The notes under the pieces were generated by a model. That model had not been told where the DNA came from and ran no database searches. It saw only the letters and a list, made by a program, of their open reading frames with translations. Both the position numbers and the translations under genes were made by a program. Below are positions 1-64,000 of a stretch of DNA of 64,000 nt, piece after piece (positions within the stretch are counted from its first letter, which is position 1; the number at the start of each line of letters is the position of its first letter). This DNA comes from Miltoncostaea oceani (GTDB taxonomy: Bacteria > Actinomycetota > Thermoleophilia > Miltoncostaeales > Miltoncostaeaceae), in NCBI RefSeq assembly GCF_018141545.1, contig NZ_CP064356.1, forward strand, positions 1,426,001 to 1,490,000. Reading direction: 5' to 3'.

Positions 1-1651
1 AGGTCCAGCGGTACGTCTCGTCGCGGCGCAGCTCGTCGCCCTTCCAGACCTTCCGGGTGTACGTCACCGTGAAGCCGCTGCCGCCCGCCTCCTGCTGCAC
101 GACCCGTTCCCCCGGCGCGAGCGACGGGTCGACCGTCTCGCGCGTCACGGGGGCGACGACGTTCGTCTGGGGGCCGGTCTCGGTCTCGACGCGGCGGTCG
201 AGGAGCGACGAGAAGAACCGGATGGTGACGGCGTTGTCGCTCGCCACGGCGGAGATCAGGATGCCCGCGTCCCAGTCGTTGACGAAGATCATCTCCGGGC
301 CGCCGTACGACAACGTCGCCTCGCGTCCCTGCGGGTAGCGGGAGATCCAGAACTGGTGCGGCGTGTGCGTGACGATCTCGAGCCCGGCGAAGAACGCGGC
401 GTTGTACATCGTCGTCGAGACCTGGGAGACGCCGCCGCCGACCGCGTCCTCCAGGCGCCCCGCGGCGATCTGGGGGGCCTCCACGAAGCCCCGCTCCAGG
501 GTCCGCTGCCCGAGCGCCTCGTTCAGGGAGAACCGGCCGCCCGGCGGGATGATCGTGCCGTCGAGCAGCTCGGCGGCCCGCTGGATGTTGGTGACCCGCG
601 GCTCGCAGCAGTTGTAGGGCGTCGAGAACTCCGAGACCAGCTCCGTGATCCGGAGGGCCCTGACCTCGGCGGTCGTGCGCGTCGGGCGGCTGACCTCGAA
701 GCGCGCGCGCACCGACGGCGCGTCGGGGTCGGCGACGATCGCCGCGGCGATGGCGTCCATGTCGAGGCGGCGGCCGACGCGGGAGGTGATCAGGCGGAGG
801 TTCGTGCCCGACACCCGGAAGCCGGCGTCGCGGGCGGGCTGCTCGCGCGTCTCGAACGCGGACGCGATGTCCTCGTAGAGGACGTCCGGGTCGAGCGTGA
901 CGTCGAGGTCGGGGGGGTCCGCCTCGAACCGCAGCGCGGCCCGCAGGACCTCCGGCTCGATCGCCACGCCGTTGCCGTCGAGGGTCACGTCGACGGGGGC
1001 GTCGATCACCGCGAGGGCGCGCTCGCGCGCGGCGGCCGCCGCCTCGTCGGTCACCGGGGGCGGGAGCGGCCCGGGCGTCAGCGCGATCGTGGCGGGCAGG
1101 GCGAGGATCCTGCTCCGCAGCTCGTCGGGCGCGACGCCGTATCCCGGGGCGCCGGGGACGAGCGTGATGTCCTCCTCGCCGACCTCGAGCCCGGCGGCGC
1201 GCGGCGCGTCGTTCACCTCGCGGGTGACGCGGGTGACGAGGCGGCTCACCTCGCGCGGGTCCAGCGTGAACCGGAGCGGCACCTCCCGCTCCGAGGCCGC
1301 GCCGACGAGCGAGAGCAGGCGGCCGCCGATCGTGCGGGGCTCCAGCGCCGCCGCGACGGCCTGCCGGATGCGCGGCCGCGCGTCGAGGCTGGCGCGGGTC
1401 ACCCGCACGCGGTACCCCGGGTCGTCGGTGCGGACGATCTCGAGCGGCTGGGCCAGCAGCTCCTTCGCCCGCGCCCGGGCGACCCTCTCGACGCCGGCGG
1501 CGTCGAGCCCGCTGACGTCCCGGCCCGCGATCGTGACGCTCGCCGGGGCCGCGTCGTCGTTGCCGAGGGCGAGGGCCCCGCCGATCGCGAGCACGACCAC
1601 GCCGACGGCGACGCCGACGAGCACGAGTCGTCTACGGGTGCGATCAGGCAT
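1..1651 (-). CDS. VanW-domain cell-surface protein, 3' end cut by window edge
   Basis: About 550 codons are present and the frame is open to base 1, so the C-terminus is missing. The start is ATG at 1651. Residues 1-8 are basic (MPDRTRRR), followed by a single hydrophobic segment at about 9-29, which reads as a signal anchor. The middle holds two weakly similar peptidoglycan-binding-like repeats (YoaR type). The C-terminal half is a VanW domain: a Cys-Cys pair in PYNCCEPR, FSLNEALGQRT, GGGVSQVSTT, and TPHQFWISRYPQGREAT followed by FVNDWD. The last visible part (PGERVVQQEAGGSGF onward) resembles the start of a G5 domain. VanW proteins are secreted or envelope proteins of unsettled function. 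A TAGGAT -10-like box lies 9 bases before the ATG. It diverges from egtB. Confidence 0.85.
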   Translation of the reverse strand, partial: MPDRTRRRLVLVGVAVGVVVLAIGGALALGNDDAAPASVTIAGRDVSGLDAAGVERVARARAKELLAQPLEIVRTDDPGYRVRVTRASLDARPRIRQAVAAALEPRTIGGRLLSLVGAASEREVPLRFTLDPREVSRLVTRVTREVNDAPRAAGLEVGEEDITLVPGAPGYGVAPDELRSRILALPATIALTPGPLPPPVTDEAAAAARERALAVIDAPVDVTLDGNGVAIEPEVLRAALRFEADPPDLDVTLDPDVLYEDIASAFETREQPARDAGFRVSGTNLRLITSRVGRRLDMDAIAAAIVADPDAPSVRARFEVSRPTRTTAEVRALRITELVSEFSTPYNCCEPRVTNIQRAAELLDGTIIPPGGRFSLNEALGQRTLERGFVEAPQIAAGRLEDAVGGGVSQVSTTMYNAAFFAGLEIVTHTPHQFWISRYPQGREATLSYGGPEMIFVNDWDAGILISAVASDNAVTIRFFSSLLDRRVETETGPQTNVVAPVTRETVDPSLAPGERVVQQEAGGSGFTVTYTRKVWKGDELRRDETYRWT

Positions 1652-1745
1652 GGAACCGCGATCCTAGTGGGGTCCGCAATCGGGACACCCCACCCCGGTC
1701 GGCCGGGCGTTCGTCCCCGGGGGCGCGGCGGATCACCGGCGGGAC

Positions 1746-1759
1746 GTGAGACGCCTCAC
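1746..1759. promoter_or_regulatory. CRP-type palindrome 1 (GTGA-N6-TCAC)
   Basis: GTGA at 1746-1749 and TCAC at 1756-1759 are separated by six bases. The symmetry extends one base each way (C at 1745, G at 1760). This matches the core of the classic CRP/GlxR operator TGTGA-N6-TCACA. Its centre is 34 bases upstream of the centre of palindrome 2. It lies in the VanW/egtB divergent spacer, so either gene could be the target. Confidence 0.5.
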
Positions 1760-1778
1760 GATGTGACCCACCCCACGA

Positions 1779-1794
1779 TGTGACCCCTCTCACA
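1779..1794. promoter_or_regulatory. CRP-type palindrome 2 (TGTGA-N6-TCACA)
   Basis: TGTGA at 1779-1783 and TCACA at 1790-1794 with a six-base spacer match the ten symmetric positions of the CRP/GlxR consensus exactly. The left half lies within a 13-base direct repeat (CACGATGTGACCC at 1757-1769 and 1774-1786). It ends 32 bases before the egtB start. A Crp-family regulator is encoded at 4794-5474, a natural candidate to bind here, although this is inference. Confidence 0.6.
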
Positions 1795-1826
1795 GGCCCG
1801 ATGGGTGACGCGTCGGGGATCCTCCT

Positions 1827-3086
1827 TTGGTGGACGATCGCAGAACGGTACTCGCCGCGCGGCTCGACGGCACACGCCGCCGGACCCTCGACCTGTTCGC
1901 GCCCCTCCCCGCGGAGCGCCTCGGGGCCGCCCCCTCCGCGATCCTGAGCCCGCCCCTCTGGGACCTCGGCCACATCGCCGCGTACGAGGAGCTGTGGCTC
2001 GCCCGCACCGTCGCCGGGCGGCCCTCCCTGCACCCCGGCCTGCAGGACGTCTACGACGCGTTCGAGACGCCGCGCCGGCGCCGGGCCGACGTGGCGATCC
2101 TCGGCGAGCGCGAGGCGTACGCGTACCTCCGGGCCGTCCGCGAGACGTCGCTGGAGGTGCTGGCGGAGGCGCCGCTCGACGGCGACGACCGCCTCACCGC
2201 GGACGGGGTCGTCTTCGACATGGTCGCCCAGCACGAGGCGCAGCACACCGAGACGGTGCTCCAGGCGTTCCAGCTCATGCCCGCCGGCGCGTACACGCCG
2301 CCCACCCGCCGCCCCGCCCCCGGCCCCGCGGACCCCGGCGGCCCGGAGTGGGTCGCGGTCCCCGGCGGGACGTTCGCGATGGGCGCGCCGCCGGAGGGGT
2401 TCGCGTACGACTGCGAGCGGCCGCGCCACCCGCGGGAGGTCGCGCCGTTCCTGATGGGACGCGACCCCGTCACGAACGGCGGGCACCTCGCCTTCATCGC
2501 CGACGGCGGGTACGACCGGCCGGAGCTCTGGACGGCGGAGGGCTGGGAGTGGCGGGTCGCCGAGGACGTCCGGGCGCCCCTCTACTGGGAGCCCGACGGC
2601 GCCGGCGGGTGGGTGACGCGGTCGTTCGAGCGCGTCGGTCCCGTCGACCCGGACCTGCCCCTCTGCCACGTCAGCGCCCACGAGGCCGACGCCCACGCCC
2701 GCTGGGCGGGCGCGCGCCTGCCGACCGAGGCCGAGTGGGAGCGCGCCGCCGCCGGGACGGAGCCGACCGCGTCCGCGGCCAACCTCGGGCAGCTCTCGTT
2801 CGGCGCGGAGCCCGTCGGGGCGCGCCCCCCCGCACCGGGCGGCTGTCGCGGGCTGCTCGGCGACGTGTGGGAGTGGACCTCCGACACGCTGGAGGGCTAC
2901 CCCGGGTTCCGCGCCTTCCCGTACCGCGAGTACGCGGAGGTCTTCTTCGGGGAGGGCCACCGGGTGCTGCGCGGCGGTTCGTGGGCCACGCAGGAGATCG
3001 CCGCCCGGGCGACCTTCCGCAACTGGGACCTGCCGCGCCGCCGCCAGATCTTCGCGGGCCTCCGCCTCGCCCGGGACGTCGCGTGA
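1827..3086 (+). CDS. egtB: Ergothioneine biosynthesis iron-dependent sulfoxide synthase EgtB
   Basis: EgtB is a non-heme iron enzyme that uses O2 to join a cysteine-type thiol to hercynine, forming the sulfoxide precursor of ergothioneine in the cytosol. The 419-residue protein has an N-terminal DinB-like four-helix domain with the expected iron ligands: His49 in WDLGHIAAYEE, and His136/His140 in the HxxxHxE motif QHEAQHTET. A formylglycine-generating-enzyme-like domain follows and ends with GGSWAT and RNWDLPRRRQIFAGLRLA, both typical of EgtB. The start is TTG at 1827 or GTG at 1830; neither has a clear ribosome site. The stop overlaps the egtD start (GTGA). Neither egtA nor egtC is adjacent, so the thiol donor (cysteine or gamma-glutamylcysteine) cannot be told from context. 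Confidence 0.93.
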   Translation: MVDDRRTVLAARLDGTRRRTLDLFAPLPAERLGAAPSAILSPPLWDLGHIAAYEELWLARTVAGRPSLHPGLQDVYDAFETPRRRRADVAILGEREAYAYLRAVRETSLEVLAEAPLDGDDRLTADGVVFDMVAQHEAQHTETVLQAFQLMPAGAYTPPTRRPAPGPADPGGPEWVAVPGGTFAMGAPPEGFAYDCERPRHPREVAPFLMGRDPVTNGGHLAFIADGGYDRPELWTAEGWEWRVAEDVRAPLYWEPDGAGGWVTRSFERVGPVDPDLPLCHVSAHEADAHARWAGARLPTEAEWERAAAGTEPTASAANLGQLSFGAEPVGARPPAPGGCRGLLGDVWEWTSDTLEGYPGFRAFPYREYAEVFFGEGHRVLRGGSWATQEIAARATFRNWDLPRRRQIFAGLRLARDVA

Positions 3087-4078
3087 GCACCGGCCTCGCC
3101 CCCCGGCCGTACCGCCTCGACGTGCACCCGCCGGACACGACCGGCGAGGGGCTGGCCGACGACGTCCGCCGCGGCCTCGCGGCCCCGCCGTACGTGCTGC
3201 CGCCCAAGCACTTCTACGACGAGCACGGCTCCGACCTGTTCGAGCGCATCACCCGCCTCCCCGAGTACTACCAGTCGCGCACGGAGCTGGCGATCCTGCG
3301 GGCGATCGCCCCCGGGCTCGTCGCGCGGCGGGGGGTGGGGGAGATCGTCGAGCTCGGCTCGGGGGCGTCCCGCAAGACGGCGGCGCTGCTCGACGCGATG
3401 CGCGAGGACGGCCGCCCCGGCCGGTACATCCCGTTCGACGTCTGCCCCGAGGCCATCCTCGCGGCGGCGGGCCGGCTGACGGGCGCGTACCCCGGCCTCG
3501 ACGTCCACGGCGTCGCCGGCGACTTCGACCACCACCTCGGAGGCGTGCCCGACCCGGCGGCCCCCGGCTCCCGCCTGGTGGCCTTCCTCGGCGGCACCAT
3601 CGGCAACCTCGAGCCCGCCGACCGCACCCCCTTCCTGCGGCGGGTCGCGCGGCTGCTCGGCGACGACGACCTGCTGCTCGTCGGCACCGACCTCGCGGGC
3701 GACCCGGAGCGCATCCGGGCGGCGTACGACGACGCCGAGGGGGTGACCGCCGAGTTCAACCTCAACGTGCTCCGCGTGATCAACCGGGAGCTCGGGGCCG
3801 GGTTCGACCTCGACGCCTTCGACCACGTCGCCGTCTACGACCCCGGCCCCCCGTGGATCGAGATGCGACTGCGGTCGCGACGGGACCAGATCGTCCGGAT
3901 CCCCGCGATCGGCCTCGAGGTCCCCTTCGCGCGGGGCCAGGAGATCCGCACCGAGATCTCGTGCAAGTTCACGCGCGCCTCGGTCGCCGAGATGTACGAG
4001 GCCGCCGGCCTGCGCCTCGTCGAGTGGCACGAGGACCCCGCGGGCTGGTTCGCCGTGTCGGTGGCCGCCCGGGCCTGA
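3083..4078 (+). CDS. egtD: L-histidine N-alpha-methyltransferase EgtD
   Basis: EgtD trimethylates histidine to hercynine using three S-adenosylmethionine, the first step of ergothioneine synthesis. The 331-residue length is normal for the family. Family marks are the N-terminal KHFYDEHGSDLFERIT followed by LPEYYQSRTE, a SAM-binding loop IVELGSGASRKT, FLGGTIGNLEP and, near the end, ISCKFTR with AGWFAV at the C-terminus. GTG at 3083 overlaps the egtB stop by four bases, so the two are translationally coupled. egtB precedes egtD and they form a two-gene unit that makes the hercynine sulfoxide. The C-S lyase EgtE and the EgtC amidase are not in this window and may be elsewhere. Confidence 0.93.
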   Translation: MSTGLAPRPYRLDVHPPDTTGEGLADDVRRGLAAPPYVLPPKHFYDEHGSDLFERITRLPEYYQSRTELAILRAIAPGLVARRGVGEIVELGSGASRKTAALLDAMREDGRPGRYIPFDVCPEAILAAAGRLTGAYPGLDVHGVAGDFDHHLGGVPDPAAPGSRLVAFLGGTIGNLEPADRTPFLRRVARLLGDDDLLLVGTDLAGDPERIRAAYDDAEGVTAEFNLNVLRVINRELGAGFDLDAFDHVAVYDPGPPWIEMRLRSRRDQIVRIPAIGLEVPFARGQEIRTEISCKFTRASVAEMYEAAGLRLVEWHEDPAGWFAVSVAARA

Positions 4079-4131
4079 CCCCGGCGGGCCTACGAGATCG
4101 TGCGCGATGGCGCGGTCCGCGGGCTGTGCCG

Positions 4132-4830
4132 ATGACCGGTGGCATGAGGCCCCTCTCGCCCGCCGTCGCCGAGCTCCGCTGGTCGGGATCGACGATCGCG
4201 GCCTGCGGACTCGCGCTGGCCGCCCTCGGGGGAGGGGCGGTGGACGTGCGGGCGGGGGGCCTCGGGCTGGCCGGGGCGGTGCTGCTGCTCTGGGTGGCGA
4301 CGGGCGCGCGGGTCGTGCGGCGCGCGATCCGGCTGGCGATGCCGGTGCGGCCCCGGTGGGGCCTCGAGGACACCTCGGCGACGGCGGTCCGGGTGCTGCT
4401 GACCCAGACGGCACCGCTCGCCGCCGTCGCCGTCGCCGCCACGGCCGCGGGCGGCGGCCGGTTCGCGGGTGCGGGGAGCGCCGCCGCGGGGGCGCTCGTC
4501 GGCGCCGGCCTGTGCGCCCTGCTCGCCGCGGAGCGGATGCGGAGCGCCGAGCGGGCCCTCGGCCGGCGGCTCCTGCGCCAGCCGCGCTGGGGGCGTCTCA
4601 TGGACCGGCGGGCGCTGTTCCTGGAGCCCGAGTCGCTGCGCGACCGCCCCGCGGCGCCGGCGACCACCCCGTGGCCCGCACACCGGCCGCCCCCGCGGGC
4701 CCCGCGCGCGGCGATCGAGCTGGAGCCGGCGAACCCCCCGGCCCGTCACGCCGTCGGCGTCGGGGTGCGCACCCTGCGGCGCGCACCGACCCCTCAGCGC
4801 CCCCCGGGACCGTCCCCGCCGGCCTCCTGA
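4132..4830 (+). CDS. Hypothetical small membrane protein
   Basis: The frame reads 232 residues from ATG 4132 (ATG 4144 is an alternative). No family was recognised. Residues about 15-60 hold two hydrophobic segments (one is AGAVLLLWVAT), and about 85-130 hold two more Ala/Gly-rich ones. A basic stretch and a Pro/Arg-rich tail of about 80 residues follow, so four membrane passes with a cytosolic tail is a fair reading. The last 37 bases overlap the convergent crp-type gene. Third-position GC favours this frame over the antisense frame at 3969-4667. It may be the last gene of the egt transcript (53-base gap), but no functional link is visible. Confidence 0.55.
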   Translation: MTGGMRPLSPAVAELRWSGSTIAACGLALAALGGGAVDVRAGGLGLAGAVLLLWVATGARVVRRAIRLAMPVRPRWGLEDTSATAVRVLLTQTAPLAAVAVAATAAGGGRFAGAGSAAAGALVGAGLCALLAAERMRSAERALGRRLLRQPRWGRLMDRRALFLEPESLRDRPAAPATTPWPAHRPPPRAPRAAIELEPANPPARHAVGVGVRTLRRAPTPQRPPGPSPPAS

Positions 4831-5474
4831 GCCGGTGGCCGGATGATCAGGGTGCGGTTGCGCACCTCGATCTCCCCGGACTCCGCGAGGCGGCCGAGCG
4901 CGATCGTCACCGACTCGCGCACCGCCCCCACCATGTTCGCCAGCTCCTGGTGGGTGAGGCGCAGGTCGAGGCGGATGCCGTCGGGCGTCACGCGGCCCCA
5001 GCGCTCGGCGAGCTGGCGCAGCTTCAGCAGCAGGCGGCGCTCCACCCGCGGCTCCAGGGCGATCGCCACGGCCAGCTCCCGCTCGGCGATCTGCGCGCTG
5101 AGCAGGCGGACCATGTTCGCCGCGAGGGCGGGGTCCGTCATCCACGCCTCCATGCGGAGGCGGTCCACCAGGTGGACGGTGGAGTCCTCGATCGCGAAGC
5201 AGCGCACCTGCGGCGCCGAGGCGGCCCACGGCTCCAGCGGACGCACGAGCAGGTCCCCCTGCTCCAGCATCCCGATCGTCCGCTCCCGCTCCTCCGGGGC
5301 GATCACCGCGAGCGCGAGGCGCCCGTCGCCGACGACGCAGCACAGGGCCCCCGTGGCGGCCACGTCGAGCTCGCCCCCCGCCGCGATCCGGACGGCCCGC
5401 AGCCCGTCGACCGCGGCCGCCAGCACCTCGTCGTCGAGGCCGGCGAACAGGTCGATGGTGCGGAGGTCGGACAC
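4794..5474 (-). CDS. Crp/Fnr-family transcriptional regulator
   Basis: The 226-residue protein has an N-terminal cyclic-nucleotide-binding-like beta barrel (about 1-110), a long dimerisation helix (about 115-145) and a C-terminal winged helix. The recognition helix reads LTHQELANMVGAVRESVTIALGRL. The Arg-Glu pair (VRES) that contacts TGTGA half-sites in CRP is kept, while the third contact (Arg185 of E. coli CRP) is Ile. The canonical cAMP-binding RS motif is not evident in the barrel, so the ligand is unclear. Start is GTG 5474, five bases after the stop of the CPBP gene upstream on the same strand, so the two are likely co-transcribed. CRP-type palindromes at 1746-1794 are candidate targets. 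Confidence 0.88.
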   Translation of the reverse strand: MSDLRTIDLFAGLDDEVLAAAVDGLRAVRIAAGGELDVAATGALCCVVGDGRLALAVIAPEERERTIGMLEQGDLLVRPLEPWAASAPQVRCFAIEDSTVHLVDRLRMEAWMTDPALAANMVRLLSAQIAERELAVAIALEPRVERRLLLKLRQLAERWGRVTPDGIRLDLRLTHQELANMVGAVRESVTIALGRLAESGEIEVRNRTLIIRPPAQEAGGDGPGGR

Positions 5475-5479
5475 GCGGC

Positions 5480-6202
5480 TCAGGAGACGGACGTGGCGAT
5501 CAGGGCGATGGAGGCGATGGTGTTCACCGTGGCGTGGGCGCTCACCGCCGCCCAGTATCCCCGCCGCCGGTAGATCCACGCCAGCCCGACACCCGTCACC
5601 ACCAGGGCGATCGCCCGCGGCCACAGCAGGTAGGCGTCGACGTGGGCGGAGGTGAAGACGACGCCGCTGATGACCGCCGCCGTCCAGAACGGCACCCGCC
5701 GCACCAGGCCGCGCAGCAGCAGGACCCGGAACAGGAGCTCCTCGCCGAGCGGCGCCAGCACGACGAGCGCGAGCACCAGCAGCACGAGCTGCCACGGCGC
5801 CGTGCCGATCTCCTCGACCTCCTCGATGCGGCGCTCCACCACGGGGTCGATCGCGGAGCCGATCCCCACGATCACGAGGGCGACGACCAGCAGGACGAGG
5901 CCCGTCCCGACGCCGGCGAGGATCGCGCGGCGGGGGTTCTCGGGCCGGGCGATGCCGAGCCGGCGCTCGTGCGCGGGAAGGGTGCGCCACAGCAGCCAGC
6001 CGAAGGCGAGGAGCAGGAGGCTCGTGCCGAACGCGAGGATCGCGTTGAGCGCGTCGTCGCCGATCGGGGCGACGCTCAGGATGCCCGCCGCGGCGATGAG
6101 GGCGGCGAACGCCGCCAGGATCGCGCCCGGCGGCGTGAGGACCCTCCACCAGAAGCCGGGGGGCCGGGGCGCGCCGACCGGCGCCTGATCCAGTGTGCCC
6201 AC
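5480..6202 (-). CDS. CPBP-family intramembrane metalloprotease
   Basis: This 240-residue integral membrane protein belongs to the CAAX protease/bacteriocin-processing (CPBP, Abi) family. The family's three conserved blocks are visible: LGEELLFRVLLLRGL (the paired glutamates), FTSAHVDAY (first metal-binding His) and SAHATVNT (second His/Asn block). About seven hydrophobic segments surround them. Family members cleave within the membrane; some mature peptides or give immunity to bacteriocins, but no substrate is suggested here. The start is GTG 6202, with a TAGACT -10-like box eight bases upstream (6211-6216), so the mRNA could be leaderless. It is followed closely by the Crp-type regulator. 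Confidence 0.85.
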   Translation of the reverse strand: MGTLDQAPVGAPRPPGFWWRVLTPPGAILAAFAALIAAAGILSVAPIGDDALNAILAFGTSLLLLAFGWLLWRTLPAHERRLGIARPENPRRAILAGVGTGLVLLVVALVIVGIGSAIDPVVERRIEEVEEIGTAPWQLVLLVLALVVLAPLGEELLFRVLLLRGLVRRVPFWTAAVISGVVFTSAHVDAYLLWPRAIALVVTGVGLAWIYRRRGYWAAVSAHATVNTIASIALIATSVS

Positions 6203-6210
6203 CGAGGGGG

Positions 6211-6216
6211 AGTCTA
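6211..6216 (-). promoter_or_regulatory. -10 box (TAGACT) of the CPBP-crp unit
   Basis: Read on the minus strand, TAGACT sits eight bases before the GTG start at 6202. It has the TAnnnT form seen before other operon heads in this window. No convincing -35 box is visible. Confidence 0.4.
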
Positions 6217-6248
6217 GGGACGCCCCCCGCCCGCCCGCCGCCGGGCGG

Positions 6249-7265
6249 TCAGGCGATCCCGACCGCCGCGCGGACGGAGCCGACGAGGGCCGACGCCCGC
6301 TCCCGCGCGCGGGCGCCGCCCGCGGCGAGGATCGCGTCGAGCTGGGCGCGGTCCTCCATCAGCTCGTCGTAGCGCGCCCGCGGGCCGGAGAGGTGCTCCT
6401 CCAGACGGTCCGCCACGAGGTCCTTCAGCGTGCCCCAGCCCATGCCGCCCGCCCGCATCCGCGCGCGCAGCTCCTCCTGCTCGGCCGCGTCGGCGAACGG
6501 GGCGTAGAGCGCGAACAGGGTCGAGGAGTCCGGGTCCTTCGGGTCCTCCACCGGGGTGCTGTCGGTGGTGATCCGGCGCACCAGCTTGCGGGTCGACCTC
6601 GCGTCGCCGAAGAGCGGGATCGCGTTGTCGTACGACTTGCTCATCTTGCGGCCGTCGAGGCCGGGGAGGGTGTTGCGGTCGCCGTCGGACGACGTGACGT
6701 GCTCCGGCACCGGCAGCGCGAAGCGGTCGCCGTAGGCCTGGTTGAACCGCTCGGCGATGTCGCGGGCGTACTCGACGTGCTGGATCTGGTCGCGCCCCAC
6801 GGGGACCACGTCGGCGCCCATCACGATGATGTCCGCGGCCATCAGGACGGGGTAGTTGTAGAGCCCCATCGAGACGCCGTCGTCCTCGTCGAGCCCGGCC
6901 TCGCGGTTGCGGTCGCGCGCCGCCTTGTAGGCGTGGGCGCGGTTCATCATCCCCTTCGCCGTCATGCACGACAGCACCCACTGCAGCTCGAACGTCTCGG
7001 GGACGTCGGACTGGCGGTAGAGCGTGACCCGCTCGGGATCGAGGCCGCACGCGACCCACGTCGCGGCGACCGAGCGGGTGTAGAGGTCGAGCTCCCCCGG
7101 GTCCCGGATCGTCGTCAGCGCGTGGTAGTCGGCGATGAAGTAGAAGGCGTCGTAGTCGCGCGCCAGCTCGATGGCGGGGCGGATCGCCCCGACGTAGTTG
7201 CCGAGGTGCGGGATGCCGGTGGGCTTGATGCCGGTCAGGGAGATCCGGCGGGCGGGTGCCGTCAT
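6249..7265 (-). CDS. trpS: Tryptophanyl-tRNA synthetase
   Basis: This class I aminoacyl-tRNA synthetase charges tRNA-Trp with tryptophan and ATP. The 338-residue length is normal for bacterial TrpRS. The first signature appears as PTGIPHLGNYVGAI (HIGH-type), the second as LDGRKMSKSYDNAI (KMSKS). The tryptophan-pocket region has GRDQIQHVEYARDIAERFN, typical of the family. ATG 7265 is preceded at exactly six bases by TACGAT, so transcription probably begins at or next to the start codon. It diverges from scpA. No T-box or trp leader is visible, and there is no room for one. Confidence 0.95.
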   Translation of the reverse strand: MTAPARRISLTGIKPTGIPHLGNYVGAIRPAIELARDYDAFYFIADYHALTTIRDPGELDLYTRSVAATWVACGLDPERVTLYRQSDVPETFELQWVLSCMTAKGMMNRAHAYKAARDRNREAGLDEDDGVSMGLYNYPVLMAADIIVMGADVVPVGRDQIQHVEYARDIAERFNQAYGDRFALPVPEHVTSSDGDRNTLPGLDGRKMSKSYDNAIPLFGDARSTRKLVRRITTDSTPVEDPKDPDSSTLFALYAPFADAAEQEELRARMRAGGMGWGTLKDLVADRLEEHLSGPRARYDELMEDRAQLDAILAAGGARARERASALVGSVRAAVGIA

Positions 7266-7271
7266 GGGGCC

Positions 7272-7277
7272 ATCGTA
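7272..7277 (-). promoter_or_regulatory. -10 box (TACGAT) of trpS, leaderless spacing
   Basis: On the minus strand TACGAT is followed by six bases (GGCCCC) and then the trpS ATG. With the usual 6-8 bases from -10 to +1, the transcript would start on the initiation codon. It is one of five identical spacings in the window. Confidence 0.5.
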
Positions 7278-7315
7278 CGGAGCGCGCGGCGCGTGTGACG
7301 GCGGGCCGCGCGGCT

Positions 7316-8053
7316 ATGCTGGCCGCAATCCGGATGCCCCCCGCCGACGCCCTCCAGCAGCCGATCGAGCTCGACCTCTTCGAGGGTCCCTTCGACCTGC
7401 TGCTCACGCTCGTCCTCCGCGACGAGGTCGAGCTCCTCGAGGTGCCGCTCCTCGAGGTGGTCACCGCGGCCCTGGGCGAGAACGCCCGCGAGCGCTGGGA
7501 CACCGACACCGCCGGCGAGCTGATCGTGCTCCTCGCGGCGATGGCGGAGCTGAAGGCGCGGCGCCTGCTCGGCGAGCCCGGGGAGGAGGAGCCCGACCCC
7601 GACACGCTCGAGGCGCGCGAGGCCCTCGCCGCCCGTCTGGTCGCCTACGCACCCTTCCAGCGCGCCGCCGGCTGGCTCACGGCCCGCGGCCGCGACTGCG
7701 TCGGGCCGCGCTACCGCCGCCAGCCCGTCCCGGGCGCCCCGCCGCCGCCCCCGGCCGCCGAGGACGTCGCCCGGCTGCGCGAGGCCATGCTGCCGCTGCT
7801 GAAGGCCCCGCCGGCGCCGTCCCTCGCGCACCTGACGAGCCGCCGCGTGAGCATGCCCGCGGCCCTGCAGCGCCTCCAGTCGGCCCTGAGCCGCGCCCGC
7901 CAGGTCAGCTTCGAGGCCCTCACCGCCGGCTTCTCCCCGCTGGAGGAGGCGATCGCGCTGATGGCCGCCCTCGAGCTGGCCCGCCGTGGCGAGGTCACCC
8001 TCGCCCAGGCCGAGCCGTTCGGCGACATCGCGATCGCGGGGTCCGGCCGATGA
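7316..8053 (+). CDS. scpA: Segregation and condensation protein A
   Basis: ScpA is the kleisin that bridges the two SMC heads in the chromosome condensin. The protein has the family's opening PIELDLFEGPFDLLLTLV and a C-terminal winged-helix region (VSFEALTAGFSPLEEAIALMAALELARRG split in two). About 240 residues is typical. The start could be ATG 7316 or ATG 7334; both are in frame and neither has a clear ribosome site. The stop overlaps scpB by four bases (ATGA). Its partners scpB (next gene) and smc (57854) are also in this window. Confidence 0.9.
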   Translation: MLAAIRMPPADALQQPIELDLFEGPFDLLLTLVLRDEVELLEVPLLEVVTAALGENARERWDTDTAGELIVLLAAMAELKARRLLGEPGEEEPDPDTLEAREALAARLVAYAPFQRAAGWLTARGRDCVGPRYRRQPVPGAPPPPPAAEDVARLREAMLPLLKAPPAPSLAHLTSRRVSMPAALQRLQSALSRARQVSFEALTAGFSPLEEAIALMAALELARRGEVTLAQAEPFGDIAIAGSGR

Positions 8054-8724
8054 GCGAGCTGGCCCGCCAGGTCGAGGCGCTGCTGTTCCTGTCGCCGGAG
8101 CCGCTGCCGGTGGTCGCGCTCTGCGAGATCACGGAGGAGTCGCCGGGCGAGGTGCAGCGCGCCCTCGCCGACGTGGCCGGGCGCCACGGCGCCGACGGCG
8201 GGCTGGAGGTCAGCGAGATCGCGGGCGGCTTCACCCTGCGCACGCGCGCCGACCTGGCCGGCGTCTGCGACCGGCTGCGGGAGCGCCCGCCGGAGGACCG
8301 CCTGTCGCCCGCGGCGATGGAGACCCTCGCCGTCGTCGCGTACCTCGAGCCGGTCAGCCGGCCGCAGATCAGCCGCCTGCGCGGCGTCGCGGTCGACTCG
8401 ACGGTCACGTCGCTGCTGGAGCGGGGGCTCATCGAGGAGGCCGGCCGGCCCTCCGAGGGCGGGGCGATGCGGTACCGCACGACGCGGCTCTTCCAGGAGC
8501 GGTTCGGCCTGCGCCGCGCCGGAGACCTGCCGCCGCTCGACGGCTTCGAGCTGAGCGGCCCCGAGGCGGAGCGGGTGCGCGAGCGCCTCATCAGCGCCGG
8601 CCACCTGCCCGAGGGCGCCGGGGCGGCCCCGGGCGACGAGGCCGACGACGACGACACCGGCGCCGACGACGCCCCGGACGCGGACGTCGACGCCGGGGCG
8701 GGTGCGCGGACCGATGGCGGATGA
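8050..8724 (+). CDS. scpB: Segregation and condensation protein B
   Basis: ScpB is a dimeric double winged-helix protein that binds ScpA and completes SMC-ScpAB. The 224-residue protein starts MSELARQVEALLFLSPEPLP and contains the family signature AAMETLAVVAYLEPVSRPQI with the nearby RGV...T..LLERGLIEE segment and RYRTT..F...FGL. The C-terminal 40 residues are an Asp/Ala-rich acidic tail outside the folded core. ATG 8050 overlaps scpA, and its end overlaps rluB by 11 bases. Confidence 0.93.
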   Translation: MSELARQVEALLFLSPEPLPVVALCEITEESPGEVQRALADVAGRHGADGGLEVSEIAGGFTLRTRADLAGVCDRLRERPPEDRLSPAAMETLAVVAYLEPVSRPQISRLRGVAVDSTVTSLLERGLIEEAGRPSEGGAMRYRTTRLFQERFGLRRAGDLPPLDGFELSGPEAERVRERLISAGHLPEGAGAAPGDEADDDDTGADDAPDADVDAGAGARTDGG

Positions 8725-9445
8725 GCGCATGAGGGTCCACCGGGCACTCGCCCTGGCGGGCGTGGCCAGCCGCCGCGCCTCCGAGGCCCTCGTCGCCGAG
8801 GGGCGGGTCACGGTGAACGGCCTGCCGGCGACCGTCGGCCAGCTCGTCGAGGTCTCCGACGCCCTCGCCGTGGACGGCCGCGCCGTGCGCGGCGCCGAGC
8901 CGCGACGCGCCTACTTGCTCAACAAGGCGCCGGGCGTGGTCTCCACCGCGAGCGACCCGCAGGGGCGGCCCACGGTGCTCGACGAGCTGCCCGACGACGT
9001 GCGCCTCTACCCGGTCGGCCGGCTCGACATCGACACCACCGGGGCGCTCATCGTCACCAACGACGGGGAGCTCGCCGCGCGGCTGATGCACCCGAGCTCG
9101 AAGGCGCCGAAGACCTACGAGGTGCTGCTGCGCGGGCAGGTGTCGGCGGCGACGTTCCGCCGCCTCCGCGACGGCGTGGAGCTGGAGGACGGCATCACCG
9201 CCCCCGCACGGGTCGAGACGATGGAGCGGATGTCGCCCGGCGGCACGTGGCTGCGGCTGGAGCTGACCGAGGGGCGCAACCGCCAGGTGCGGCGGATGGG
9301 CGACGCCGTCGGCCACCGCGTGATGCGGCTCCACCGGGCGCGGTACGCGGGGATCGGCGTGCAGAAGCTCGCCCCCGGGCGATGGCGCCCGCTCACCCGG
9401 GCGGAGTGGCGCAAGCTCGGCGCGACGGTGGGGCTGGAGCGCTGA
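8714..9445 (+). CDS. rluB: 23S rRNA pseudouridine synthase, RluB/RsuA family
   Basis: The enzyme isomerises a uridine in rRNA to pseudouridine. An N-terminal S4 RNA-binding domain (VHRALALAGVASRRASEALV) is followed by the RsuA/RluB catalytic domain with PVGRLDIDTTGALIVTNDG, which carries the catalytic Asp, and EGRNRQVRRMGDAVGH. Length of about 243 residues from ATG 8714 fits. ATG 8729 and GTG 8702 are other in-frame starts. It follows scpAB, a very common order. The stop TGA is shared with the following aroH start (CTGA). Confidence 0.92.
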   Translation: MADERMRVHRALALAGVASRRASEALVAEGRVTVNGLPATVGQLVEVSDALAVDGRAVRGAEPRRAYLLNKAPGVVSTASDPQGRPTVLDELPDDVRLYPVGRLDIDTTGALIVTNDGELAARLMHPSSKAPKTYEVLLRGQVSAATFRRLRDGVELEDGITAPARVETMERMSPGGTWLRLELTEGRNRQVRRMGDAVGHRVMRLHRARYAGIGVQKLAPGRWRPLTRAEWRKLGATVGLER

Positions 9446-9819
9446 GCGGCAGGGTCGTCAGAGCCGTCCGGGGGGCGACCTCCGCGGAGCACGACACCCC
9501 CGAGGAGATCCTCGGGAGCACGGCGGAGCTCCTCACCGAGGTCCTCGACCGCAACGGCCTCGAGACCGACGACCTGATCTCGATCATCTTCACGATGACG
9601 CCCGACCTGACGAGCGAGTTCCCGGCCCTGGCCGCCCGCCAGGCGGGTCTCACCACGGTCCCCCTGATCTGCACCAGCGAGATCCCCGTGCCGGGCTCGC
9701 TCGGCAAGTGCATCCGCCTGCTGCTGCACTGCACCGTCCCCGAGGACCGGCACATCACCCACGTCTACCTGCGGGAGGCGAAGGTCCTGCGGCCCGACCT
9801 CGCGCGGGAACCCCAGTAG
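9442..9819 (+). CDS. aroH: Chorismate mutase, AroH class, apparent CTG start
   Basis: This 125-residue enzyme converts chorismate to prephenate for phenylalanine and tyrosine. It matches the AroH fold of Bacillus end to end: RAVRGATSAEHDTPEEIL (active-site Arg), CTSEIPV (Glu), CIRLLL (Arg), HVYLREA (Tyr) and VLRPDL (Arg). The family begins only a few residues before RAVRGAT, yet no ATG, GTG or TTG lies in frame there. The only candidate is CTG 9442, which overlaps the rluB stop as CTGA, the same geometry as the ATGA and GTGA junctions elsewhere. It belongs with hisC, aroF, tyrA and aroA downstream. Confidence 0.88.
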   Translation: MSGRVVRAVRGATSAEHDTPEEILGSTAELLTEVLDRNGLETDDLISIIFTMTPDLTSEFPALAARQAGLTTVPLICTSEIPVPGSLGKCIRLLLHCTVPEDRHITHVYLREAKVLRPDLAREPQ

Positions 9820-9835
9820 GGGCCCGGGCTCAGCC

Positions 9836-10507
9836 TCAGGCTCCGAAGAGGCGCAGCTCGGGTTCGCGCATCCCGCGCAGCTCGGCGATGTCGACCACCG
9901 CCGTCGCGAGGCCCCGCGACGTGGCGAGGGTGCGGGCCTGGACCTTCATCGTCTCCGCGACGAGGGTCCCCCGGCACGACGCGAGGGCCGGGTCCTCGCG
10001 GATGTACTCGAGGTAGCGGCAGAGCTGCTCCACCGCGAGGATCGTCCCGACCCGCTTCACCTCGACCGCGACGTAGCCCTCGCCGTCGGCGCAGAGCAGG
10101 TCGACCGGCCCGACCGGCGTGGGGTACTCGCGGCGCACGAGGCGCATGCCGGGGCCGAGCACGTCGGGCGCGGCGGCGAGGGCCTCCTGCAGGTCGCGCT
10201 CGACGCCGTCCTTCTCCAGGCCGAGGGCCTCGCCCATGTCGTGGTCGGAGTCCGACAGGACCTCCTCCATGCGGATCTCCAGCCGCTCCGCACGGGCGCC
10301 GGTCCCCTTCTCCACCGTGATCAGCCCGTCCGACTCGGTGACGCGGGTGCGCGGGGTCATCCAGTTCAGCGGCTTGAAGCCGCCGGCGTCGGAGTGGACG
10401 AGGACGGAGCCGTCCTGCTTCAGGATCAGCAGGCGCACCGCCGTCGGCAGCACCGACGAGACCCGGCCCTGGTAGCGCACCTCGCAGCGGGCGACGATGA
10501 GACGCAT
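9836..10507 (-). CDS. nucS: Mismatch-specific endonuclease NucS/EndoMS
   Basis: NucS cuts both strands at certain mismatches and replaces MutS-MutL in most actinobacteria and some archaea. The 223-residue length fits. The N-terminal half is a dimerisation/DNA-binding barrel (MRLIVARCEVRYQGR, KPLNWMTP). The C-terminal nuclease domain has the RecB-like PD-(D/E)xK pattern: PVGPVDLLCADGEGYVAVEVKR gives Asp...Glu-x-Lys, then QLCRYLEYI. The protein ends ELRLFGA, resembling a C-terminal sliding-clamp-binding motif. A TAGGCT box lies nine bases before ATG 10507. It is convergent with aroH, with only 16 bases between stops. Confidence 0.95.
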   Translation of the reverse strand: MRLIVARCEVRYQGRVSSVLPTAVRLLILKQDGSVLVHSDAGGFKPLNWMTPRTRVTESDGLITVEKGTGARAERLEIRMEEVLSDSDHDMGEALGLEKDGVERDLQEALAAAPDVLGPGMRLVRREYPTPVGPVDLLCADGEGYVAVEVKRVGTILAVEQLCRYLEYIREDPALASCRGTLVAETMKVQARTLATSRGLATAVVDIAELRGMREPELRLFGA

Positions 10508-10557
10508 CGGGGCCGGAGCCTACGCAGCCGCCGCGCCCCGCGTGCGGCCGCGCCCGC

Positions 10558-11379
10558 TCAGACCAGGTCGATGTCCAGCCCGAGGTCGAGGGACGGCGCG
10601 GAGTGGGTGAGGGCGCCGACGCTCACGGCGTCGACCCCCGTCGCCGCGGCCGCCCGGGCGCCCTCGAGCGTCATGCCGCCACTCGCCTCCAGCTTCGCCC
10701 GCCCCGCCGTCACCGCGACGGCGTCGCGCAGCTCGTCGGGCCCCATGTTGTCCAGCAGGATCCAGTCGGCCCCGGCGTCGAGCGCGAGGCGGACGCCGGT
10801 GAGGTCGTCGGCCTCCACCTCGACGAGCACGTCCGGCAGCGCGGTCCGCGCCCGGGCGACGGCGTCGGCCAGCCCCTCGCCGGCGAGGGCGAGGTGGTTG
10901 TCCTTCACGAGGACGCGGTCGAAGAGCCCCATCCGGTGGTTCACCCCGCCGCCGGCGACGACCGCCGCCTTCTCCAGCGCCCGCAGGCCGGGGGTCGTCT
11001 TGCGGGTGTCGAGGACGGCGACCCCGGGGCCGACCGCCTCCACGTACGCGCGGGTCAGGGTCGCCACCCCCGACAGGTGGCAGAGCAGGTTGAGCAGCGT
11101 CCGCTCCGCGGTCAGCACCGCCCGCGCGGGCCCGAACACCTCGGCCACCACGCTGCCGGGCGCGAGCACGTCGCCGTCCTCGTACCACCACGTCGCGGCG
11201 ACGCCGGTCTGGCGGACGACCTCCTCGCCCGCCGCCCGCCCCGCCAGCACCCCGTCGCGCCGGGACACGACCCGCGCGACCGCCTGCGCGTCCTCGGGCA
11301 CGAGCAGGGCCGACGTGATGTCGCCACGCTCGCCGAGGTCCTCCGCCAGGGCGAGCGCGACCACGTCCTCCGGGGTCAT
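10558..11379 (-). CDS. nadC: Nicotinate-nucleotide pyrophosphorylase (quinolinate phosphoribosyltransferase)
   Basis: NadC joins quinolinate and PRPP to give nicotinate mononucleotide, the third step of de novo NAD synthesis. The 273-residue protein shows the family's GDITSALL near the N-terminus, ERTLLNLLCHLSGVAT, LDTRKTTPGLRALEK (phosphate/PRPP-binding Arg and Lys residues), GGGVNHRMGLFD and LVEVEADD, with DWILLDNMGP near the C-terminus. ATG 11379 overlaps the nadA stop by four bases, making it the last gene of nadB-nadA-nadC. Confidence 0.95.
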   Translation of the reverse strand: MTPEDVVALALAEDLGERGDITSALLVPEDAQAVARVVSRRDGVLAGRAAGEEVVRQTGVAATWWYEDGDVLAPGSVVAEVFGPARAVLTAERTLLNLLCHLSGVATLTRAYVEAVGPGVAVLDTRKTTPGLRALEKAAVVAGGGVNHRMGLFDRVLVKDNHLALAGEGLADAVARARTALPDVLVEVEADDLTGVRLALDAGADWILLDNMGPDELRDAVAVTAGRAKLEASGGMTLEGARAAAATGVDAVSVGALTHSAPSLDLGLDIDLV

Positions 11380-12485
11380 CCGAGCGCCAGCATCCGGTCG
11401 AGCGCGAGGCGCCCCTGGCGGCGCATCTCCTCGTCCACCTCCACCACGTTCACGACGTCACCGGCCGCGAGCGACTCGAGGCACCAGGTGAGCTTCGGCA
11501 GGTCGATCCGGTTCATCGTGACGCACGGGCAGATGTCCTCCTTCAGGCAGGAGATCCGCTTGTCGGGGTGCCGCAGGCGCAGGCGGTTGACGAGGTTCCA
11601 GTCCGTCCCGATCACCGCGGACGACCCGGCCGGCAGCTCCTCGCAGCGCCGGATGATGTACTCGGTGCTGCCGTCCTCGTCGGCGGCCTCGACCACCGGA
11701 CGCGGGCACTCGGGGTGCACGATGACGCGCACGCCGGGGTCGGCCGCGCGGTGCTCCTCGATCTGGCGCACGTTGAACGCCGTGTGCACGTTGCAGAAGC
11801 CCTTCCACAGCACGATCTCCGCCTCGCTCAGCGCGTCGCCGGTCAGGCCGCCGAGCTCCGCGATCCGCGGGTTCCAGACGAGCGGGTCCGACGGGTCCAT
11901 CCCGAGGCGGCAGGCGGTGTTGCGGCCGAGGTGCTCGTCGGGGAAGAAGAAGATCGCGTCGCCCTCGGAGAGGGCCCACTCGAACGCCTTCTGGGCGTTG
12001 CCCGACGTGCAGACCGCGCCGCCGTGCGCGCCGACGAACGCCTTCAGGTCGGCACCCGAGTTCATGTAGGTCAGCGGGATGACCTTCCTGCCCGGCAGCG
12101 CGGCCGCCATCTGGTCCCAGGCGTCCCGCACGGTGTAGATGTCGGCCGTCTCGGCCAGGTGGCACCCGGCGCCGAGGTCGGGCAGCACGACCCGCTGGTG
12201 CGGCTGCTTCAGCACGTCGGCGGCCTCGGCCATGAAATAGACGCCGAGGAAGACGATCAGCTCGGCCTCCGTCGCGGCGGCGCCGCGCCGCGCGAGCAGG
12301 TACGAGTCGCCGGTGACGTCGGCGAACGCGATGACCTCGTCGCGCTGGTAGTGGTGGCCGAGGATGACGGCCCGGGGGCCGAGGGCCCGGCGGGCGGCCC
12401 AGGCACGCTCCCAGAGCTCCTCGCCGCCGGCGGCCGTCTCGGTCGCCGGCAGCGCGCAGGCGGGTCCGGTCGCGGTGGTGGTCAT
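11376..12485 (-). CDS. nadA: Quinolinate synthase
   Basis: NadA condenses iminoaspartate with dihydroxyacetone phosphate to quinolinate using a [4Fe-4S] cluster with three Cys ligands. The 369-residue protein has AVILGHHYQRDEVI near the N-terminus and the candidate cluster cysteines in LGAGCHLAET, AVCTSGNAQ and CLKEDICPCVTMN. FFPDEHLGRNTA and VHPECPRPVV are further family blocks. ATG 12485 overlaps the nadB stop (ATGA) and its own stop overlaps nadC. The cluster makes the enzyme oxygen-sensitive. Confidence 0.95.
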   Translation of the reverse strand: MTTTATGPACALPATETAAGGEELWERAWAARRALGPRAVILGHHYQRDEVIAFADVTGDSYLLARRGAAATEAELIVFLGVYFMAEAADVLKQPHQRVVLPDLGAGCHLAETADIYTVRDAWDQMAAALPGRKVIPLTYMNSGADLKAFVGAHGGAVCTSGNAQKAFEWALSEGDAIFFFPDEHLGRNTACRLGMDPSDPLVWNPRIAELGGLTGDALSEAEIVLWKGFCNVHTAFNVRQIEEHRAADPGVRVIVHPECPRPVVEAADEDGSTEYIIRRCEELPAGSSAVIGTDWNLVNRLRLRHPDKRISCLKEDICPCVTMNRIDLPKLTWCLESLAAGDVVNVVEVDEEMRRQGRLALDRMLALG

Positions 12486-14065
12486 GCGGCCTCCAGGGCG
12501 AGGGCCCGGTCGCGCCGGGCGGTGGCGGGCGGGAGGGCGACCGGCAGGCCGCCGACCCAGGCGATCCGGCGCGCCTGGCGCGGATCGGGGGCGGGATGGT
12601 CGGAGCGGAAGTGCGCGCCGCGGCTCTCGGTGCGCAGCGCCGCGGCGGCCGCCGCGAGGCGGCCGACGAGCAGCAGGTTGTCGGTGGCGGGGTCGGTGCC
12701 CTCGGGCAGCGCGGCGAGCGCGTCCGCGGCGACCCGCAGACCGGCGTCGTCGCGCTCCACCCCGACGCCGCGCCACATCGCGTCCTGCAGGGCGGCGCGC
12801 ACCGCGGGGTCCGCGCCGCGCGGCCGGGGCGGCGCCACGGCGACGGTGGGCGAGAGGGGACCGGCGGGCCATGCGGCGGCGGGCTCGCCGAGCACGCGCG
12901 CGGCGGCGGTCGCGAGGACCGCGGCCTCGAGCAGGCCGTTCGAGGCGAGGCGGTTGGCGCCGTGGGCGCCGGTCGCCGCGCACTCGCCGACGGCGAACAG
13001 GCCGGGGAGGGTGGTGCGGCCCGCCATGTCGGTCAGCGCGCCGCCGATGCCGTAGTGGGCGGCCGGCGTGACGGGGACGAGGTCGCGGGCGAGGTCGAGC
13101 CCGTGCTCGGCGCAGAGGGCCGCGACGGTGGGGAAGCGGGCGTGCACCTCGTCGGGGTCCAGGTGACGCAGGTCGATCGTGACGTCGGCGCCCCCCTCCG
13201 CGGCGTGCCGGGCGATCGCCCGGGCCACCACGTCGCGGGGGCCGAGCTCGGCCATCGGGTGCTCGTCGGGCATGAACCGCCGCCCGGCGGCGTCGCGCAG
13301 GATGCCGCCCTCGCCGCGGACGGCCTCGCTCACCAGGGCGAGCGGACCGGTGCCGACGGCGAGCGCCGTGGGGTGGAACTGCACCAGCTCCAGGTCGGCC
13401 AGCGCCGCGCCCGCGCGGGCCGCGAGCGCCGGGCCGTCGGCGGTCGCGCCCAGCGGGTTGGTGGTGCGGGAGTAGAGCTGGCCCATGCCGCCCGCCGCGA
13501 GGGCGACGGCGCGGGCCGCGCGTACGCGCTCCCGCCCGCCGGTCGTGACCGTCCGCAGGCCCGCGACGGCGCCGTCGGCGACGAGCACCTCCAGGGCGCG
13601 CTCGTCCTCGTGGACCTCGATGCGCGGGTCGCGGCGCAGCGCCGCGCTGAGGGCGGCGACGATGTGGGCCCCGGTGGCGTCCCCGCCGGCGTGGACCACC
13701 CGCGCCGCGGAGTGGGCGCCCTCGCGGGCGAGGCGCAGCCGGCCCTCGCCGCGGTCGAACCGCACGCCGCGGGCGAGCAGCGCCATGACCTGCGCCGGGC
13801 CCTCGCGGCAGATGAGCCGGACGGCGTCCTCGTCGCAGAGGCCGGCCCCGGCGGCGAGCGTGTCGCGCACGTGGTCGGCGATCGAGTCGCGCGGGTCGAT
13901 CGCGGCCGCGATCCCGCCCTGGGCCCGGCGGGTGCTGCCGTCGCCGAGGCTCCCCTCCGACACCACGACCACCGGGCCGTGCTCCGCCGCCTCGAGTGCC
14001 AGGAGGCTTCCGGCGATGCCGCTGCCCACCACGATCACGGGGTCCCTCTCGGGCGCTCGGCTCAT
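12482..14065 (-). CDS. nadB: L-aspartate oxidase
   Basis: NadB is an FAD enzyme that oxidises aspartate to iminoaspartate, the substrate of NadA. The 527-residue protein begins with a dinucleotide-binding fold (VIVVGSGIAGSLLALEAAEH) and shows STRRAQGGIAAA, the substrate-domain block FHPTAL, EAVRGEGGILRD, the HYGIGGALTD loop and GANRLASNGLLE, all typical of the succinate dehydrogenase/aspartate oxidase family. ATG 14065 is chosen over the in-frame ATG 14083 because an AGGAG lies eight bases before it. It heads the nad operon and diverges from hisC. Confidence 0.95.
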   Translation of the reverse strand: MSRAPERDPVIVVGSGIAGSLLALEAAEHGPVVVVSEGSLGDGSTRRAQGGIAAAIDPRDSIADHVRDTLAAGAGLCDEDAVRLICREGPAQVMALLARGVRFDRGEGRLRLAREGAHSAARVVHAGGDATGAHIVAALSAALRRDPRIEVHEDERALEVLVADGAVAGLRTVTTGGRERVRAARAVALAAGGMGQLYSRTTNPLGATADGPALAARAGAALADLELVQFHPTALAVGTGPLALVSEAVRGEGGILRDAAGRRFMPDEHPMAELGPRDVVARAIARHAAEGGADVTIDLRHLDPDEVHARFPTVAALCAEHGLDLARDLVPVTPAAHYGIGGALTDMAGRTTLPGLFAVGECAATGAHGANRLASNGLLEAAVLATAAARVLGEPAAAWPAGPLSPTVAVAPPRPRGADPAVRAALQDAMWRGVGVERDDAGLRVAADALAALPEGTDPATDNLLLVGRLAAAAAALRTESRGAHFRSDHPAPDPRQARRIAWVGGLPVALPPATARRDRALALEAA

Positions 14066-14173
14066 TTGTTGTTCTCCTGACATGAATGTGACGACGAATT
14101 GGCGTCGATACGACAATAGCGACGCCGGGGCCGTCGGGGAAGGCGGCCGGCGGAGCGCGGTCGCGCGCCCGCC

Positions 14174-14179
14174 TACACT
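14174..14179 (+). promoter_or_regulatory. -10 box (TACACT) of hisC-aroF-tyrA, leaderless spacing
   Basis: TACACT is followed by exactly six bases and then the hisC GTG at 14186, so the transcript likely starts on the codon. The spacer to nadB (14066-14185) carries the nadB ribosome site (AGGAG on the minus strand) and nothing else I can name. Confidence 0.5.
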
Positions 14180-14185
14180 GTCGGG

Positions 14186-15328
14186 GTGAGCATCCGCATC
14201 TCCCCGCGCCTCGCCGCGATCCCGCAGTACGTCCCCGGCCTGACCACCGCCGAGGTGCTGGCGCGGTTCGGCATGGACCACGCCGTGAAGCTGGCGTCGA
14301 ACGAGAGCCCGTTCCCGCCGCTGCCCGGGGTGGCGGAGGTCGTCGCCGCCGGGACGGCCGGGCTCAACCGGTACCCCGACGCCCCCGCCCGCGCCCTGCG
14401 CCGCGCGCTGGCCGAGCGCCACGGGGTGGGTCCCGACGAGGTCGTGATCGGCAACGGCTCGTGCGAGCTGATCCTGCTGGCCGGGCAGGCGCTGCTCGAC
14501 CCGGGCACGACGGTGATCCACGCCGAGCCGTCGTTCTCGCTCTACCCGCACCTCGCCGCCGCCGCCGGCGCCGAGGCCGTCGCGGTGCCGCTGGCCGACG
14601 ACCTCGGCCACGACCTCGACACGATGGCGGCCCTCGTGGACGAGCGGACGCGCCTCGTCATCGTCTGCAACCCGAACAACCCGACCGGGGTGTACCGGTC
14701 GGCCGACGAGATCGAGCGCTTCCTCGACGGCCTGCCGGAGGACCTCGCCGTCATCGTCGACGAGGCCTACTACGACTTCGTGGACCGCGCCGACGCGGGA
14801 CGGACGATGTCGATGGCGCGCGAGCGGCCCAACCTGCTCGTGCTGCGCACCTTCAGCAAGGCGCACGGCCTCTGCGGCCTGCGCGTGGGGTACGGCGTCG
14901 GCCGCGCCTCGTGGATCGACGCGCTCGACCGGGTGCGCCAGCCGTTCAACACGAACGCCCTGGCCCAGGCCGCGGCGCTCGAGAGCCTGAGGCACCCGCA
15001 CGAGCTCGAGAGGAGGGTGCGGGCGGTCGTCGCGGAGCGCGCCCGCGTCGAGCGCGCACTCGCCGCGACGACCTGGGGCTTTACCGGCAGCCAGGCCAAC
15101 TTTATCCTGGTGCGGCCGGACACCGAGCCGGCGGCCGGGTCACCCGGTGTCCACGAGCAGCTCCTGCGTCTGGGCGTCATCGTCCGCGACGGCGCGGCGC
15201 TGGGGTGCTCGGGGAGTCTCCGGGTCTCCATCGGGACCCCGGACGAGAACGACGCATTCCTGTCGGCGCGGGAGCAGGTCGCCCGCACAGGCCCCCGTGA
15301 GACCCAACCAGGACGGACCCCCAGATGA
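14186..15328 (+). CDS. hisC: Histidinol-phosphate/aromatic aminotransferase
   Basis: This is a 380-residue pyridoxal-phosphate aminotransferase of the HisC family. It shows VKLASNESPFPPLP, NRYPDA, IGNGSCELI, VCNPNNPTGVY, VIVDEAYYDFVD and the PLP-lysine block LRTFSKAHGLCGLRVGYG. HisC paralogues placed with aroF and tyrA often act on phenylpyruvate, hydroxyphenylpyruvate or prephenate rather than imidazoleacetol phosphate. Since chorismate mutase, DAHP synthase and TyrA are close by and no his genes are present, an aromatic role is likely, alone or as well. GTG 14186 has a -10 box six bases upstream. The end overlaps aroF by four bases. Confidence 0.88.
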   Translation: MSIRISPRLAAIPQYVPGLTTAEVLARFGMDHAVKLASNESPFPPLPGVAEVVAAGTAGLNRYPDAPARALRRALAERHGVGPDEVVIGNGSCELILLAGQALLDPGTTVIHAEPSFSLYPHLAAAAGAEAVAVPLADDLGHDLDTMAALVDERTRLVIVCNPNNPTGVYRSADEIERFLDGLPEDLAVIVDEAYYDFVDRADAGRTMSMARERPNLLVLRTFSKAHGLCGLRVGYGVGRASWIDALDRVRQPFNTNALAQAAALESLRHPHELERRVRAVVAERARVERALAATTWGFTGSQANFILVRPDTEPAAGSPGVHEQLLRLGVIVRDGAALGCSGSLRVSIGTPDENDAFLSAREQVARTGPRETQPGRTPR

Positions 15329-16371
15329 TGATCGTGATGCAGGAGGGCGCGACCGAGGAGCAGGTCCGCCACGTCGTCGAGCGCATCGAGCAGGCCGGCG
15401 CGAAGGCCCACCCCTCGCGCGGTGAGTTCGTGACCGTCATCGGCGCGATCGGCGACGACCGGGAGATCGTGGCGTCGCTGCAGCTCGAGGGCGAGCCGGG
15501 CGTCGAGAAGGTCGTCCCGATCCTGAAGCCCTACAAGCTGGTCTCCAGCGACTTCCGCGGCCGCGACGCCGTGGTCGAGGTCGCCGGCCGGCCGATCGGC
15601 GGCGGCGCCTTCGGGCTCATCGCCGGCCCCTGCGCCGTCGAGTCGCGCGAGCAGACCCTCGCGTCGGCCCGGGCGTGCAAGGCCGCCGGCGCGACCCTGC
15701 TGCGCGGCGGCGCCTACAAGCCGCGGACCTCGCCGTACGCCTTCCAGGGGCTCGGCAAGGAGGGCCTCGAGATCCTCGCCGAGGCGCGCGAGGAGACCGG
15801 CCTGCCGATCTGCACCGAGCTGATGGACGTCCGCCAGCTGGAGGACGTGCTCGAGGTCGCCGACATGATCCAGCTCGGCGCCCGCAACATGCAGAACTTC
15901 GACCTGCTGCGCGAGGTGGGCCGCACCTCGACCCCCGTGCTGCTGAAGCGCGGCATGGCGAGCACCGTCGAGGAGTGGCTGCTATCGGCCGAGTACATCG
16001 CCCGCGAGGGCAACTCGTCGATCGTGCTCTGCGAGCGCGGCATCCGCACCTTCGAGACCGCGACGCGCTCGACGCTCGACATCTCGTCGGTCCCCGTGGC
16101 GAAGAGCCTGTCGAGCCTGCCGGTGATGGTCGACCCGTCGCACGCGGCGGGCAAGCGCGACCTGATCCTCCCGATGGCGCGCGCCGCCGTCGTCGCCGGC
16201 GCGGACGGCCTGATCGTGGAGGTCCACCCGGCCCCCGAGAACGCCCTCTGCGACGGCCCGCAGGCGCTCCACGCCGACACGTTCGGCGCGTGGGTCGCGG
16301 ACGTGCAGCGGTGCATCGACCTGATGGGCAAGGTGCTCTCGGGCGACGCGCCGGTGGCCGTCGGCGCGTAG
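15325..16371 (+). CDS. aroF: 3-deoxy-7-phosphoheptulonate (DAHP) synthase, type I beta
   Basis: This enzyme condenses phosphoenolpyruvate and erythrose 4-phosphate, the first step of the shikimate pathway. The 348-residue protein has an N-terminal ferredoxin-like regulatory domain (about 1-75) and a barrel with AGPCAVESREQTL, LRGGAYKPRTSPYAFQG, IQLGARNMQNFDLLREVG, VLLKRG and VMVDPSHAAGKRD. This AroA-beta/Thermotoga type is usually feedback-controlled by Phe or Tyr through the N-terminal domain; that is family knowledge. ATG 15325 overlaps the hisC stop. tyrA follows after 10 bases. Confidence 0.95.
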   Translation: MMIVMQEGATEEQVRHVVERIEQAGAKAHPSRGEFVTVIGAIGDDREIVASLQLEGEPGVEKVVPILKPYKLVSSDFRGRDAVVEVAGRPIGGGAFGLIAGPCAVESREQTLASARACKAAGATLLRGGAYKPRTSPYAFQGLGKEGLEILAEAREETGLPICTELMDVRQLEDVLEVADMIQLGARNMQNFDLLREVGRTSTPVLLKRGMASTVEEWLLSAEYIAREGNSSIVLCERGIRTFETATRSTLDISSVPVAKSLSSLPVMVDPSHAAGKRDLILPMARAAVVAGADGLIVEVHPAPENALCDGPQALHADTFGAWVADVQRCIDLMGKVLSGDAPVAVGA

Positions 16372-16381
16372 CGACGTCCCC

Positions 16382-17479
16382 ATGGGCCCGGTCGCCATCA
16401 TCGGCGTCGGGCTCATGGGAGGGTCCCTCGGCCTCGCGCTCCGCGGTCTGGAGGGGGTCGAGGTGCGGGGCTCCGACCCCGACCCCGAGGCCCTGCGGGT
16501 CGCCCTCGCCGTGGGGGCGGTCGGCACGGCCTGCGCCTCGGTGGAGGAGGCCGTCGACGGCGCCGACGCCGTGGTGCTCGGCGCACCCGTCACGGAGCTC
16601 GCCCCGCTCGCGCGGCGCGTCCTGGCGGCCACCCCGTCCGGCTGCGTCGTCACCGACCTCGGCTCGACGAAGGCGGGGGTGCTCGGCGCCCTGACGGCGA
16701 CCGAGCGCGAGCGGTTCATCGGAGGGCACCCGGTCTGCGGCGCCGAGCGCACCGGCGTGGCGTTCGCCCGCAAGGAGCTCTTCCGGGGCGCGACGTGGTT
16801 CCTGACGCCGGGGCCCGAGGCGCGGCCCGAGCTGTTCGAGCGCCTCCACGGCCTCGTCTCGGCCGTCGGCGCACGGCCCGTCGCCATCGACGCCACGGTC
16901 CACGACCGCCTGATGGCCCTCGTGTCGCACGTCCCCCACGTGCTGGCGGGCGCGCTCGTCAACCAGGCCGCGGCGACGGCCCCCGAGGGCCGCGAGGCCC
17001 TGCGCTCGGCGGGGCCCTCGTTCCACGACCTCACCCGCGTCGCCGGGTCGAACCCGCCGCTCTGGGCGGACATCCTGCTCGCCAACACCGCGGCCGTGAC
17101 GGAGGCGCTGGAGGCGTTCACGGCCCGCCTCGACGACGTCCGCGCCGCGCTGGCGCGGGGCGACCGGGAGTGGCTGCTCGGCTTCGTCGGCGAGGCCGCC
17201 ACGGCCCGCGCCCGCCTGCGCGAGCCCGCGGCCACCGGCCCCGTCGCGCCCGTCCGGGTCGTCGTCGCGGTGCCGAACCGGCCGGGGGCGATCTCCGAGA
17301 TCGCGACGGCCCTCGGCCACGCGCACATCAACATCGAGGACCTGGCGACCCGTCCCGCGATGCCGGGCGGCGAGGGTGAACTGGTGCTGGTGGTCGACGG
17401 CCCCGAGGCGGCGGCCGAGGCCGTGCGGCTCGTGGGGGAGCGGGGCTACGTCGCGGCGGTGGGCACCCTCAGCGTGTAG
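16382..17479 (+). CDS. tyrA: Prephenate dehydrogenase with C-terminal ACT-like domain
   Basis: TyrA oxidatively decarboxylates prephenate to 4-hydroxyphenylpyruvate using NAD(P)+. The 365-residue protein opens with a Rossmann motif (VAIIGVGLMGGSLGLALRG). It has VTDLGSTKAGVL, GGHPVCGAERTG (catalytic His region) and LVSHVPHVLAGALV. Residues about 290-365 (VRVVVAVPNRPGAISEIA onward) form an ACT-type regulatory domain, suggesting tyrosine feedback. Its 3' end overlaps the convergent lipase-like gene by 34 bases. In many relatives aroA and cmk follow directly; here about 7 kb intervenes. Confidence 0.93.
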   Translation: MGPVAIIGVGLMGGSLGLALRGLEGVEVRGSDPDPEALRVALAVGAVGTACASVEEAVDGADAVVLGAPVTELAPLARRVLAATPSGCVVTDLGSTKAGVLGALTATERERFIGGHPVCGAERTGVAFARKELFRGATWFLTPGPEARPELFERLHGLVSAVGARPVAIDATVHDRLMALVSHVPHVLAGALVNQAAATAPEGREALRSAGPSFHDLTRVAGSNPPLWADILLANTAAVTEALEAFTARLDDVRAALARGDREWLLGFVGEAATARARLREPAATGPVAPVRVVVAVPNRPGAISEIATALGHAHINIEDLATRPAMPGGEGELVLVVDGPEAAAEAVRLVGERGYVAAVGTLSV

Positions 17480-19881
17480 CCCGACGGCACCGGTGGCTCG
17501 GCGGCGCCGGTCACCCGCGTCAGCAGGTAGTCGAGCCAGTCGATCAGGTCGGGATCACCGAAGTAGCCGGTGTGGGAGCCGGAACCCGCGATGCAGACGT
17601 CGATGCGATCGACGGGGAGCCCCGGCGACGGGAAGTCGCGCCGCCGGGTCCCCCACATCTGCCGGTTGGCCCGCTCGGAGGTCGGTGGCTCGAAGACCGC
17701 CCGCCCGATGTAGTCCCGCGGCCGGTAGGCGTTGACCCACGCACGATCGAGGAGCGCGATCCGGGCCTCCACGCCCGCGTCGCCCGGCCACGTGTACTGA
17801 CCGGGCAGCCGCTCCTCGTACGTCTGGCGGATCGGGCAGCCGAAGGTGAGGACGCCCACCGGCACGGACGCCAGATGCGACTGCGGCTCGATCTCCTCCC
17901 ACGGGCGGATCCCGTAGGTGCCGCCGGGCTCGGCGTCGCGGCGGTGCTCGTCGCCGAACAGGGTGGCGAGGGTGTACATGGAGCCCTGGCTGTGGGCGGC
18001 GAAGACGACGTGCGTGTACCCCTCCTGCCCGACCCGCCGGAGCAGGCACCGGTAGCGCGCGATCGTCCGCGACCGGACACCGTCGCCGTCCCCGTCGATG
18101 CGGAGGTAGGTCGCGACGTCGTACGGGATGTCGAGGAAGGTCCGCAGGGCCTTGAGGGCTCCCCCGACGTCGTCCTTGTACTGCCGGGGGTCCAACGGGA
18201 GCGCACGCGCGAGCACGAGGCCCCCGAGGATGAGCGTGCCGGTCAGGGCCCAGACGCTCGGCGGGATGTCCGCGAACAGGTCGTCGACCCACCCGGGGGC
18301 GTCGGGCCCGGTCGGATCGCGTGGATCGACGACGAGGTAGCAGATGATCGTCAGGGCGGAGCCGACGAGGCCGAGCACCGCGACGATGCCCGCCCCCCAG
18401 ATGCCGCCGAGGGCGCCCAGGACCCAGTCGAGGCGCGCCCCCGGGCGGTGGCGGCGCCGCCCGTCCACCTCCCCCCGGAGCCACTCCGGTTTGAGGACGA
18501 GCAACCAGAGACCGGCGATCCCGGCGACCACGAGCAGCACGATCATCAGGGGCACGAGGGGGAGCATCGTGTCCTCCAGCACATCCTGTGCCCAGGTCGT
18601 GGGAGCGACGCCGACGTCGTCCTCCACCTCCGCCGTCGCATCGGCCAGCGCCTGCGCCTCGTCCTCGTCCGCCGCGATCGCGGCGAGGGCGTCCGGGTCG
18701 CCCCCGCGTGCGACGACGCCGGGTCGGCGGGCGGATGCGACCGCCATCGCGGCCTCCGCCTGCTCCAGCCGTTGCGGGATGGCGTCGGCGAGGGACGCCT
18801 CCCACCTGACGGGGGTCTCTCCGCAGTCCTGTCCCCAGGTCCAGTCCGCCGCCCCGTCGAAGCACCGGAGATCCGGCGCCGGCGCCCCCCACGTGGCGTC
18901 CTCCGCGCTCGTGAAGGCCACCGCACCGATGCCCGCGACGAGGATCGTCCCGAGGAGGGCGACCAGCAACGGGCTCAGCACCGATGTCGCGATGCTGGTG
19001 AACGAGGCCCGGAGCGCGACGGCGTCGCGGTGCGACAGGAAGTGGACGAGGAGCGCGACCACCGTGGCCGCGACGATCACCGCCGCCCCCAGCCACGCGG
19101 GACGCACGGCGAAACCCGCCACGGCGATCACGGTCTGACCCAGTCCACCCTCGACGGATCCCGCGGCGACGATCCGCCACACGCACAGCCCCACACCCGC
19201 GAGGAACAGCATCCAGGTCGTCCAGCGCGCTCCGACGGGGCGCAGCCGGCCGTCGTACGTCCAGCCTCCGTTCCCGAGCCCCTTCCCGAGCGCCAGCACC
19301 GCCATGCCCCCGAGGCCGAAGACCGAGACGGCCGCCATCCAGTCGGGGATGCCGAGGGGCTCATCGACCGCGAGCCAGAGCGCCGTGCCGGCCAGGGCGG
19401 CCATCAGGGTCACGGGGATGACGATGGCGGCCGCCCACCAGGAGGCGATGTTCATGCCGAGGTTCGCGATCCGCTGGCGACGGCCCCCCCGGGGCGGCGT
19501 CGCCTCCATGCCCGCGGTCGCGATCTGGAGGGCGAGGCCGAACGCGGCGCCGAAGAAGGCGCGGAGCCCGTTGCCCGGGAAGCTCGAGAGGTCGGACCAC
19601 CGCATCTCGACCAGGTCGATCTCGGTCCCGTCGTGCCGCACGAGCCTCCGGCGTTCGGCGTCGTACCTCTCGCCCCGCCGCGACCGCTCCGACGGCACCT
19701 CGACGGTCAGCGGGGGGTGGGTCGCCGCCCCATCCGGCGTGGGCATCCAGCGGTAGCCGCGGGCATCCGTCGTCAGGCGCTCCGCGACCTGCGTCACGGC
19801 CTCGCCGGCCGGGTGGTCGCCGACACCCGGCACCACGATCACGGCGATCCGGTTCGCGGGGGGCGGCGGCGTGGGGGGCAC
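17446..19881 (-). CDS. Large membrane protein with a split alpha/beta-hydrolase (lipase-like) fold
   Basis: This 811-residue protein has no close named family that I recall. Residues 11-24 (NRIAVIVVPGVGDHPAGE) resemble the first strand and oxyanion loop of a lipase. About nine hydrophobic segments then occupy roughly residues 105-575, with a soluble loop near 335-455 that carries Cys pairs and is probably extracytoplasmic. The hydrolase fold resumes at about 600 with HVVFAAHSQGSMYTL (nucleophile Ser631), an Asp at 723 in NAYRPRDYIG and His770 in GSGSHTGYFGD, a plausible Ser-Asp-His triad. A cytoplasmic, membrane-tethered esterase or lipase is the best guess. Start is GTG 19881; a TAGGGT box lies nine bases upstream. 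The 3' end overlaps tyrA. Confidence 0.75.
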   Translation of the reverse strand: MPPTPPPPANRIAVIVVPGVGDHPAGEAVTQVAERLTTDARGYRWMPTPDGAATHPPLTVEVPSERSRRGERYDAERRRLVRHDGTEIDLVEMRWSDLSSFPGNGLRAFFGAAFGLALQIATAGMEATPPRGGRRQRIANLGMNIASWWAAAIVIPVTLMAALAGTALWLAVDEPLGIPDWMAAVSVFGLGGMAVLALGKGLGNGGWTYDGRLRPVGARWTTWMLFLAGVGLCVWRIVAAGSVEGGLGQTVIAVAGFAVRPAWLGAAVIVAATVVALLVHFLSHRDAVALRASFTSIATSVLSPLLVALLGTILVAGIGAVAFTSAEDATWGAPAPDLRCFDGAADWTWGQDCGETPVRWEASLADAIPQRLEQAEAAMAVASARRPGVVARGGDPDALAAIAADEDEAQALADATAEVEDDVGVAPTTWAQDVLEDTMLPLVPLMIVLLVVAGIAGLWLLVLKPEWLRGEVDGRRRHRPGARLDWVLGALGGIWGAGIVAVLGLVGSALTIICYLVVDPRDPTGPDAPGWVDDLFADIPPSVWALTGTLILGGLVLARALPLDPRQYKDDVGGALKALRTFLDIPYDVATYLRIDGDGDGVRSRTIARYRCLLRRVGQEGYTHVVFAAHSQGSMYTLATLFGDEHRRDAEPGGTYGIRPWEEIEPQSHLASVPVGVLTFGCPIRQTYEERLPGQYTWPGDAGVEARIALLDRAWVNAYRPRDYIGRAVFEPPTSERANRQMWGTRRRDFPSPGLPVDRIDVCIAGSGSHTGYFGDPDLIDWLDYLLTRVTGAAEPPVPSGYTLRVPTAAT

Positions 19882-19988
19882 GACGACGCGACCCTATTGC
19901 GGTCCGGTCCCTTACGCCACAAAGGGGACTCGTGCCGCCGGCGCGGGCGGCCGATGGGATGTGTGTCGAACCCCGCACGAGGACGCCG

Positions 19989-20561
19989 ATGATCCGCCGC
20001 AGCCTTCCGCTGGTCGCCCCCCTCCTGTTCTGCGCGTGCGTGCTCGGCGCGATCGCGGCGCCCGCCCGGCACGCGGCGCCGCCCGCGCCGCGCACGCTGC
20101 CCGTGGCCGTCGAGGCGACCGCGGCCGGGTGGGACGCGGCCCGCGGGGCCCTGGTGCTGACGGAGGTCGCGCCCGTCCGGGGCGCGCGGCCCGCCCGGAG
20201 GGCGCTGCGCGCGGTCCGCCGCCTGCCCGCCGCCGTGACCCCCACGACGGTGATCGTCGCGGAGGACGAGGAGGGGTACCGCGAGCGGCTGACGCCCGAC
20301 GAGCTGGTGGCCGAGCTCGACGCCGCCGAGGACGAGGTGCTCGCCGAGGTGTCGGGGCGCCTGCGGCTGCCCGCCGCGCGCGGCGGGCGCCCGGCGGCCG
20401 GCGCGCGGCCCACGCTGACCGCGGCGAGGATCGTGGTCCACCTGCCCCCGCCCGCGGAGGGCGACGACCCCTATGGCGACGACATCGGCGCCCTCCCGGG
20501 CGACGAGGGGATCGACGACGAGCCGCTGATCGACCCGGACGACCCGGACCTCGACGGGTAG
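19989..20561 (+). CDS. Hypothetical secreted protein with acidic tail
   Basis: Starting at ATG 19989 the protein has 190 residues: a typical signal peptide (MIRRSLPLVAPLLFCACVLG, cleavage near AIAAPA), a middle region with no recognised family, and a very acidic C-terminus rich in Asp and Gly (DDPYGDDIGAL, DPDDPDLDG). An upstream in-frame GTG at 19932 would add 19 residues before the signal peptide and is less likely. A weak GAGGA ribosome site precedes the ATG. The acidic tail could bind calcium, but it does not match a standard EF-hand or RTX repeat. It converges on the P-domain protein with eight bases between them. Confidence 0.6.
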   Translation: MIRRSLPLVAPLLFCACVLGAIAAPARHAAPPAPRTLPVAVEATAAGWDAARGALVLTEVAPVRGARPARRALRAVRRLPAAVTPTTVIVAEDEEGYRERLTPDELVAELDAAEDEVLAEVSGRLRLPAARGGRPAAGARPTLTAARIVVHLPPPAEGDDPYGDDIGALPGDEGIDDEPLIDPDDPDLDG

Positions 20562-20569
20562 CGCGGGCC

Positions 20570-22426
20570 CTACTTGCGGAGGTCGGCCGCCAGGTCGGCC
20601 GCCGTCACCGACCCGGGCGCGATGTTCGCCGCCGTCAGGCCCGACTCGATGCGGGCGGTCAGGGCGTTGAGCCGGCGGATCGCCGCCTGGCCGATCCGCT
20701 GGTCGATGAGGAGCTGCCCGGCCGTGACGCGCACGCGCGACGGGTCGCCCCCGGTGCGGGCCGCGATGCGGGTGACCGACGCCGCCGGCGCCGGCGCGAC
20801 GGCGCGGGCGCTCAGCACCGCGAGGCCGCCGTTGAGCTTGTCCTGCGTGACCTGGCCGTCGCGGACGTCGCCGCCGGTCAGCCGGCCGGCGAAGCGCTCC
20901 TGCAGCCCGTTCGCGCGGCGCACCGCCGCCTGGGCGACCCGCTGGTTGATCAGGAACTGCCCGGCGGTGAGCTCGAAGCGGGCGTTCGGCTTGGCGACGG
21001 GCGCGGCGACGGTCACGGGCCGGGGCGCCGGCAGGGTGAGGGCCTGCACCTGTGGCAGGGCGCCCGTCGTGATGCCGGAACCGAGCTGCTTCGTGCCGAT
21101 CGCGCCGCCGCAGAGGTCGCCCGTTACGAGCCCGGCGTCGATCCACGACTGGACCGCGTTGGCGCGTCGGACCGCCGCCTGGAAGATGCGCTGGTTGATG
21201 CGCAGCTGCGCCGTGGTCACGGCGACCCGCGCGGCGCCGGCCGGGTCGGGGACGGCGGCCGGGGCGGCGACGGTGGGCAGGCACCGCTCCGCGCTGCTGA
21301 TCGCGACGCCCGGGGCCGCCGGCGGCGCCGGCGTCTGGGGGGCGGGGGCCGGGGCCCCGTCGGCCGCCCGGATGCGGAGGGTGACGCCGTTCAGGGTCCC
21401 GGTGTCGCCGGCCGCGGCGTCCGTCACGCGGAGCGTCCAGACGCCGTTCGGGTCGCTGCCGATGAACGCCGCGAGCGCGCCCTCGGGCACGACGGGGCCC
21501 GACGCGGACGCGGTCGTGGTGACGAGGGCCGGCGCGGAGTCGTCGAAGGCACGCCCGACGTAGAAGCCCGTCGGCCCGTCGTTGCGGGTGCTGATCACGG
21601 CGGTCTGCCCAGCGGGTCCGGTGAGCCGGATCTCGAGGTCGCCCGGCACGTCGTGGACGATGTCCGCTACGACGTCGAGGTCCCACAGGTAGGGCTTCGC
21701 GCCCGCGACGGTGACCTGCTTCACGGCCGATGCCGTCGCGTCGTCGGGGATCTCCACCAGCCCGCCGGCGCTCGTGTGCTCCGTCGCCGTCGTCGGCGGC
21801 ACGGCGTCCTGGGTGGCGAGCCGCAGCTCCCAGCTCTCGAGCGTGCCTCCGTCCTGGGGGGTGCCCGGGTCGCCGTCGTCCACGTCCCGGACGTCCCGGA
21901 CGCGCAGCGTCCAGGTGCCCGCCGGGTCCTCGCCCACGAACGCGCCGAGGGCACCCTCGGGCACCAGGGTCGCGGCCGCGCCCGCCGGTGCGGGGTAGGG
22001 GCCGTCGGAGGCGAGCAGCCCGGCCGAGTCGTCCCACAGGGTGCCGTCGAACGCGTCGTCCGAGCCGCCCGCGGCGCCCGGGCCCACGACCAGCGCGACG
22101 GTCGTCCCGGCCGGCGAGGTCAGCGAGATGTCGAGGTCGCCCGAGGCGGTGTGCGTGATGACGGTCCGCACGTCCACGTCCCGGATGACGTCCTGCGCGC
22201 CCGCGGGGACCTCGATGGTCGACACCGTGGCGGGTGAGGTCGCGAAGGGGCCGATGGGCAGGCCGCTCCCCGCGCCGTCGGACTGCTGCGTCAGCGTGCC
22301 GGAGGCGACCCCCGCGGGTGGCCCCGGTGCGACCGCGGCGGCGGGGCCGGCGACCGCGAGGGCCCCCCCGATCGCGAGCGTCCCGCCCAGTGCGAGGTGC
22401 CTGGCCATGCGACTGCGTACCCTCAT
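20570..22426 (-). CDS. Secreted protein with two P/Homo B domains and three C-terminal INQR repeats
   Basis: This 618-residue protein has a signal peptide (positive N-terminus, hydrophobic core, AVAGPAAAVA). Two proprotein-convertase P (Homo B) beta-sandwich domains follow, about residues 50-205 and 215-355. Each contains the family blocks (SGDLDISLTSPAGTTVAL and PGDLEIRLTGPAGQTAVI; GTWTLRVRD and GVWTLRVTD). P domains normally sit beside a subtilisin-like protease, but no protease domain is present. After a Pro/Ala linker, three modules of about 55 residues share [L/F]-x-INQR-x(2)-QAA-[V/I]-RR-x-N-[A/G] and then a GL-T/V-xx-[D/N] block. The ATG at 22426 has a GGGAGAGG ribosome site. The function is unknown; surface adhesion or assembly is a guess. 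Confidence 0.8.
   Translation of the reverse strand: MRVRSRMARHLALGGTLAIGGALAVAGPAAAVAPGPPAGVASGTLTQQSDGAGSGLPIGPFATSPATVSTIEVPAGAQDVIRDVDVRTVITHTASGDLDISLTSPAGTTVALVVGPGAAGGSDDAFDGTLWDDSAGLLASDGPYPAPAGAAATLVPEGALGAFVGEDPAGTWTLRVRDVRDVDDGDPGTPQDGGTLESWELRLATQDAVPPTTATEHTSAGGLVEIPDDATASAVKQVTVAGAKPYLWDLDVVADIVHDVPGDLEIRLTGPAGQTAVISTRNDGPTGFYVGRAFDDSAPALVTTTASASGPVVPEGALAAFIGSDPNGVWTLRVTDAAAGDTGTLNGVTLRIRAADGAPAPAPQTPAPPAAPGVAISSAERCLPTVAAPAAVPDPAGAARVAVTTAQLRINQRIFQAAVRRANAVQSWIDAGLVTGDLCGGAIGTKQLGSGITTGALPQVQALTLPAPRPVTVAAPVAKPNARFELTAGQFLINQRVAQAAVRRANGLQERFAGRLTGGDVRDGQVTQDKLNGGLAVLSARAVAPAPAASVTRIAARTGGDPSRVRVTAGQLLIDQRIGQAAIRRLNALTARIESGLTAANIAPGSVTAADLAADLRK
20585..21231 (-). repeat. Three tandem coding repeats (INQR modules) in the P-domain protein
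   Basis: The modules lie at roughly 21231-21075, 20985-20830 and 20740-20585. Each encodes a stretch like TAGQLLINQRIxQAAVRRxN; the third copy has IDQR in place of INQR. The repeats are diverged at the nucleotide level, so they are old protein repeats rather than a recent duplication. Confidence 0.65.
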
Positions 22427-22522
22427 GTCCTCTCCCGACTGTCGTTGTGCGACCCGCCGATACTCCCCGTCGGTGGGGCCCGGCGCACGGCGGCCGGGTC
22501 CCCGGGGGTGCCCGGCGACGGG

Positions 22523-23353
22523 CTAGGAGGTCTCCTCGAGCAGGGGCAGCAGGGCCCGCGACAGGGCCCCGCCGCGCCAGGCGAGCGGCGACTCGCCCGG
22601 CTCCTCGATGAGGTACCGGGCGCCCGGGATGCGACGGACGTACTCCTCGGCGACGGCGACGGGGTGGTCGGGGTCGGCGTCGTCCCGGCTGCCGACGACG
22701 ACGGTCGGGACCGCGACGCCCTCCAGGGCCTCCATGCCGTCGAAGGCGGCGGAGCGCGGGATGGCGCGCAGGGCGTCGGCGACCGCCTGCGGGTGGTCGT
22801 GGCGCCCGAGGCGCTGGAGGATCACGGTGCGCACCGCGTCGCGGTAGCGCTCGGACAGGGTGAGGGGCCCGAGCGCCTCGAGGAACCCCTCGGGCCCGCC
22901 CCGCTCGAGCCCGGCGGCACGGGCGTCCCAGCGGTCGAGGTCGGGGCTCGGGTGGCCGCGGTGGGCGGGGGTGACGATGGCGAGGGCACGCACCCGCTCC
23001 GGGTGGCGCAGCGCGACGGCGACGGCGGTGGCCGACCCCATCGACTGCCCGATGAGCGCCGCCCGTTCGATGCCGAGGGCGTCGAGCACGGCGACCGCGT
23101 CGGCGGCGAGCTCGTCGTAGTCGTAGCGATCCGGCGCCGGTGCGGGTGACGAGGCGCCGTGCCCGCGGGCGTCGTGCTGGACGACGCGGTACCCGGCCCG
23201 CTCGAGCAGGCGCGAGCCGTGCACGACGTAGCGCCGCGTCGCGGTCAGGCCGTGCAGCAGGAGGACCGCCGGGCCCTCGCCCGCCTCCTCCCCGCGCAGC
23301 GTGGTCCCGTCGCGTCCGACCTCGAACGTCGCGGGCGGCTCCTGCGTGCTCAC
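22523..23353 (-). CDS. Alpha/beta-fold hydrolase
   Basis: This 276-residue cytosolic hydrolase has the standard order: oxyanion loop LLLHGLTATRR, VVQHDARGHGASS, nucleophile elbow ALIGQSMGSAT (Ser in GQSMGS), an acid near VVVGSRDDADPDHP, and a C-terminal region with LIEEPGESPLAW where the usual catalytic His would be. I see no clear His there (GESPLAWRG), so the third triad member may be displaced or absent. Close relatives include esterases, lactonases and haloperoxidase-like hydrolases; the substrate is unknown. GTG 23353 lies seven bases after the zinc-ribbon microprotein, so the two form a unit. Confidence 0.85.
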   Translation of the reverse strand: MSTQEPPATFEVGRDGTTLRGEEAGEGPAVLLLHGLTATRRYVVHGSRLLERAGYRVVQHDARGHGASSPAPAPDRYDYDELAADAVAVLDALGIERAALIGQSMGSATAVAVALRHPERVRALAIVTPAHRGHPSPDLDRWDARAAGLERGGPEGFLEALGPLTLSERYRDAVRTVILQRLGRHDHPQAVADALRAIPRSAAFDGMEALEGVAVPTVVVGSRDDADPDHPVAVAEEYVRRIPGARYLIEEPGESPLAWRGGALSRALLPLLEETS

Positions 23354-23360
23354 GCCGCGC

Positions 23361-23504
23361 TCAGGCGGCGAGGGGGAGTGGCGTCGCGCACTCCGGGCAG
23401 TACGGCTCGCCGGCGCCGTCGTCGGGCTCGCCGTCGGCGCGCAGCCAGACGACCGCCAGGTCATCGACCGGGGAGCGGCACTCGTGACAGGGGAAGGTGT
23501 CCAT
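23361..23504 (-). CDS. 47-residue zinc-ribbon microprotein
   Basis: The protein begins MDTFPCHECRSPVDDLAVVW and has a second CxxC in EPYCPECATPLPL, so four cysteines (CHEC and CPEC) would bind one zinc. It is shorter than most gene callers accept. It sits directly before the hydrolase on the same strand with seven bases between them, and diverges from the gene at 23514. An adaptor or redox/zinc-sensing role is possible but nothing in the sequence decides this. Confidence 0.65.
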   Translation of the reverse strand: MDTFPCHECRSPVDDLAVVWLRADGEPDDGAGEPYCPECATPLPLAA

Positions 23505-23513
23505 GGGTGCAGG

Positions 23514-24530
23514 ATGACGGGCCCGCCGGACGGCGGGCGCGTGTGCTTCGATGCGACCGTGGACGTGCCCCCTCCCGCCGAACGCGCCGCGGCCGAGGCG
23601 GCGCTCGGCCACCCGGTGTCGCACCTGCTGCCCGCCGCGGACGGCCTCCCGACGGTCGCGGCGTCGGTGGCCGGCGACCCGCCCCGGGCCCGCGTGGCGT
23701 GGGTCCGCGCCGACGGTGCCGTGGTGGTCCGCGTGGCGTGCCCGCCGGGGCGCCCGAGCCGCTGGCGGCCGGTGGTCGCCGCCGTCGTCGAGATCGCGAC
23801 GCCCGGCCTCGATGACCGCGTGCTCGTGGCCCGCGCCGCACCGGAGGCGTCGTCGGTGCGGCCCGTCCTCGCGAGCGAGGCGCCGGGCGACGCGGTGCCC
23901 GTCGCCGGCGACGGGCTCGCGCTGGCGCGCCTGCCGGCGGGCGTCGCGGTGCTCGGCGTCGACGCCCTCGACGCGTCGGGTGAGCCCATCGGCCGCCTCG
24001 ACCGGCCGGGGTTGTCGGAGCTGCGCTCGGAGGGCGCCGGCGTGAGCGGTCGCCTCGGGTCGACGCACGGGATGGGCGCCGGCATCGGCGGGGGCCGCTG
24101 GGCGCCCGGCCTGGCGGAGGCCGCCTTCGAGGCCGGCTACGCGATGCGGCTGCCGGAGTGGACGCCGCCGGGGATGGAGCGGGGGAGGCCCCGCGTGGAG
24201 CCGGACGTCTCCTACCCCGCCGCGCCGCCCGCCCTGGTCATCGCCTGGAACGGCGCGGACGGCTCGCGGGTGCTGCTGCGCCAGGCGCCCGCGCCCCTCG
24301 CGAGCCCCGACGGGGGCGGTCGCGACGCGACGGAGGTCGACGTCGGCGGCGTGACGGGGGTGCTGCGCGGCCGGATGCTCGTCACCCTCGTGTGGGAGAC
24401 GCCGACTCGCGCCTTCGGCCTGCAGGTGCGGGGGATGGAGGGCGCCCGGGGCGTCGCGCTCAGGGTCGCGCGCTCGATCCCGCCCGGCGACCCGGGGCCC
24501 GCGACCGCCGGGGCGGGGCCGCTGCTCTAG
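23514..24530 (+). CDS. Hypothetical protein with a DUF4367-like C-terminal domain
   Basis: The frame from ATG 23514 gives 338 residues; GTG 23541 is an alternative. The N-terminal two thirds is Ala/Val/Arg-rich with no recognised motif and no signal peptide. The C-terminal part (about 210-335) has AGYAMRLPEWTPPGM, APPALVIAWNGADGS, TEVDVGGVTGVL, MLVTLVWETPTRAFGLQVRG and VARSIPP, an order like DUF4367 domains, which are usually found outside the membrane in anti-sigma-like or sporulation proteins. The lack of a membrane segment is odd for that family. The TAG stop forms the first half of the -10 box of aroA. Confidence 0.6.
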   Translation: MTGPPDGGRVCFDATVDVPPPAERAAAEAALGHPVSHLLPAADGLPTVAASVAGDPPRARVAWVRADGAVVVRVACPPGRPSRWRPVVAAVVEIATPGLDDRVLVARAAPEASSVRPVLASEAPGDAVPVAGDGLALARLPAGVAVLGVDALDASGEPIGRLDRPGLSELRSEGAGVSGRLGSTHGMGAGIGGGRWAPGLAEAAFEAGYAMRLPEWTPPGMERGRPRVEPDVSYPAAPPALVIAWNGADGSRVLLRQAPAPLASPDGGGRDATEVDVGGVTGVLRGRMLVTLVWETPTRAFGLQVRGMEGARGVALRVARSIPPGDPGPATAGAGPLL

Positions 24531-24533
24531 GCT
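24528..24533 (+). promoter_or_regulatory. -10 box (TAGGCT) of aroA-cmk-plsC-der
   Basis: TAGGCT overlaps the stop codon of the preceding gene and is followed by eight bases and the aroA ATG at 24542. It has the same TAnnnT form as other operon heads here. It implies aroA has its own promoter now that it is separated from tyrA. Confidence 0.4.
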
Positions 24534-24541
24534 TCGGCGCG

Positions 24542-25846
24542 ATGGCGGTCGTCCGGGTTGCACCTGTCCCCCTGCTCCGCGGCACCGTCGAGGTGCCGCC
24601 GGACAAGTCGCTGACCCACCGCGCCCTCATGCTCGCGGCGCTCTCGGACCGCCGCGTGCGGATCGGCCGGCCGCTCGACTCGGCCGACACCGCCGCCACG
24701 CTCGCCGCCGTCGAGGCCTGCGGGGCCGAGGCCACCGGCCACCTGGGCGAGGAGGTCGTCATCACCGGCCGCGGCCTGCGCGGCCTGCGCCCGCCGCCCG
24801 CGATCGACTGCGCGAACGCCGGCACGCTGATGCGGCTGTTCGCCGGGGTGCTGGCCGGCCAGGCCGCCGCGCACGTGGTCATGGACGGCGACGAGTCCCT
24901 CCGCACCCGCCCCATGACGCGCATCGCGCGCCCGCTGCGTGCCATGGGGGCCCAGGTGTTCACCGCCCCCGGCGGCACCCCTCCGCTCGTGGTCAGCGGC
25001 GGCGCGGCGCTGACCGGCATCACGCACCGCCTCGACGTGGCGAGCGCCCAGGTCAAGAGCTGCCTGCTGCTCGCGGGCCTGTTCGCGGAGGGGACGACCT
25101 GGGTCCACGAGCCGTCGTTGTCGCGCGACCACACCGAGCGGATGCTGGAGGCCGCCGGCGTGGCGCTGCTGCGCGAGGGCGGCGCCGTCGGCGTGACGGG
25201 CCCGGTCACGGGTCTCGCGCTGCCCGACCTCGACGTGCCGGGGGACTTCTCGTCGGCCGCGCCGCACCTGGTGGCCGGGGCGTTGCTCGGCGACCCCGAG
25301 GTGCGCCTCGCCGGCGTCAACCTGAACCCGGCGCGCACCGGCCTGCTCGCCGTGATGCGGCGCATGGGCGTCGAGATCGCCGAGGAGTCCGCGTCCCCCG
25401 TCGCCGGGGAGCCGTGCGGCACCCTCGTCGTGCGCCGCACCGACGGCCTGCGCGCCACCGAGGTGGCGCCGGAGGAGGTGCCGTCGATGATCGACGAGCT
25501 GCCCCTCGTCGGCGTGCTGGGCGCGATGGCCACCGGGACGACGGTGGTGCGCGGCGCGGCCGAGCTGCGGGTGAAGGAGAGCGACCGCATCGCCACGGTC
25601 GTCGGCGCCCTGCGCGCCCTCGGCGCCGACGCGCGCGAGCTCGAGGACGGGTTCGAGGTGACCGGCTCCGGCCGGCTCGCCGGCGGGGCGATGGAGTCGT
25701 CGGGCGACCACCGCCTCGCGATGCTCGGCGCCGTCGCCGGCCTCGTCAGCGAGCAGGGCGTGGTCGTGGGGGGCTTCGACGCCGTCGCGGTCTCGTACCC
25801 GCGCTTCGCCCGTGACCTCGCGGGCCTGGGGGCCGTCCCCGCGTGA
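24542..25846 (+). CDS. aroA: 3-phosphoshikimate 1-carboxyvinyltransferase (EPSP synthase)
   Basis: AroA transfers enolpyruvate from PEP to shikimate 3-phosphate, the sixth shikimate step. The 434-residue protein shows PPDKSLTHRALMLAAL, the PEP-loop CANAGTLMRLFAG, DGDESLRTRPM, SAQVKSCLLLAGL, LDVPGDFSSAAP, RVKESDRIATV and SSGDHRLAML. The loop ends R-L where class I enzymes have R-P (Pro101 of E. coli), as in class II enzymes, which tend to tolerate glyphosate. That reading is inference from motif only. GTGA at the end overlaps cmk. Confidence 0.95.
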   Translation: MAVVRVAPVPLLRGTVEVPPDKSLTHRALMLAALSDRRVRIGRPLDSADTAATLAAVEACGAEATGHLGEEVVITGRGLRGLRPPPAIDCANAGTLMRLFAGVLAGQAAAHVVMDGDESLRTRPMTRIARPLRAMGAQVFTAPGGTPPLVVSGGAALTGITHRLDVASAQVKSCLLLAGLFAEGTTWVHEPSLSRDHTERMLEAAGVALLREGGAVGVTGPVTGLALPDLDVPGDFSSAAPHLVAGALLGDPEVRLAGVNLNPARTGLLAVMRRMGVEIAEESASPVAGEPCGTLVVRRTDGLRATEVAPEEVPSMIDELPLVGVLGAMATGTTVVRGAAELRVKESDRIATVVGALRALGADARELEDGFEVTGSGRLAGGAMESSGDHRLAMLGAVAGLVSEQGVVVGGFDAVAVSYPRFARDLAGLGAVPA

Positions 25847-26514
25847 TCGTGGCGATCGACGGGCCCGCCGGCGCGGGCAAGAGCACCGTCGCGCGCACCG
25901 TCGCGCGTCGCCTCGGGGTCGCCTACCTCGACACGGGGGCCATGTACCGCGCCATCACGTGGCTGGCGCGCGAGCGCGCCGTCGCCCCGTCCGACGCCGC
26001 GGCGCTGGCGGCCCTCGCCCGGGACTTCCCGATCGAGATCGAGCCGACCGACGATGGCGACCGGGTGCGCGTGGACGGCCGCGACGTGACGCGGGAGATC
26101 CGGATGCCGGAGGTCGCGGCGGACGTCTCCGAGGTCTCCGCCCACCCCGGGGTGCGCGACGAGGTCGTCGCCGCCCAGCGGGCGCTGCTCGCCGAGGGCT
26201 CGTGGGTCTCCGACGGCCGGGACGTCGGCTCCGTCGTCTGCCCGCACGCCGACGTGAAGGTGTTCCTCACCGCGACCCTGGAGGAGCGCGCCCGCCGCCG
26301 CCGCGCCGACCTCGCGCGGCGCGGGGTCGAGGTCGACGAGGCGACGATCCTGGAGGACGTCCGCCGGCGCGACCACCTGGACAGCACCCGCGCCACGAGC
26401 CCCCTCCGGGTCGCCGAGGGTGCCATCGTGATCGACTCGTCGGACCTCGAGGCCGACGACGTCGCCGACCTCGTGGTGCAGCTCGTGCGCGACCTGGGGG
26501 ACGGGAGTGTCTAA
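25843..26514 (+). CDS. cmk: Cytidylate kinase
   Basis: Cmk phosphorylates CMP and dCMP with ATP. The 223-residue protein starts directly at the P-loop (MIVAIDGPAGAGKSTVARTV) and continues with VAYLDTGAMYRAITW, the substrate block WVSDGRDVGSVVCPHADVKVFLTA (in two parts) and RRDHLDSTRATSPL. GTG 25843 overlaps the aroA stop; the end overlaps plsC by eight bases. The aroA-cmk-plsC-der order is common in bacteria. Confidence 0.95.
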   Translation: MIVAIDGPAGAGKSTVARTVARRLGVAYLDTGAMYRAITWLARERAVAPSDAAALAALARDFPIEIEPTDDGDRVRVDGRDVTREIRMPEVAADVSEVSAHPGVRDEVVAAQRALLAEGSWVSDGRDVGSVVCPHADVKVFLTATLEERARRRRADLARRGVEVDEATILEDVRRRDHLDSTRATSPLRVAEGAIVIDSSDLEADDVADLVVQLVRDLGDGSV

Positions 26515-27172
26515 GCTGGACTTCGACGAGGCCCCCGTGATCACCCGTGGATGGTGGATCGCGGGGCACGTGATCCTCGTCCCCCCGATCCGGGGACCGC
26601 TGCGCCTGAAGGTCCGCGGCCGGGAGAACATCCCCCCGCACGGCGCCGTGCTCGTCGTCTCGAACCACATCTCCCAGATCGATCCGCCCGTTCTGGGCGT
26701 CGCGGCGCTGCCGCGCAGGAGCCACTACATGGCCAAGGCCGAGCTCTTCCGGATCCCCCTGCTGCGGCGGATCGTCTACCGCATGGGCGCGTTCCCCGTG
26801 GAGCGGGGCGGCGCCGACCGGCGGGCCCTGCGCGTCGCGCGCGACGTGCTCGGACGGGGCGACGTCCTCCTCATGTTCCCCGAGGGGACGCGGTACACCG
26901 ACGGGCGCCTGCGCCCCGGTCTGCCGGGGGCGGGGTCGCTCGGCCTGGAGCCGGGGGTCACCGTCGTGCCCGCGGCGATCTGGGGCAGCCACAAGCTCTT
27001 CCGGAAGGTGAGCGTGGTCTTCGGGCCGCCGATCGACCTGTCCGACATCGAGGGCGGCCCGCGCAGCGCGCGGTCCCGCACCGCCGCCGACCGGATGATG
27101 GCGGCCATCGCCGCGCTCATCCCCGTCGCGGGCGGCCCCCACACCGACCCGCCGGGGCACGTCGATGGGTGA
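26507..27172 (+). CDS. plsC: 1-acyl-sn-glycerol-3-phosphate acyltransferase
   Basis: PlsC acylates lysophosphatidic acid to phosphatidic acid at the inner face of the membrane. The 221-residue protein carries the acyltransferase blocks VVSNHISQIDPPVLG (HxxxxD) and LLMFPEGTRYTDGRL (FPEGTR), plus VVPAAIWGSHKL. An N-terminal amphipathic or hydrophobic segment (WWIAGHVILVPPI) would anchor it. Start GTG 26507 lies inside the end of cmk, and its end overlaps der by eight bases. Confidence 0.9.
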   Translation: MSKLDFDEAPVITRGWWIAGHVILVPPIRGPLRLKVRGRENIPPHGAVLVVSNHISQIDPPVLGVAALPRRSHYMAKAELFRIPLLRRIVYRMGAFPVERGGADRRALRVARDVLGRGDVLLMFPEGTRYTDGRLRPGLPGAGSLGLEPGVTVVPAAIWGSHKLFRKVSVVFGPPIDLSDIEGGPRSARSRTAADRMMAAIAALIPVAGGPHTDPPGHVDG

Positions 27173-28532
27173 CGCCTCCGAGCGCGCACGCTGGCGTCCG
27201 CGCCGCGTCCACCAGGGCAGCACCCTCTCCGGCGACCAGCCGACGGTGGCGATCGTCGGCTACCCGAACGTCGGCAAGTCGACCCTGTTCAACCGGCTCG
27301 CCGGGCGCCGCGACGCCGTCGTCGACGCCGTGGCGGGGGTCACCCGCGACCGGCGCCAGGCGGGCGCCGAGTGGAACGGCCGCGCCTTCCAGCTCCTCGA
27401 CACCGGCGGCATCGACGAGGCCGACCCGAGCTCGGTCGGCAAGCAGATCGCCGCCCAGGCGCTGCGCGGCGTCGACGAGGCCGACCTCGTGCTGTTCGTC
27501 GTCGACGTGCAGACCGCGCCGACGGCGGGCGACCTCGAGGTGCTCGACCGCCTCCGCCGCGCGGACCGCCCGCTGATGCTCGTCGCGAACAAGGTCGACG
27601 ACGCGGCCCGGGAGGCGACGGCGCAGAACCTCCGCAGCCTCGGGCTCGGCGACGTCCACGCCGTCTCCGCCCAGCACGGCCGCGGCATCGGCGACCTCCT
27701 CGACGCCCTCGTCGAGGCGCTCCCCGAGGCGCCGCTCTCCGACGTCGAGCGCGAGCGGGTCCCGGCGCTCTGCATCATCGGGCGCCCCAACGTCGGCAAG
27801 AGCTCCATCCTGAACGCGCTGCTCGGAGAGGACCGGGTCGTCGTCCACGACCGTCCCGGCACGACCCGCGACCCGATCGACACGCTGATCGAGGTCGACG
27901 GGCGCCAGCTCGTCCTCATCGACACCGCCGGCCTGCGCCGCCGCGGGCAGATGGCGGAGGACGTGGAGCACTACAGCCAGATCCGCGCGATCCAGGCCGT
28001 GGAGCGCAGCGACGTCGCCCTGGTGGTCGCCGACGCGACGGAGGGGCTCACCGAGGCCGACCTCTCGGCGGTGGACCGCGCGGCGCACGCCCACTGCGCC
28101 ACGCTGCTCGTCATCAACAAGTGGGACGCCGCCCAGCCCGACCTCGACCACATCCGCGGGCGGCTGCGCTCCAAGTCGCGCCAGCGCCCGCCGATCGAGG
28201 TCTGCTCCGCCGAGACGGGGGAGGGCCTCCACCGCCTCATCCCGGCCGCCCTGCGGCTCGAGGAGCGGTACCGCTCGCGCATCTCGACGCGCGACCTCAA
28301 CGAGGCGCTCCGCGAGCTCGCCGAGGAGCGCCCCGGCCCGCGCAAGGCCCAGCGCCGCCTGTCGCTGCGCTACCTGGTCCAGACGGGGGAGGCGCCGCCG
28401 ACGTTCCGCCTCGACGTCAACGACCGCGGCCTCATGACCCGCGACTACGGGTTCTGGCTCGAGAACCGCCTGCGGCAGCGGTTCGACCTGGACGGCGTGC
28501 CGGTCGACATCGAGGTCCGCAGCCGCCGCTGA
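27165..28532 (+). CDS. der: Ribosome assembly GTPase Der (EngA)
   Basis: Der is an essential GTPase with two tandem G domains that acts in 50S subunit maturation. The first P-loop is VGYPNVGKSTLFN with DTGG and NKVD (about residues 30-195); the second is GRPNVGKSSILN with DTAGL and NKWD (about 205-370). A C-terminal KH-like domain follows (PPTFRLDVNDRGLMTRDYG). At 455 residues it carries an N-terminal extension of about 25 basic residues. ATG 27165 overlaps plsC, ending the aroA-cmk-plsC-der unit. A 14-base perfect palindrome (28537-28550) follows the stop. Confidence 0.95.
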   Translation: MGDASERARWRPRRVHQGSTLSGDQPTVAIVGYPNVGKSTLFNRLAGRRDAVVDAVAGVTRDRRQAGAEWNGRAFQLLDTGGIDEADPSSVGKQIAAQALRGVDEADLVLFVVDVQTAPTAGDLEVLDRLRRADRPLMLVANKVDDAAREATAQNLRSLGLGDVHAVSAQHGRGIGDLLDALVEALPEAPLSDVERERVPALCIIGRPNVGKSSILNALLGEDRVVVHDRPGTTRDPIDTLIEVDGRQLVLIDTAGLRRRGQMAEDVEHYSQIRAIQAVERSDVALVVADATEGLTEADLSAVDRAAHAHCATLLVINKWDAAQPDLDHIRGRLRSKSRQRPPIEVCSAETGEGLHRLIPAALRLEERYRSRISTRDLNEALRELAEERPGPRKAQRRLSLRYLVQTGEAPPTFRLDVNDRGLMTRDYGFWLENRLRQRFDLDGVPVDIEVRSRR

Positions 28533-28536
28533 GGGC

Positions 28537-28550
28537 CGGGGCCGGCCCCG
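28537..28550. terminator. GC palindrome after der, possible terminator
   Basis: CGGGGCCGGCCCCG is a perfect 14-base palindrome starting four bases after the der stop. It has no loop bases of its own and no T-run, so it is only a weak terminator candidate. Confidence 0.3.
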
Positions 28551-28657
28551 CCGGACTGAACCGTCCCTTTACCCCGTGGGCAGCGGTGGATCCGGGGTCC
28601 GTTGCTACTGTCGGAGACGGCCGCGCGACCGCACACCCGACCCGGAGGTCCCATCGG

Positions 28658-30301
28658 ATGGCCGTCCAGATCCTGGAGAGACTGCGCCGACACCGGCCCG
28701 TCATCCTCATGACGAGTGCCGTCGCCGGCGCCGCCATCGCGGTGAGCGGTTGCGGCGGTGACGCCGAGCCCTCGACGGGCGCGGCCGCCGGCGAGATCGC
28801 CTCGTACGTCCCCGCGGGGAGCCCGGTGTACGTCGAGGCCACCACCGACTTCGACGGTCCCCAGTGGACCCAGGTGGACGCCCTCGCGAAGCTGTTCCCC
28901 GCCTACCCCGAGCTGCGCGCCCAGATCGAGGAGTCGCTGCGCGGCGAGGACGTGGACTTCGAGACCGAGGTGAAGCCGCTCCTCGGCGAGCGCGCCGCCA
29001 TCGCCGGCCTCGACCTGCCGGACGCGGGCGAGGTCCAGGGCTCGATCACGTCGGGTCAGCCCGGCGCGGCGGCCGCGGCGGCCGACGACACCGAGTTCGT
29101 CGGCGTCGTCGAGATCGCGGACGGCCAGGAGGCGGCGCTCGAGGCGCTGCTGGTGAAGGAGGGCGCGACGGCCGCCGGCGAGCGCGACGGCGCCCGGCTC
29201 TACACCGACGACGACACCGCCCTCGCGGTGGCCGACGGCGTCCTCATCGTGTCCGACACCCCCGAGCAGGTCGCGCTCGCCCTCGACGCCCACGCGGCCG
29301 GCGGCGACAAGACCCTCGGCGGCACCGAGAAGTTCACCGAGGCGCTCGCCAAGCTCCCGGCCGACGTCTTCGGCCAGGCCTACATCGACATCGGCGCGCT
29401 CGTGCAGGCCGCCGGCAACGAGAACCCCCAGGTCGCCCAGCTCGGCCTCGCCGACTACCAGAACGCCGTCATGGCGGCGTCGCTCGCCGCCGAGCCCGAG
29501 GGCGCGCGCGTCAAGGGCGTCGTGATGGGCGTGCCGGACCCCGGCACCGCCTCCTTCTCGCCGACCCTCACCGACAAGGCCCCCGCCGACGCGATCGCCT
29601 ACCTCGGCTTCTCGGACCTGTCGAACACCGTCACGACGACCCTCGACCAGATCCGCGCGTCGCAGAGCGAGGAGGCCCGCAGCCAGATCGACGCGGTCGG
29701 CGGCCAGCTGCCCGCCCTGCTCGGCGTCACGCTCGACGACCTCTCCGCCCTCACGAGCGGCGAGCACGCGATCGTCGTGACCTCCGGCGACCCCGACCCC
29801 GGCGCGGTGCTCGCGCTGAAGGTCGAGGACGGCGCCCGCGCGACGCAGACCCTCGACGCCCTGCGCGCCGGCGTCCCGCAGCTCCTGCGGACCTTCAGCC
29901 CGGACACCACGCTGCCGCAGTGGCAGCAGGTCCCGCTCGCCGCGGGCGTCCAGGGCTGGCGCCTGCCGCTCTCCCCCGAGGCCGGCGTGGTGTACGGCGT
30001 GGACGGCGACCTGGCGCTCATCGGCACCAGCGTCCCCGCGGTCACCGCGGTGCAGCGCCCCACGGCGCCGCTCTCGGGCTCCGACGACTACCGCGCGGCC
30101 GTCAGCGGGATGCCCGACGAGGTCACCTCGGTGATGTTCGTCAACATCGAGCAGGCGATCGCGGCGGCCCGCAAGCTCGGGGCCCTCGAGGACGCGCCCG
30201 CCGAGGCGCTCGCCAACCTCCGGCCGCTCAAGAGCCTCACGGCCTGGAGCACCGGCGGCGACACCCCGACGTTCGAGGTGTTCCTCCGGGTCACCGGCTA
30301 G
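28658..30301 (+). CDS. DUF3352-family lipoprotein
   Basis: This 547-residue protein has a basic N-terminus, a hydrophobic stretch and a lipobox-like AVSGCGGD (Cys32), which predicts a lipoprotein. The body fits DUF3352: [12 protein letters not shown] near the start, a region with [18 protein letters not shown], a repeat-like second half ([25 protein letters not shown]) and a C-terminal VFLRVTG. The role of the family is unknown; it is widespread in Thermoleophilia-type actinobacteria, which I note from memory. ATG 28658 has a GGAGG nine bases upstream, and a TACTGT -10-like box lies near 28605. A strong hairpin follows at 30326. Confidence 0.8.
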
Positions 30302-30325
30302 CACCCCGCCCCGCACGCACCATCC

Positions 30326-30366
30326 GGCGGCCGTCCGGCCCCCTCCACGGGGGGCGGGCGGCCGCC
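30326..30366. terminator. GC-rich hairpin between the DUF3352 gene and metK
   Basis: GGCGGCCG at 30326-30333 pairs with CGGCCGCC at 30359-30366, and an inner block of Cs pairs with GGGGGGCG around a TCCA loop, with one mismatch and one bulge. Only GTCGTTCC follows, so there is no T-run. It probably ends the upstream transcript. Confidence 0.5.
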
Positions 30367-30402
30367 GTCGTTCCCGGGGCCGGGGGGCGCGGAGGCCGCT
30401 GG

Positions 30403-30408
30403 TATGCT
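30403..30408 (+). promoter_or_regulatory. -10 box (TATGCT) of metK
   Basis: TATGCT lies 36 bases before the metK ATG at 30445, leaving a short leader with the ribosome site AAGGAG (30429-30434). There is no room for a SAM riboswitch. Confidence 0.45.
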
Positions 30409-30444
30409 CGCCGTCGCCCGACGCCCGGAAGGAGCCGTACACGC

Positions 30445-31638
30445 ATGGCTGAGCACCTGTTCACCTCGGAGTCCGTGACCGAGGGGCACCCCGACAAGAT
30501 CGCCGACCAGATCTCGGACGGTGTCCTCGACGCGGTGCTGACGGACGACCCGCTCGGCCGCGTGGCCTGCGAGACGCTGATCACGACGGGCCAGGTGATG
30601 GTGGCCGGGGAGATCTCGACGACGACCTACGTCGACATCCCCTCCATCGTCCGGTCGACGATCCGCACCATCGGCTACACCCGCGCCAAGTACGGCTTCG
30701 ACGCGGAGACCTGCGGCGTCTCCGTCGCGCTCGACGAGCAGAGCCCCGACATCGCCCAGGGTGTCAACACCGCCCTCGAGGCCCGCGGCAACGCCGGCGC
30801 CGACCCGTACGACCTGCAGGGCGCCGGCGACCAGGGCCTCATGTTCGGTTACGCCAGCGACGAGACGCCCGAGCTGATGCCGCTGCCGATCACGCTCGCG
30901 CACCGCCTGTGCGAGCGCCTCGCCGCCATGCGCCGCGAGACAATGAAGTACCTGCGTCCGGACGGGAAGTCCCAGGTCACGGTCCGCTACGTGGACGGGG
31001 TCCCGACCGAGGTCGTCTCGGTGGTGCTCTCCACCCAGCACGCCCCCGACATCTCGGGCGAGCTGCTCCGCGACGAGGTCATCAGCCAGGTCGTGAAGCC
31101 GGTCCTCGAGGACTTCGGCTTCTGGCGCCAGGGCATCGACTTCTACATCAACCCGACCGGCATCTTCGTCGTCGGCGGCCCCCTCGGCGACGCGGGCCTC
31201 ACGGGCCGCAAGATCATCGTCGACACCTACGGCGGCATGGCCCGCCACGGCGGCGGCGCCTTCAGCGGCAAGGACCCCTCGAAGGTCGACCGCTCCGCCG
31301 CCTACGCGGCCCGCTGGGTGGCGAAGAACGTCGTCGCCGCCGGCTTCGCCCGTCGCTGCGAGCTGCAGGTGGCCTACGCCATCGGCGTCGCGCACCCCGT
31401 GTCCGTCTCCGTCGAGACGTTCGGCACCGAGACCCGCTCGCCCGAGCTGATCGCCCAGTGGATCGACGAGAAGTTCGACCTGCGCCCCGGCGCGATCGTC
31501 GAGAAGCTCGACCTGCGCCGGCCGATCTACCAGAAGACCGCCGCGTACGGCCACTTCGGCCGCACCGACCCGGACTTCACCTGGGAGGACACGTCCATCG
31601 GCCGCGAGGCCGGCGGACGCCTCGCCGCCAGCGCCTGA
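30445..31638 (+). CDS. metK: S-adenosylmethionine synthetase
   Basis: MetK makes S-adenosylmethionine from methionine and ATP, the methyl donor for EgtD, RsmB and RsmD in this window. The 397-residue length is normal. Family blocks include [20 protein letters not shown] at the N-terminus, [18 protein letters not shown]-type [14 protein letters not shown], the P-loop-like [20 protein letters not shown] and [19 protein letters not shown] 30445 has AAGGAG ten bases upstream. After its stop the priA frame begins without an intergenic space. Confidence 0.96.
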
Positions 31639-31654
31639 CGCCGGGGAGGCCCCC

Positions 31655-33910
31655 GTCCGACAGAGCGGCGCACCGGCCCTCGCACCGCCTCCGGCGGCGG
31701 CGACGGCGCGCGCCGCCCAGGTCCTCCCCCTGGTCGCCGCGCGCGGCCTGGACCGCATCCTCGACTACGCCGTCCCCGACGACCTCGGGGACGGCGTCGC
31801 GCCCGGTGCCCTCGTCGTCTGCCCCCTCGGGCCCCGCCGCGTGCTGGGCGTTGTGGTCGACCGCGCGCCGCCGACCCACGCCGGGCGGCTCGTGCCCCTC
31901 GCCGGGGTCGTCGCGGGCCCGCCGATCCCGGCGGAGCTGCTCGACCTCGCCCGGTGGATGGCTCGCTACTATCTGGCCCCGGTGGCGGCCTGCCTGCGCA
32001 TGGTGCTGCCCCCCGGGGGCGGCGGGAGCCTGCGCCGCACCGGCGACGGCGGGTGGGATCTCGTCGCGCCCCCCGCGCCCCGGGAGCGCCTGGTGGCGCG
32101 CCTGGGCGACGGCGCCCGCGCCGGCTCGCCCCGGCGGCGCGCCGTGGCCGACGAGCTGGGACGCCGCGGCGGGGCGCTGCCCGCCGCCGAGCTCTGCCGC
32201 GTCGCCGCGACGACGATGGCGACGCTGCGGGCGATGGGGGAGGAGGGGGCGCTCGAGCTGGTGCGCGAGAGCGCGCCGCCCGACGCCCTGACGTCGGCCG
32301 GCGGCGTCGCGCCCGCGCGCGACGCGGCCCCGGTGCTGACCCCCGAGCAGTCCGCCGCCACCGCGGCCATCGCCGCCGCGATGGCCGGCGACGGGGGCCC
32401 GCTGCTGCTGCACGGCGTCACCGGCTCCGGCAAGACGGAGGTCTACCTCGACGCCATCGAGGGGGCCCGCCGATCGGGCCGCGGGAGCATCGTGCTCGTC
32501 CCCGAGATCGCCCTCACCCCCCAGCTGCTCGGCCGCCTCCGGGCACGGCTCGGGACCCGCGTCGCGATCTGGCACTCGGCGCTGACCCCGGCCGAGCGGG
32601 CCGCCGAGCACCGGCGGGTGCGCGAGGGCGAGGCGGACGTCGTGCTCGGGGCCCGCAGCGCCGTGTTCGCACCCGTCCCGCGACTCGGCCTGATCATCGT
32701 CGACGAGGAGCACGACCCCTCGTACAAGCAGGACGGCTCGCCCCGCTACGACGCCCGGCAGGTCGCCGCCCGCCGCGCCCGCGACGCCGGCGCGGCCGTG
32801 GTCTACGGCAGCGCCACGCCGCGCCCCGAGGCGTGGCACGCACTCACGCGGCATTCGCTGCCCCGGCGCGCCGACGGCTCCGCCCTCCCCACCGTCGAGA
32901 TCGTGGACATGCGCCTGCAGGGGGCGGGGCCGGTGTCGCGCCCCCTCGCGCGGGCGCTCCACGAGGCCGCGGCGCGGGGCGAGAAGGCGATCGTGCTGGC
33001 CAGCCGCCGGGGGTTCTCCCTGATGGCCCTCTGCCGCGGCTGCGGCTGGATCGCCCGCTGCCCCGACTGCGACGTCGCCCTCGTCCAGCACGAGCGCCCC
33101 CGGCGGCTCGCGTGCCACCACTGCGGCCACGAGGAGCCGGTGCCGGGGGTCTGCCCGAGTTGCCACGCGGCGGAGATCGCCCGCCAGGGCACCGGCTCGC
33201 AGGGCGTCGAGGCGAGCCTGCGCCGCCTGGTGCCCGCCATGCGGATCGTGCGGATGGACGGGTCGAGCGCGTCCGGTCGCGGCGCGGTCGCCCGCCTGCT
33301 GGAGGAGTTCGCGCGTCCCGGGCCCGCGATCCTGCTCGGCACCCAGATGGTCGCGAAGGGCCACGACCTGCCCGACGTGACGGTCGCCGCCGCGGTCGAC
33401 GCCGACGCGCCCCTCCAGTTCGCGGGGTTCCGCTCGGAGGAGCGGGCGTTCTCGCTGATCGTCCAGCTCGCCGGCCGCGCCGGCCGCCGCGGCGAGCCGG
33501 CGCGCGTGATCGTCCAGGCCTACGAGCCGCAGGCCCGGGCGGTGCAGCTCGGGGCGCGCCACGCGGTCGAGGAGTTCCTCGCCGGCGAGGTCGACCGCCG
33601 CCGCGCCCACCTGCTCCCGCCGTTCTCGCACCTCACCCGGGTCGTCGTGGACGGTGAGTCGCCCGAGGCCGTCGCCGCCGCGTCGGCCGCGCTGGCGTCC
33701 GCCGTCCGCGACGCCGCGCCCGCCGTCGCCGTGCTCGGCCCCGCGCCCCTGCACCGCCTGCGGGGGCGCACCCGGCGCGCGTTGCTGCTCCAGGCGCCGC
33801 GCGCCTCGGAGATGACCGGGCCGCTGCGGGACGTGCTGTCGGAGCACGACGCGGCGCTGCGGCGCGCGGGGGTCCGGGCGGTCGTGGACGTGGACCCCCA
33901 GGAGACGTGA
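31655..33910 (+). CDS. priA: Primosomal helicase PriA; start codon not identifiable
   Basis: PriA restarts stalled replication forks. Unlike the degenerate PriA of mycobacteria, the helicase motifs are intact: GVTGSGKTEVYLDA (Walker A), IIVDEEHDPSYKQDG (DEEH) and LLGTQMVAKGHDLPDVTV. All eight zinc cysteines are present (CRGCGWIARCPDC, CHHCGHEEPVPGVCPSC). The N-terminal DNA-binding domain aligns from about AAQVLPLVAARGLDRILDYAVP at 31712 on, yet no in-frame ATG, GTG or TTG exists before 31841. A GGGGAGG lies at 31643-31649 with GTC at the right distance (31655); CTG 31730 is the first NTG codon in frame but cuts off the first beta strand. The coordinate given is therefore a guess. Confidence 0.85.
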   Translation, partial: VRQSGAPALAPPPAAATARAAQVLPLVAARGLDRILDYAVPDDLGDGVAPGALVVCPLGPRRVLGVVVDRAPPTHAGRLVPLAGVVAGPPIPAELLDLARWMARYYLAPVAACLRMVLPPGGGGSLRRTGDGGWDLVAPPAPRERLVARLGDGARAGSPRRRAVADELGRRGGALPAAELCRVAATTMATLRAMGEEGALELVRESAPPDALTSAGGVAPARDAAPVLTPEQSAATAAIAAAMAGDGGPLLLHGVTGSGKTEVYLDAIEGARRSGRGSIVLVPEIALTPQLLGRLRARLGTRVAIWHSALTPAERAAEHRRVREGEADVVLGARSAVFAPVPRLGLIIVDEEHDPSYKQDGSPRYDARQVAARRARDAGAAVVYGSATPRPEAWHALTRHSLPRRADGSALPTVEIVDMRLQGAGPVSRPLARALHEAAARGEKAIVLASRRGFSLMALCRGCGWIARCPDCDVALVQHERPRRLACHHCGHEEPVPGVCPSCHAAEIARQGTGSQGVEASLRRLVPAMRIVRMDGSSASGRGAVARLLEEFARPGPAILLGTQMVAKGHDLPDVTVAAAVDADAPLQFAGFRSEERAFSLIVQLAGRAGRRGEPARVIVQAYEPQARAVQLGARHAVEEFLAGEVDRRRAHLLPPFSHLTRVVVDGESPEAVAAASAALASAVRDAAPAVAVLGPAPLHRLRGRTRRALLLQAPRASEMTGPLRDVLSEHDAALRRAGVRAVVDVDPQET

Positions 33911-35622
33911 CGCCCGTGCCGGCCACGCCCCCGGACGGTCACGCGTCCCCTCCGACCGGCCGATGGAACGATATGGCCTCCGTCCCCACGGCCGCCGCGG
34001 ACGCCGCCGCGGCCGGCACGCCCCCGCCCCTCGACGGGTGGGAGGCGCGGCTCGCCGCGGAGCGCGCCAGCCTGCGCCGCGTGGCCGCCGCCGTCGTCGC
34101 CCGCGCCGACGCCGGGGGCGCCCTCGACCTGGCGGCGTCCGAGGTCGCGACCCTGATGGGCGCCGAGCAGGGTTTCGTCTTCCGCCTCGTCGAGGGTGAC
34201 CGCGTGATGGTCGCCGGCGCGTCGGGCGTCGAGGCGGCGCCGATCGGCGCCGTCCACGGGATGCTCCCCGCGGGGGTGATCCCCGAGGTCGTGCGCCGCC
34301 GCGCGCCCGTGCGCATCGAGGGGCGGCTGCGTCCCCTCGGGCGCGAGAACTCCGACCGGTACTGGATCGCGCCGGTCTACCGCGGGGGGGTCGGGGCGCC
34401 GGTGTTCGTGGGCGACGCGCTCTGGGGGGTGATGGTCGTGGCGACCACCCGCGACGAGCCGTTCCCCGCGGGGGCCGAGGACCGCCTCGACTACTTCGCC
34501 GAGATCGCGGGCATCGCGATCGGCACCGCCGAGGCGAACGAGCGCCTCGCGCGCCTCGCGATGAGCGACGCCCTGACGGGGCTCGCCAACAACCGCGCCT
34601 TCCAGGCCGCCCTCGACGCCGAGGTCGGGAGGGCCCGCCGCCACGGGCGGCCCCTCGCCCTCGCGGTCATCGACCTCGACCACTTCAAGTGGGTGAACGA
34701 CACCCACGGCCACCTCGCGGGCGACACGGCGCTGATGGAGATCGCGAGCCGGCTGACGGCGGAGGGCCGCCGCGGCGACCTGATCGCCCGCGTCGGCGGG
34801 GAGGAGTTCGCCTGGGTGCTCCCCGAGACCGACCTGGCCGCCGGGCTGCGGGTCGCCGAGCGCGCCCGCCGCGCCGCGTCCTCCCGGCCGGTCCCCGTCG
34901 TGGGGCGCGTCACCCTGTCGATCGGCGTCGCCGAGCTCGCGCAGGCCGGTGACGCCGCCGAGCTGTACCGCCTCGCCGACGAGGCCCTCTACTGCGCGAA
35001 GCGCTCGGGCCGCGACCGCTGCGTCGCCTACGACGCCGGCATCTCCCTCCGGACGCCGGCGCCCTGGGCCCACCCCGTCGGGAGCGGCGCTGTGGCGCGG
35101 GCCCTCTCCCGGGCGATCGACGCCCGCGAGCCCGGCGCCCGCGCCCACTGCGAGCGCGTCGCCGCCCTGGTGGAGCGCATGGCCCGCGCGGACGGCTGGC
35201 CCGGCGACCGCGCCGTGATGCTCGCCGAGGCGGGTCTCGTGCACGAGATCGGGACCCTCGGCCTGCCCGCCGCGCTGCGCCACGCCGACGCCGCGCCCGC
35301 GCCCGACGACGCCGCCCTGCTGCGCCGCCACCTGCTGCTCGGCGCCGAGATCGTCACCGACGTGATGACGCCCGAGCAGGTCGGCTGGGTCCGCGCGCAC
35401 GCGGAGCGCCACGACGGGTCGGGGCACCCCGACGGCGTCGCGGGCGAGGCGATCCCCGACGGCGCCCGCCTGATCGCGGTCGCCGACTTCTGGGACGCGC
35501 GGATCGCGTCCGGCTCCACCCCCGCCGTGGTGCGCGCCGAGCTCGCCGCACGCGCCGGGACGTGGTTCGACCCCGCCGCCGCGCGCCTGCTCGACGCGGC
35601 CGTCCGGGGGGAGCGCGTGTGA
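33907..35622 (+). CDS. GAF-GGDEF-HD hybrid cyclic-di-GMP enzyme
   Basis: This 571-residue soluble protein has a GAF sensor domain (about 55-210), a GGDEF diguanylate cyclase domain (about 218-375) and an HD domain (about 390-570). The active-site GGEEF is at 297-301 and an RxxD inhibitory site (RRGD, 288-291) lies five residues before it, so cyclase activity with product feedback is predicted. The HD part resembles HD-GYP: HCERV, HLLLGAEIV and DGSGHPDG are kept, but the HD dyad is His446-Glu447 and GYP is GHP (506-508). Phosphodiesterase activity is therefore doubtful. GTG 33907 overlaps priA, and the end overlaps the lyase-like gene, both by four bases. Confidence 0.9.
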   Translation: MTPVPATPPDGHASPPTGRWNDMASVPTAAADAAAAGTPPPLDGWEARLAAERASLRRVAAAVVARADAGGALDLAASEVATLMGAEQGFVFRLVEGDRVMVAGASGVEAAPIGAVHGMLPAGVIPEVVRRRAPVRIEGRLRPLGRENSDRYWIAPVYRGGVGAPVFVGDALWGVMVVATTRDEPFPAGAEDRLDYFAEIAGIAIGTAEANERLARLAMSDALTGLANNRAFQAALDAEVGRARRHGRPLALAVIDLDHFKWVNDTHGHLAGDTALMEIASRLTAEGRRGDLIARVGGEEFAWVLPETDLAAGLRVAERARRAASSRPVPVVGRVTLSIGVAELAQAGDAAELYRLADEALYCAKRSGRDRCVAYDAGISLRTPAPWAHPVGSGAVARALSRAIDAREPGARAHCERVAALVERMARADGWPGDRAVMLAEAGLVHEIGTLGLPAALRHADAAPAPDDAALLRRHLLLGAEIVTDVMTPEQVGWVRAHAERHDGSGHPDGVAGEAIPDGARLIAVADFWDARIASGSTPAVVRAELAARAGTWFDPAAARLLDAAVRGERV

Positions 35623-37115
35623 GCGGCCCGCCCGGGCTCACCTGGACCGCGGCGCGGGCGCCGGCGCCCCGCGACATCGAGCGGATCGCGGACGGGGAGC
35701 CGGTGTCCCTCGCCCCGGACGTCGTCGAGCGGGTCCGGGCCGGCCACGAGGCCGTCATCGACGCGCTGGCCGCCGGCGTCCGGGTCTACGGCGTCACGAC
35801 CGGGCAGGGGTTCCTCGCCGACCGCGACCTCGACCCCGGCGACGTCGCGCGGCACCAGGGCAACCTGCTGATCGGCCGGGCCGTCGGGTCGGCGCCCTGG
35901 CTCGACCGCGCCGAGGCGCGCGCGCTGGTGGCGGTGCGGCTCGCCCGGTTCACGTCCGGCGCCGCGGGGGTCAGCCCGGCGCTCTGCGCGGCCCTCGTGG
36001 CGATGCTCGACACCGGCCTCACGCCCGCCGTCCCCCGCGAGGGCGTCGGCTGCTCGGGCGAGGTGATCCCCCTGTCGCACGCGTTCCAGGTGCTGCTCGG
36101 CGTCGGCCGCGTCCTCGCCGGCGACGGGGGGGTCGAGGACGCCGCGGCGGCCCTCGCCGCCCGGGGCCTCGCGCCGTACGCGCCCCGCCCGAAGGAGGGC
36201 ATCGCCCTGCTCGCCGGCTCGCCCGGGGTCACCGCCCTCGCCGTGCTGCGCCGCCGCGACGCGGCGCGCCTCGCGGGCCTGATGACCGCCGGGGCCGCCG
36301 CCGCGGCGGACGCCGCGGGCGTCCCCCTCGACGCGCTGTCGCCCGCCGTCGGGCGCCTCGGCCCCGACCCCGTCCTGGCGGAGGCGACCGACCACCTCGG
36401 CCGGCTGCTGGCTGGCGCCCACGCGGACCGGCCGTCGTCGCAGGGGCCGGTGTCGTTCCGCGTCGCGCCGCAGGTGATCGCCCACCTGGTCCGCACCGTC
36501 GACCGGCTCGGGGACGACGCCACCCGGGCGCTCGCCGTGCCCGACGACTCGCCCGCCCTCATCGACGGGCGGTTCACGAGCACCGGCGCCTTCCACGAGA
36601 TCGGCCTCGCCGCCGGCATGGACGCCCTCACGGCGGCGCTCGCGCGGGCGGCCGAGACCGCGGCCCAGCGGACGCACCGCCTGCTCGACGGACGCGTGAC
36701 CGGCCTGCCCGACCAGCTCACCCCCCGCCCCGGACCCCGCTGCGGGCTGGTGGTGCTGCACAAGCGCGCCGTCGCCGTGGTCCACGAGATGCGCCGGCTC
36801 GCCGTGCCGGCCTCGATCGGGGTGGTGGACACCTCGCTCGGCCAGGAGGACGCCCAGACGTTCGGGTTCGCGTCGGCGGAGGCGCTGCGCCGCGCGCTCG
36901 GGCTGGCCGAGGAGGTCCTCGCGATCGAGCTGCTCACCGCCCGGCAGGCGTGGGCGCTGCGGGGCCGCCCGCCCGCGCCCGGGCTCGCCGGGCTCGCCGG
37001 TCCGCTGTGCGACGCCGTCGCCCCCGTCGACGAGGACCGCCCCCTCGGACCCGACGTCGACCGGGTCCGCGCGCTGCTGCGCCGGTCGCCCGTCCCGGAG
37101 TGCGCGACGGCCTGA
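35619..37115 (+). CDS. Divergent aromatic amino acid ammonia-lyase (HAL/PAL) family protein
   Basis: The 498-residue protein aligns along its length with histidine/phenylalanine ammonia-lyases: VYGVTTGQGFLA, the MIO-forming region VGCSGEVIPLSH, RPKEGIALL, GPVSFRVAPQV, STGAFHEIGLA and SLGQEDAQTFG. Several normally fixed residues differ: the MIO triad Ala-Ser-Gly is Cys145-Ser-Gly, the Asn of NGT is Ala199, the catalytic Tyr of QDxYSLR is Val278, and the substrate His of the SHA block is Arg. Tyr57, Arg281 and the Gln-Glu-Asp block remain. It may be an aminomutase, a new lyase or a non-enzymatic relative. GTG 35619 is coupled to the c-di-GMP enzyme by a GTGA overlap. Confidence 0.85.
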   Translation: MSGPPGLTWTAARAPAPRDIERIADGEPVSLAPDVVERVRAGHEAVIDALAAGVRVYGVTTGQGFLADRDLDPGDVARHQGNLLIGRAVGSAPWLDRAEARALVAVRLARFTSGAAGVSPALCAALVAMLDTGLTPAVPREGVGCSGEVIPLSHAFQVLLGVGRVLAGDGGVEDAAAALAARGLAPYAPRPKEGIALLAGSPGVTALAVLRRRDAARLAGLMTAGAAAAADAAGVPLDALSPAVGRLGPDPVLAEATDHLGRLLAGAHADRPSSQGPVSFRVAPQVIAHLVRTVDRLGDDATRALAVPDDSPALIDGRFTSTGAFHEIGLAAGMDALTAALARAAETAAQRTHRLLDGRVTGLPDQLTPRPGPRCGLVVLHKRAVAVVHEMRRLAVPASIGVVDTSLGQEDAQTFGFASAEALRRALGLAEEVLAIELLTARQAWALRGRPPAPGLAGLAGPLCDAVAPVDEDRPLGPDVDRVRALLRRSPVPECATA

Positions 37116-37178
37116 GCTCCGGGGGACGGGTTCGCTACGCTCCTGTGCGGTCCGTCACTCGTCAAGGAGCGCTCGTCC

Positions 37179-38039
37179 ATGCCGGTTCCCCGCCTATTCG
37201 AGGCGTCCAGCGACCCACGTGAGCAGTGGGTCCACGTCCTCGCCACGCTGCTGGGCCTCGGCGGGCCCGAGACGCGGACCGCGCTGGTCGAGGAGATCTC
37301 CGGGGAGTCCCTCCCCGAGGCCGACGCCCTCCTGGTGCGCGAGCAGCGCCCCCTCGGCGACGACCTGCTCGGCGACATCGTCGTGCGCGGCGCGGGCTGG
37401 ACGTTCGCGGTGCAGGCGACCCTGGCCTTCGACGCCGACGAGGAGGCGCGCCTGCGCGCCACCCACGACGCGCTGGCCGAGTCCTACGACAAGGTGATCG
37501 TCGTCGCGGTCACCCCCGACCGCAAGCCGCCGGCGGCGGTCGAGCGGGCCGGCGCGGACGGCCGCACCATCCGCCACCGCTCCTGGCTCCGCGTGCGCGA
37601 CTGGGTGCAGGAGCGCCCCGAGCGCGGCCGCGCCCAGGGCACCGACCTGCTGCTGCTGCGGGAGGCCGACTACTTCCTCACCCCGCGCGTCGCCGAGCTC
37701 TACCGGCTCGAGGGCCTCATGCCCCTCATCGCGCAGGACCTGCGGCCGAGCCTCGCCGGGATGTTCTTCGACCTGAACGACCTCGCCCCGGCCCCCCGCA
37801 TCCGCAACGAGGCGGGCGCCGCGACCGTCGCCTTCCCGCAGACCGGCGACCCGCAGGCCGAGATCGCGGTCGGCAGGGACGGCCTCGCGCTCACGCTCGC
37901 GAGCGGCGACGGCGGGCCCGGCTACGCCGCCGGGGGCGACGGCCGCCCGCGGCTCGCCGTGAACGGCGCCGGCGACTACCTCGCCGCACGCGCGTGGACG
38001 CAGTCCACCGCGCGGTCGCTGCTCCCCGCGCGCCGGTGA
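37179..38039 (+). CDS. Hypothetical cytosolic protein
   Basis: This 286-residue protein has no signal peptide or membrane segment. Residues about 60-115 read as alternating strands and helices: GDDLLGDIVVRGAGWTFAVQ, then ATLAFDADEEA and YDKVIVVAVTPD. The spacing of Asp and the strand FAVQAT recalls the core of PD-(D/E)xK nucleases, but Gln and Thr stand where Glu and Lys would be, so this is weak. ATG 37179 has an AAGGAG about ten bases upstream and a TACGCT -10-like box at about 37136. The stop is shared with the kinase start (GTGA), so the two are coupled and may act together. Confidence 0.6.
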   Translation: MPVPRLFEASSDPREQWVHVLATLLGLGGPETRTALVEEISGESLPEADALLVREQRPLGDDLLGDIVVRGAGWTFAVQATLAFDADEEARLRATHDALAESYDKVIVVAVTPDRKPPAAVERAGADGRTIRHRSWLRVRDWVQERPERGRAQGTDLLLLREADYFLTPRVAELYRLEGLMPLIAQDLRPSLAGMFFDLNDLAPAPRIRNEAGAATVAFPQTGDPQAEIAVGRDGLALTLASGDGGPGYAAGGDGRPRLAVNGAGDYLAARAWTQSTARSLLPARR

Positions 38040-39462
38040 CGCTGGTCGCCCAGGAGCGGCGCGTCGGCCCCTGGGCGCTCGAGGAGCGGATCGGGGGAGG
38101 GGGGCAGGCCGCGGTCTACCGCGTGCGCCACGCCGTCCTCTCCCGGCCGGCCGCCCTCAAGCTGGTCCACCCCGCGATCTGGGCGGACCCCGGATTCCGG
38201 GTCCGCTTCGCGCGGGAGTGCGACGCCCTCGTCGCACTCGAGCACCCCGGCGTCGTCCCGATCCTCGACGCGGGGGAGCACGAGGGCCGGGGCTACCTCG
38301 TCATGGCGCTCGCGCGCGGCGGCAGCCTCGACGCGCGCCTCGCCGCCGGCCCGCTCGCCCCGCGCGAGGCGGCCACGATCGTCACGGCGATCGCGTCGGC
38401 CCTCGACGCGGCGCACGCCGCCGGGGTCCTGCACCGCGACGTGACCCCCGGCAACGTCCTGCTCGACCCCGCGGGGCCGTGGCTCGCCGACTTCGGCATC
38501 GCCCTGCGCGGGGACGCGACGGCGCTCACCGCCGAGGGCGCCCTCATCGGCACCGCCGGCTACCTCGCGCCCGAGGTGATCGCCGGCCACCGCGCCACGC
38601 CGGCGTCCGACCGCTACGCGCTCGCCGCGACCGCCTTCCGCGCCCTGACGGGCGAGCCGCCCTTCCGCGCCGACGGCATCGCGGGCGTCCTGCACGCCCA
38701 CGCCCACCACGCGCCCCGCCGCGCCTCCGACGTGCGGCCCGGGCTCCCCGCCGCCCTCGACGCCGCCCTCGCGGACGGGCTGGCGAAGGACCCGGCCCAC
38801 CGCCCCGCGACGGCCGCGACGCTCGCCGACGCCATCGACGCCGCCCTCGGCGGCACCGGGGCCCCCACCCGCGCGCTCGTGCGGCGCGCCCCGCCGCCCG
38901 CCGCCGCCGCCGCGCCGTGCTCGTGCCGGCCCTCGCCGTGGCGGGCCTGATCGCCGCGGGCGGGGGCGCGGCCGCCCTCACCGTCGGCCTCGGCGGCGGG
39001 GACCCCGCGACGCCCCCGCCGGCGCCCGCCGCCAACCCGCGCGTCACCCTCCCCGAGACGGTCCCCGGCCTCGACGGCCTCGGGGTGCGCGCGAGCGCCG
39101 CCGCGGCCGCCGACCTGCCCGGGGGCGTCGCCATCCCCGGCGCGGTCGCCGCCGACGTCGCGGGCGTCCGGGTCACCGCCTTCCCCGGCGGCTGGGACGC
39201 GCTCGCCGCGGTCCGCGCCCGGCTCGAGGACGACGACTACGTGGTCGAGCCGCTCGCCCCGGGCGGCACCGCGATCGGCGAGGTCGCCCGCCGGTACACC
39301 ATCATCGACGTGCTCGGCCAGTCGGAGCGCTGGGCGATGCTGGTGCTCGCGGAGTCGACCGGCGAGCGCGCGGTGCTCGTGCGCGGCCGCTACGAGGACC
39401 CCGCGTCCTACGCGACGGCGCTCGCCTCCTCGCGCGGCGCCCAGGTGCGGCCCGTCTCCTGA
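38036..39462 (+). pseudogene. Membrane Ser/Thr protein kinase (PknB type) with an internal -1 frame break
   Basis: The kinase domain occupies residues 1-280: IGGGGQAAVYRVRH (Gly loop), Lys42, Glu61 in helix C, LHRDVTPGN (catalytic loop, Asp135, Asn140; the usual Lys is Thr), ADFGIA and TAGYLAPE. In this frame the protein stops at 38950. The expected juxtamembrane arginine run, transmembrane helix (VLVPALAVAGLIAAGGG) and 150-residue outer domain continue in the -1 frame to 39462. The switch lies in a GCC/CCG tract at 38887-38915; one added base restores the frame. It may be a sequencing error, a slippage-prone switch or a true mutation. The outer domain has no recognised family. GTG 38036 overlaps the preceding gene. 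Confidence 0.75.
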
Positions 39463-39500
39463 CCCCGGGTCCCGCGCCCCGTCGGGGTGGGGGCGCTTGC

Positions 39501-39506
39501 TAGAGT
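39501..39506 (+). promoter_or_regulatory. -10 box (TAGAGT) of the def-rib operon, leaderless spacing
   Basis: TAGAGT is followed by six bases and the def GTG at 39513. The spacer from the kinase (39463-39500) shows nothing else. This promoter would serve the eight-gene run from def to ribH. Confidence 0.5.
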
Positions 39507-39512
39507 CGGGAC

Positions 39513-40052
39513 GTGTCCTCCCGCGCCCTCGACGACCCCGTGATGGAGCAGCGGCGCCTCTCGGCGCTGTCGCAGATCCGCCAGATGGGCGACCCCGTGC
39601 TGCGGGCGCCGGCCCTGACGATCACCGAGTTCGACGAGGCGCTCGCCGACGAGGCGGAGCGGATGATCGCGATCATGCACGACGCCCGCGGCGTCGGGCT
39701 CGCCGCCCCCCAGGTCGGCTCCCTGCGCCGGCTCGCGGTGGTCATGACGGGGGAGGACGCGCCGCCGGCGGTCCTCTGCAACCCCGAGATCACGTGGCGC
39801 TCCGACGAGGAGGAGTACGACTACGAGGGGTGCCTCTCGATCGGCGAGATCAGCGTCGAGGTGCCCCGCGCGGTGGCGATCCGGGTGCGTGCGCAGGACG
39901 TGCGCGGCAACGTGATCGAGCTGGAGCCGGAGGGCTTCGCCGCACGCGTGATCCAGCACGAGCTCGACCACCTGGACGGCGTCCTGATCCTCGACCGCAC
40001 GGCGCCCGATCAGCGCCGGGAGGCGCTCAAGGCACTGCGCGACGGGGGCTGA
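39513..40052 (+). CDS. def: Peptide deformylase
   Basis: Def removes the formyl group from nascent N-terminal methionine. The 179-residue metalloenzyme has the three family motifs in order: GVGLAAPQVG, EGCLSI (metal Cys) and QHELDHLDG (metal His pair and catalytic Glu). An N-terminal extension of about 20 residues precedes IRQMGDPVLR. fmt, its functional partner, follows after six bases. Confidence 0.96.
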   Translation: MSSRALDDPVMEQRRLSALSQIRQMGDPVLRAPALTITEFDEALADEAERMIAIMHDARGVGLAAPQVGSLRRLAVVMTGEDAPPAVLCNPEITWRSDEEEYDYEGCLSIGEISVEVPRAVAIRVRAQDVRGNVIELEPEGFAARVIQHELDHLDGVLILDRTAPDQRREALKALRDGG

Positions 40053-40058
40053 CCGCCC

Positions 40059-40970
40059 GTGCGCATCGCCTTCGCGGGCAGCCCCGACGCGGCGGTGGGG
40101 CCGCTGCGCGCACTCGTCGCGTCGCCCCACGAGGTCGTCGTCGTCGTGTCGCAGCCGGACCGGCCGAGGGGCCGGCGCGGCACGCCCACCCCGACGCCCG
40201 TCGCCGCGGCGGCCCTGGAGCTGGGGCTCCCGGTGATCCGGCCGCGGACCATCAACGACCCCGAGGTGCGGGAGCAGATCGCCGCGACGGGCGCCGACGC
40301 GCTCGCGGTGGTGGCCTTCGGGCAGATCCTGCGTGACGCCGTGCTCGACGCGTGGCCCTGCGTGAACGTCCACTTCTCGCTGCTCCCGGCGTACCGCGGC
40401 GCGGCGCCGGTCGAACGTGCCCTGATGGATGGAGTCGAGGAGACCGGCGTGACGATCATGCGCATGGACGCGGGGCTGGACACCGGACCGATGCTGGCGG
40501 TGGAGCGGACCCCGATCGACCCGGCGGAGGACACCGGCGCCCTGGTCGCGCGGCTGTCGGAGATGGGCGGGCCGCTGCTGGCCCGGGTCCTCACCGACAT
40601 GGAGGAGGGGCGCGCCGTCGAGACGCCGCAGCCCGACGAGGGCGTGTCGCTGGCCCCCAAGATCACCGCCGACGACCGCCCCCTCGACCTCGGACGGCCC
40701 GCCGCCGAGCTCGCCCGCCGCGTGCGGGCCCTGTCGCCGCACATCGGGGCGACCTGCCGCATCGGCGGGGAGCCCTTCAAGGTCTGGCGCGCCGCCGCCC
40801 ACGACGCCCCCGCGCCGGCGGGCCTCACCGCGACCGACGGCCGCCTGGTCGCCGGGTGCGCGGAGGGGTCGCTCGAGATCCTCGAGCTGCAGCCCCCCGG
40901 GCGCGGGCGGATGGACGCCGGCAGCTTCCTCCGCGGCCACCGCGGCCCCCTCGACTGGACGACCTCATGA
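40059..40970 (+). CDS. fmt: Methionyl-tRNA formyltransferase
   Basis: Fmt formylates Met-tRNAi from 10-formyltetrahydrofolate. The 303-residue protein has MRIAFAGSPDAAV, QPDRPRGRRG (a shortened tRNA loop), the catalytic VNVHFSLLPAYRGAAPVERAL (split; Asn, His) and MDAGLDTGPML, then a C-terminal OB-like domain. GTG 40059 lies six bases after def; the end overlaps rsmB (ATGA). Confidence 0.95.
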   Translation: MRIAFAGSPDAAVGPLRALVASPHEVVVVVSQPDRPRGRRGTPTPTPVAAAALELGLPVIRPRTINDPEVREQIAATGADALAVVAFGQILRDAVLDAWPCVNVHFSLLPAYRGAAPVERALMDGVEETGVTIMRMDAGLDTGPMLAVERTPIDPAEDTGALVARLSEMGGPLLARVLTDMEEGRAVETPQPDEGVSLAPKITADDRPLDLGRPAAELARRVRALSPHIGATCRIGGEPFKVWRAAAHDAPAPAGLTATDGRLVAGCAEGSLEILELQPPGRGRMDAGSFLRGHRGPLDWTTS

Positions 40971-42310
40971 GCACCGCCACCGAGTCACCGGCCGGCGGCG
41001 GCGTCGCCCGCGAGCGCAGCGTCGCCCTGCGGGTCCTGCGCCGCGTGGACGACGGCGCCTACGCCGACCGCGCCCTCGCCGCCGAGGCCCGCCGGGCGGA
41101 GCTCGACCCGCGTTCCCGCGCCCACGCCATGCGCCTCGCCTACGGGGCGGTGCAGCGGCGCCGCACGCTCGACTGGCTCATCGACGGCGCCCTCGACCGC
41201 CCGACCCACCTCGAGCCGGCGGTGCGGGACATCCTCCGCCTCGGCGCGTACGAGCTCGCCTTCTCCGACGGCGTGCCGGACCACGCCGCGGTCGACCAGG
41301 CCGTCCGCCAGGCCCGCGGCCTGCGCGGCGCGAAGGCCCGGTCGTCGGCCCGCGCCGGCCTCGTGAACGCCGTGATGCGCCGCCTCGCCGGCGACGCCGC
41401 CGGCCGCCTGGCGGAGCTCGACGCGGGAGGGGCCGAGACGGCCGGCCTGCGCCACTCGATGCCCGACTGGATCGCGGCGCGGCTCGTGGACTCGCTCGGC
41501 GAGGAGGACGCGGACGGCGTCATGCGCGCCGCCGCCGAGCCCGCCGAGTCGGCGCTGCGGTGGAACCCGCTGCGCGGCCCGCGGGCGACCCTCGAGGCCG
41601 CCCTGCCGGACGGCTGGCGGCGCGACCCGCTCGTGCCCGAGGCCTACGTCCTGCCCGGCGCGTTCGCGCTGGAGGACTCCGAGGTGTGGGCCCGCGGCCG
41701 GGCGATGGGGCAGAGCCGCGCCTCGCAGCTCGTCGCCCACGTCGTCGCGCCCGTCGCCGGCGAGCGGGTGCTGGACCTCTGCGCCGCCCCGGGCGCCAAG
41801 ACGACCCACATGGCGGCGCTCGCGTACGGCGGCGCCCGCATCACGGCCGTGGAGCTGCGCCCCCAGCGGGCCCAGGCGCTCCGCGCCGTCGCCCACCGCA
41901 TGGGCGCCCGGGTGGACGTCGTCGAGGGCGACGCCCTCGAGGTCGCGCTCGACGGGGGGTACGACGCCGTGCTCGTGGACCCGCCCTGCACCGGCCTCGG
42001 GGTGCTGTCGGCGCGGCCGGACGCGCGCTGGCGGCGTCGGGAGGAGGCCCTCGAGCCCCTCACCCGCCTGCAGTCGGCGCTGCTCGGCCGTGCGCTCGAG
42101 CTCGTCCGCCCCGGCGGCCGCGTCGTCTACTCGACGTGCACGTTGATCGCCGCCGAGAACGAGGACGTCGTGCGGGCGTCCGGCGCCACGATCGAGGACC
42201 TGGGCGACGCCTTCCCGGGCCTCGCGCACCCGCGCGTGCCGGGGGCGCTCCTGACGTTGCCGCACCGCCACGGCACCGACGGCTTCTTCGTGGCCCGGTT
42301 GCGCCCGTGA
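40967..42310 (+). CDS. rsmB: 16S rRNA m5C967 methyltransferase RsmB
   Basis: RsmB methylates C967 of 16S rRNA using SAM. The 447-residue protein has an N-terminal NusB-like RNA-binding domain (about 15-140) and a Rossmann methyltransferase domain: LDLCAAPGAKTTHMA (SAM loop), LVDPPCTGLGVL (catalytic-release Cys) and VYSTCTLIAAENEDVV (nucleophile Cys). It ends with the usual DGFFVARL. Coupled to fmt and rpe by four-base overlaps. Confidence 0.94.
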   Translation: MSTATESPAGGGVARERSVALRVLRRVDDGAYADRALAAEARRAELDPRSRAHAMRLAYGAVQRRRTLDWLIDGALDRPTHLEPAVRDILRLGAYELAFSDGVPDHAAVDQAVRQARGLRGAKARSSARAGLVNAVMRRLAGDAAGRLAELDAGGAETAGLRHSMPDWIAARLVDSLGEEDADGVMRAAAEPAESALRWNPLRGPRATLEAALPDGWRRDPLVPEAYVLPGAFALEDSEVWARGRAMGQSRASQLVAHVVAPVAGERVLDLCAAPGAKTTHMAALAYGGARITAVELRPQRAQALRAVAHRMGARVDVVEGDALEVALDGGYDAVLVDPPCTGLGVLSARPDARWRRREEALEPLTRLQSALLGRALELVRPGGRVVYSTCTLIAAENEDVVRASGATIEDLGDAFPGLAHPRVPGALLTLPHRHGTDGFFVARLRP

Positions 42311-42981
42311 GCCTGCCGCTCCCCCGCGACCCGGTGGTGCTGCCGTCGGTCATGTCGGCCGACATGCTGGCGCTCGGCGACCAGGTCGCCGCGCTCGCCG
42401 GCGCCGGGGCGCGCGCCTTCCACGTGGACGTCATGGACGGCGCCTTCGTCCCCAACCTCACCGTCGGACCCGACTGGACGCGCGCCCTCGCCGGCGTGGC
42501 GCACGCCGCCGGGGCCCTCGTCGACGTGCACCTGATGGTCGCGCGACCCGGCGAGATGATCCCGCTGTTCGCCCCGTACGCCGACGCCATCACCGTCCAC
42601 GTGGAGGCCGACCCGCACCCGCACCGGCTGCTCGGGGTCATCCGCGAGGCCGGCTGCCACGCGGGGCTCGCGCTCAACCCCGGCACCCCGGTCGAGCACG
42701 TCGCCGAGCTCGCCGACGAGCTCGACTACGTCAACGTGCTGGCGGTCGACCCGGGTTTCGCCGGCCAGTCGTTCATCACGTCGGCGCCGCGGCGGATCGC
42801 CCGCCTCCGGGAGCTGCTGCCCGACCGCGTGGTCATCGAGGTCGACGGCGGCATCGGCACGGCGACGCTGCCCGGCGCACGGGCCGCCGGGGCGACGATG
42901 CTCGTCTCGGCGTCGTCGATCTTCGGGGCGGACGACCCCCTCGCCGCCTTCCGCGCCCTGACGGGGCTGGCGGCCGGGTGA
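42307..42981 (+). CDS. rpe: Ribulose-phosphate 3-epimerase
   Basis: Rpe interconverts ribulose 5-phosphate and xylulose 5-phosphate in the pentose phosphate pathway. The 224-residue barrel carries PSVMSADML, FHVDVMDGAFVPNLTVGP (metal His and Asp), DVHLMVA, ALNPGTP, VNVLAVDPGFAGQSF and VEVDGGIG. Ribulose 5-phosphate is also the substrate of RibB two genes on, which gives the placement metabolic sense. GTG 42307 overlaps rsmB. Confidence 0.95.
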   Translation: MSLPLPRDPVVLPSVMSADMLALGDQVAALAGAGARAFHVDVMDGAFVPNLTVGPDWTRALAGVAHAAGALVDVHLMVARPGEMIPLFAPYADAITVHVEADPHPHRLLGVIREAGCHAGLALNPGTPVEHVAELADELDYVNVLAVDPGFAGQSFITSAPRRIARLRELLPDRVVIEVDGGIGTATLPGARAAGATMLVSASSIFGADDPLAAFRALTGLAAG

Positions 42982-44126
42982 CCACCCGCGCCACCGCGCC
43001 GGTCACGCCGTCCGAGGCCGCCGCCCTCGACCGTGCGCGCGCGCTGGCGCTCAACGGCCGCGGACGGGTCAGCCCGAACCCCCTCGTCGGGGCCGTGGTG
43101 CTGCGCGACGGGGTCACGGTGGCGGAGGGCTGGCACGAGGGACCCGGCCTGCCCCACGCCGAGGCCATGGCCCTCGCCGCCGCCGGCGACGCCGCGCGCG
43201 GCGCGACGGTGATCTGCACGCTGGAGCCCTGCTCGCACCACGGGCGCACGCCCCCCTGCGCGCACGCGCTGGTGGACGCCGGCGTGGCGCGGGTGGTCGT
43301 CGGCCTCGCCGACCCGCTGGAGCGGGAGCGGGCCGGCGGCGTCGCGGTGCTGCGGGAGGCCGGCGTCGAGGTGGTCCTCGCGGAGGGCGCGGCCCGCCAC
43401 GCCTGCGCCGAGCTGGTCTCGCCGTTCCTGACGGCGGCCCTGACCGGGCGGCCCGAGGTCACGCTCAAGCTCGCGACGAGCCTCGACGGCCGCATCGCGA
43501 CGGCGACGGGGGAGAGCCGCTGGATCTCCGGCCCCGCGTCGCGTGCCCTCGTGCACCGGTGGCGGGCCGACGCCGACGCCGTCGCGGTCGGCCTCGGCAC
43601 CGCCCTCGCCGACGACCCGCGCCTGACGGCCCGCGACGTGGACGGCCCCGTGCGCCCGCCCGCCCGGGTGGTCTTCGACACGACGGCCCGGCTCCCGCTC
43701 GACGCGGCCCTCGTGCGGGACGCGGCCGACGGGCCCCCCGTGATCGTGCTGGCCGGGGAGGCCGCCCCCGCCGACCGCGTCGCGGCCCTGCGGGAGCGCG
43801 GCGTCGAGGTCGAGGTGCTGCCCGGCGACGCCCCCGCGCGCCTCGACGCCGGCCTCCGGGCGCTCGGCGCGCGCGGCGTCCAGTCCCTGTTCGTCGAGGG
43901 CGGCGCCGTGCTGGCCGGGGCCCTCGTCGCGGCCGGGGCCGTCGACCGGGTCGCCTGGTTCCTCGCGCCGATGCTGATCGGCGGCGACGGCGCCCCGAGC
44001 GCCCTCGCCGGCGAGGGGGTGCGGGAGCTGTCCGCCGCGCCCCGCCTGATCGACACCCGCACCGAGGACGTCGGCGGGGACGTGCTGGTGACCGGGCGCC
44101 TGCGCCCCCTGCCGGGAGGCGGCTGA
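42978..44126 (+). CDS. ribD: Bifunctional riboflavin deaminase/reductase RibD
   Basis: RibD deaminates and then reduces the pyrimidine intermediate made from GTP. The 382-residue protein has an N-terminal cytidine-deaminase-like domain (VSPNPLVGAVV, LPHAEAMALA with the zinc His/Glu, and TLEPCSHHGRTPPCAHALVD, zinc Cys pair) and a C-terminal dihydrofolate-reductase-like domain (LKLATSLDGRIATATGESRW, VGLGTALADDPRLTAR). GTG 42978 overlaps rpe and the stop overlaps ribE (TGATG). Confidence 0.96.
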   Translation: MTTRATAPVTPSEAAALDRARALALNGRGRVSPNPLVGAVVLRDGVTVAEGWHEGPGLPHAEAMALAAAGDAARGATVICTLEPCSHHGRTPPCAHALVDAGVARVVVGLADPLERERAGGVAVLREAGVEVVLAEGAARHACAELVSPFLTAALTGRPEVTLKLATSLDGRIATATGESRWISGPASRALVHRWRADADAVAVGLGTALADDPRLTARDVDGPVRPPARVVFDTTARLPLDAALVRDAADGPPVIVLAGEAAPADRVAALRERGVEVEVLPGDAPARLDAGLRALGARGVQSLFVEGGAVLAGALVAAGAVDRVAWFLAPMLIGGDGAPSALAGEGVRELSAAPRLIDTRTEDVGGDVLVTGRLRPLPGGG

Positions 44127-44740
44127 TGTTCACGGGTCTCGTGGAGGAGGGCGGCGTCGTCACGCGCGTCGAGCCCCGCGACGAGGGGGCGCGCCTCGTG
44201 ATCGGCGCCTCCGTCGTGCTGGAGGGCCTCGCGGTCGGCGACTCCGTCGCCGTCAACGGCGCGTGCCTGACCGCCGTGGACGTCACCGGGGACGGGTTCG
44301 CCGTGGACGCCGTCGCCGAGACGCTGCGCCGCACGTCCCTCGGGGGCGCCGCCCCCGGTGACCGTGTCAACCTGGAGCGGCCCATGCGGCTCGGTGACCG
44401 TCTCGACGGCCACCTGGTCCAGGGGCACGTGGACGGCCTCGGCACCGTGCGGGCCGCCCGCCCCGAGGGGGGCAGCACGATCCTGGAGATCGCGGCGCCC
44501 GCCCCCCTGCTGCGCTACGTGGTCGAGAAGGGGAGCATCACCGTGGACGGTGTCAGCCTGACGGTCGCCGAACGGCTCCCGGACGCCTTCACCGTCGCGC
44601 TGATCCCGCACACCATGGCCGTCACGACGCTCGGTCCCCGGGCCGTCGGGCGACCCGTGAACCTCGAGGTGGATGTGGTGGCAAAATACGTCGAGGCGCT
44701 GGCGGCGCCGTACGCCCCGCCGGGAGGAGACGCGCGATGA
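44126..44740 (+). CDS. ribE: Riboflavin synthase, alpha chain
   Basis: This enzyme dismutates two lumazines into riboflavin and the pyrimidine precursor. The 204-residue protein has the expected two similar lumazine-binding barrels, beginning MFTGLVEEGG and, in the second, DGHLVQGHVDGLG. VAVNGACLTAV and ITVDGVSLTVAE are the matching substrate loops. It ends with FTVALIPHTMAVTTLG and DVVAKYVE. Overlaps ribD and ribBA. Confidence 0.96.
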   Translation: MFTGLVEEGGVVTRVEPRDEGARLVIGASVVLEGLAVGDSVAVNGACLTAVDVTGDGFAVDAVAETLRRTSLGGAAPGDRVNLERPMRLGDRLDGHLVQGHVDGLGTVRAARPEGGSTILEIAAPAPLLRYVVEKGSITVDGVSLTVAERLPDAFTVALIPHTMAVTTLGPRAVGRPVNLEVDVVAKYVEALAAPYAPPGGDAR

Positions 44741-46008
44741 GCACGAAGGGGACGACCGACTTCGCCACCGTCACGGAGGCGATCGAGGAGATCCGCGCCG
44801 GCCGCATGGTGGTGATCCTCGACTCCGAGGACCGCGAGAACGAGGGCGACCTCGTCATGGCCGCGCAGTTCGCCACGCCGGAGGCCATCAACTTCATGGC
44901 CACCCACGGCCGTGGCCTGATCTGCCTCGCCCTCACCGACCAGCGCTGCGACCAGCTCGGCCTGAAGCCCGTCGTGCGGCAGAACGAGAGCCAGTACGCC
45001 ACCGCCTTCACCGAGCCGATCGAGGCGCGGCACGGCATCACGACGGGCATCTCGGCCCCCGACCGCTCCCGCACGATCATGGTGGCGATCGACCCCGACG
45101 CCGGCCCCGAGGACATCGTCAAGCCCGGCCACGTGTTCCCGCTGCGGGCCAAGCCCGGCGGCGTCCTCGAACGCGCCGGCCACACCGAGGCCGCCGTCGA
45201 CCTGGCGCGCCTCGCGGGCCTGATCCCCGCGGGCGTCATCTGCGAGATCAGCAACGCCGACGGCACCATGGCCCGCGTGCCCGAGCTCATGCCCTACGCG
45301 GCGGAGCACGGCCTGCGGATCATCACCATCGCCCAGCTCATCGAGCACCGCCGCCGCACGGAGCGCCTGATCGAGCGCGGCACCGCCGCCCGGCTGCCCA
45401 CCGAGTACGGCGACTGGACCGCCGTCGGCTACCGCTCGATCCTCGACGGCAAGCACCACCTCGCGATGGTGAAGGGCGAGGTCGACGGGGCGAAGGACGT
45501 GCTGGTGCGCGTCCACTCCGAGTGCCTCACCGGCGACGTGTTCGGCTCGCAGCGCTGCGACTGCGGCGAGCAGCTGCGCGCCGCGATGCGCACCATCGCC
45601 GAGGAGGGCAGCGGGGTGCTGCTCTACATCGCCCAGGAGGGCCGCGGCATCGGCCTCCTCAACAAGCTGAGGGCGTACGAGCTGCAGGACCAGGGGCTCG
45701 ACACGGTGCAGGCCAACCTCGAGCTCGGCTTCCCCCCCGACCTGCGCGACTACGGCATCGGCGCCCAGATCCTCGTGGACCTCGGCCTCAGCTCGATCCG
45801 CCTCCTCACCAACAACCCCAAGAAGATCGTCGGCCTCGAGGGCTACGGCCTGTCGGTGATCGACCGGGTCCCGATCGAGATGAGCCCCGTCGGCGACAAC
45901 GTCGAGTACCTCCGCACGAAGCGCGACAAGATGGGCCACATCCTCCACCACCAGGACCTCCGCTTCGACGCCGACGGCGTCGGGTCGGAGGAGGGCGAGA
46001 CCGACTGA
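44737..46008 (+). CDS. ribBA: Bifunctional 3,4-dihydroxy-2-butanone 4-phosphate synthase / GTP cyclohydrolase II
   Basis: The protein makes both riboflavin precursors: the four-carbon unit from ribulose 5-phosphate (N-terminal RibB) and the pyrimidine from GTP (C-terminal RibA). In 423 residues RibB shows DSEDRENEGDLVMAA and HTEAAVDLARLAG; RibA shows RVHSECLTGDVFGSQRCDCGEQL in two parts (zinc Cys triad), IAQEGRGIGLLNKL and LRSIRLLTNNP-type SIRLLTNNPKK. ATG 44737 overlaps ribE, and ribH begins at its stop (TGATG). Confidence 0.97.
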   Translation: MSTKGTTDFATVTEAIEEIRAGRMVVILDSEDRENEGDLVMAAQFATPEAINFMATHGRGLICLALTDQRCDQLGLKPVVRQNESQYATAFTEPIEARHGITTGISAPDRSRTIMVAIDPDAGPEDIVKPGHVFPLRAKPGGVLERAGHTEAAVDLARLAGLIPAGVICEISNADGTMARVPELMPYAAEHGLRIITIAQLIEHRRRTERLIERGTAARLPTEYGDWTAVGYRSILDGKHHLAMVKGEVDGAKDVLVRVHSECLTGDVFGSQRCDCGEQLRAAMRTIAEEGSGVLLYIAQEGRGIGLLNKLRAYELQDQGLDTVQANLELGFPPDLRDYGIGAQILVDLGLSSIRLLTNNPKKIVGLEGYGLSVIDRVPIEMSPVGDNVEYLRTKRDKMGHILHHQDLRFDADGVGSEEGETD

Positions 46009-46487
46009 TGGCCCGCATCGGCCCGCCGCCCCCGGCGCCCCGCCTCGAGCACCCCGGGGTGCGGATGGTCGCGGTCATCGCGGGCTTCCACCGCGACCTG
46101 AGCGAACGCCTGCTGCAGGGCACCGCGGACCGCCTCCGCGAGGCGGGGCTGCCCGACGGGCACCTCGAGGAGGCCTGGGTCCCCGGCGCGTTCGAGCTGC
46201 CCCTCGCGGCCCGCTCGATGGCCCTCCGCCGGCGGTACGCGGCGGTCATCGCCCTCGGCGTCGTGATCCGGGGCGAGACTGCCCACTTCGACCACATCTG
46301 CTCCGCCGCGTCGCACGGCCTGATGCGCGTCGGCCTCGAGACCGGCGTGCCCTGCACGTTCGGACTGCTGACCACCGAGGACCGCCCGCAGGCCGAGGCC
46401 CGCTCCGGCGGCGACAAGGGCAACGCCGGCTCCGACGCCGCCGACGCCGCGGTGGTCATGGCGAACCTGGTCGCCGAAGGACGCTGA
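46008..46487 (+). CDS. ribH: 6,7-dimethyl-8-ribityllumazine synthase
   Basis: RibH condenses the RibA/RibD product with the RibB product, giving the substrate of RibE. The 159-residue protein has VPGAFELPLAAR, ALGVVIRGETAHFDHICSAAS, FGLLTTEDRPQAEAR and GNAGSDAADAAV. The N-terminus is Pro-rich. It is the last gene of the def-rib run; the step that dephosphorylates the pyrimidine is not encoded nearby. Confidence 0.95.
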   Translation: MARIGPPPPAPRLEHPGVRMVAVIAGFHRDLSERLLQGTADRLREAGLPDGHLEEAWVPGAFELPLAARSMALRRRYAAVIALGVVIRGETAHFDHICSAASHGLMRVGLETGVPCTFGLLTTEDRPQAEARSGGDKGNAGSDAADAAVVMANLVAEGR

Positions 46488-46516
46488 CCGGGTCTGGCTT
46501 TTCCGGCGGCCGTCCC

Positions 46517-46537
46517 CGGCGGCAGCCGGTGCCGCCG
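46517..46537. terminator. Hairpin after ribH
   Basis: CGGCGGCA (46517-46524) pairs perfectly with TGCCGCCG (46530-46537) around a five-base loop, 30 bases after the ribH stop. No T-run follows. It likely ends the def-rib transcript. The rest of 46488-46691 holds a TAGGGT -10-like box (46649-46654) and a ribosome site for the next gene. Confidence 0.5.
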
Positions 46538-46691
46538 TCCGCGCCGTTCTCGCGATCAGCGGCGAAGCCGCCGCGAGAGGCGCTTGTCCGCGACCACGAA
46601 AACATTCGGATTCGGTAATCCCTGCGGAGCGGGAGCCCCGTCGGGGGATAGGGTCGTGCGTGGGGTGGCCGTCCACGATTTTGGAGAGAGC

Positions 46692-47414
46692 ATGACCCAT
46701 CGCACCATCCGGCGCCGCGGCGCCATCGCCGCCCTCGTGGCGCCCGCCGTCATCGCGGCCGTCCCGGCCGTCGCGAGCGCCGCGCCGGTCATCGCCGCCG
46801 ACGCGATCTGCGTCCGTCCCGTGCAGCCGGCGTCGGGCGGTCTCACCGCGCCGCCGCTCGCCGTGACGGGGTCGGGCTTCGGCCCCGGTGCCCAGGTGAC
46901 GCTGCGCCGCGGCGCCCGCAGCATCTCGGGGGTCGCCGGCGCCGACGGCACCATCTCCGCCCAGCTCAGCGTGTTCGACCTCCTCACCGGCACCGTCCCG
47001 CGGTCGACGCCGTTCACGGTCGTGGCCGAGGACGCGGGCGGCCCCGGCGGCACCCCCCCGGCGCAGGGCGTCAGCAACACCATCAACCTGCGCGCGGCCC
47101 CGCTCGCCTTCAGCGCCACGCCGAAGCGGGCGCGGCCGTCGGCGAAGGTGACGTTCAAGCTGTCCGGCTTCACGCCGGACCTGCCGATCTACGCGCACTA
47201 CCGCTACGGCGGGAAGGTCCGCGCCAACGTGAAGTTCGGCCGCGCGAGCAACCCCTGCGGCCTGCTCACCGTCAAGCGGCGGCAGATCCCGGTCTCGAAC
47301 CCGCAGACCGGCCTGTGGCGCGTCCAGTTCGACCAGAGCCCGAGGTTCTCGGCGAAGTCCACGCCGCGCCTCTCGGCGAGCATCAACGTCTTCAGGACGT
47401 ACGTGAACCGGTAG
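46692..47414 (+). CDS. Hypothetical secreted beta-sandwich-like protein
   Basis: The 240-residue protein has a clear signal peptide: MTHRTIRRRG, a hydrophobic core and AVASAAP cleavage region (about residue 30). The mature part holds LAVTGSGFGPGAQVTLRRG, which resembles the start of IPT/TIG-type immunoglobulin-like folds, then a second segment with KVTFKLSGFTPDLPIYAHYRYGG in two parts and a basic C-terminus. Two cysteines could form a disulfide. ATG 46692 has GGAGAG close upstream. Function unknown. Confidence 0.7.
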   Translation: MTHRTIRRRGAIAALVAPAVIAAVPAVASAAPVIAADAICVRPVQPASGGLTAPPLAVTGSGFGPGAQVTLRRGARSISGVAGADGTISAQLSVFDLLTGTVPRSTPFTVVAEDAGGPGGTPPAQGVSNTINLRAAPLAFSATPKRARPSAKVTFKLSGFTPDLPIYAHYRYGGKVRANVKFGRASNPCGLLTVKRRQIPVSNPQTGLWRVQFDQSPRFSAKSTPRLSASINVFRTYVNR

Positions 47415-47556
47415 CCGCCACGGGCGCCGCGGACCCCGCCCCGGCGGGTCCGCGGTTCCCCTGGGGGTCCCGGTGGACTAGGTTTCGCGGGAGGCCGACT
47501 CCCCGGCGGCCGTGGTGTAGCCGCACGTCCCGTCCCGTACGCCGGAGGTCCGACCC

Positions 47557-48318
47557 GTGACCACAGACGTCCCGCGCCTGACCGGGTTGCGCGGCGTCCT
47601 GTTCGACCTCGACGGGGTCCTCACCCCGACGGCGGAGGTCCACAGGCGCGCGTGGCGGAGGATGTTCTCCGCGGCCCTCGCCGCCCGCGGCGTCGTCGAG
47701 CCGTACACCGACGCCGACTACTTCGCGTACATCGACGGCAAGCCACGTCTCGACGGGGTGCGGGCGATGCTCGCGTCACGGGGCATCGTGCTGCCCGAGG
47801 GGACGCCCGGCGACGACCCCGTCGCCGAGACCGTCGCCGGGCTCGGGAACCGCAAGAACGCGGCGTTCACCGCCGAGCTCGCGGAGAACGGGGTCACCCC
47901 GTACCCCGGGTCGGTCGCCTTCCTCGACGCGGCGATCGCCGCCGGGCTCGCCGTCGCGGTCGTGTCGAGCTCGCGCAACGCGGAGCCGGTCCTGCGGGCC
48001 GCCGGGCTGCGCGACCGGTTCGCGCACGTCGTCGACGGGGAGGTCGCCGCGGCCCTCGGGCTGCCCGGCAAGCCGGCGCCCGACACGTACCTCCACGGCG
48101 CCCGCCTGCTGGGGCTCGGGGCGGAGGAGTGCGTCGTCGTGGAGGACGCCCACTCCGGGGTCCAGGCGGGGCGCGACGGCGGGTTCGGCCTGGTGGTCGG
48201 CGTCGATCGGGGAGCCGGAGCGCTGGAACTGCTCGCCTCCGGTGCCGATCTCGTGGTCGACGACCTCGCCGAGCTGATCCCCGAGCTCCCGACCGCCGAC
48301 CCCCGGGACCCCGCATGA
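47557..48318 (+). CDS. HAD-superfamily beta-phosphoglucomutase-like hydrolase
   Basis: The 253-residue protein has the HAD motifs: LFDLDGVLTPTAEVH (nucleophile and acid Asp), VSSSRNAEPVL, and PGKPAPDTYLHGA then VVVEDAHSGVQAGRDGG. The helical cap follows motif I, as in beta-phosphoglucomutases. Placed before and coupled to a GH65 phosphorylase (ATGA overlap), it most likely converts the beta-glucose 1-phosphate that the phosphorylase releases to glucose 6-phosphate. A trehalose-6-phosphate or other sugar phosphatase is the alternative. GTG 47557 has CGGAGG eight bases upstream; a TAGGTT -10-like box lies near 47479. Confidence 0.88.
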   Translation: MTTDVPRLTGLRGVLFDLDGVLTPTAEVHRRAWRRMFSAALAARGVVEPYTDADYFAYIDGKPRLDGVRAMLASRGIVLPEGTPGDDPVAETVAGLGNRKNAAFTAELAENGVTPYPGSVAFLDAAIAAGLAVAVVSSSRNAEPVLRAAGLRDRFAHVVDGEVAAALGLPGKPAPDTYLHGARLLGLGAEECVVVEDAHSGVQAGRDGGFGLVVGVDRGAGALELLASGADLVVDDLAELIPELPTADPRDPA

Positions 48319-50831
48319 ACCGCATCGACTCCGACCCGCTCGACCGCAGCCGGTTCCCGGTCGACGAGTGGTCGCTGCGCGAGACGGAGTTCAGCGCCGC
48401 GCTGCAGGGGCGCACCGAGAGCCTGTTCGCCGTCGGCAACGGCTACCTCGGGTTGCGCGGCAACCTCGAGGAGGGCCGCGACGGCCACGACCACGGCACG
48501 TTCATCAACGGCTTCCACGAGACGTGGCCGATCCGGCACGCCGAGGAGGCGTTCGGCTTCGCCCGCGTCGGCCAGACGATCGTCAACGTCCCCGACGCGA
48601 AGGTCATCCGCCTCTACGTCGACGACGAGCCGCTCGTCATCAGCGAGGCCGAGCTGCTCGCGTACTCGCGGGTCCTCGACTTCCGCGACGGGGTGCTCAT
48701 CCGCGAGCTCGAGTGGCGGACGCCCGCCGGCAAGCGCGTGCGGGTCTGCTCGCGCCGGATGGTCTCGTTCACCGACCGTCACCTCGGGGCCATCGACTAC
48801 GAGGTGACGCTGCTCGACGCGGACGCCTCCATCCTCATCTCCAGCCAGATCCTGAACCGCCAGGACGGCGTCGACGAGTACACCGCCGGCAACGGCGTCG
48901 GCGGCTTCGACCCGCGCAAGGCCGAGGCGTTCAGAGAGCGGGTCCTCCAGCCCGCCCTGCGTCAGGAGCGGGAGGACCGCCACCTGCTCGGCTACCGGAC
49001 GACCCATTCCGCCATGACGCTCGCCTGCGGCGTCGAGCACACGCTGCTGACCGACTGCGAGTGGGACCGGTCGAGCAGCATCGACGACGACGTCGCCAAG
49101 CACGTCTACCGGGTGCGGGCCCGCGCCGGCGTGCCGGTGCGCCTCGTCAAGATGCTGTCGTACCACACGGCCGTCGGGGTTCCCCCGAGCGCGCTGGCCG
49201 ACCGCTGCCACCGCTCGCTCGACCGGGCACGGGAGCTCACCCTCGCCGGGATGACCGCCCAGCAGCGCGAATGGCTCGACGGCTACTGGGAGCGGTCCGA
49301 CGTCGTCGTGGACGGGCACCCCGACATCCAGCAGGCCGTGCGGTGGAACCTGTTCCAGGCCGCCCAGGCGTCGGCGCGCACCGACGGCGGCGGCATCGCG
49401 GCGAAGGGCGTCTCCGGCTCCGGCTACGGAGGCCACTACTTCTGGGACACCGAGATCTACGTCCTGCCGTTCCTGACGTACACCTCGCCGAACGTCGCCC
49501 GCAACGCGCTGCGGTTCCGGCAGGGGATGCTCGACGCCGCCCGCGACCGCGCCGCCGAGCTCAACCAGCGCGGCGCGCTGTTCCCGTGGCGCACGATCAA
49601 CGGGCTCGAGTCGTCGGCCTACTACGCCGCCGGCACCGCGCAGTACCACATCGATGCGGACATCTCGCACGCGCTCGTGCAGTACGTCGAGGCGACCGCC
49701 GACTGGGACTACCTGTCCCGCGGGGCCGTCGACATCCTCGTCGAGACCGCGCGCATGTGGGAGGACCTCGGCTTCTGGCGCCGCAACGGCGACAGCTCGT
49801 TCCACATCCACGGCGTGACGGGCCCGGACGAGTACACGACCGTCGTCAACGACAACCTCTACACCAACGTCATGGCGCGGGCCAACCTGCGCGCCGCCGC
49901 GCGCATCTGCCGGCGTCTCCAGAGCTCCGACCCCCGGGCGTTCGACCGGCTGCAGCGCCGCCTCGGGCTGGAGGTGGGGGAGATCGAGGACTGGTCGCAG
50001 GCCGCCGAGGCCATGCACGTGCCGTACGACTCGCGCCTCGGCATCCACCCCCAGGACTCCCAGTTCCTCGAGAAGGAGGTCTGGGACCTCGAGAGCACCC
50101 CGAACGGGCAGCGGCCCCTGCTGCTCCACTACCACCCGCTCGTCATCTACCGCTTCCAGGTGCTCAAGCAGACGGACGTGGTGCTGGCGCTCCTCCTGCA
50201 GGGCGACGAGTTCACGCCCGAGCAGAAGCTGAACGACTTCGCCTACTACGACCCGCTCACCACCGGCGACTCCACCCTGTCGGCGGTCGTCCAGTCGATC
50301 ATCGCGGCCGAGATCGGCTACAAGGACCTCGCCCGGGAGTACTTCCTGTCGGCGCTCTACGTCGACCTCGGGGACCTGCACCGCAACACCCCCGACGGCG
50401 TCCACGTCGCCTCGACCGGCGGCATCTGGAGCACCCTCGTCTTCGGCTTCGGCGGCATGCGCGACTGGCGCGGCCGCTACACCTTCGACCCGCGGCTTCC
50501 GGACGACTGGGAGCGTCTCGAGTTCCGCATCACGCTCCGGGGGTCCCGCGTGCGCGCCGAGCTGCGCCGGGAGTCGATCACGTTCACCCTCGAGGAGGGG
50601 GTGGGGGTCGACGTGGAGGTGCGCGGGGAGCCCGTCAGCGTCCGCCTCGGCGCACCGGTCGTGGTGCCGCTCGACGGCCAGGGGCCGCGCCTCACGGGCA
50701 CGCCGCGCACGAGCGACCTCGAGGGCTCCCGGCGCGAGGACGGGTCGCTCATCATGGCGTCGGTCCCGACGCCCGCCTCGGACCTGCTCGTCGAGGACGT
50801 CGAGGACGCCGTCCGGCCGGGGCCCGCCTGA
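48315..50831 (+). CDS. Glycoside hydrolase family 65 phosphorylase (trehalose/maltose/kojibiose type)
   Basis: This 838-residue enzyme is an inverting disaccharide phosphorylase of GH65. An N-terminal beta-sandwich (about 1-290; ESLFAVGNGYLGLRGNLEEG) leads to an (alpha/alpha)6 barrel with GYGGHYFWDTEIYVLPFL and HGVTGPDEYTTVVNDN, in which Glu506 is the expected general acid. A C-terminal beta domain ends the fold. The substrate is not decidable from motif alone; trehalose or maltose is most frequent. The product beta-glucose 1-phosphate suits the HAD partner upstream. The C-terminal 40 residues are an unconserved extension. Confidence 0.92.
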   Translation: MNRIDSDPLDRSRFPVDEWSLRETEFSAALQGRTESLFAVGNGYLGLRGNLEEGRDGHDHGTFINGFHETWPIRHAEEAFGFARVGQTIVNVPDAKVIRLYVDDEPLVISEAELLAYSRVLDFRDGVLIRELEWRTPAGKRVRVCSRRMVSFTDRHLGAIDYEVTLLDADASILISSQILNRQDGVDEYTAGNGVGGFDPRKAEAFRERVLQPALRQEREDRHLLGYRTTHSAMTLACGVEHTLLTDCEWDRSSSIDDDVAKHVYRVRARAGVPVRLVKMLSYHTAVGVPPSALADRCHRSLDRARELTLAGMTAQQREWLDGYWERSDVVVDGHPDIQQAVRWNLFQAAQASARTDGGGIAAKGVSGSGYGGHYFWDTEIYVLPFLTYTSPNVARNALRFRQGMLDAARDRAAELNQRGALFPWRTINGLESSAYYAAGTAQYHIDADISHALVQYVEATADWDYLSRGAVDILVETARMWEDLGFWRRNGDSSFHIHGVTGPDEYTTVVNDNLYTNVMARANLRAAARICRRLQSSDPRAFDRLQRRLGLEVGEIEDWSQAAEAMHVPYDSRLGIHPQDSQFLEKEVWDLESTPNGQRPLLLHYHPLVIYRFQVLKQTDVVLALLLQGDEFTPEQKLNDFAYYDPLTTGDSTLSAVVQSIIAAEIGYKDLAREYFLSALYVDLGDLHRNTPDGVHVASTGGIWSTLVFGFGGMRDWRGRYTFDPRLPDDWERLEFRITLRGSRVRAELRRESITFTLEEGVGVDVEVRGEPVSVRLGAPVVVPLDGQGPRLTGTPRTSDLEGSRREDGSLIMASVPTPASDLLVEDVEDAVRPGPA

Positions 50832-50877
50832 GGGACGTGCGCGCCGGCGGCCCCGGGGGGGCGCCGGCGCGGTCGTG

Positions 50878-51066
50878 CTACGCCTTGAGGACCTTGCCGG
50901 CCTTGAGGCAGCTGGTGCAGACGTAGGCGCGGACCGGGGTCGCGCCCTTCAGGATCCGCACCTTCTGGATGTTCGGGTTGAAGCGCCGCGGGGTCGCGCG
51001 CATCGAGTGGCTGCGGTTGTTGCCGAACGTGGGCGCCTTGCCGCAGACGCTGCAGACCTTCGCCAT
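50878..51066 (-). CDS. rpmB: 50S ribosomal protein L28
   Basis: The 62-residue protein reads [20 protein letters not shown] at the start, then [12 protein letters not shown] and [14 protein letters not shown]. The CxxC pairs (CSVC, CTSC) mark the zinc-binding C+ form. ATG 51066 has a GGAAG upstream. It diverges from recG, an order often seen in bacteria, and the two -10 elements overlap. Confidence 0.95.
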
Positions 51067-51125
51067 CCGCCGTCTCGCTTCCGTGTGGGTCGTGGTGGAC
51101 GCAGGGGGCGTCCGAGCGGCCCCGG

Positions 51126-51133
51126 ATTATGCT
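51126..51133. promoter_or_regulatory. Overlapping divergent -10 boxes of recG and rpmB
   Basis: The forward strand reads TATGCT (51128-51133), six bases before the recG ATG at 51140. The reverse strand of the same spot reads CATAAT, about 60 bases before rpmB. One AT-rich core thus appears to serve both directions, with a leaderless recG and a short leader for rpmB. Confidence 0.5.
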
Positions 51134-51139
51134 CGCCCG

Positions 51140-53323
51140 ATGGCGGTCAGCGCAACCACGCCGGATCCGGCGCCGGCGGGACCCCCCCTCGGGCACGGAC
51201 GCGGGACCCCCTGGCCGGGGGCCCTGCCGCCCCGCCGGCCCCGTCCCGACTGGTGGCTGACGCCCCTCACGGAGCTGCCCGGCGTCGGCGCCACCACCGC
51301 CGAGAGGGCCGCCGTGCTGGGGATCTCGAACATCGGGACCCTGCTCGAGCACCTGCCGGCGCGGTACGAGGCCTTCGACCAGGACGTCCGTCCCGTGTCG
51401 AGCCTCTCCGCCGGCGAGGAGGCCACCGTGCGGGTCGTGCTCGACGCGATCGCGGTGCGCCCCACCCGGCGGCGGGGCCTGAAGATCGTGTCGGCGCGGG
51501 TCCACGACGGCAGCGGGCGCATGGCGGTGACGTGGTTCAACCAGGCCCACCTCGCACGGGTGCTGCACCCCGGCGACGAGCTGCTGCTGCGCGGCCGGGT
51601 CGGCGGGGAGGGGCGGCGCGAGCTGTCCGTCAGGAGCCACGAGGTCGTCGGCGCCGCCGGGTCCGTCGGCCTGCACACCCAGGGGCTGGTCCCCGTCTAC
51701 CCGGCGACGGAGCGCATGCCGGTGCGCCGCATCCGCGAGCTGGTCGACCTGGCGCGCCCCCTGGCGCGCGCCGCCCCGGAGCGCCTGCCCGCGTGGGTCC
51801 GGTGGCGCCTCGGCCTGCCGGGCGCCGCCGACGCCCTCGTCGCCGTCCACTTCCCCCGCTCGCGCCCCGAGAGCCGCCTCGGCCGCCGCCGGATGGTCGT
51901 GGAGGAGCTCATGGTGCTGCAGCTCGGCCTGGAGGCCGTCCGCCGCCACCAGACCGCGACCCGGGCGGCCCCCGCCCTCGTCGCGACGGGGGCGCACTCG
52001 GAGCCGTTGATCGCCGGGCTCCCGTTCACCCTCACCCCGCCCCAGCGCCACGCCGCCCGGGAGATCGGCCGCGATCTCTCCCGCACGCGGCCGATGCGGC
52101 GCCTGCTGCAGGGGGAGGTCGGGTCCGGGAAGACGCTCGTCGCGCTGCTCGCCGTCTGCCAGGCCGCCGAGGCGGGCGCCCAGTCGGCGGTGCTCGTGCC
52201 CACCGAGACGCTCGCCGAGCAGCACCTGCGCACCCTCGACGGCCTCCTCGGCCCCGTCGGGCTCCACCCCGTGCTGCTGACGGGGAGGGTGACCGGCGCC
52301 GAGCGCGAGCGCCGGCTGATGGCCCTGCGCACCGGGACGGCCACCGTCGCCGTCGGCACCCAGGCCCTCCTGTCGGAGGGCGTCGACTTCCACCGCCTCG
52401 GCCTCGTCGTCGTCGACGAGCAGCACCGCTTCGGCGTCGAGCAGCGCCAGGCGCTGTCGGAGCGCGCCGGCGGGGGAGGGGCCGCCCACCTGCTCTACAT
52501 GACGGCCACCCCGATCCCGCGGACGCTGGCGCTGACCGCCTACGGCGACCTCACGGTCTCCACGATCCGCACCCGCCCCCCGGGCCGCGCCCCCGTCGAG
52601 ACCCGCTGGGTGCGCGGCGAGGAGCGGGAGGACGCCTACGAGCAGGTGCGCGCCGCCCTGCGCGCCGGCCGCCAGGCCTACGTCATCTGCCCCCTCGTCG
52701 AGGAGGGCGCCGCCGCGGAGGCCCGCGCCGCCACCACCGAGGCGCGCCGCCTGGCCGAGGGCCCGTTCGCCGCGTTCCGGGTCGGCCTCGTCCACGGCGC
52801 CCAGCCCTCCGAGGAGAAGCGGCGGGCGATGCTCGACTTCGCCGAGGGTCGCACCGAGCTCCTCGTCGCCACCACCGTCGTGGAGGTCGGCATCGACGTC
52901 GCGAACGCCACCGTCATCCTCATCGAGGACGCCGACCGCTTCGGGCTCGCCCAGCTCCACCAGCTCCGCGGCCGGGTCGGCCGCGGCGAGGACCCCGGCC
53001 TGTGCCTGCTGTTCGGCGAGCCCGTGACCGAGGACGGCGCGCGGCGCCTGGAGGCGCTCACCCAGACGACCGACGGCTTCCGCCTCGCCGAGCTCGACCT
53101 GGAGATCCGGGGGGAGGGCAGCGTCCTCGGGCTCCGCCAGGCCGGGCCGACCGACCTGCGCTTCGCCCGGCTCGCGCGCGACCGGCGGGAGCTCGCCGAG
53201 GCGCGGTGGGCCGCTCGCCGCGCCCTCCGCATCGACCCGCGCCTCGAGGGTCCCGAGCACCGCCTGCTGCGCGACGCCGTGCTCGACCGCTTCGACAGCT
53301 TCCCGCGGCTCCTCGACGCGTGA
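51140..53323 (+). CDS. recG: ATP-dependent DNA helicase RecG
   Basis: RecG remodels stalled forks and branched DNA. The 727-residue protein has an N-terminal wedge/OB domain (ELPGVGATTAERAAVLGI; VHDGSGRMAVTWFNQAHL), then superfamily 2 helicase motifs: LLQGEVGSGKTLVAL, VVVDEQHRFGVEQR, LYMTATPIPRTLALT and LHQLRGRVGRGEDPG. ATG 51140 is preferred to an in-frame start at 50969 because a TATGCT box lies exactly six bases before it and homology begins after it. The end overlaps rsmD (GTGA). Confidence 0.95.
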   Translation: MAVSATTPDPAPAGPPLGHGRGTPWPGALPPRRPRPDWWLTPLTELPGVGATTAERAAVLGISNIGTLLEHLPARYEAFDQDVRPVSSLSAGEEATVRVVLDAIAVRPTRRRGLKIVSARVHDGSGRMAVTWFNQAHLARVLHPGDELLLRGRVGGEGRRELSVRSHEVVGAAGSVGLHTQGLVPVYPATERMPVRRIRELVDLARPLARAAPERLPAWVRWRLGLPGAADALVAVHFPRSRPESRLGRRRMVVEELMVLQLGLEAVRRHQTATRAAPALVATGAHSEPLIAGLPFTLTPPQRHAAREIGRDLSRTRPMRRLLQGEVGSGKTLVALLAVCQAAEAGAQSAVLVPTETLAEQHLRTLDGLLGPVGLHPVLLTGRVTGAERERRLMALRTGTATVAVGTQALLSEGVDFHRLGLVVVDEQHRFGVEQRQALSERAGGGGAAHLLYMTATPIPRTLALTAYGDLTVSTIRTRPPGRAPVETRWVRGEEREDAYEQVRAALRAGRQAYVICPLVEEGAAAEARAATTEARRLAEGPFAAFRVGLVHGAQPSEEKRRAMLDFAEGRTELLVATTVVEVGIDVANATVILIEDADRFGLAQLHQLRGRVGRGEDPGLCLLFGEPVTEDGARRLEALTQTTDGFRLAELDLEIRGEGSVLGLRQAGPTDLRFARLARDRRELAEARWAARRALRIDPRLEGPEHRLLRDAVLDRFDSFPRLLDA

Positions 53324-53877
53324 GGATCGTCGCCGGCACCCACCGCGGCCGCCGCATCGCCGCGCCCCGCGGCACCACCACCCGGCCGACGGCCGACCGC
53401 GTGCGCGAGGCCGTGTTCTCGATCATCGGGCCCGTCGACGGGCTCGACGTGCTCGACCTCTTCGCCGGCTCCGGGGCGCTCGGGCTGGAGGCCCTGTCGC
53501 GCGGCGCCGCCTCCGCGACGCTCGTCGACCGCGACCCGCGCGCCGTCGCCTGCATCCGGGCCAACGTCGCCACCCTCGGGGAGGAGGCGCGCGTCCGTGT
53601 GCTGCGGCGCGACTGGCGGGCCGCCCTCGGGTCGGAGCGGACGGCGGGGAGGACCTTCGGGTTGTGCCTCTGCGACCCGCCGTATAGCCTCACCGACCGG
53701 GTTGTGGCGGGGATCGGCGCGGCACTTTCGCCCCTGATGACCTCCCCCGGGATCGTGGTGATCGAGCACTCCGCCGCGCTCCCGCCACCCGAGCCCTCAG
53801 GACTGGACATCGCCACGCGAACCGATCGGACCTACGGCGACACCGCCGTGAGCGTGCTGGGGCTGGCCCCGCGGTGA
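53320..53877 (+). CDS. rsmD: 16S rRNA m2G966 methyltransferase RsmD
   Basis: RsmD methylates G966 of 16S rRNA. The 185-residue Rossmann methyltransferase shows RIVAGTHRGRRI, TRPTADRVREAVFSII, LDLFAGSGALGLEALSRGA (SAM loop) and the N6-type catalytic motif LCDPPYSL. GTG 53320 overlaps recG and the end overlaps coaD, a common rsmD-coaD pairing. Confidence 0.95.
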   Translation: MRIVAGTHRGRRIAAPRGTTTRPTADRVREAVFSIIGPVDGLDVLDLFAGSGALGLEALSRGAASATLVDRDPRAVACIRANVATLGEEARVRVLRRDWRAALGSERTAGRTFGLCLCDPPYSLTDRVVAGIGAALSPLMTSPGIVVIEHSAALPPPEPSGLDIATRTDRTYGDTAVSVLGLAPR

Positions 53878-54392
53878 CACGCGACAACCGCTTCCGCATC
53901 GCCATCTGCCCCGGCACGTACGACCCCGTGACGAACGGGCACGTCGACGTGATCGCGCGGGCGGCGACGCTCTTCGACGAGGTCGTGGTCTGCGTGACCG
54001 CCGGCTCCGTCAAGAAGCAGCCGCTCTTCACGGCCGAGGAGCGCATCGACTTCGTCCGCCGCAGCGTCGCCCACCTGGCGAACGTCCGCGTGGAGGGTTT
54101 CAACTCGCTCGTGACGGAGCACGCTCGGAGCCTCGGGGCGTCCGTCATGGTAAAAGGACTGCGGGCGATCTCCGATTTCGACTACGAGTTCCAGATGGCG
54201 CAGCTGAACAGGCATCTGGCCGCGGAGATCGAAACGGTCTATCTGCCGGCGTCACCCGAATACAGCTTCGTGAGTTCGAGCGGTGTGCGGGAGGTGGCGG
54301 CCTGGGGGGGCTCGGTCGATGACTGGGTCCCCGCGTTCGTCGCGGAGGCTCTGCGGGCCCGGCGCCCACGCGGTGTCGGCTCGGTCCCTTGA
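53874..54392 (+). CDS. coaD: Phosphopantetheine adenylyltransferase
   Basis: CoaD adenylates 4'-phosphopantetheine, the penultimate step of coenzyme A synthesis. The 172-residue nucleotidyltransferase has CPGTYDPVTNGHVDVIARA (TxGH-type HIGH motif), VKGLRAISDFDYEFQMA and YSFVSSSGVREVA. GTG 53874 overlaps rsmD. Its product feeds, through CoA, the prosthetic group of AcpP further downstream. Confidence 0.96.
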   Translation: MTRDNRFRIAICPGTYDPVTNGHVDVIARAATLFDEVVVCVTAGSVKKQPLFTAEERIDFVRRSVAHLANVRVEGFNSLVTEHARSLGASVMVKGLRAISDFDYEFQMAQLNRHLAAEIETVYLPASPEYSFVSSSGVREVAAWGGSVDDWVPAFVAEALRARRPRGVGSVP

Positions 54393-54402
54393 GGAGGGTT
54401 CG

Positions 54403-54897
54403 TTGGACGTACTCGAACTGATCGACAAGCTCGACGATCTGATCCACAACGCGCGGGCCGTGCCCCTGACCGACCAGGTCCGGATCGACCGCGAGGCGAT
54501 CTACGACCTCCTCGACCAGATGCGGTCGACGATCCCCGAAGAGGTCAAGCAGGCCCGGTGGATCGTCAAGGAGCGCCAGGAGATGCTCGCCGAGGCGAAG
54601 CGCGAGGCCGAGCGCCTCGTGCTCGACGCCCGTGACAAGGCGGCGCAGGAGGCCTCCGAGCAGGAGGTCGTGAAGCGCGCCGAGCGGGAGGCCGCCGAGA
54701 TCCTCGAGGAGGCCCGCCAGCGCGAGCGCGAGGTCCGCCTCGGCGCCGAGGACTACGCCGACGAGGTCCTCGGCACGCTCGAGGTCAACCTCGGCAAGTT
54801 CCTCCAGGCCGTCCAGCGCGGACGCGAGCGCCTGCAGGGCCGGTCGACCGACGAGCCGCTCGACGGCGACGACCTGGCGCCCGAGCCCCACCTCTGA
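54403..54897 (+). CDS. Coiled-coil protein resembling ATP synthase subunit b / DivIVA
   Basis: The 164-residue protein begins VLELIDKLDDLIHNARAVPL and then runs as a long charged coiled coil (about 45-150) rich in Glu, Arg and Ala. It is often labelled ATP synthase F0 subunit B-like because of the heptads, but there is no N-terminal membrane helix and no atp genes are near, so that name is misleading. The same gene occurs between coaD and yceD in other actinobacteria. TTG 54403 follows AGGAGGG by five bases. The role is unknown; a DivIVA/SepIVA-like envelope scaffold is one possibility. Confidence 0.7.
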   Translation: MDVLELIDKLDDLIHNARAVPLTDQVRIDREAIYDLLDQMRSTIPEEVKQARWIVKERQEMLAEAKREAERLVLDARDKAAQEASEQEVVKRAEREAAEILEEARQREREVRLGAEDYADEVLGTLEVNLGKFLQAVQRGRERLQGRSTDEPLDGDDLAPEPHL

Positions 54898-54902
54898 TCA
54901 CC

Positions 54903-55445
54903 ATGGAGCGCGAGGTCGCCACCCTGGACCTCCGCGCACTCGATCTCGCGCCGGGGGCCGCCACGCGGCTCCGGCTGCGCGTCCCCGCGATCGAGCTCCG
55001 CAGCGGCGGGTCCGACTACGTGACGGACCCGGCGTCGCCCGAGGTGGACGTCGAGGTCGGCCGGTCGCTGTCGGGCCTGCACCTGCGGCTCCGCGCCGAC
55101 GTCGTGATCACCGGACCGTGCTGGCGGTGCCTCGGCGACGCACGCGTGCCGCTCGCCATCGACGTCACCGAGTTCCAGGCGGAGGGGCGCGAGGGGGAGG
55201 AGTTCGACGAGGACCTCGACTCCGCCTACGTGGAGCCCGGCCGGGTCGACCTCGGAACCTGGGCGCGCGACTCGGTCGCCGAGGCCCTGCCGACCACGAT
55301 CCTCTGCCGCGACGACTGCGCCGGCATCTGCCCCGTCTGCGGCGGCGACCGCAACCTCGTGCCGTGCGACCACGCCGAGGAGACGACCGACACCCGCTGG
55401 GACGCGCTGCGCGAGATCGCGGAGCGCCTCGAGCGCGGCGAGTGA
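54903..55445 (+). CDS. yceD: DUF177 (YceD) family protein
   Basis: YceD family proteins are encoded next to rpmF and linked to 23S rRNA/L32 processing. The 180-residue protein has VVITGPCWRCLGDARVPL and, near the end, the conserved ICPVCGGDRN with flanking cysteines, so the CxxC pairs likely bind zinc. It precedes rpmF by 80 bases, the standard arrangement. Confidence 0.9.
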   Translation: MEREVATLDLRALDLAPGAATRLRLRVPAIELRSGGSDYVTDPASPEVDVEVGRSLSGLHLRLRADVVITGPCWRCLGDARVPLAIDVTEFQAEGREGEEFDEDLDSAYVEPGRVDLGTWARDSVAEALPTTILCRDDCAGICPVCGGDRNLVPCDHAEETTDTRWDALREIAERLERGE

Positions 55446-55525
55446 CCGGGCGGGCCGCGCCGGCCCTTCCTCTCGGCGCGCCCGCCCGCTAACCTCCCGC
55501 GAGTCCTCCGACCGGTGGTGAGTTC

Positions 55526-55705
55526 GTGGCCGTCCCGAAGCGCAAGACCTCCAAGCAGCGCCGCGACACGCGGCGGGCGACGCATGCCATCGAGGCGACC
55601 CGCCTCGGCAGCTGCCCGCGCTGCTCCAGCCCCATCCGCCCGCACCACGTGTGCGGCGTCTGCGGCTACTACCGCGGCCGCCCGGTCGTCGAGATCGAGG
55701 GGTAG
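55526..55705 (+). CDS. rpmF: 50S ribosomal protein L32
   Basis: The 59-residue protein reads VAVPKRKTSKQRRDTRRA at the N-terminus and SCPRCSSPIRPHHVCGVCGY further on, the zinc-binding form of L32 (CPRC and CGVC). GTG 55526 is the only plausible start; GGTGGTGAG upstream is a weak ribosome site. It is shorter than common gene-calling limits. yceD lies upstream and plsX downstream, the usual order. The 87 bases to plsX show nothing further. Confidence 0.95.
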   Translation: MAVPKRKTSKQRRDTRRATHAIEATRLGSCPRCSSPIRPHHVCGVCGYYRGRPVVEIEG

Positions 55706-55792
55706 AGGCACGGACCGGCGGGCGTTCGCGCCCCCCGTGGCCCCGGCCCGGATCCTCGCGCCCCGGCGCACCCGCACCACCGAGACCGCCTG

Positions 55793-56812
55793 ATGGCCCC
55801 CGTGGTGGCGCTCGACGGGATGGGCGGCGACAACGCGCCCGCCGCGCCGGTCACCGGTGCGATCACGGCGGCCCGCGACGGCGTGCAGGTGCTGCTCGTC
55901 GGTGACGCCCCGGTGCTGGAGCGCGAGCTCGAGCGCCAGGACGCCGCCGGGCACTCCGGCATCGAGATCGTCCACGCGCCGGACACGGTGAGCTCCTCCG
56001 AGGAGGGGGCCCGCGCGGTCCGCGCGAAGCCCGACGCCTCCGTGTCGCTCGCCTGCCGCCTCGTCGGCCAGGGGCGCGCCGGGGCCGCGGTCTCCGCGGG
56101 CAACACCGGCGCGATGCTCGCGGCCGCGACGCTCTACATCCGGCGCGTGCCGGGCGTCATCCGCCCGGCGATCGCCGTGGTCCTGCCGGGCGCCGGCGGG
56201 CGCCCCGTGCTGCTGCTCGACGCCGGCGGCAGCGCCGAGGCCCGCGCCGAGCACCTGAAGCAGTTCGCCCTGATGGGGCGCATCTTCAGCCGCGACGTCC
56301 TCGGCGTCGCCGACCCGCGGGTCGGGCTCCTCTCGATCGGGGAGGAGGACGTCAAGGGGAGCGATCTGGTCCTCTCGGCCCACGCCCTGCTGCGCGAGAC
56401 CCCGGGTTTCGTCGGCAACGTCGAGGGCCGCGACATCCCGACGGGCGTCGTCGACGTCGTCGTGACCGACGGCTTCACCGGCAACGTCGTCCTCAAGACG
56501 ATGGAGGGCGTCGCCTCGTTCCTCATGGGCGAGGTGCGCGACGCGGTCCGCTCGACGCTGCTCGGGCGGGTCGGCGGCCTGCTGGTGCGCCCGCCGCTGC
56601 GGCGGATGCGCGACCGCATCGACCCGGAGGAGTACGGCGGGGCCGTCCTGCTCGGCGTGAGGGGCCTGGCCGTGATCGGCCACGGCAACTCCAGCGGACG
56701 GGGCATCGGCAACGCGGTGAGGGTCGCCGCGCGGGGCGCACGGGGGAGTCTGGCGGAGCAGTTCGGCGCCGCTCTCGCCCTCGAGGGCGCCGAACGGTCG
56801 CCGGCCGCGTAG
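55793..56812 (+). CDS. plsX: Phosphate acyltransferase PlsX
   Basis: PlsX converts acyl-ACP to acyl-phosphate, which begins membrane phospholipid synthesis. The 339-residue protein shows [47 protein letters not shown] and [14 protein letters not shown], then [17 protein letters not shown] 55793. PlsX acts with PlsY (not here) and PlsC (26507). acpP follows, but fabD, fabG and fabH, which often lie between, are missing from this cluster. Confidence 0.95.
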
Positions 56813-56860
56813 GATCATCGCGTCGCCGGCGTCCGTCGGCGGTTCGTCCGAGACCGTGTG

Positions 56861-56866
56861 TAGGTT
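56861..56866 (+). promoter_or_regulatory. -10 box (TAGGTT) of acpP-rnc-smc-ftsY
   Basis: TAGGTT lies 51 bases before the acpP start, so this operon, unlike several others here, has a leader with a ribosome site (AAAAGGGGG at 56906-56914). Confidence 0.4.
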
Positions 56867-56916
56867 GCCCAGCCAGAGCCCAGCGGCCACCTGGCGTGGA
56901 GAGACAAAAGGGGGAC

Positions 56917-57162
56917 GTGTTGGACCGAGACAAGGCTGTGGAAGAGGTCCGCGCCATCCTCGTGGAGCAGCTCGGGGTCGATCCGGCGGAGGTCACCGTC
57001 GAGTCGTCCTTCCAGGAGGACCTCAACGCTGATTCGCTGGACCTGGTCGAGCTCATCATGGAGATGGAGGACCGGTTCAAGGTCAAGATCCCGGACGAGG
57101 AAGCGGAGAAGATCACGACGGTCGGCCAGGCGGTCGACTACGTGCTGGCGCAGACGGGCTGA
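56917..57162 (+). CDS. acpP: Acyl carrier protein
   Basis: ACP carries growing fatty acids on a phosphopantetheine arm. The acidic protein of about 80 residues has the attachment motif [17 protein letters not shown] (Ser of DSL) and ends [10 protein letters not shown]. The start is GTG 56917 or TTG 56920; the second is better spaced from the GGGGG ribosome site. The stop is shared with rnc as CTGA. Confidence 0.93.
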
Positions 57163-57860
57163 GCGCCCCCGCCGACGCCACCGCGGGGCTCGCCCGGCTC
57201 GTCCGGGACCTGGGGCCACGCCGGCGTCGTCAGGTCTTCACCCACAGCTCGTGGGCGCCTCGCCGTGAGGCGTCCTACGAGCGGCTCGAGTTCCTCGGAG
57301 ACAGCGTCCTGGGCCTCGTCGTGAGCGAGGAGCTCATGCGTCGCCATCCGTCCGTGGACGAGGGCGATCTGTCGTGGATGCGGCAGGCGGTGGTGGCGCG
57401 CGATCCCTGCGCCGCCGCCGCCGACGCCGCCGGGCTCCCGGAGGCGCTGGTCGCCGCCGCGCCGCCCGCCCGCGCCGAGACCGCCCGGGAGCTCGCGTCC
57501 CAGGCGACCGTCCGTGCGGCGCTCGCCGAGGCCGTCATCGGCGCCGCCTGGCTCGACCTCGGCGCCGACGCGACCCGCGCCGCCGTCCTCGACGCGTTCG
57601 CCTCGGCGATCGACGTCGCGGCCCCCGGCACCCGCGATCCCAAGACCACCCTGCAGGAGGAGGCGGCGCGCATGCGCATCGAGGTCGCCTACGAGCTGAC
57701 CGACACGCAGGGCCCGCCGCAGCGGCGCGTCTTCACGAGCCGCGTGCGGGTCGGCGGCACGGTGATGGGGGAGGGCACCGGCCCCTCCAAGCAGTCGTCC
57801 GAGCAGGCCGCCGCGGCCCAGGCCCTCGCCGCCCGTCCCTGGAGCGCCGCCCCGTGCTGA
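57159..57860 (+). CDS. rnc: Ribonuclease III with apparent CTG start and one altered catalytic residue
   Basis: RNase III cuts double-stranded RNA, including rRNA precursors. The signature [30 protein letters not shown] and a C-terminal double-stranded RNA-binding domain ([12 protein letters not shown] to [10 protein letters not shown]) are clear. The signature lies before the first GTG (57321), so translation must begin further upstream. The only NTG in frame at the right place is CTG 57159, overlapping the acpP stop as CTGA, giving 233 residues. In the second catalytic block ([13 protein letters not shown]) Glu is kept, but the Asp at E. coli position 114 is Ala. smc follows with a seven-base overlap. 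Confidence 0.88.
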
Positions 57861-60800
57861 CCCGGCTGTCCCTTCGCGGCTTCAAGTCGTTCGCCGACGC
57901 CACCCACCTCGAGTTCGGGCCGGGCGTCAACGTCATCGTCGGCCCGAACGGGTCCGGCAAGAGCAACCTCGCCGAGGCCGTCGTGTGGGCGCTCGGCGAG
58001 CAGCGCGCCGGCCGCCTGCGGGCGGGCGGCATGGCCGACGTCCTCTACTCGGGGGGCGCGCGGCGCCCCGCGGCGCCGTACGCCGAGGTCGGCCTCGTGC
58101 TCGACGGCGACGACGCGGACGGCCCGGCCGAGGTGGCCGCCAGCCGCCGCCTGACCCGCGCCGGCGACGCCCACTACCGCCTGAACGCCGCGAGCTGCCG
58201 CCTGCTCGACGTGCAGGAGTCGCTCGCGCGGCGGGGCATCGGGCCCGACGCCCTCGCCGTCATCCGCCAGGGGCAGGTCGAGGCGCTCTGCACCAGCACC
58301 CCCGTGGAGCGCCGCGCGATGGTCGACGCCGCCGCCGGCGTCGCCGTGGCGAAGCGCCGCCGCCGCCGGGCCGAGCAGAAGCTGAACCGGGTCGCGGACC
58401 GACTGGAGCGGGCCCGCGACATCGCGGGCGAGGTGCGCGCCCGCGCGCGGGCGCTCGACCGCCAGGCCCGCGCGGCCGAGCGGGCCGGGGCCCTCGACGC
58501 CGAGATCGCCGCCGCCCGCGCCGCGGTCGGCGCGGCCCGCGCCCGCGCCGCGGCCGCCGCCCACGCGCACGCCCGCGCCGAGGCCGAGCGCCTGCGCGCC
58601 GTCGCCGCCGCCGACGCCGCCGCCCTGGACGCCGCGCGCGCCGCGCGCACCGAGGCCGCCCGCGCCCGCGCCGAGGGGGCCTCCGAGGCCTCCACCGCGC
58701 AGGAGCTCGCCGCCACCGTCCGGACCGCCGCCGAGCGCACCGCCGGCCGCGCCGAGCTCGCCGCCGAGCGGGTGGCCGCCGCCGAGCGGGAGGCCGGCGA
58801 GCACGAGGCCCGCCGGGCCGCGGCCGCCGACCGGCTGGGGGCCCTGGAGGAGGCCGCGCGGGTCGCGGAGGCCGCCGTCGCGCGCCGCCGCCGCCGCGGC
58901 CGACGAGGCCGACGCCGCCGCGCAGGCGGCCGAGACCGCCGACCTCGCCGCGCGCGCCGAGCACCGGGCGCGGGAGTCGGCCGCCGCCGCCGACGCCGCC
59001 GCCCTGCTGGGCGCCGGCCGCGAACGCGACGAGGCCGACCGCCGGGTGCGGGCGGCCGCCGCCGCGCTCGAGGGCGCCCGCGCACGGCTGGCCGCGCTCG
59101 CTCAGGACGCCGTGGACGCCGCGGTGGTGGCCCGGGCGGAGCGCCGCGAGGAGGTCTCGGCCGGGCGCACCGCGCGCTGGGCCGAGCGGCTGCAGGCCGC
59201 CGAGCGCGACGCCGCCGATGCCGACGCCGCGCGCGCCGTCGCCGAGGGCCGGTTGCGCGAGGCGCGCACCGCGGCGCGGGCGCTCGCGCCGACCGAGGCC
59301 GCGCGGGGTGGCGGGCGCGCCCTCGGCGACGGCCTGGAGGTCGAGGAGGGCGCCGAGCACGCCGTCGCCGCGGCGCTCGGCGCCGTGGCCGAGGCCGTCC
59401 CCACCGACTCGGTCGCCGCCGCGCGCGCCGCGCTCGACGACGGGGCCGACCTGGCCCTCGTGCCCGCGCCCGCCCGCGGGCGGGGGACGCCGCCGCCGGG
59501 CGCCCGCCCGGTGCTCGACCTGGTGCTGCGCTGCTCCGACGCCGCCCGCCCCCACCTGGAGCGCCTCCTGGCCGACGCGTGGCTGGTCGACGAGCTCGAC
59601 GCCGTGCCGCCCGGCACGTCGGGCGTCGCGGTCACCCGGGAGGGGCTCGCTCTCCGCGCGGCCGACGGCCTGGTCTTCCGCGCCGCGGGATCCTGGGCCC
59701 GGCGGGCCCTGCACGCCCGGGCCGAGGACGCCGAGCGGGCCGCCGCGGCCGCCGCCGAGGCCGCCGCCGGCGAGGCGCGCCGCGCCGCCGCCGCCCTCGG
59801 GGCCGTCCGGTCCCGCCGCCGCGCCGCCGAGCGCTGCGCGGGGCGGGCCGCCGCGGCCGTGGCGACCCTCCGCGCGCAGGCCGGCAACCGCGCCGCCCGC
59901 GCCGCCGACGCCGGCGCCGCCGTCGAGCGGGCCGAGGCCGACGAGGCCGTCGCCCGGGCCGCGCTCGCCGCCGCCGCCCCGCGCGCCGAGGAGTGCCGCG
60001 CCGCCGCGACCGCGTCGAGCGCCCGGGCCGTCGAGGCGCGCCGCGCCGCCGAGGCCGCCACCGCCGCGCTCCGCACGGCGTCGTCGGCCGCCGCCGACGC
60101 CCGCGCCGGGCTCGCCGCCGCCCGCGCCCACGGGGCCGAGGCGGCCGCACGCCTCGAATCGACCCGCGCCGTGGCCCGGGAGGCCGCCGGCGACCGCGAC
60201 CTCGGCCCGGCCCGCCACGCGGCGCGGGCCCTCGCCGCCGCCGCCGAGGCGCTCGCCCCCGCGGCGGAGCGCGCCGCCGCCCTCCAGGCGGCGGCCGTCG
60301 CCCGGGCGCGGGAGCTCGACGCCGCCGTCGCGGTGGCCGACCGGGCGGTCGAGGAGGCCGAGCGCGCCGCCACGGCGACCGGCGCGCCGCCCACGCCGCC
60401 GAGGTGGAGGCCGCCGTGGCGGGGGAGCGCGCCGCCGAGGCCGGTCCGCCGCCCGCGGGTGACGAGGAACCCCTCGACCCCGAGGCGGCCGCCCTGCGGC
60501 TCGCCGACCTCGAGCGCCGCCGCGAGGGCATCGGCGCGGTCAACCCGCTCGCCGCCGCCGAGCGCGAGGAGCTGAGCGAGCGCGAGACGGAGATGGTCGC
60601 CCAGATCGACGACCTGGAGAGCACCGCCGCGTCGTTGCGGTCGCACCTCTCGGAGCTCGACGAGGCGGTCGCCGAGGGCTTCGACTCCCTGTTCGGCGCC
60701 TTCCGGGACCGCTTCGCCGAGGTCTGCGGCCTGCTCTTCCCGGGCGGCGAGGGGCGGTTGCGTGCCGTCGAGGCCGAGGACGGGGAGGCCGGCATCGAGG

Positions 60801-61192
60801 TGGAGGTCGTCCCGGCGGGCAAGCGGCCCCGGTCGCTCGCGCTGATGTCCGGTGGCGAGCGGTCGCTCGTCGCGCTCGGGTTCTGCCTCGCCCTCGCGAT
60901 GGCCCGCCCCGCGCCGTTCTACCTCCTCGACGAGGTGGAGGCCGCCCTCGACGACGTCAACCTGCGCCGCTTCCTCGGCGTCGTGCGGACGCTGTCGGAG
61001 CGCACCCAGTTCGTCCTCATCACCCACCAGCAGCCGACGGTGGAGATCGCGGATACGATCTTCGGCGTGACGATGGGAGCCGAGGGCGTCTCGCAGATCG
61101 TGGCCCGGCGCCTGACGCGCGACGTCGAGGGGCCCGCCCGCCCGTACGTCCGCCGCGCGCTCCACGCGATCCCGGGCGGGATGAGCGCGTGA
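57854..61192 (+). pseudogene. smc: Chromosome segregation ATPase SMC with two compensating frame breaks
   Basis: SMC is the ATPase of the condensin formed with ScpA and ScpB. The N-terminal head has FKSFADATHLEFGPGVN and IVGPNGSGKSNLAEAV; the C-terminal head has LALMSGGERSLVALGFCLAL and FYLLDEVEAALDDVN. The head frames agree, but from about 58880 to 60390 the coiled coil and hinge (ALGDGLEVEEGAEHAVAAAL; LRCSDAARPHLERL) read in the +1 frame. The entry (58871-58897) and exit (60381-60400) are GCC-rich tracts, each explained by a single base. The corrected protein is about 1,112 residues, normal for SMC. Sequencing error is the simplest explanation, so the gene is probably intact. Confidence 0.85.
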
Positions 61193-62196
61193 GCGAGGCC
61201 GGGGACGCCGATCGCGGCGCCTGGGCGGAGCTCTTCGGCCTCGACCCACCGGTCGAGGAGGACGAGCAGCCGCGCCGCCGCGGCCTCTTCGCCCGCCTGA
61301 AGGCGAACATCGCGGCCGGCCCGCGCCAGACGATCTCCCCCCAGCTCGCCGGCATCTACGCCGGCAAGCTGGTCACGGACGACACCTGGGACGAGCTGGA
61401 GGAGGCCCTCATCTCGGCCGACTGCGGCATGGACGCCACCCTCGACCTGGTGGAGGAGCTGCGCGGCGAGGCGGCCCAGGGGCGCATCACCAGCGGCCCG
61501 GACGTGTCGGGCGCCCTCTGGAAGGCGATGGCCGCCCGGATGTCGCCCGAGCCGCCGCGCATCCCGCTCGACGCGACCCCGACGGTGATCCTGGTGGTGG
61601 GGGTCAACGGCAGCGGCAAGACGACCACCGTCGGCAAGCTCGCGTACCGCATGAGCCAGCTCGGCAAGACGGTGGTGATCGGCGCCGCCGACACGTTCCG
61701 CGCCGCGGCGATCGACCAGCTCGCGGTCTGGGCGGAGCGCTCCGGCGCGCAGCTCGTCCGCCAGGGCCAGGGGGCCGACCCGGGGGCCGTCGCCTACGAC
61801 ACCGTCGCGTCGGCGACCGCCCGCGGCGCCGACGTGGCGCTCATCGACACCGCCGGGCGCCTCCAGACCCAGCACAACCTGATGGAGGAGCTGCGGAAGG
61901 TCGCGGCCGTGGTGCGGAAGGTCAACCCGGACGCGCCGCACGAGGTGCTGCTGGTGCTCGACGCGACCACCGGTCAGAACGGGCTGAGCCAGGCGCGGCT
62001 GTTCGACCAGGCCGCCGACCTCACCGGCGTGGTGCTGACGAAGGTCGACGGGGCCGCCCGCGGGGGCATCGCCCTCGCGATCCGGCGCGAGCTCGGGATC
62101 CCCGTGAAGATGGTCGGCTCCGGCGAGAAGCTCGAGGACCTGCAGCCGTTCGACGCGCAGGCCTTCGCCCGCGCGGTCTTCGCCCCCGACGACTGA
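61189..62196 (+). CDS. ftsY: Signal recognition particle receptor FtsY
   Basis: FtsY docks SRP-ribosome complexes at the membrane. The 335-residue protein has a short acidic N-terminal region, an N domain (about 45-110) and a GTPase domain with [62 protein letters not shown] and [15 protein letters not shown] 61189 overlaps smc (GTGA). The long acidic A domain of E. coli is missing, as in many actinobacteria. Confidence 0.96.
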
Positions 62197-62221
62197 GCGG
62201 GCGCCCCCCGGGCGCGCCCGC
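62197..62221. terminator. GC hairpin after ftsY
   Basis: GCGGGCGC (62197-62204) pairs perfectly with GCGCCCGC (62214-62221) around a nine-base loop, starting directly after the ftsY stop. No T-run follows. It separates the acpP-ftsY transcript from ffh. Confidence 0.5.
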
Positions 62222-62246
62222 GCTCCCACAGGGGCGGGCGCTGCTC

Positions 62247-62252
62247 TAGAGT
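62247..62252 (+). promoter_or_regulatory. -10 box (TAGAGT) of ffh-rpsP-khpA, leaderless spacing
   Basis: TAGAGT is followed by six bases and TTG 62259, the first start codon of ffh. The same hexamer and spacing occur at def. Confidence 0.5.
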
Positions 62253-62258
62253 GAGCGG

Positions 62259-63584
62259 TTGCCGATGTTCGAAGCCCTTACACAGAAGCTCGAGGGGATC
62301 TTCTCCGGCCTGCGTGGCCGCGGGAAGCTGACCGAGTCCGACATCGACCAGGCGATGCGCGCGATCCGCCTGTCGCTGCTCGAGGCCGACGTCAGCCTGC
62401 CCGTGGTGAAGCAGCTGACGACGGCGATCGCGGCGCGGGCCAAGGGCTCCGAGGTGATGGACTCCCTCACGCCCGACCAGCAGGTCGTGAAGATCGTCAG
62501 CGACGAGCTGACCGCGCTGATGGGCGACGCCAACGTCGCGTTGCCGCTCGCCTCGAAGCCGCCGACCATCGTGCTGATGGCGGGCCTGCAGGGCTCCGGC
62601 AAGACGACGTGCTCGGCGAAGCTCGCCCGCCACTTCCACGCCCAGGGCCGCGCGCCGATGCTGGTGGCCTGCGACGTCTACCGCCCCGCCGCCGCGGAGC
62701 AGCTGTCGGTGCTGGGCGGCCAGATCGGCGTCCCCGTGCACCGCGAGGACGGCGTCACCGACCCCGTCGCCATCGCGCGCAACGGAATCGAGGCCGCCCG
62801 CCGGACCGGCCGCGACCTCGTGATCGTGGACACCGCCGGCCGCCTCTCGATCGACGCCGACATGATGGACGAGCTCGTCCGCATCAAGGCCGCGATCGAC
62901 CCGACGAGCGTCGTGCTCGTGGTCGACGCCATGACCGGTCAGAGCGCCGTCGAGGTCGCCAAGGCGTTCGGCGACGCGGTCGACTTCGACGGCGTCGCCC
63001 TGACGAAGCTCGACGGCGACGCCCGCGGCGGCGCCGCCCTGTCGGTGCGCGCCGTGTCCGGCAAGCCGATCCTGTTCATCGGCACCGGCGAGAAGATCGA
63101 CGCGCTCGAGCCCTTCTACCCCGACCGCATGGCCTCGCGCATCCTCGGGATGGGCGACGTCATGACGCTGATCGAGAAGGCGCAGGCGACCGTCGACGTC
63201 GGCGACGCCAAGCGCCTGGAGCAGAAGATCCGCGGAGGGTCGCTGACCCTCGAGGACTTCCTCGACCAGATGCAGCAGGTCCGGAAGATGGGGCCCATGT
63301 CGCAGGTGCTGGGCATGATCCCCGGGTTCCGCAACGCCACGAAGGGCAAGGACCTGCAGGTCGACGACGGACAGCTCGACCGGGTGGAGGCCATCGTGCG
63401 CAGCATGACGCTGCAGGAGCGCCGCCGACCCGAGATCATCAACGGCAGCCGCCGCCGGCGCATCGCGTCCGGCAGCGGCACCAGCGTGCAGGAGGTCAAC
63501 CAACTCCTGTCGCAGTTCAAGCAGATGCAGAAGCTGATGAAGCAGATGGGCCGTGGCGGCCTGCCTGCCCTCCTCGGCCGATAA
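62259..63584 (+). CDS. ffh: Signal recognition particle protein Ffh
   Basis: Ffh binds signal peptides and 4.5S RNA and delivers ribosomes to FtsY. The 441-residue protein has an N domain, a GTPase domain ([61 protein letters not shown]) and a methionine-rich M domain ([35 protein letters not shown], the RNA-binding loop; [10 protein letters not shown]). The start is TTG 62259 or ATG 62265. rpsP follows after 20 bases. Confidence 0.96.
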
Positions 63585-63604
63585 CCAGAGACGACAGGAG
63601 CACC

Positions 63605-63850
63605 GTGGTCAAGATCCGCCTCGCCCGTGTGGGCGGCAAGAAGAACGCCATCTACCGCGTGGTGGTGGCCGACGCCCGTTCGCCGCGCGACGGTCGCAAC
63701 ATCGACACGATCGGCCGCTACAACCCCCAGACCCACCCCTCCATCGTCGAGATCGACGTGGCGAAGGCCGACAAGTGGCTCGCCGACGGCGCCCAGCCGA
63801 CCTCGGCCGTGCGCAAGCTGATCAAGATCGCCCGGGCCCAGGCGGCCTGA
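63605..63850 (+). CDS. rpsP: 30S ribosomal protein S16
   Basis: The 81-residue protein reads [20 protein letters not shown] then [19 protein letters not shown], matching S16 throughout. GTG 63605 follows AGGAG (63596-63600) by four bases. The ffh-rpsP-khpA order is the usual one and is normally followed by rimM, trmD and rplS. Confidence 0.96.
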
Positions 63851-63852
63851 CC

Positions 63853-64000
63853 GTGGCCGGCAACGGCCCGCTCGGGGCCATGATCGCCGCGCTCGCGAAG
63901 GGTCTCGTCGACCACCCGGAGCAGGTCGAGGTCGTCGAGGACGGCGGCCCGGACGCCCGGGTGCTGTCGCTGCACGTCGCCGACGAGGACCTCGGTCAGG
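63853..64000 (+). CDS. khpA: KH-domain RNA-binding protein KhpA, 3' end cut by window edge
   Basis: The first 49 codons are visible: VAGNGPLGAMIAALAKGLVD, then HPEQVEVVEDGGPDARVLSL, matching the start of the short KhpA/YlqC KH protein usually found after rpsP. The diagnostic GKxGR loop lies beyond the edge. GTG 63853 is two bases after the rpsP stop. Confidence 0.85.
   Translation, partial: MAGNGPLGAMIAALAKGLVDHPEQVEVVEDGGPDARVLSLHVADEDLGQ

Follow-up and report, generated by a model that had tools for sequence, protein, structure and literature searches.

The window analysed here, a 64,000-nucleotide stretch of the Miltoncostaea oceani genome (G000), encodes a protein, P0001, that belongs to an apparently undescribed actinobacterial group in which the HAL fold is kept and MIO has mostly been lost. 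P0001 is the 498-residue product of positions 35619-37115 on the plus strand. We predict, with a probability of about one half, that it is a MIO-independent C-N lyase related to ergothionase, with a quaternary-ammonium, histidine-like amino acid as its substrate; judging from the genes that flank them, its relatives may degrade a histidine-like betaine taken up from outside. If this is correct, MIO loss is not peculiar to ergothionase but gave rise to a broader family branch. For proteins of the P0001 clade, the automatic name "histidine ammonia-lyase" is probably wrong.

Fold and active site of P0001

The features discussed below are as follows.

33907..35622, plus strand: GAF-GGDEF-HD protein (GGEEF), upstream neighbour, candidate link only (Pfam, sequence overlap)
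35619..37115, plus strand: P0001, aromatic amino acid lyase family protein of the MIO-free clade (PF00221, clade placement)
35877..35879, plus strand: R87, Arg at the SHA histidine site, clade-invariant (alignment, clade columns)
36051..36062, plus strand: C145-S146-G147-E148, codons of the MIO loop, CSGE versus ASGD (translation, alignment)
36213..36215, plus strand: A199 at the Asn site of NGT (alignment, clade columns)
36450..36461, plus strand: V278-S279-F280-R281, Tyr gone and Arg retained (alignment, clade columns)

The P0001 reading frame begins with a GTG codon at 35619 and stops at 37115, and its product is the only member of the family in G000. PF00221 (Lyase_aromatic) matches residues 18-454 (1.7e-94; 317.6 bits, cut-off 27.3), bearing out the original prediction that the family fold is kept along the full length. 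An AF2 model (pLDDT 89.7, with values below 50 limited to the termini and the MIO loop at 144-148) resembles the HAL structures 1B8F/1GKJ (TM 0.89) and ergothionase 6S7J (TM 0.89-0.90). Against the HutH model TIGR01225, P0001 scores 266.8 bits, about half the curated cut-off of 539, and against the aminomutase models TIGR03832 and TIGR04475 it scores 164 versus 501 and 136.7 versus 800 bits.

In alignments with HutH, numbered after the Pseudomonas putida enzyme, His83 is replaced by Arg87, Asn195 by Ala199 and Tyr280 by Val278. The Ala-Ser-Gly-Asp of HutH becomes Cys145-Ser146-Gly147-Glu148 in a loop one residue shorter, and TGFG becomes TGQG. Tyr57, Lys192, Gln275, Arg281, Phe325-His326 and Glu410 are conserved between the two proteins, and Q409-E410-D411 is retained. 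The alignments thus agree with the substitutions and retained residues first read from the sequence, and a check for the Asn and Tyr at shifted positions showed that both are truly missing. In that numbering, the mutant names D145A, F329G, F329A and Y280F occur in PDB titles.

The CSG triad itself is not the main oddity, as several normal HutH proteins have it; the canonical HutH proteins L044 and L053, for example, carry GSLGCSGDLAPL with Asn and Tyr intact. Together with Phe325, the retained equivalent of F329, this would suit a P0001 that is an ordinary MIO-dependent lyase or aminomutase acting through its CSG triad. We consider this very improbable. MIO ammonia-lyases have A-S-G (or x-S/C-G) followed by Asp, whereas in P0001 Glu follows CSG in the shortened loop, neither the Asn nor the Tyr is present, and across the clade the triad varies freely.

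An actinobacterial clade and its relation to ergothionase

A profile built from P0001, a Catenulispora rubra protein (L030) and L003 was run over 299 genomes of the class and 396 of the phylum. Its scores were split: full-length new clade members scored 464-565 bits and canonical HAL proteins at most 334 bits, while one partial clade member, L037, reached 332 bits across 310 positions. A further three members were found in Actinomycetes related to Catenulispora, and the known clade, at first of 16 members, now has 19, all actinobacterial. When P0001 was used to scan 84,980 species genomes, Catenulispora rubra was the only clade member among the matches listed. A scan of 398 Pseudomonadota genomes at a strict cut-off gave no clade members but, lacking a positive control, says little. 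No clade-specific NCBIfam or Pfam model matched, and the papers found here gave no description of the clade and little on hercynine breakdown or MIO-less relatives.

The tree of 16 members separates the clade (support 100/100) from both canonical HutH and the relatives of ergothionase, and the clade of 19 likewise stands at 100/100. Across the 19 members the triad reads C/A/S/T-S/A-G. At the middle position, which forms MIO, 14 members have Ala and five, P0001 among them, have Ser; parsimony requires at least five changes of this residue on the tree. A Rubrobacter PAL with Ser changed to Ala at the same position (RxPAL S153A) has been described as MIO-less (PMC3903478). Such a drifting triad implies that MIO may be dispensable even where the Ser remains, including in P0001. 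Arg87, Val278, Tyr57, Lys192, Gln275, Arg281, His326 and Glu410 are invariant in all 19 members. P0001 keeps all 58 columns that are invariant in the other 18, and since none is broken, it looks functional.

Ergothionase (6S7J) works without MIO and frees trimethylamine from ergothioneine, according to a passage in PMC13405746 that cites Maurer et al. 2019. The triad region of 6S7J reads IGEGD, and the Asn and Tyr of MIO enzymes are lost there too. In a tree rooted on fragments of SgTAM (tyrosine aminomutase), a MIO enzyme, the P0001 clade is sister (99/98) to a group made up of ergothionase and several actinobacterial proteins that lack ASG, with 6S7J outside the P0001 clade. With the active-site columns and the long branch of 6S7J left out, the grouping has an SH-aLRT of 86. 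The trees give moderate support to a sister relationship with the ergothionase group, to which convergence or long-branch effects could contribute. The clade profile scores higher against HAL (337 bits to 7TQR) than against ergothionase (237 bits to 6S7J).

P0001 and the Treponema denticola 6S7J are 21-22% identical when structurally aligned. Both have the HAL fold, have lost the Asn and Tyr, and keep the carboxylate-binding Tyr/Arg and the Glu. Ergothionase has no MIO and the P0001 clade mostly lacks the Ser, though P0001 keeps it. However, ergothionase has one residue fewer in the triad, whereas the clade has all three, in most members with Ala in place of Ser. The SHA His, kept in ergothionase, is Arg in the clade, which also has Val instead of the Tyr, and His326 at the position of a Glu in 6S7J. 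With HutH the clade shares the fold, many pocket residues and, in some relatives, hut-operon neighbours, but most of its members are unable to form MIO, and it is set apart by its own fully supported clade and by reaching half the HutH cut-off. The Phe/Tyr aminomutases and PAL/TAL have the same fold, whereas the P0001 clade has lost the MIO residues and the Tyr needed for their chemistry.

The original prediction held that P0001 does not fit HAL, PAL or TAL and might act on a different amine, as an aminomutase, or as a binder without catalysis. The tree and the gene neighbourhoods support the misfit and the different amine. An aminomutase is unlikely, since its chemistry depends on MIO and most clade members lack the serine from which MIO is built. 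A non-catalytic binder is possible but less likely, because the pocket residues are invariant.

Another set of HAL-fold proteins, in which the ASG triad is incomplete, was seen (L022, L026-L029, L094:14757-16232, L100:3-1544 and L095:5185-6639), with GSVGVSD, GSLGLAD and the like in its place. These are mostly from Actinobacteria and group loosely with ergothionase, and some share loci or genomes with P0001-clade genes.

Gene neighbourhoods and the predicted reaction

Three kinds of gene recur around the lyase in relatives of P0001. First, an ornithine-cyclodeaminase (OCD)-family gene lies beside it in L030, L063, L093, L096, L097, L100-L103, L123 and L124, and also in the L094 locus; it is the commonest close partner (10 of 17 loci within 1.5 kb). 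Second, a ProV/OsmF-like betaine-type ABC transporter adjoins it in about half of the loci (L063, L094-L099, L122-L124). Third, urocanase (HutU) is near it in L091-L093, L095 and L123, and with other hut genes counted, in L091-L095 and L123; several clade genes lie inside hut operons. HutF was seen in clade loci too, as was an allantoate/N-carbamoyl-glutamate-type amidohydrolase. OCD or betaine-transporter genes lie within 1.5 kb in 14 of 17 clade loci versus 3 of 62 canonical loci (Fisher 3e-10, a p-value that overstates independence, as the rows are related), and in three of the 17 HutU alone is that close. OCD was present at 60% identity or more in 12 of 14 other clade genomes tested; in three of those (L125, L126, L127) it is on another contig, next to the transporter and twice with hut genes too. 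Each of the 18 other clade loci has one or more of these three kinds of gene (OCD, transporter, HutU) nearby, and none is near P0001.

The binding protein of the transporter is nearest to ProX and to precursor proteins of choline/nicotine sensors, and EgtUC matched too; betaine-type transporters carry many solutes. The nearest solved structures to the OCD partners are pyrroline-2-carboxylate reductase and alanine dehydrogenase, but the dinucleotide-binding loop of the partners reads GARGTA, versus GAG/GCG-xQA in solved OCD-family enzymes. On sequence, the proteins with this loop (L096:8126-9154 and partners in L030, L063, L093, L094, L097, L102, L103, L123-L126 and L128) form a distinct subfamily.

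MIO activates a poor leaving group, the primary amine, while a quaternary ammonium can leave without MIO, ergothionase being the example. A betaine-type substrate would fit the clade, because the Asn, the Tyr and mostly the Ser are lost while the carboxylate anchor and the Glu are retained, and the hut genes nearby point to an imidazole ring in that substrate. We hypothesize that the enzyme carries out a 1,2-elimination of the amine from a substrate with a nitrogen that leaves readily without activation, a histidine-like betaine such as hercynine, with no electrophilic MIO adduct being made. Tyr57 and Arg281 would grip the alpha-carboxylate, and Glu410 with Arg87 and Lys192 would position the ring side and provide acid/base catalysis. 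The product would be an acrylate, which relatives may feed into the urocanate pathway.

Several observations count against this reaction. Five of the 19 members, including P0001, keep xSG and could form MIO; the clade profile is nearer HAL; ergothionase keeps the SHA His; and the linkages of the clade are absent in G000. The breadth of solutes taken by betaine-type transporters, and the three loci with HutU alone close by, weigh against it as well. The proposed elimination also leaves the OCD-family partner unexplained. A MIO-free enzyme of other chemistry, such as non-amine elimination, hydration, or an opine-like cleavage of N-carboxyalkyl histidine together with the OCD partner, would account for that partner's frequency, since imines and N-substituted amino acids are substrates of OCD-family enzymes, and Arg87, being invariant, might hold an additional acidic group. 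Yet roughly half of the loci have the betaine-type transporter, and the clade is sister to the ergothionase group; both points speak against such chemistry, and we regard other chemistry as somewhat unlikely.

We tentatively propose that this second MIO-free branch of the HAL fold, the dedicated GARGTA OCD partner and the betaine-type importer may constitute a new catabolic pathway for histidine betaine, or a similar compound, that feeds hut in Actinomycetota. This would supply the genes and partners for a likely actinobacterial route that consumes histidine-type betaines.

Other features of these loci were noted. L123 (3592-5118, 7973-15355) brings together an ergothionase-like protein, a P0001-clade protein, OCD, the transporter, an RpiR-type regulator, HutU and canonical HutH. 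A homocysteine S-methyltransferase-family gene, of a family whose enzymes can take betaines as methyl donors, occurs at L100:1541-2578 (by Pfam) and L098:7509-8393 (by sequence likeness only). In two related genomes a sulfatase-family gene adjoins the OCD-lyase-transporter cluster (L096:6315-7835, L097:7717-9264).

Setting in Miltoncostaea oceani

In G000 the stop of the upstream GGDEF gene overlaps the start of the P0001 gene in the sequence GTGA (35619-35622), so the overlap behind the proposed coupling of translation to a cyclic-di-GMP enzyme is real. The overlap has no conserved counterpart: no GGDEF gene adjoins the lyase in any of 18 relatives, on which ground conserved c-di-GMP regulation was rejected, and three congeners (G001-G003) lack both genes at this site, where G000 has the pair between priA and 37179-38039. 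There, priA is followed directly by the equivalent of 37179-38039, and no match to P0001 was found anywhere in the three genomes. Given this site without either gene, the pair was either inserted in G000 or lost in the congeners. Recent horizontal arrival is not supported by composition, as GC3 and codon usage match those of the neighbours and look native. In the GGDEF protein (33907-35622) the GGEEF and an RxxD-like site look intact, and the HD-GYP part looks degenerate (HEIGT, DGSGHP).

The overlap and the orphan context, together with the loss of the Asn, the Tyr and mostly MIO, could mean that P0001 is a pseudoenzyme that serves as a binder or as a regulatory subunit without catalysis, perhaps with a link to c-di-GMP signalling in this genome. 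This is improbable: Tyr57, Arg281, Glu410, Lys192 and Gln275 are invariant in all 19 members, P0001 retains its 58 of 58 columns despite the orphan context, and its GGDEF neighbour recurs in no relative. Neither HutU nor a close OCD was found in G000, and its one betaine-type transporter is unlinked to P0001. Because transporter linkage, OCD and HutU are all missing, P0001 is an orphan here, and its product would have to be handled differently from that of its relatives.

The gene at 37179-38039 encodes a 286-residue protein with no Pfam or NCBIfam match. It is conserved downstream of priA in the host family, with 77-81% identity in congeners and about 50% in other genera.
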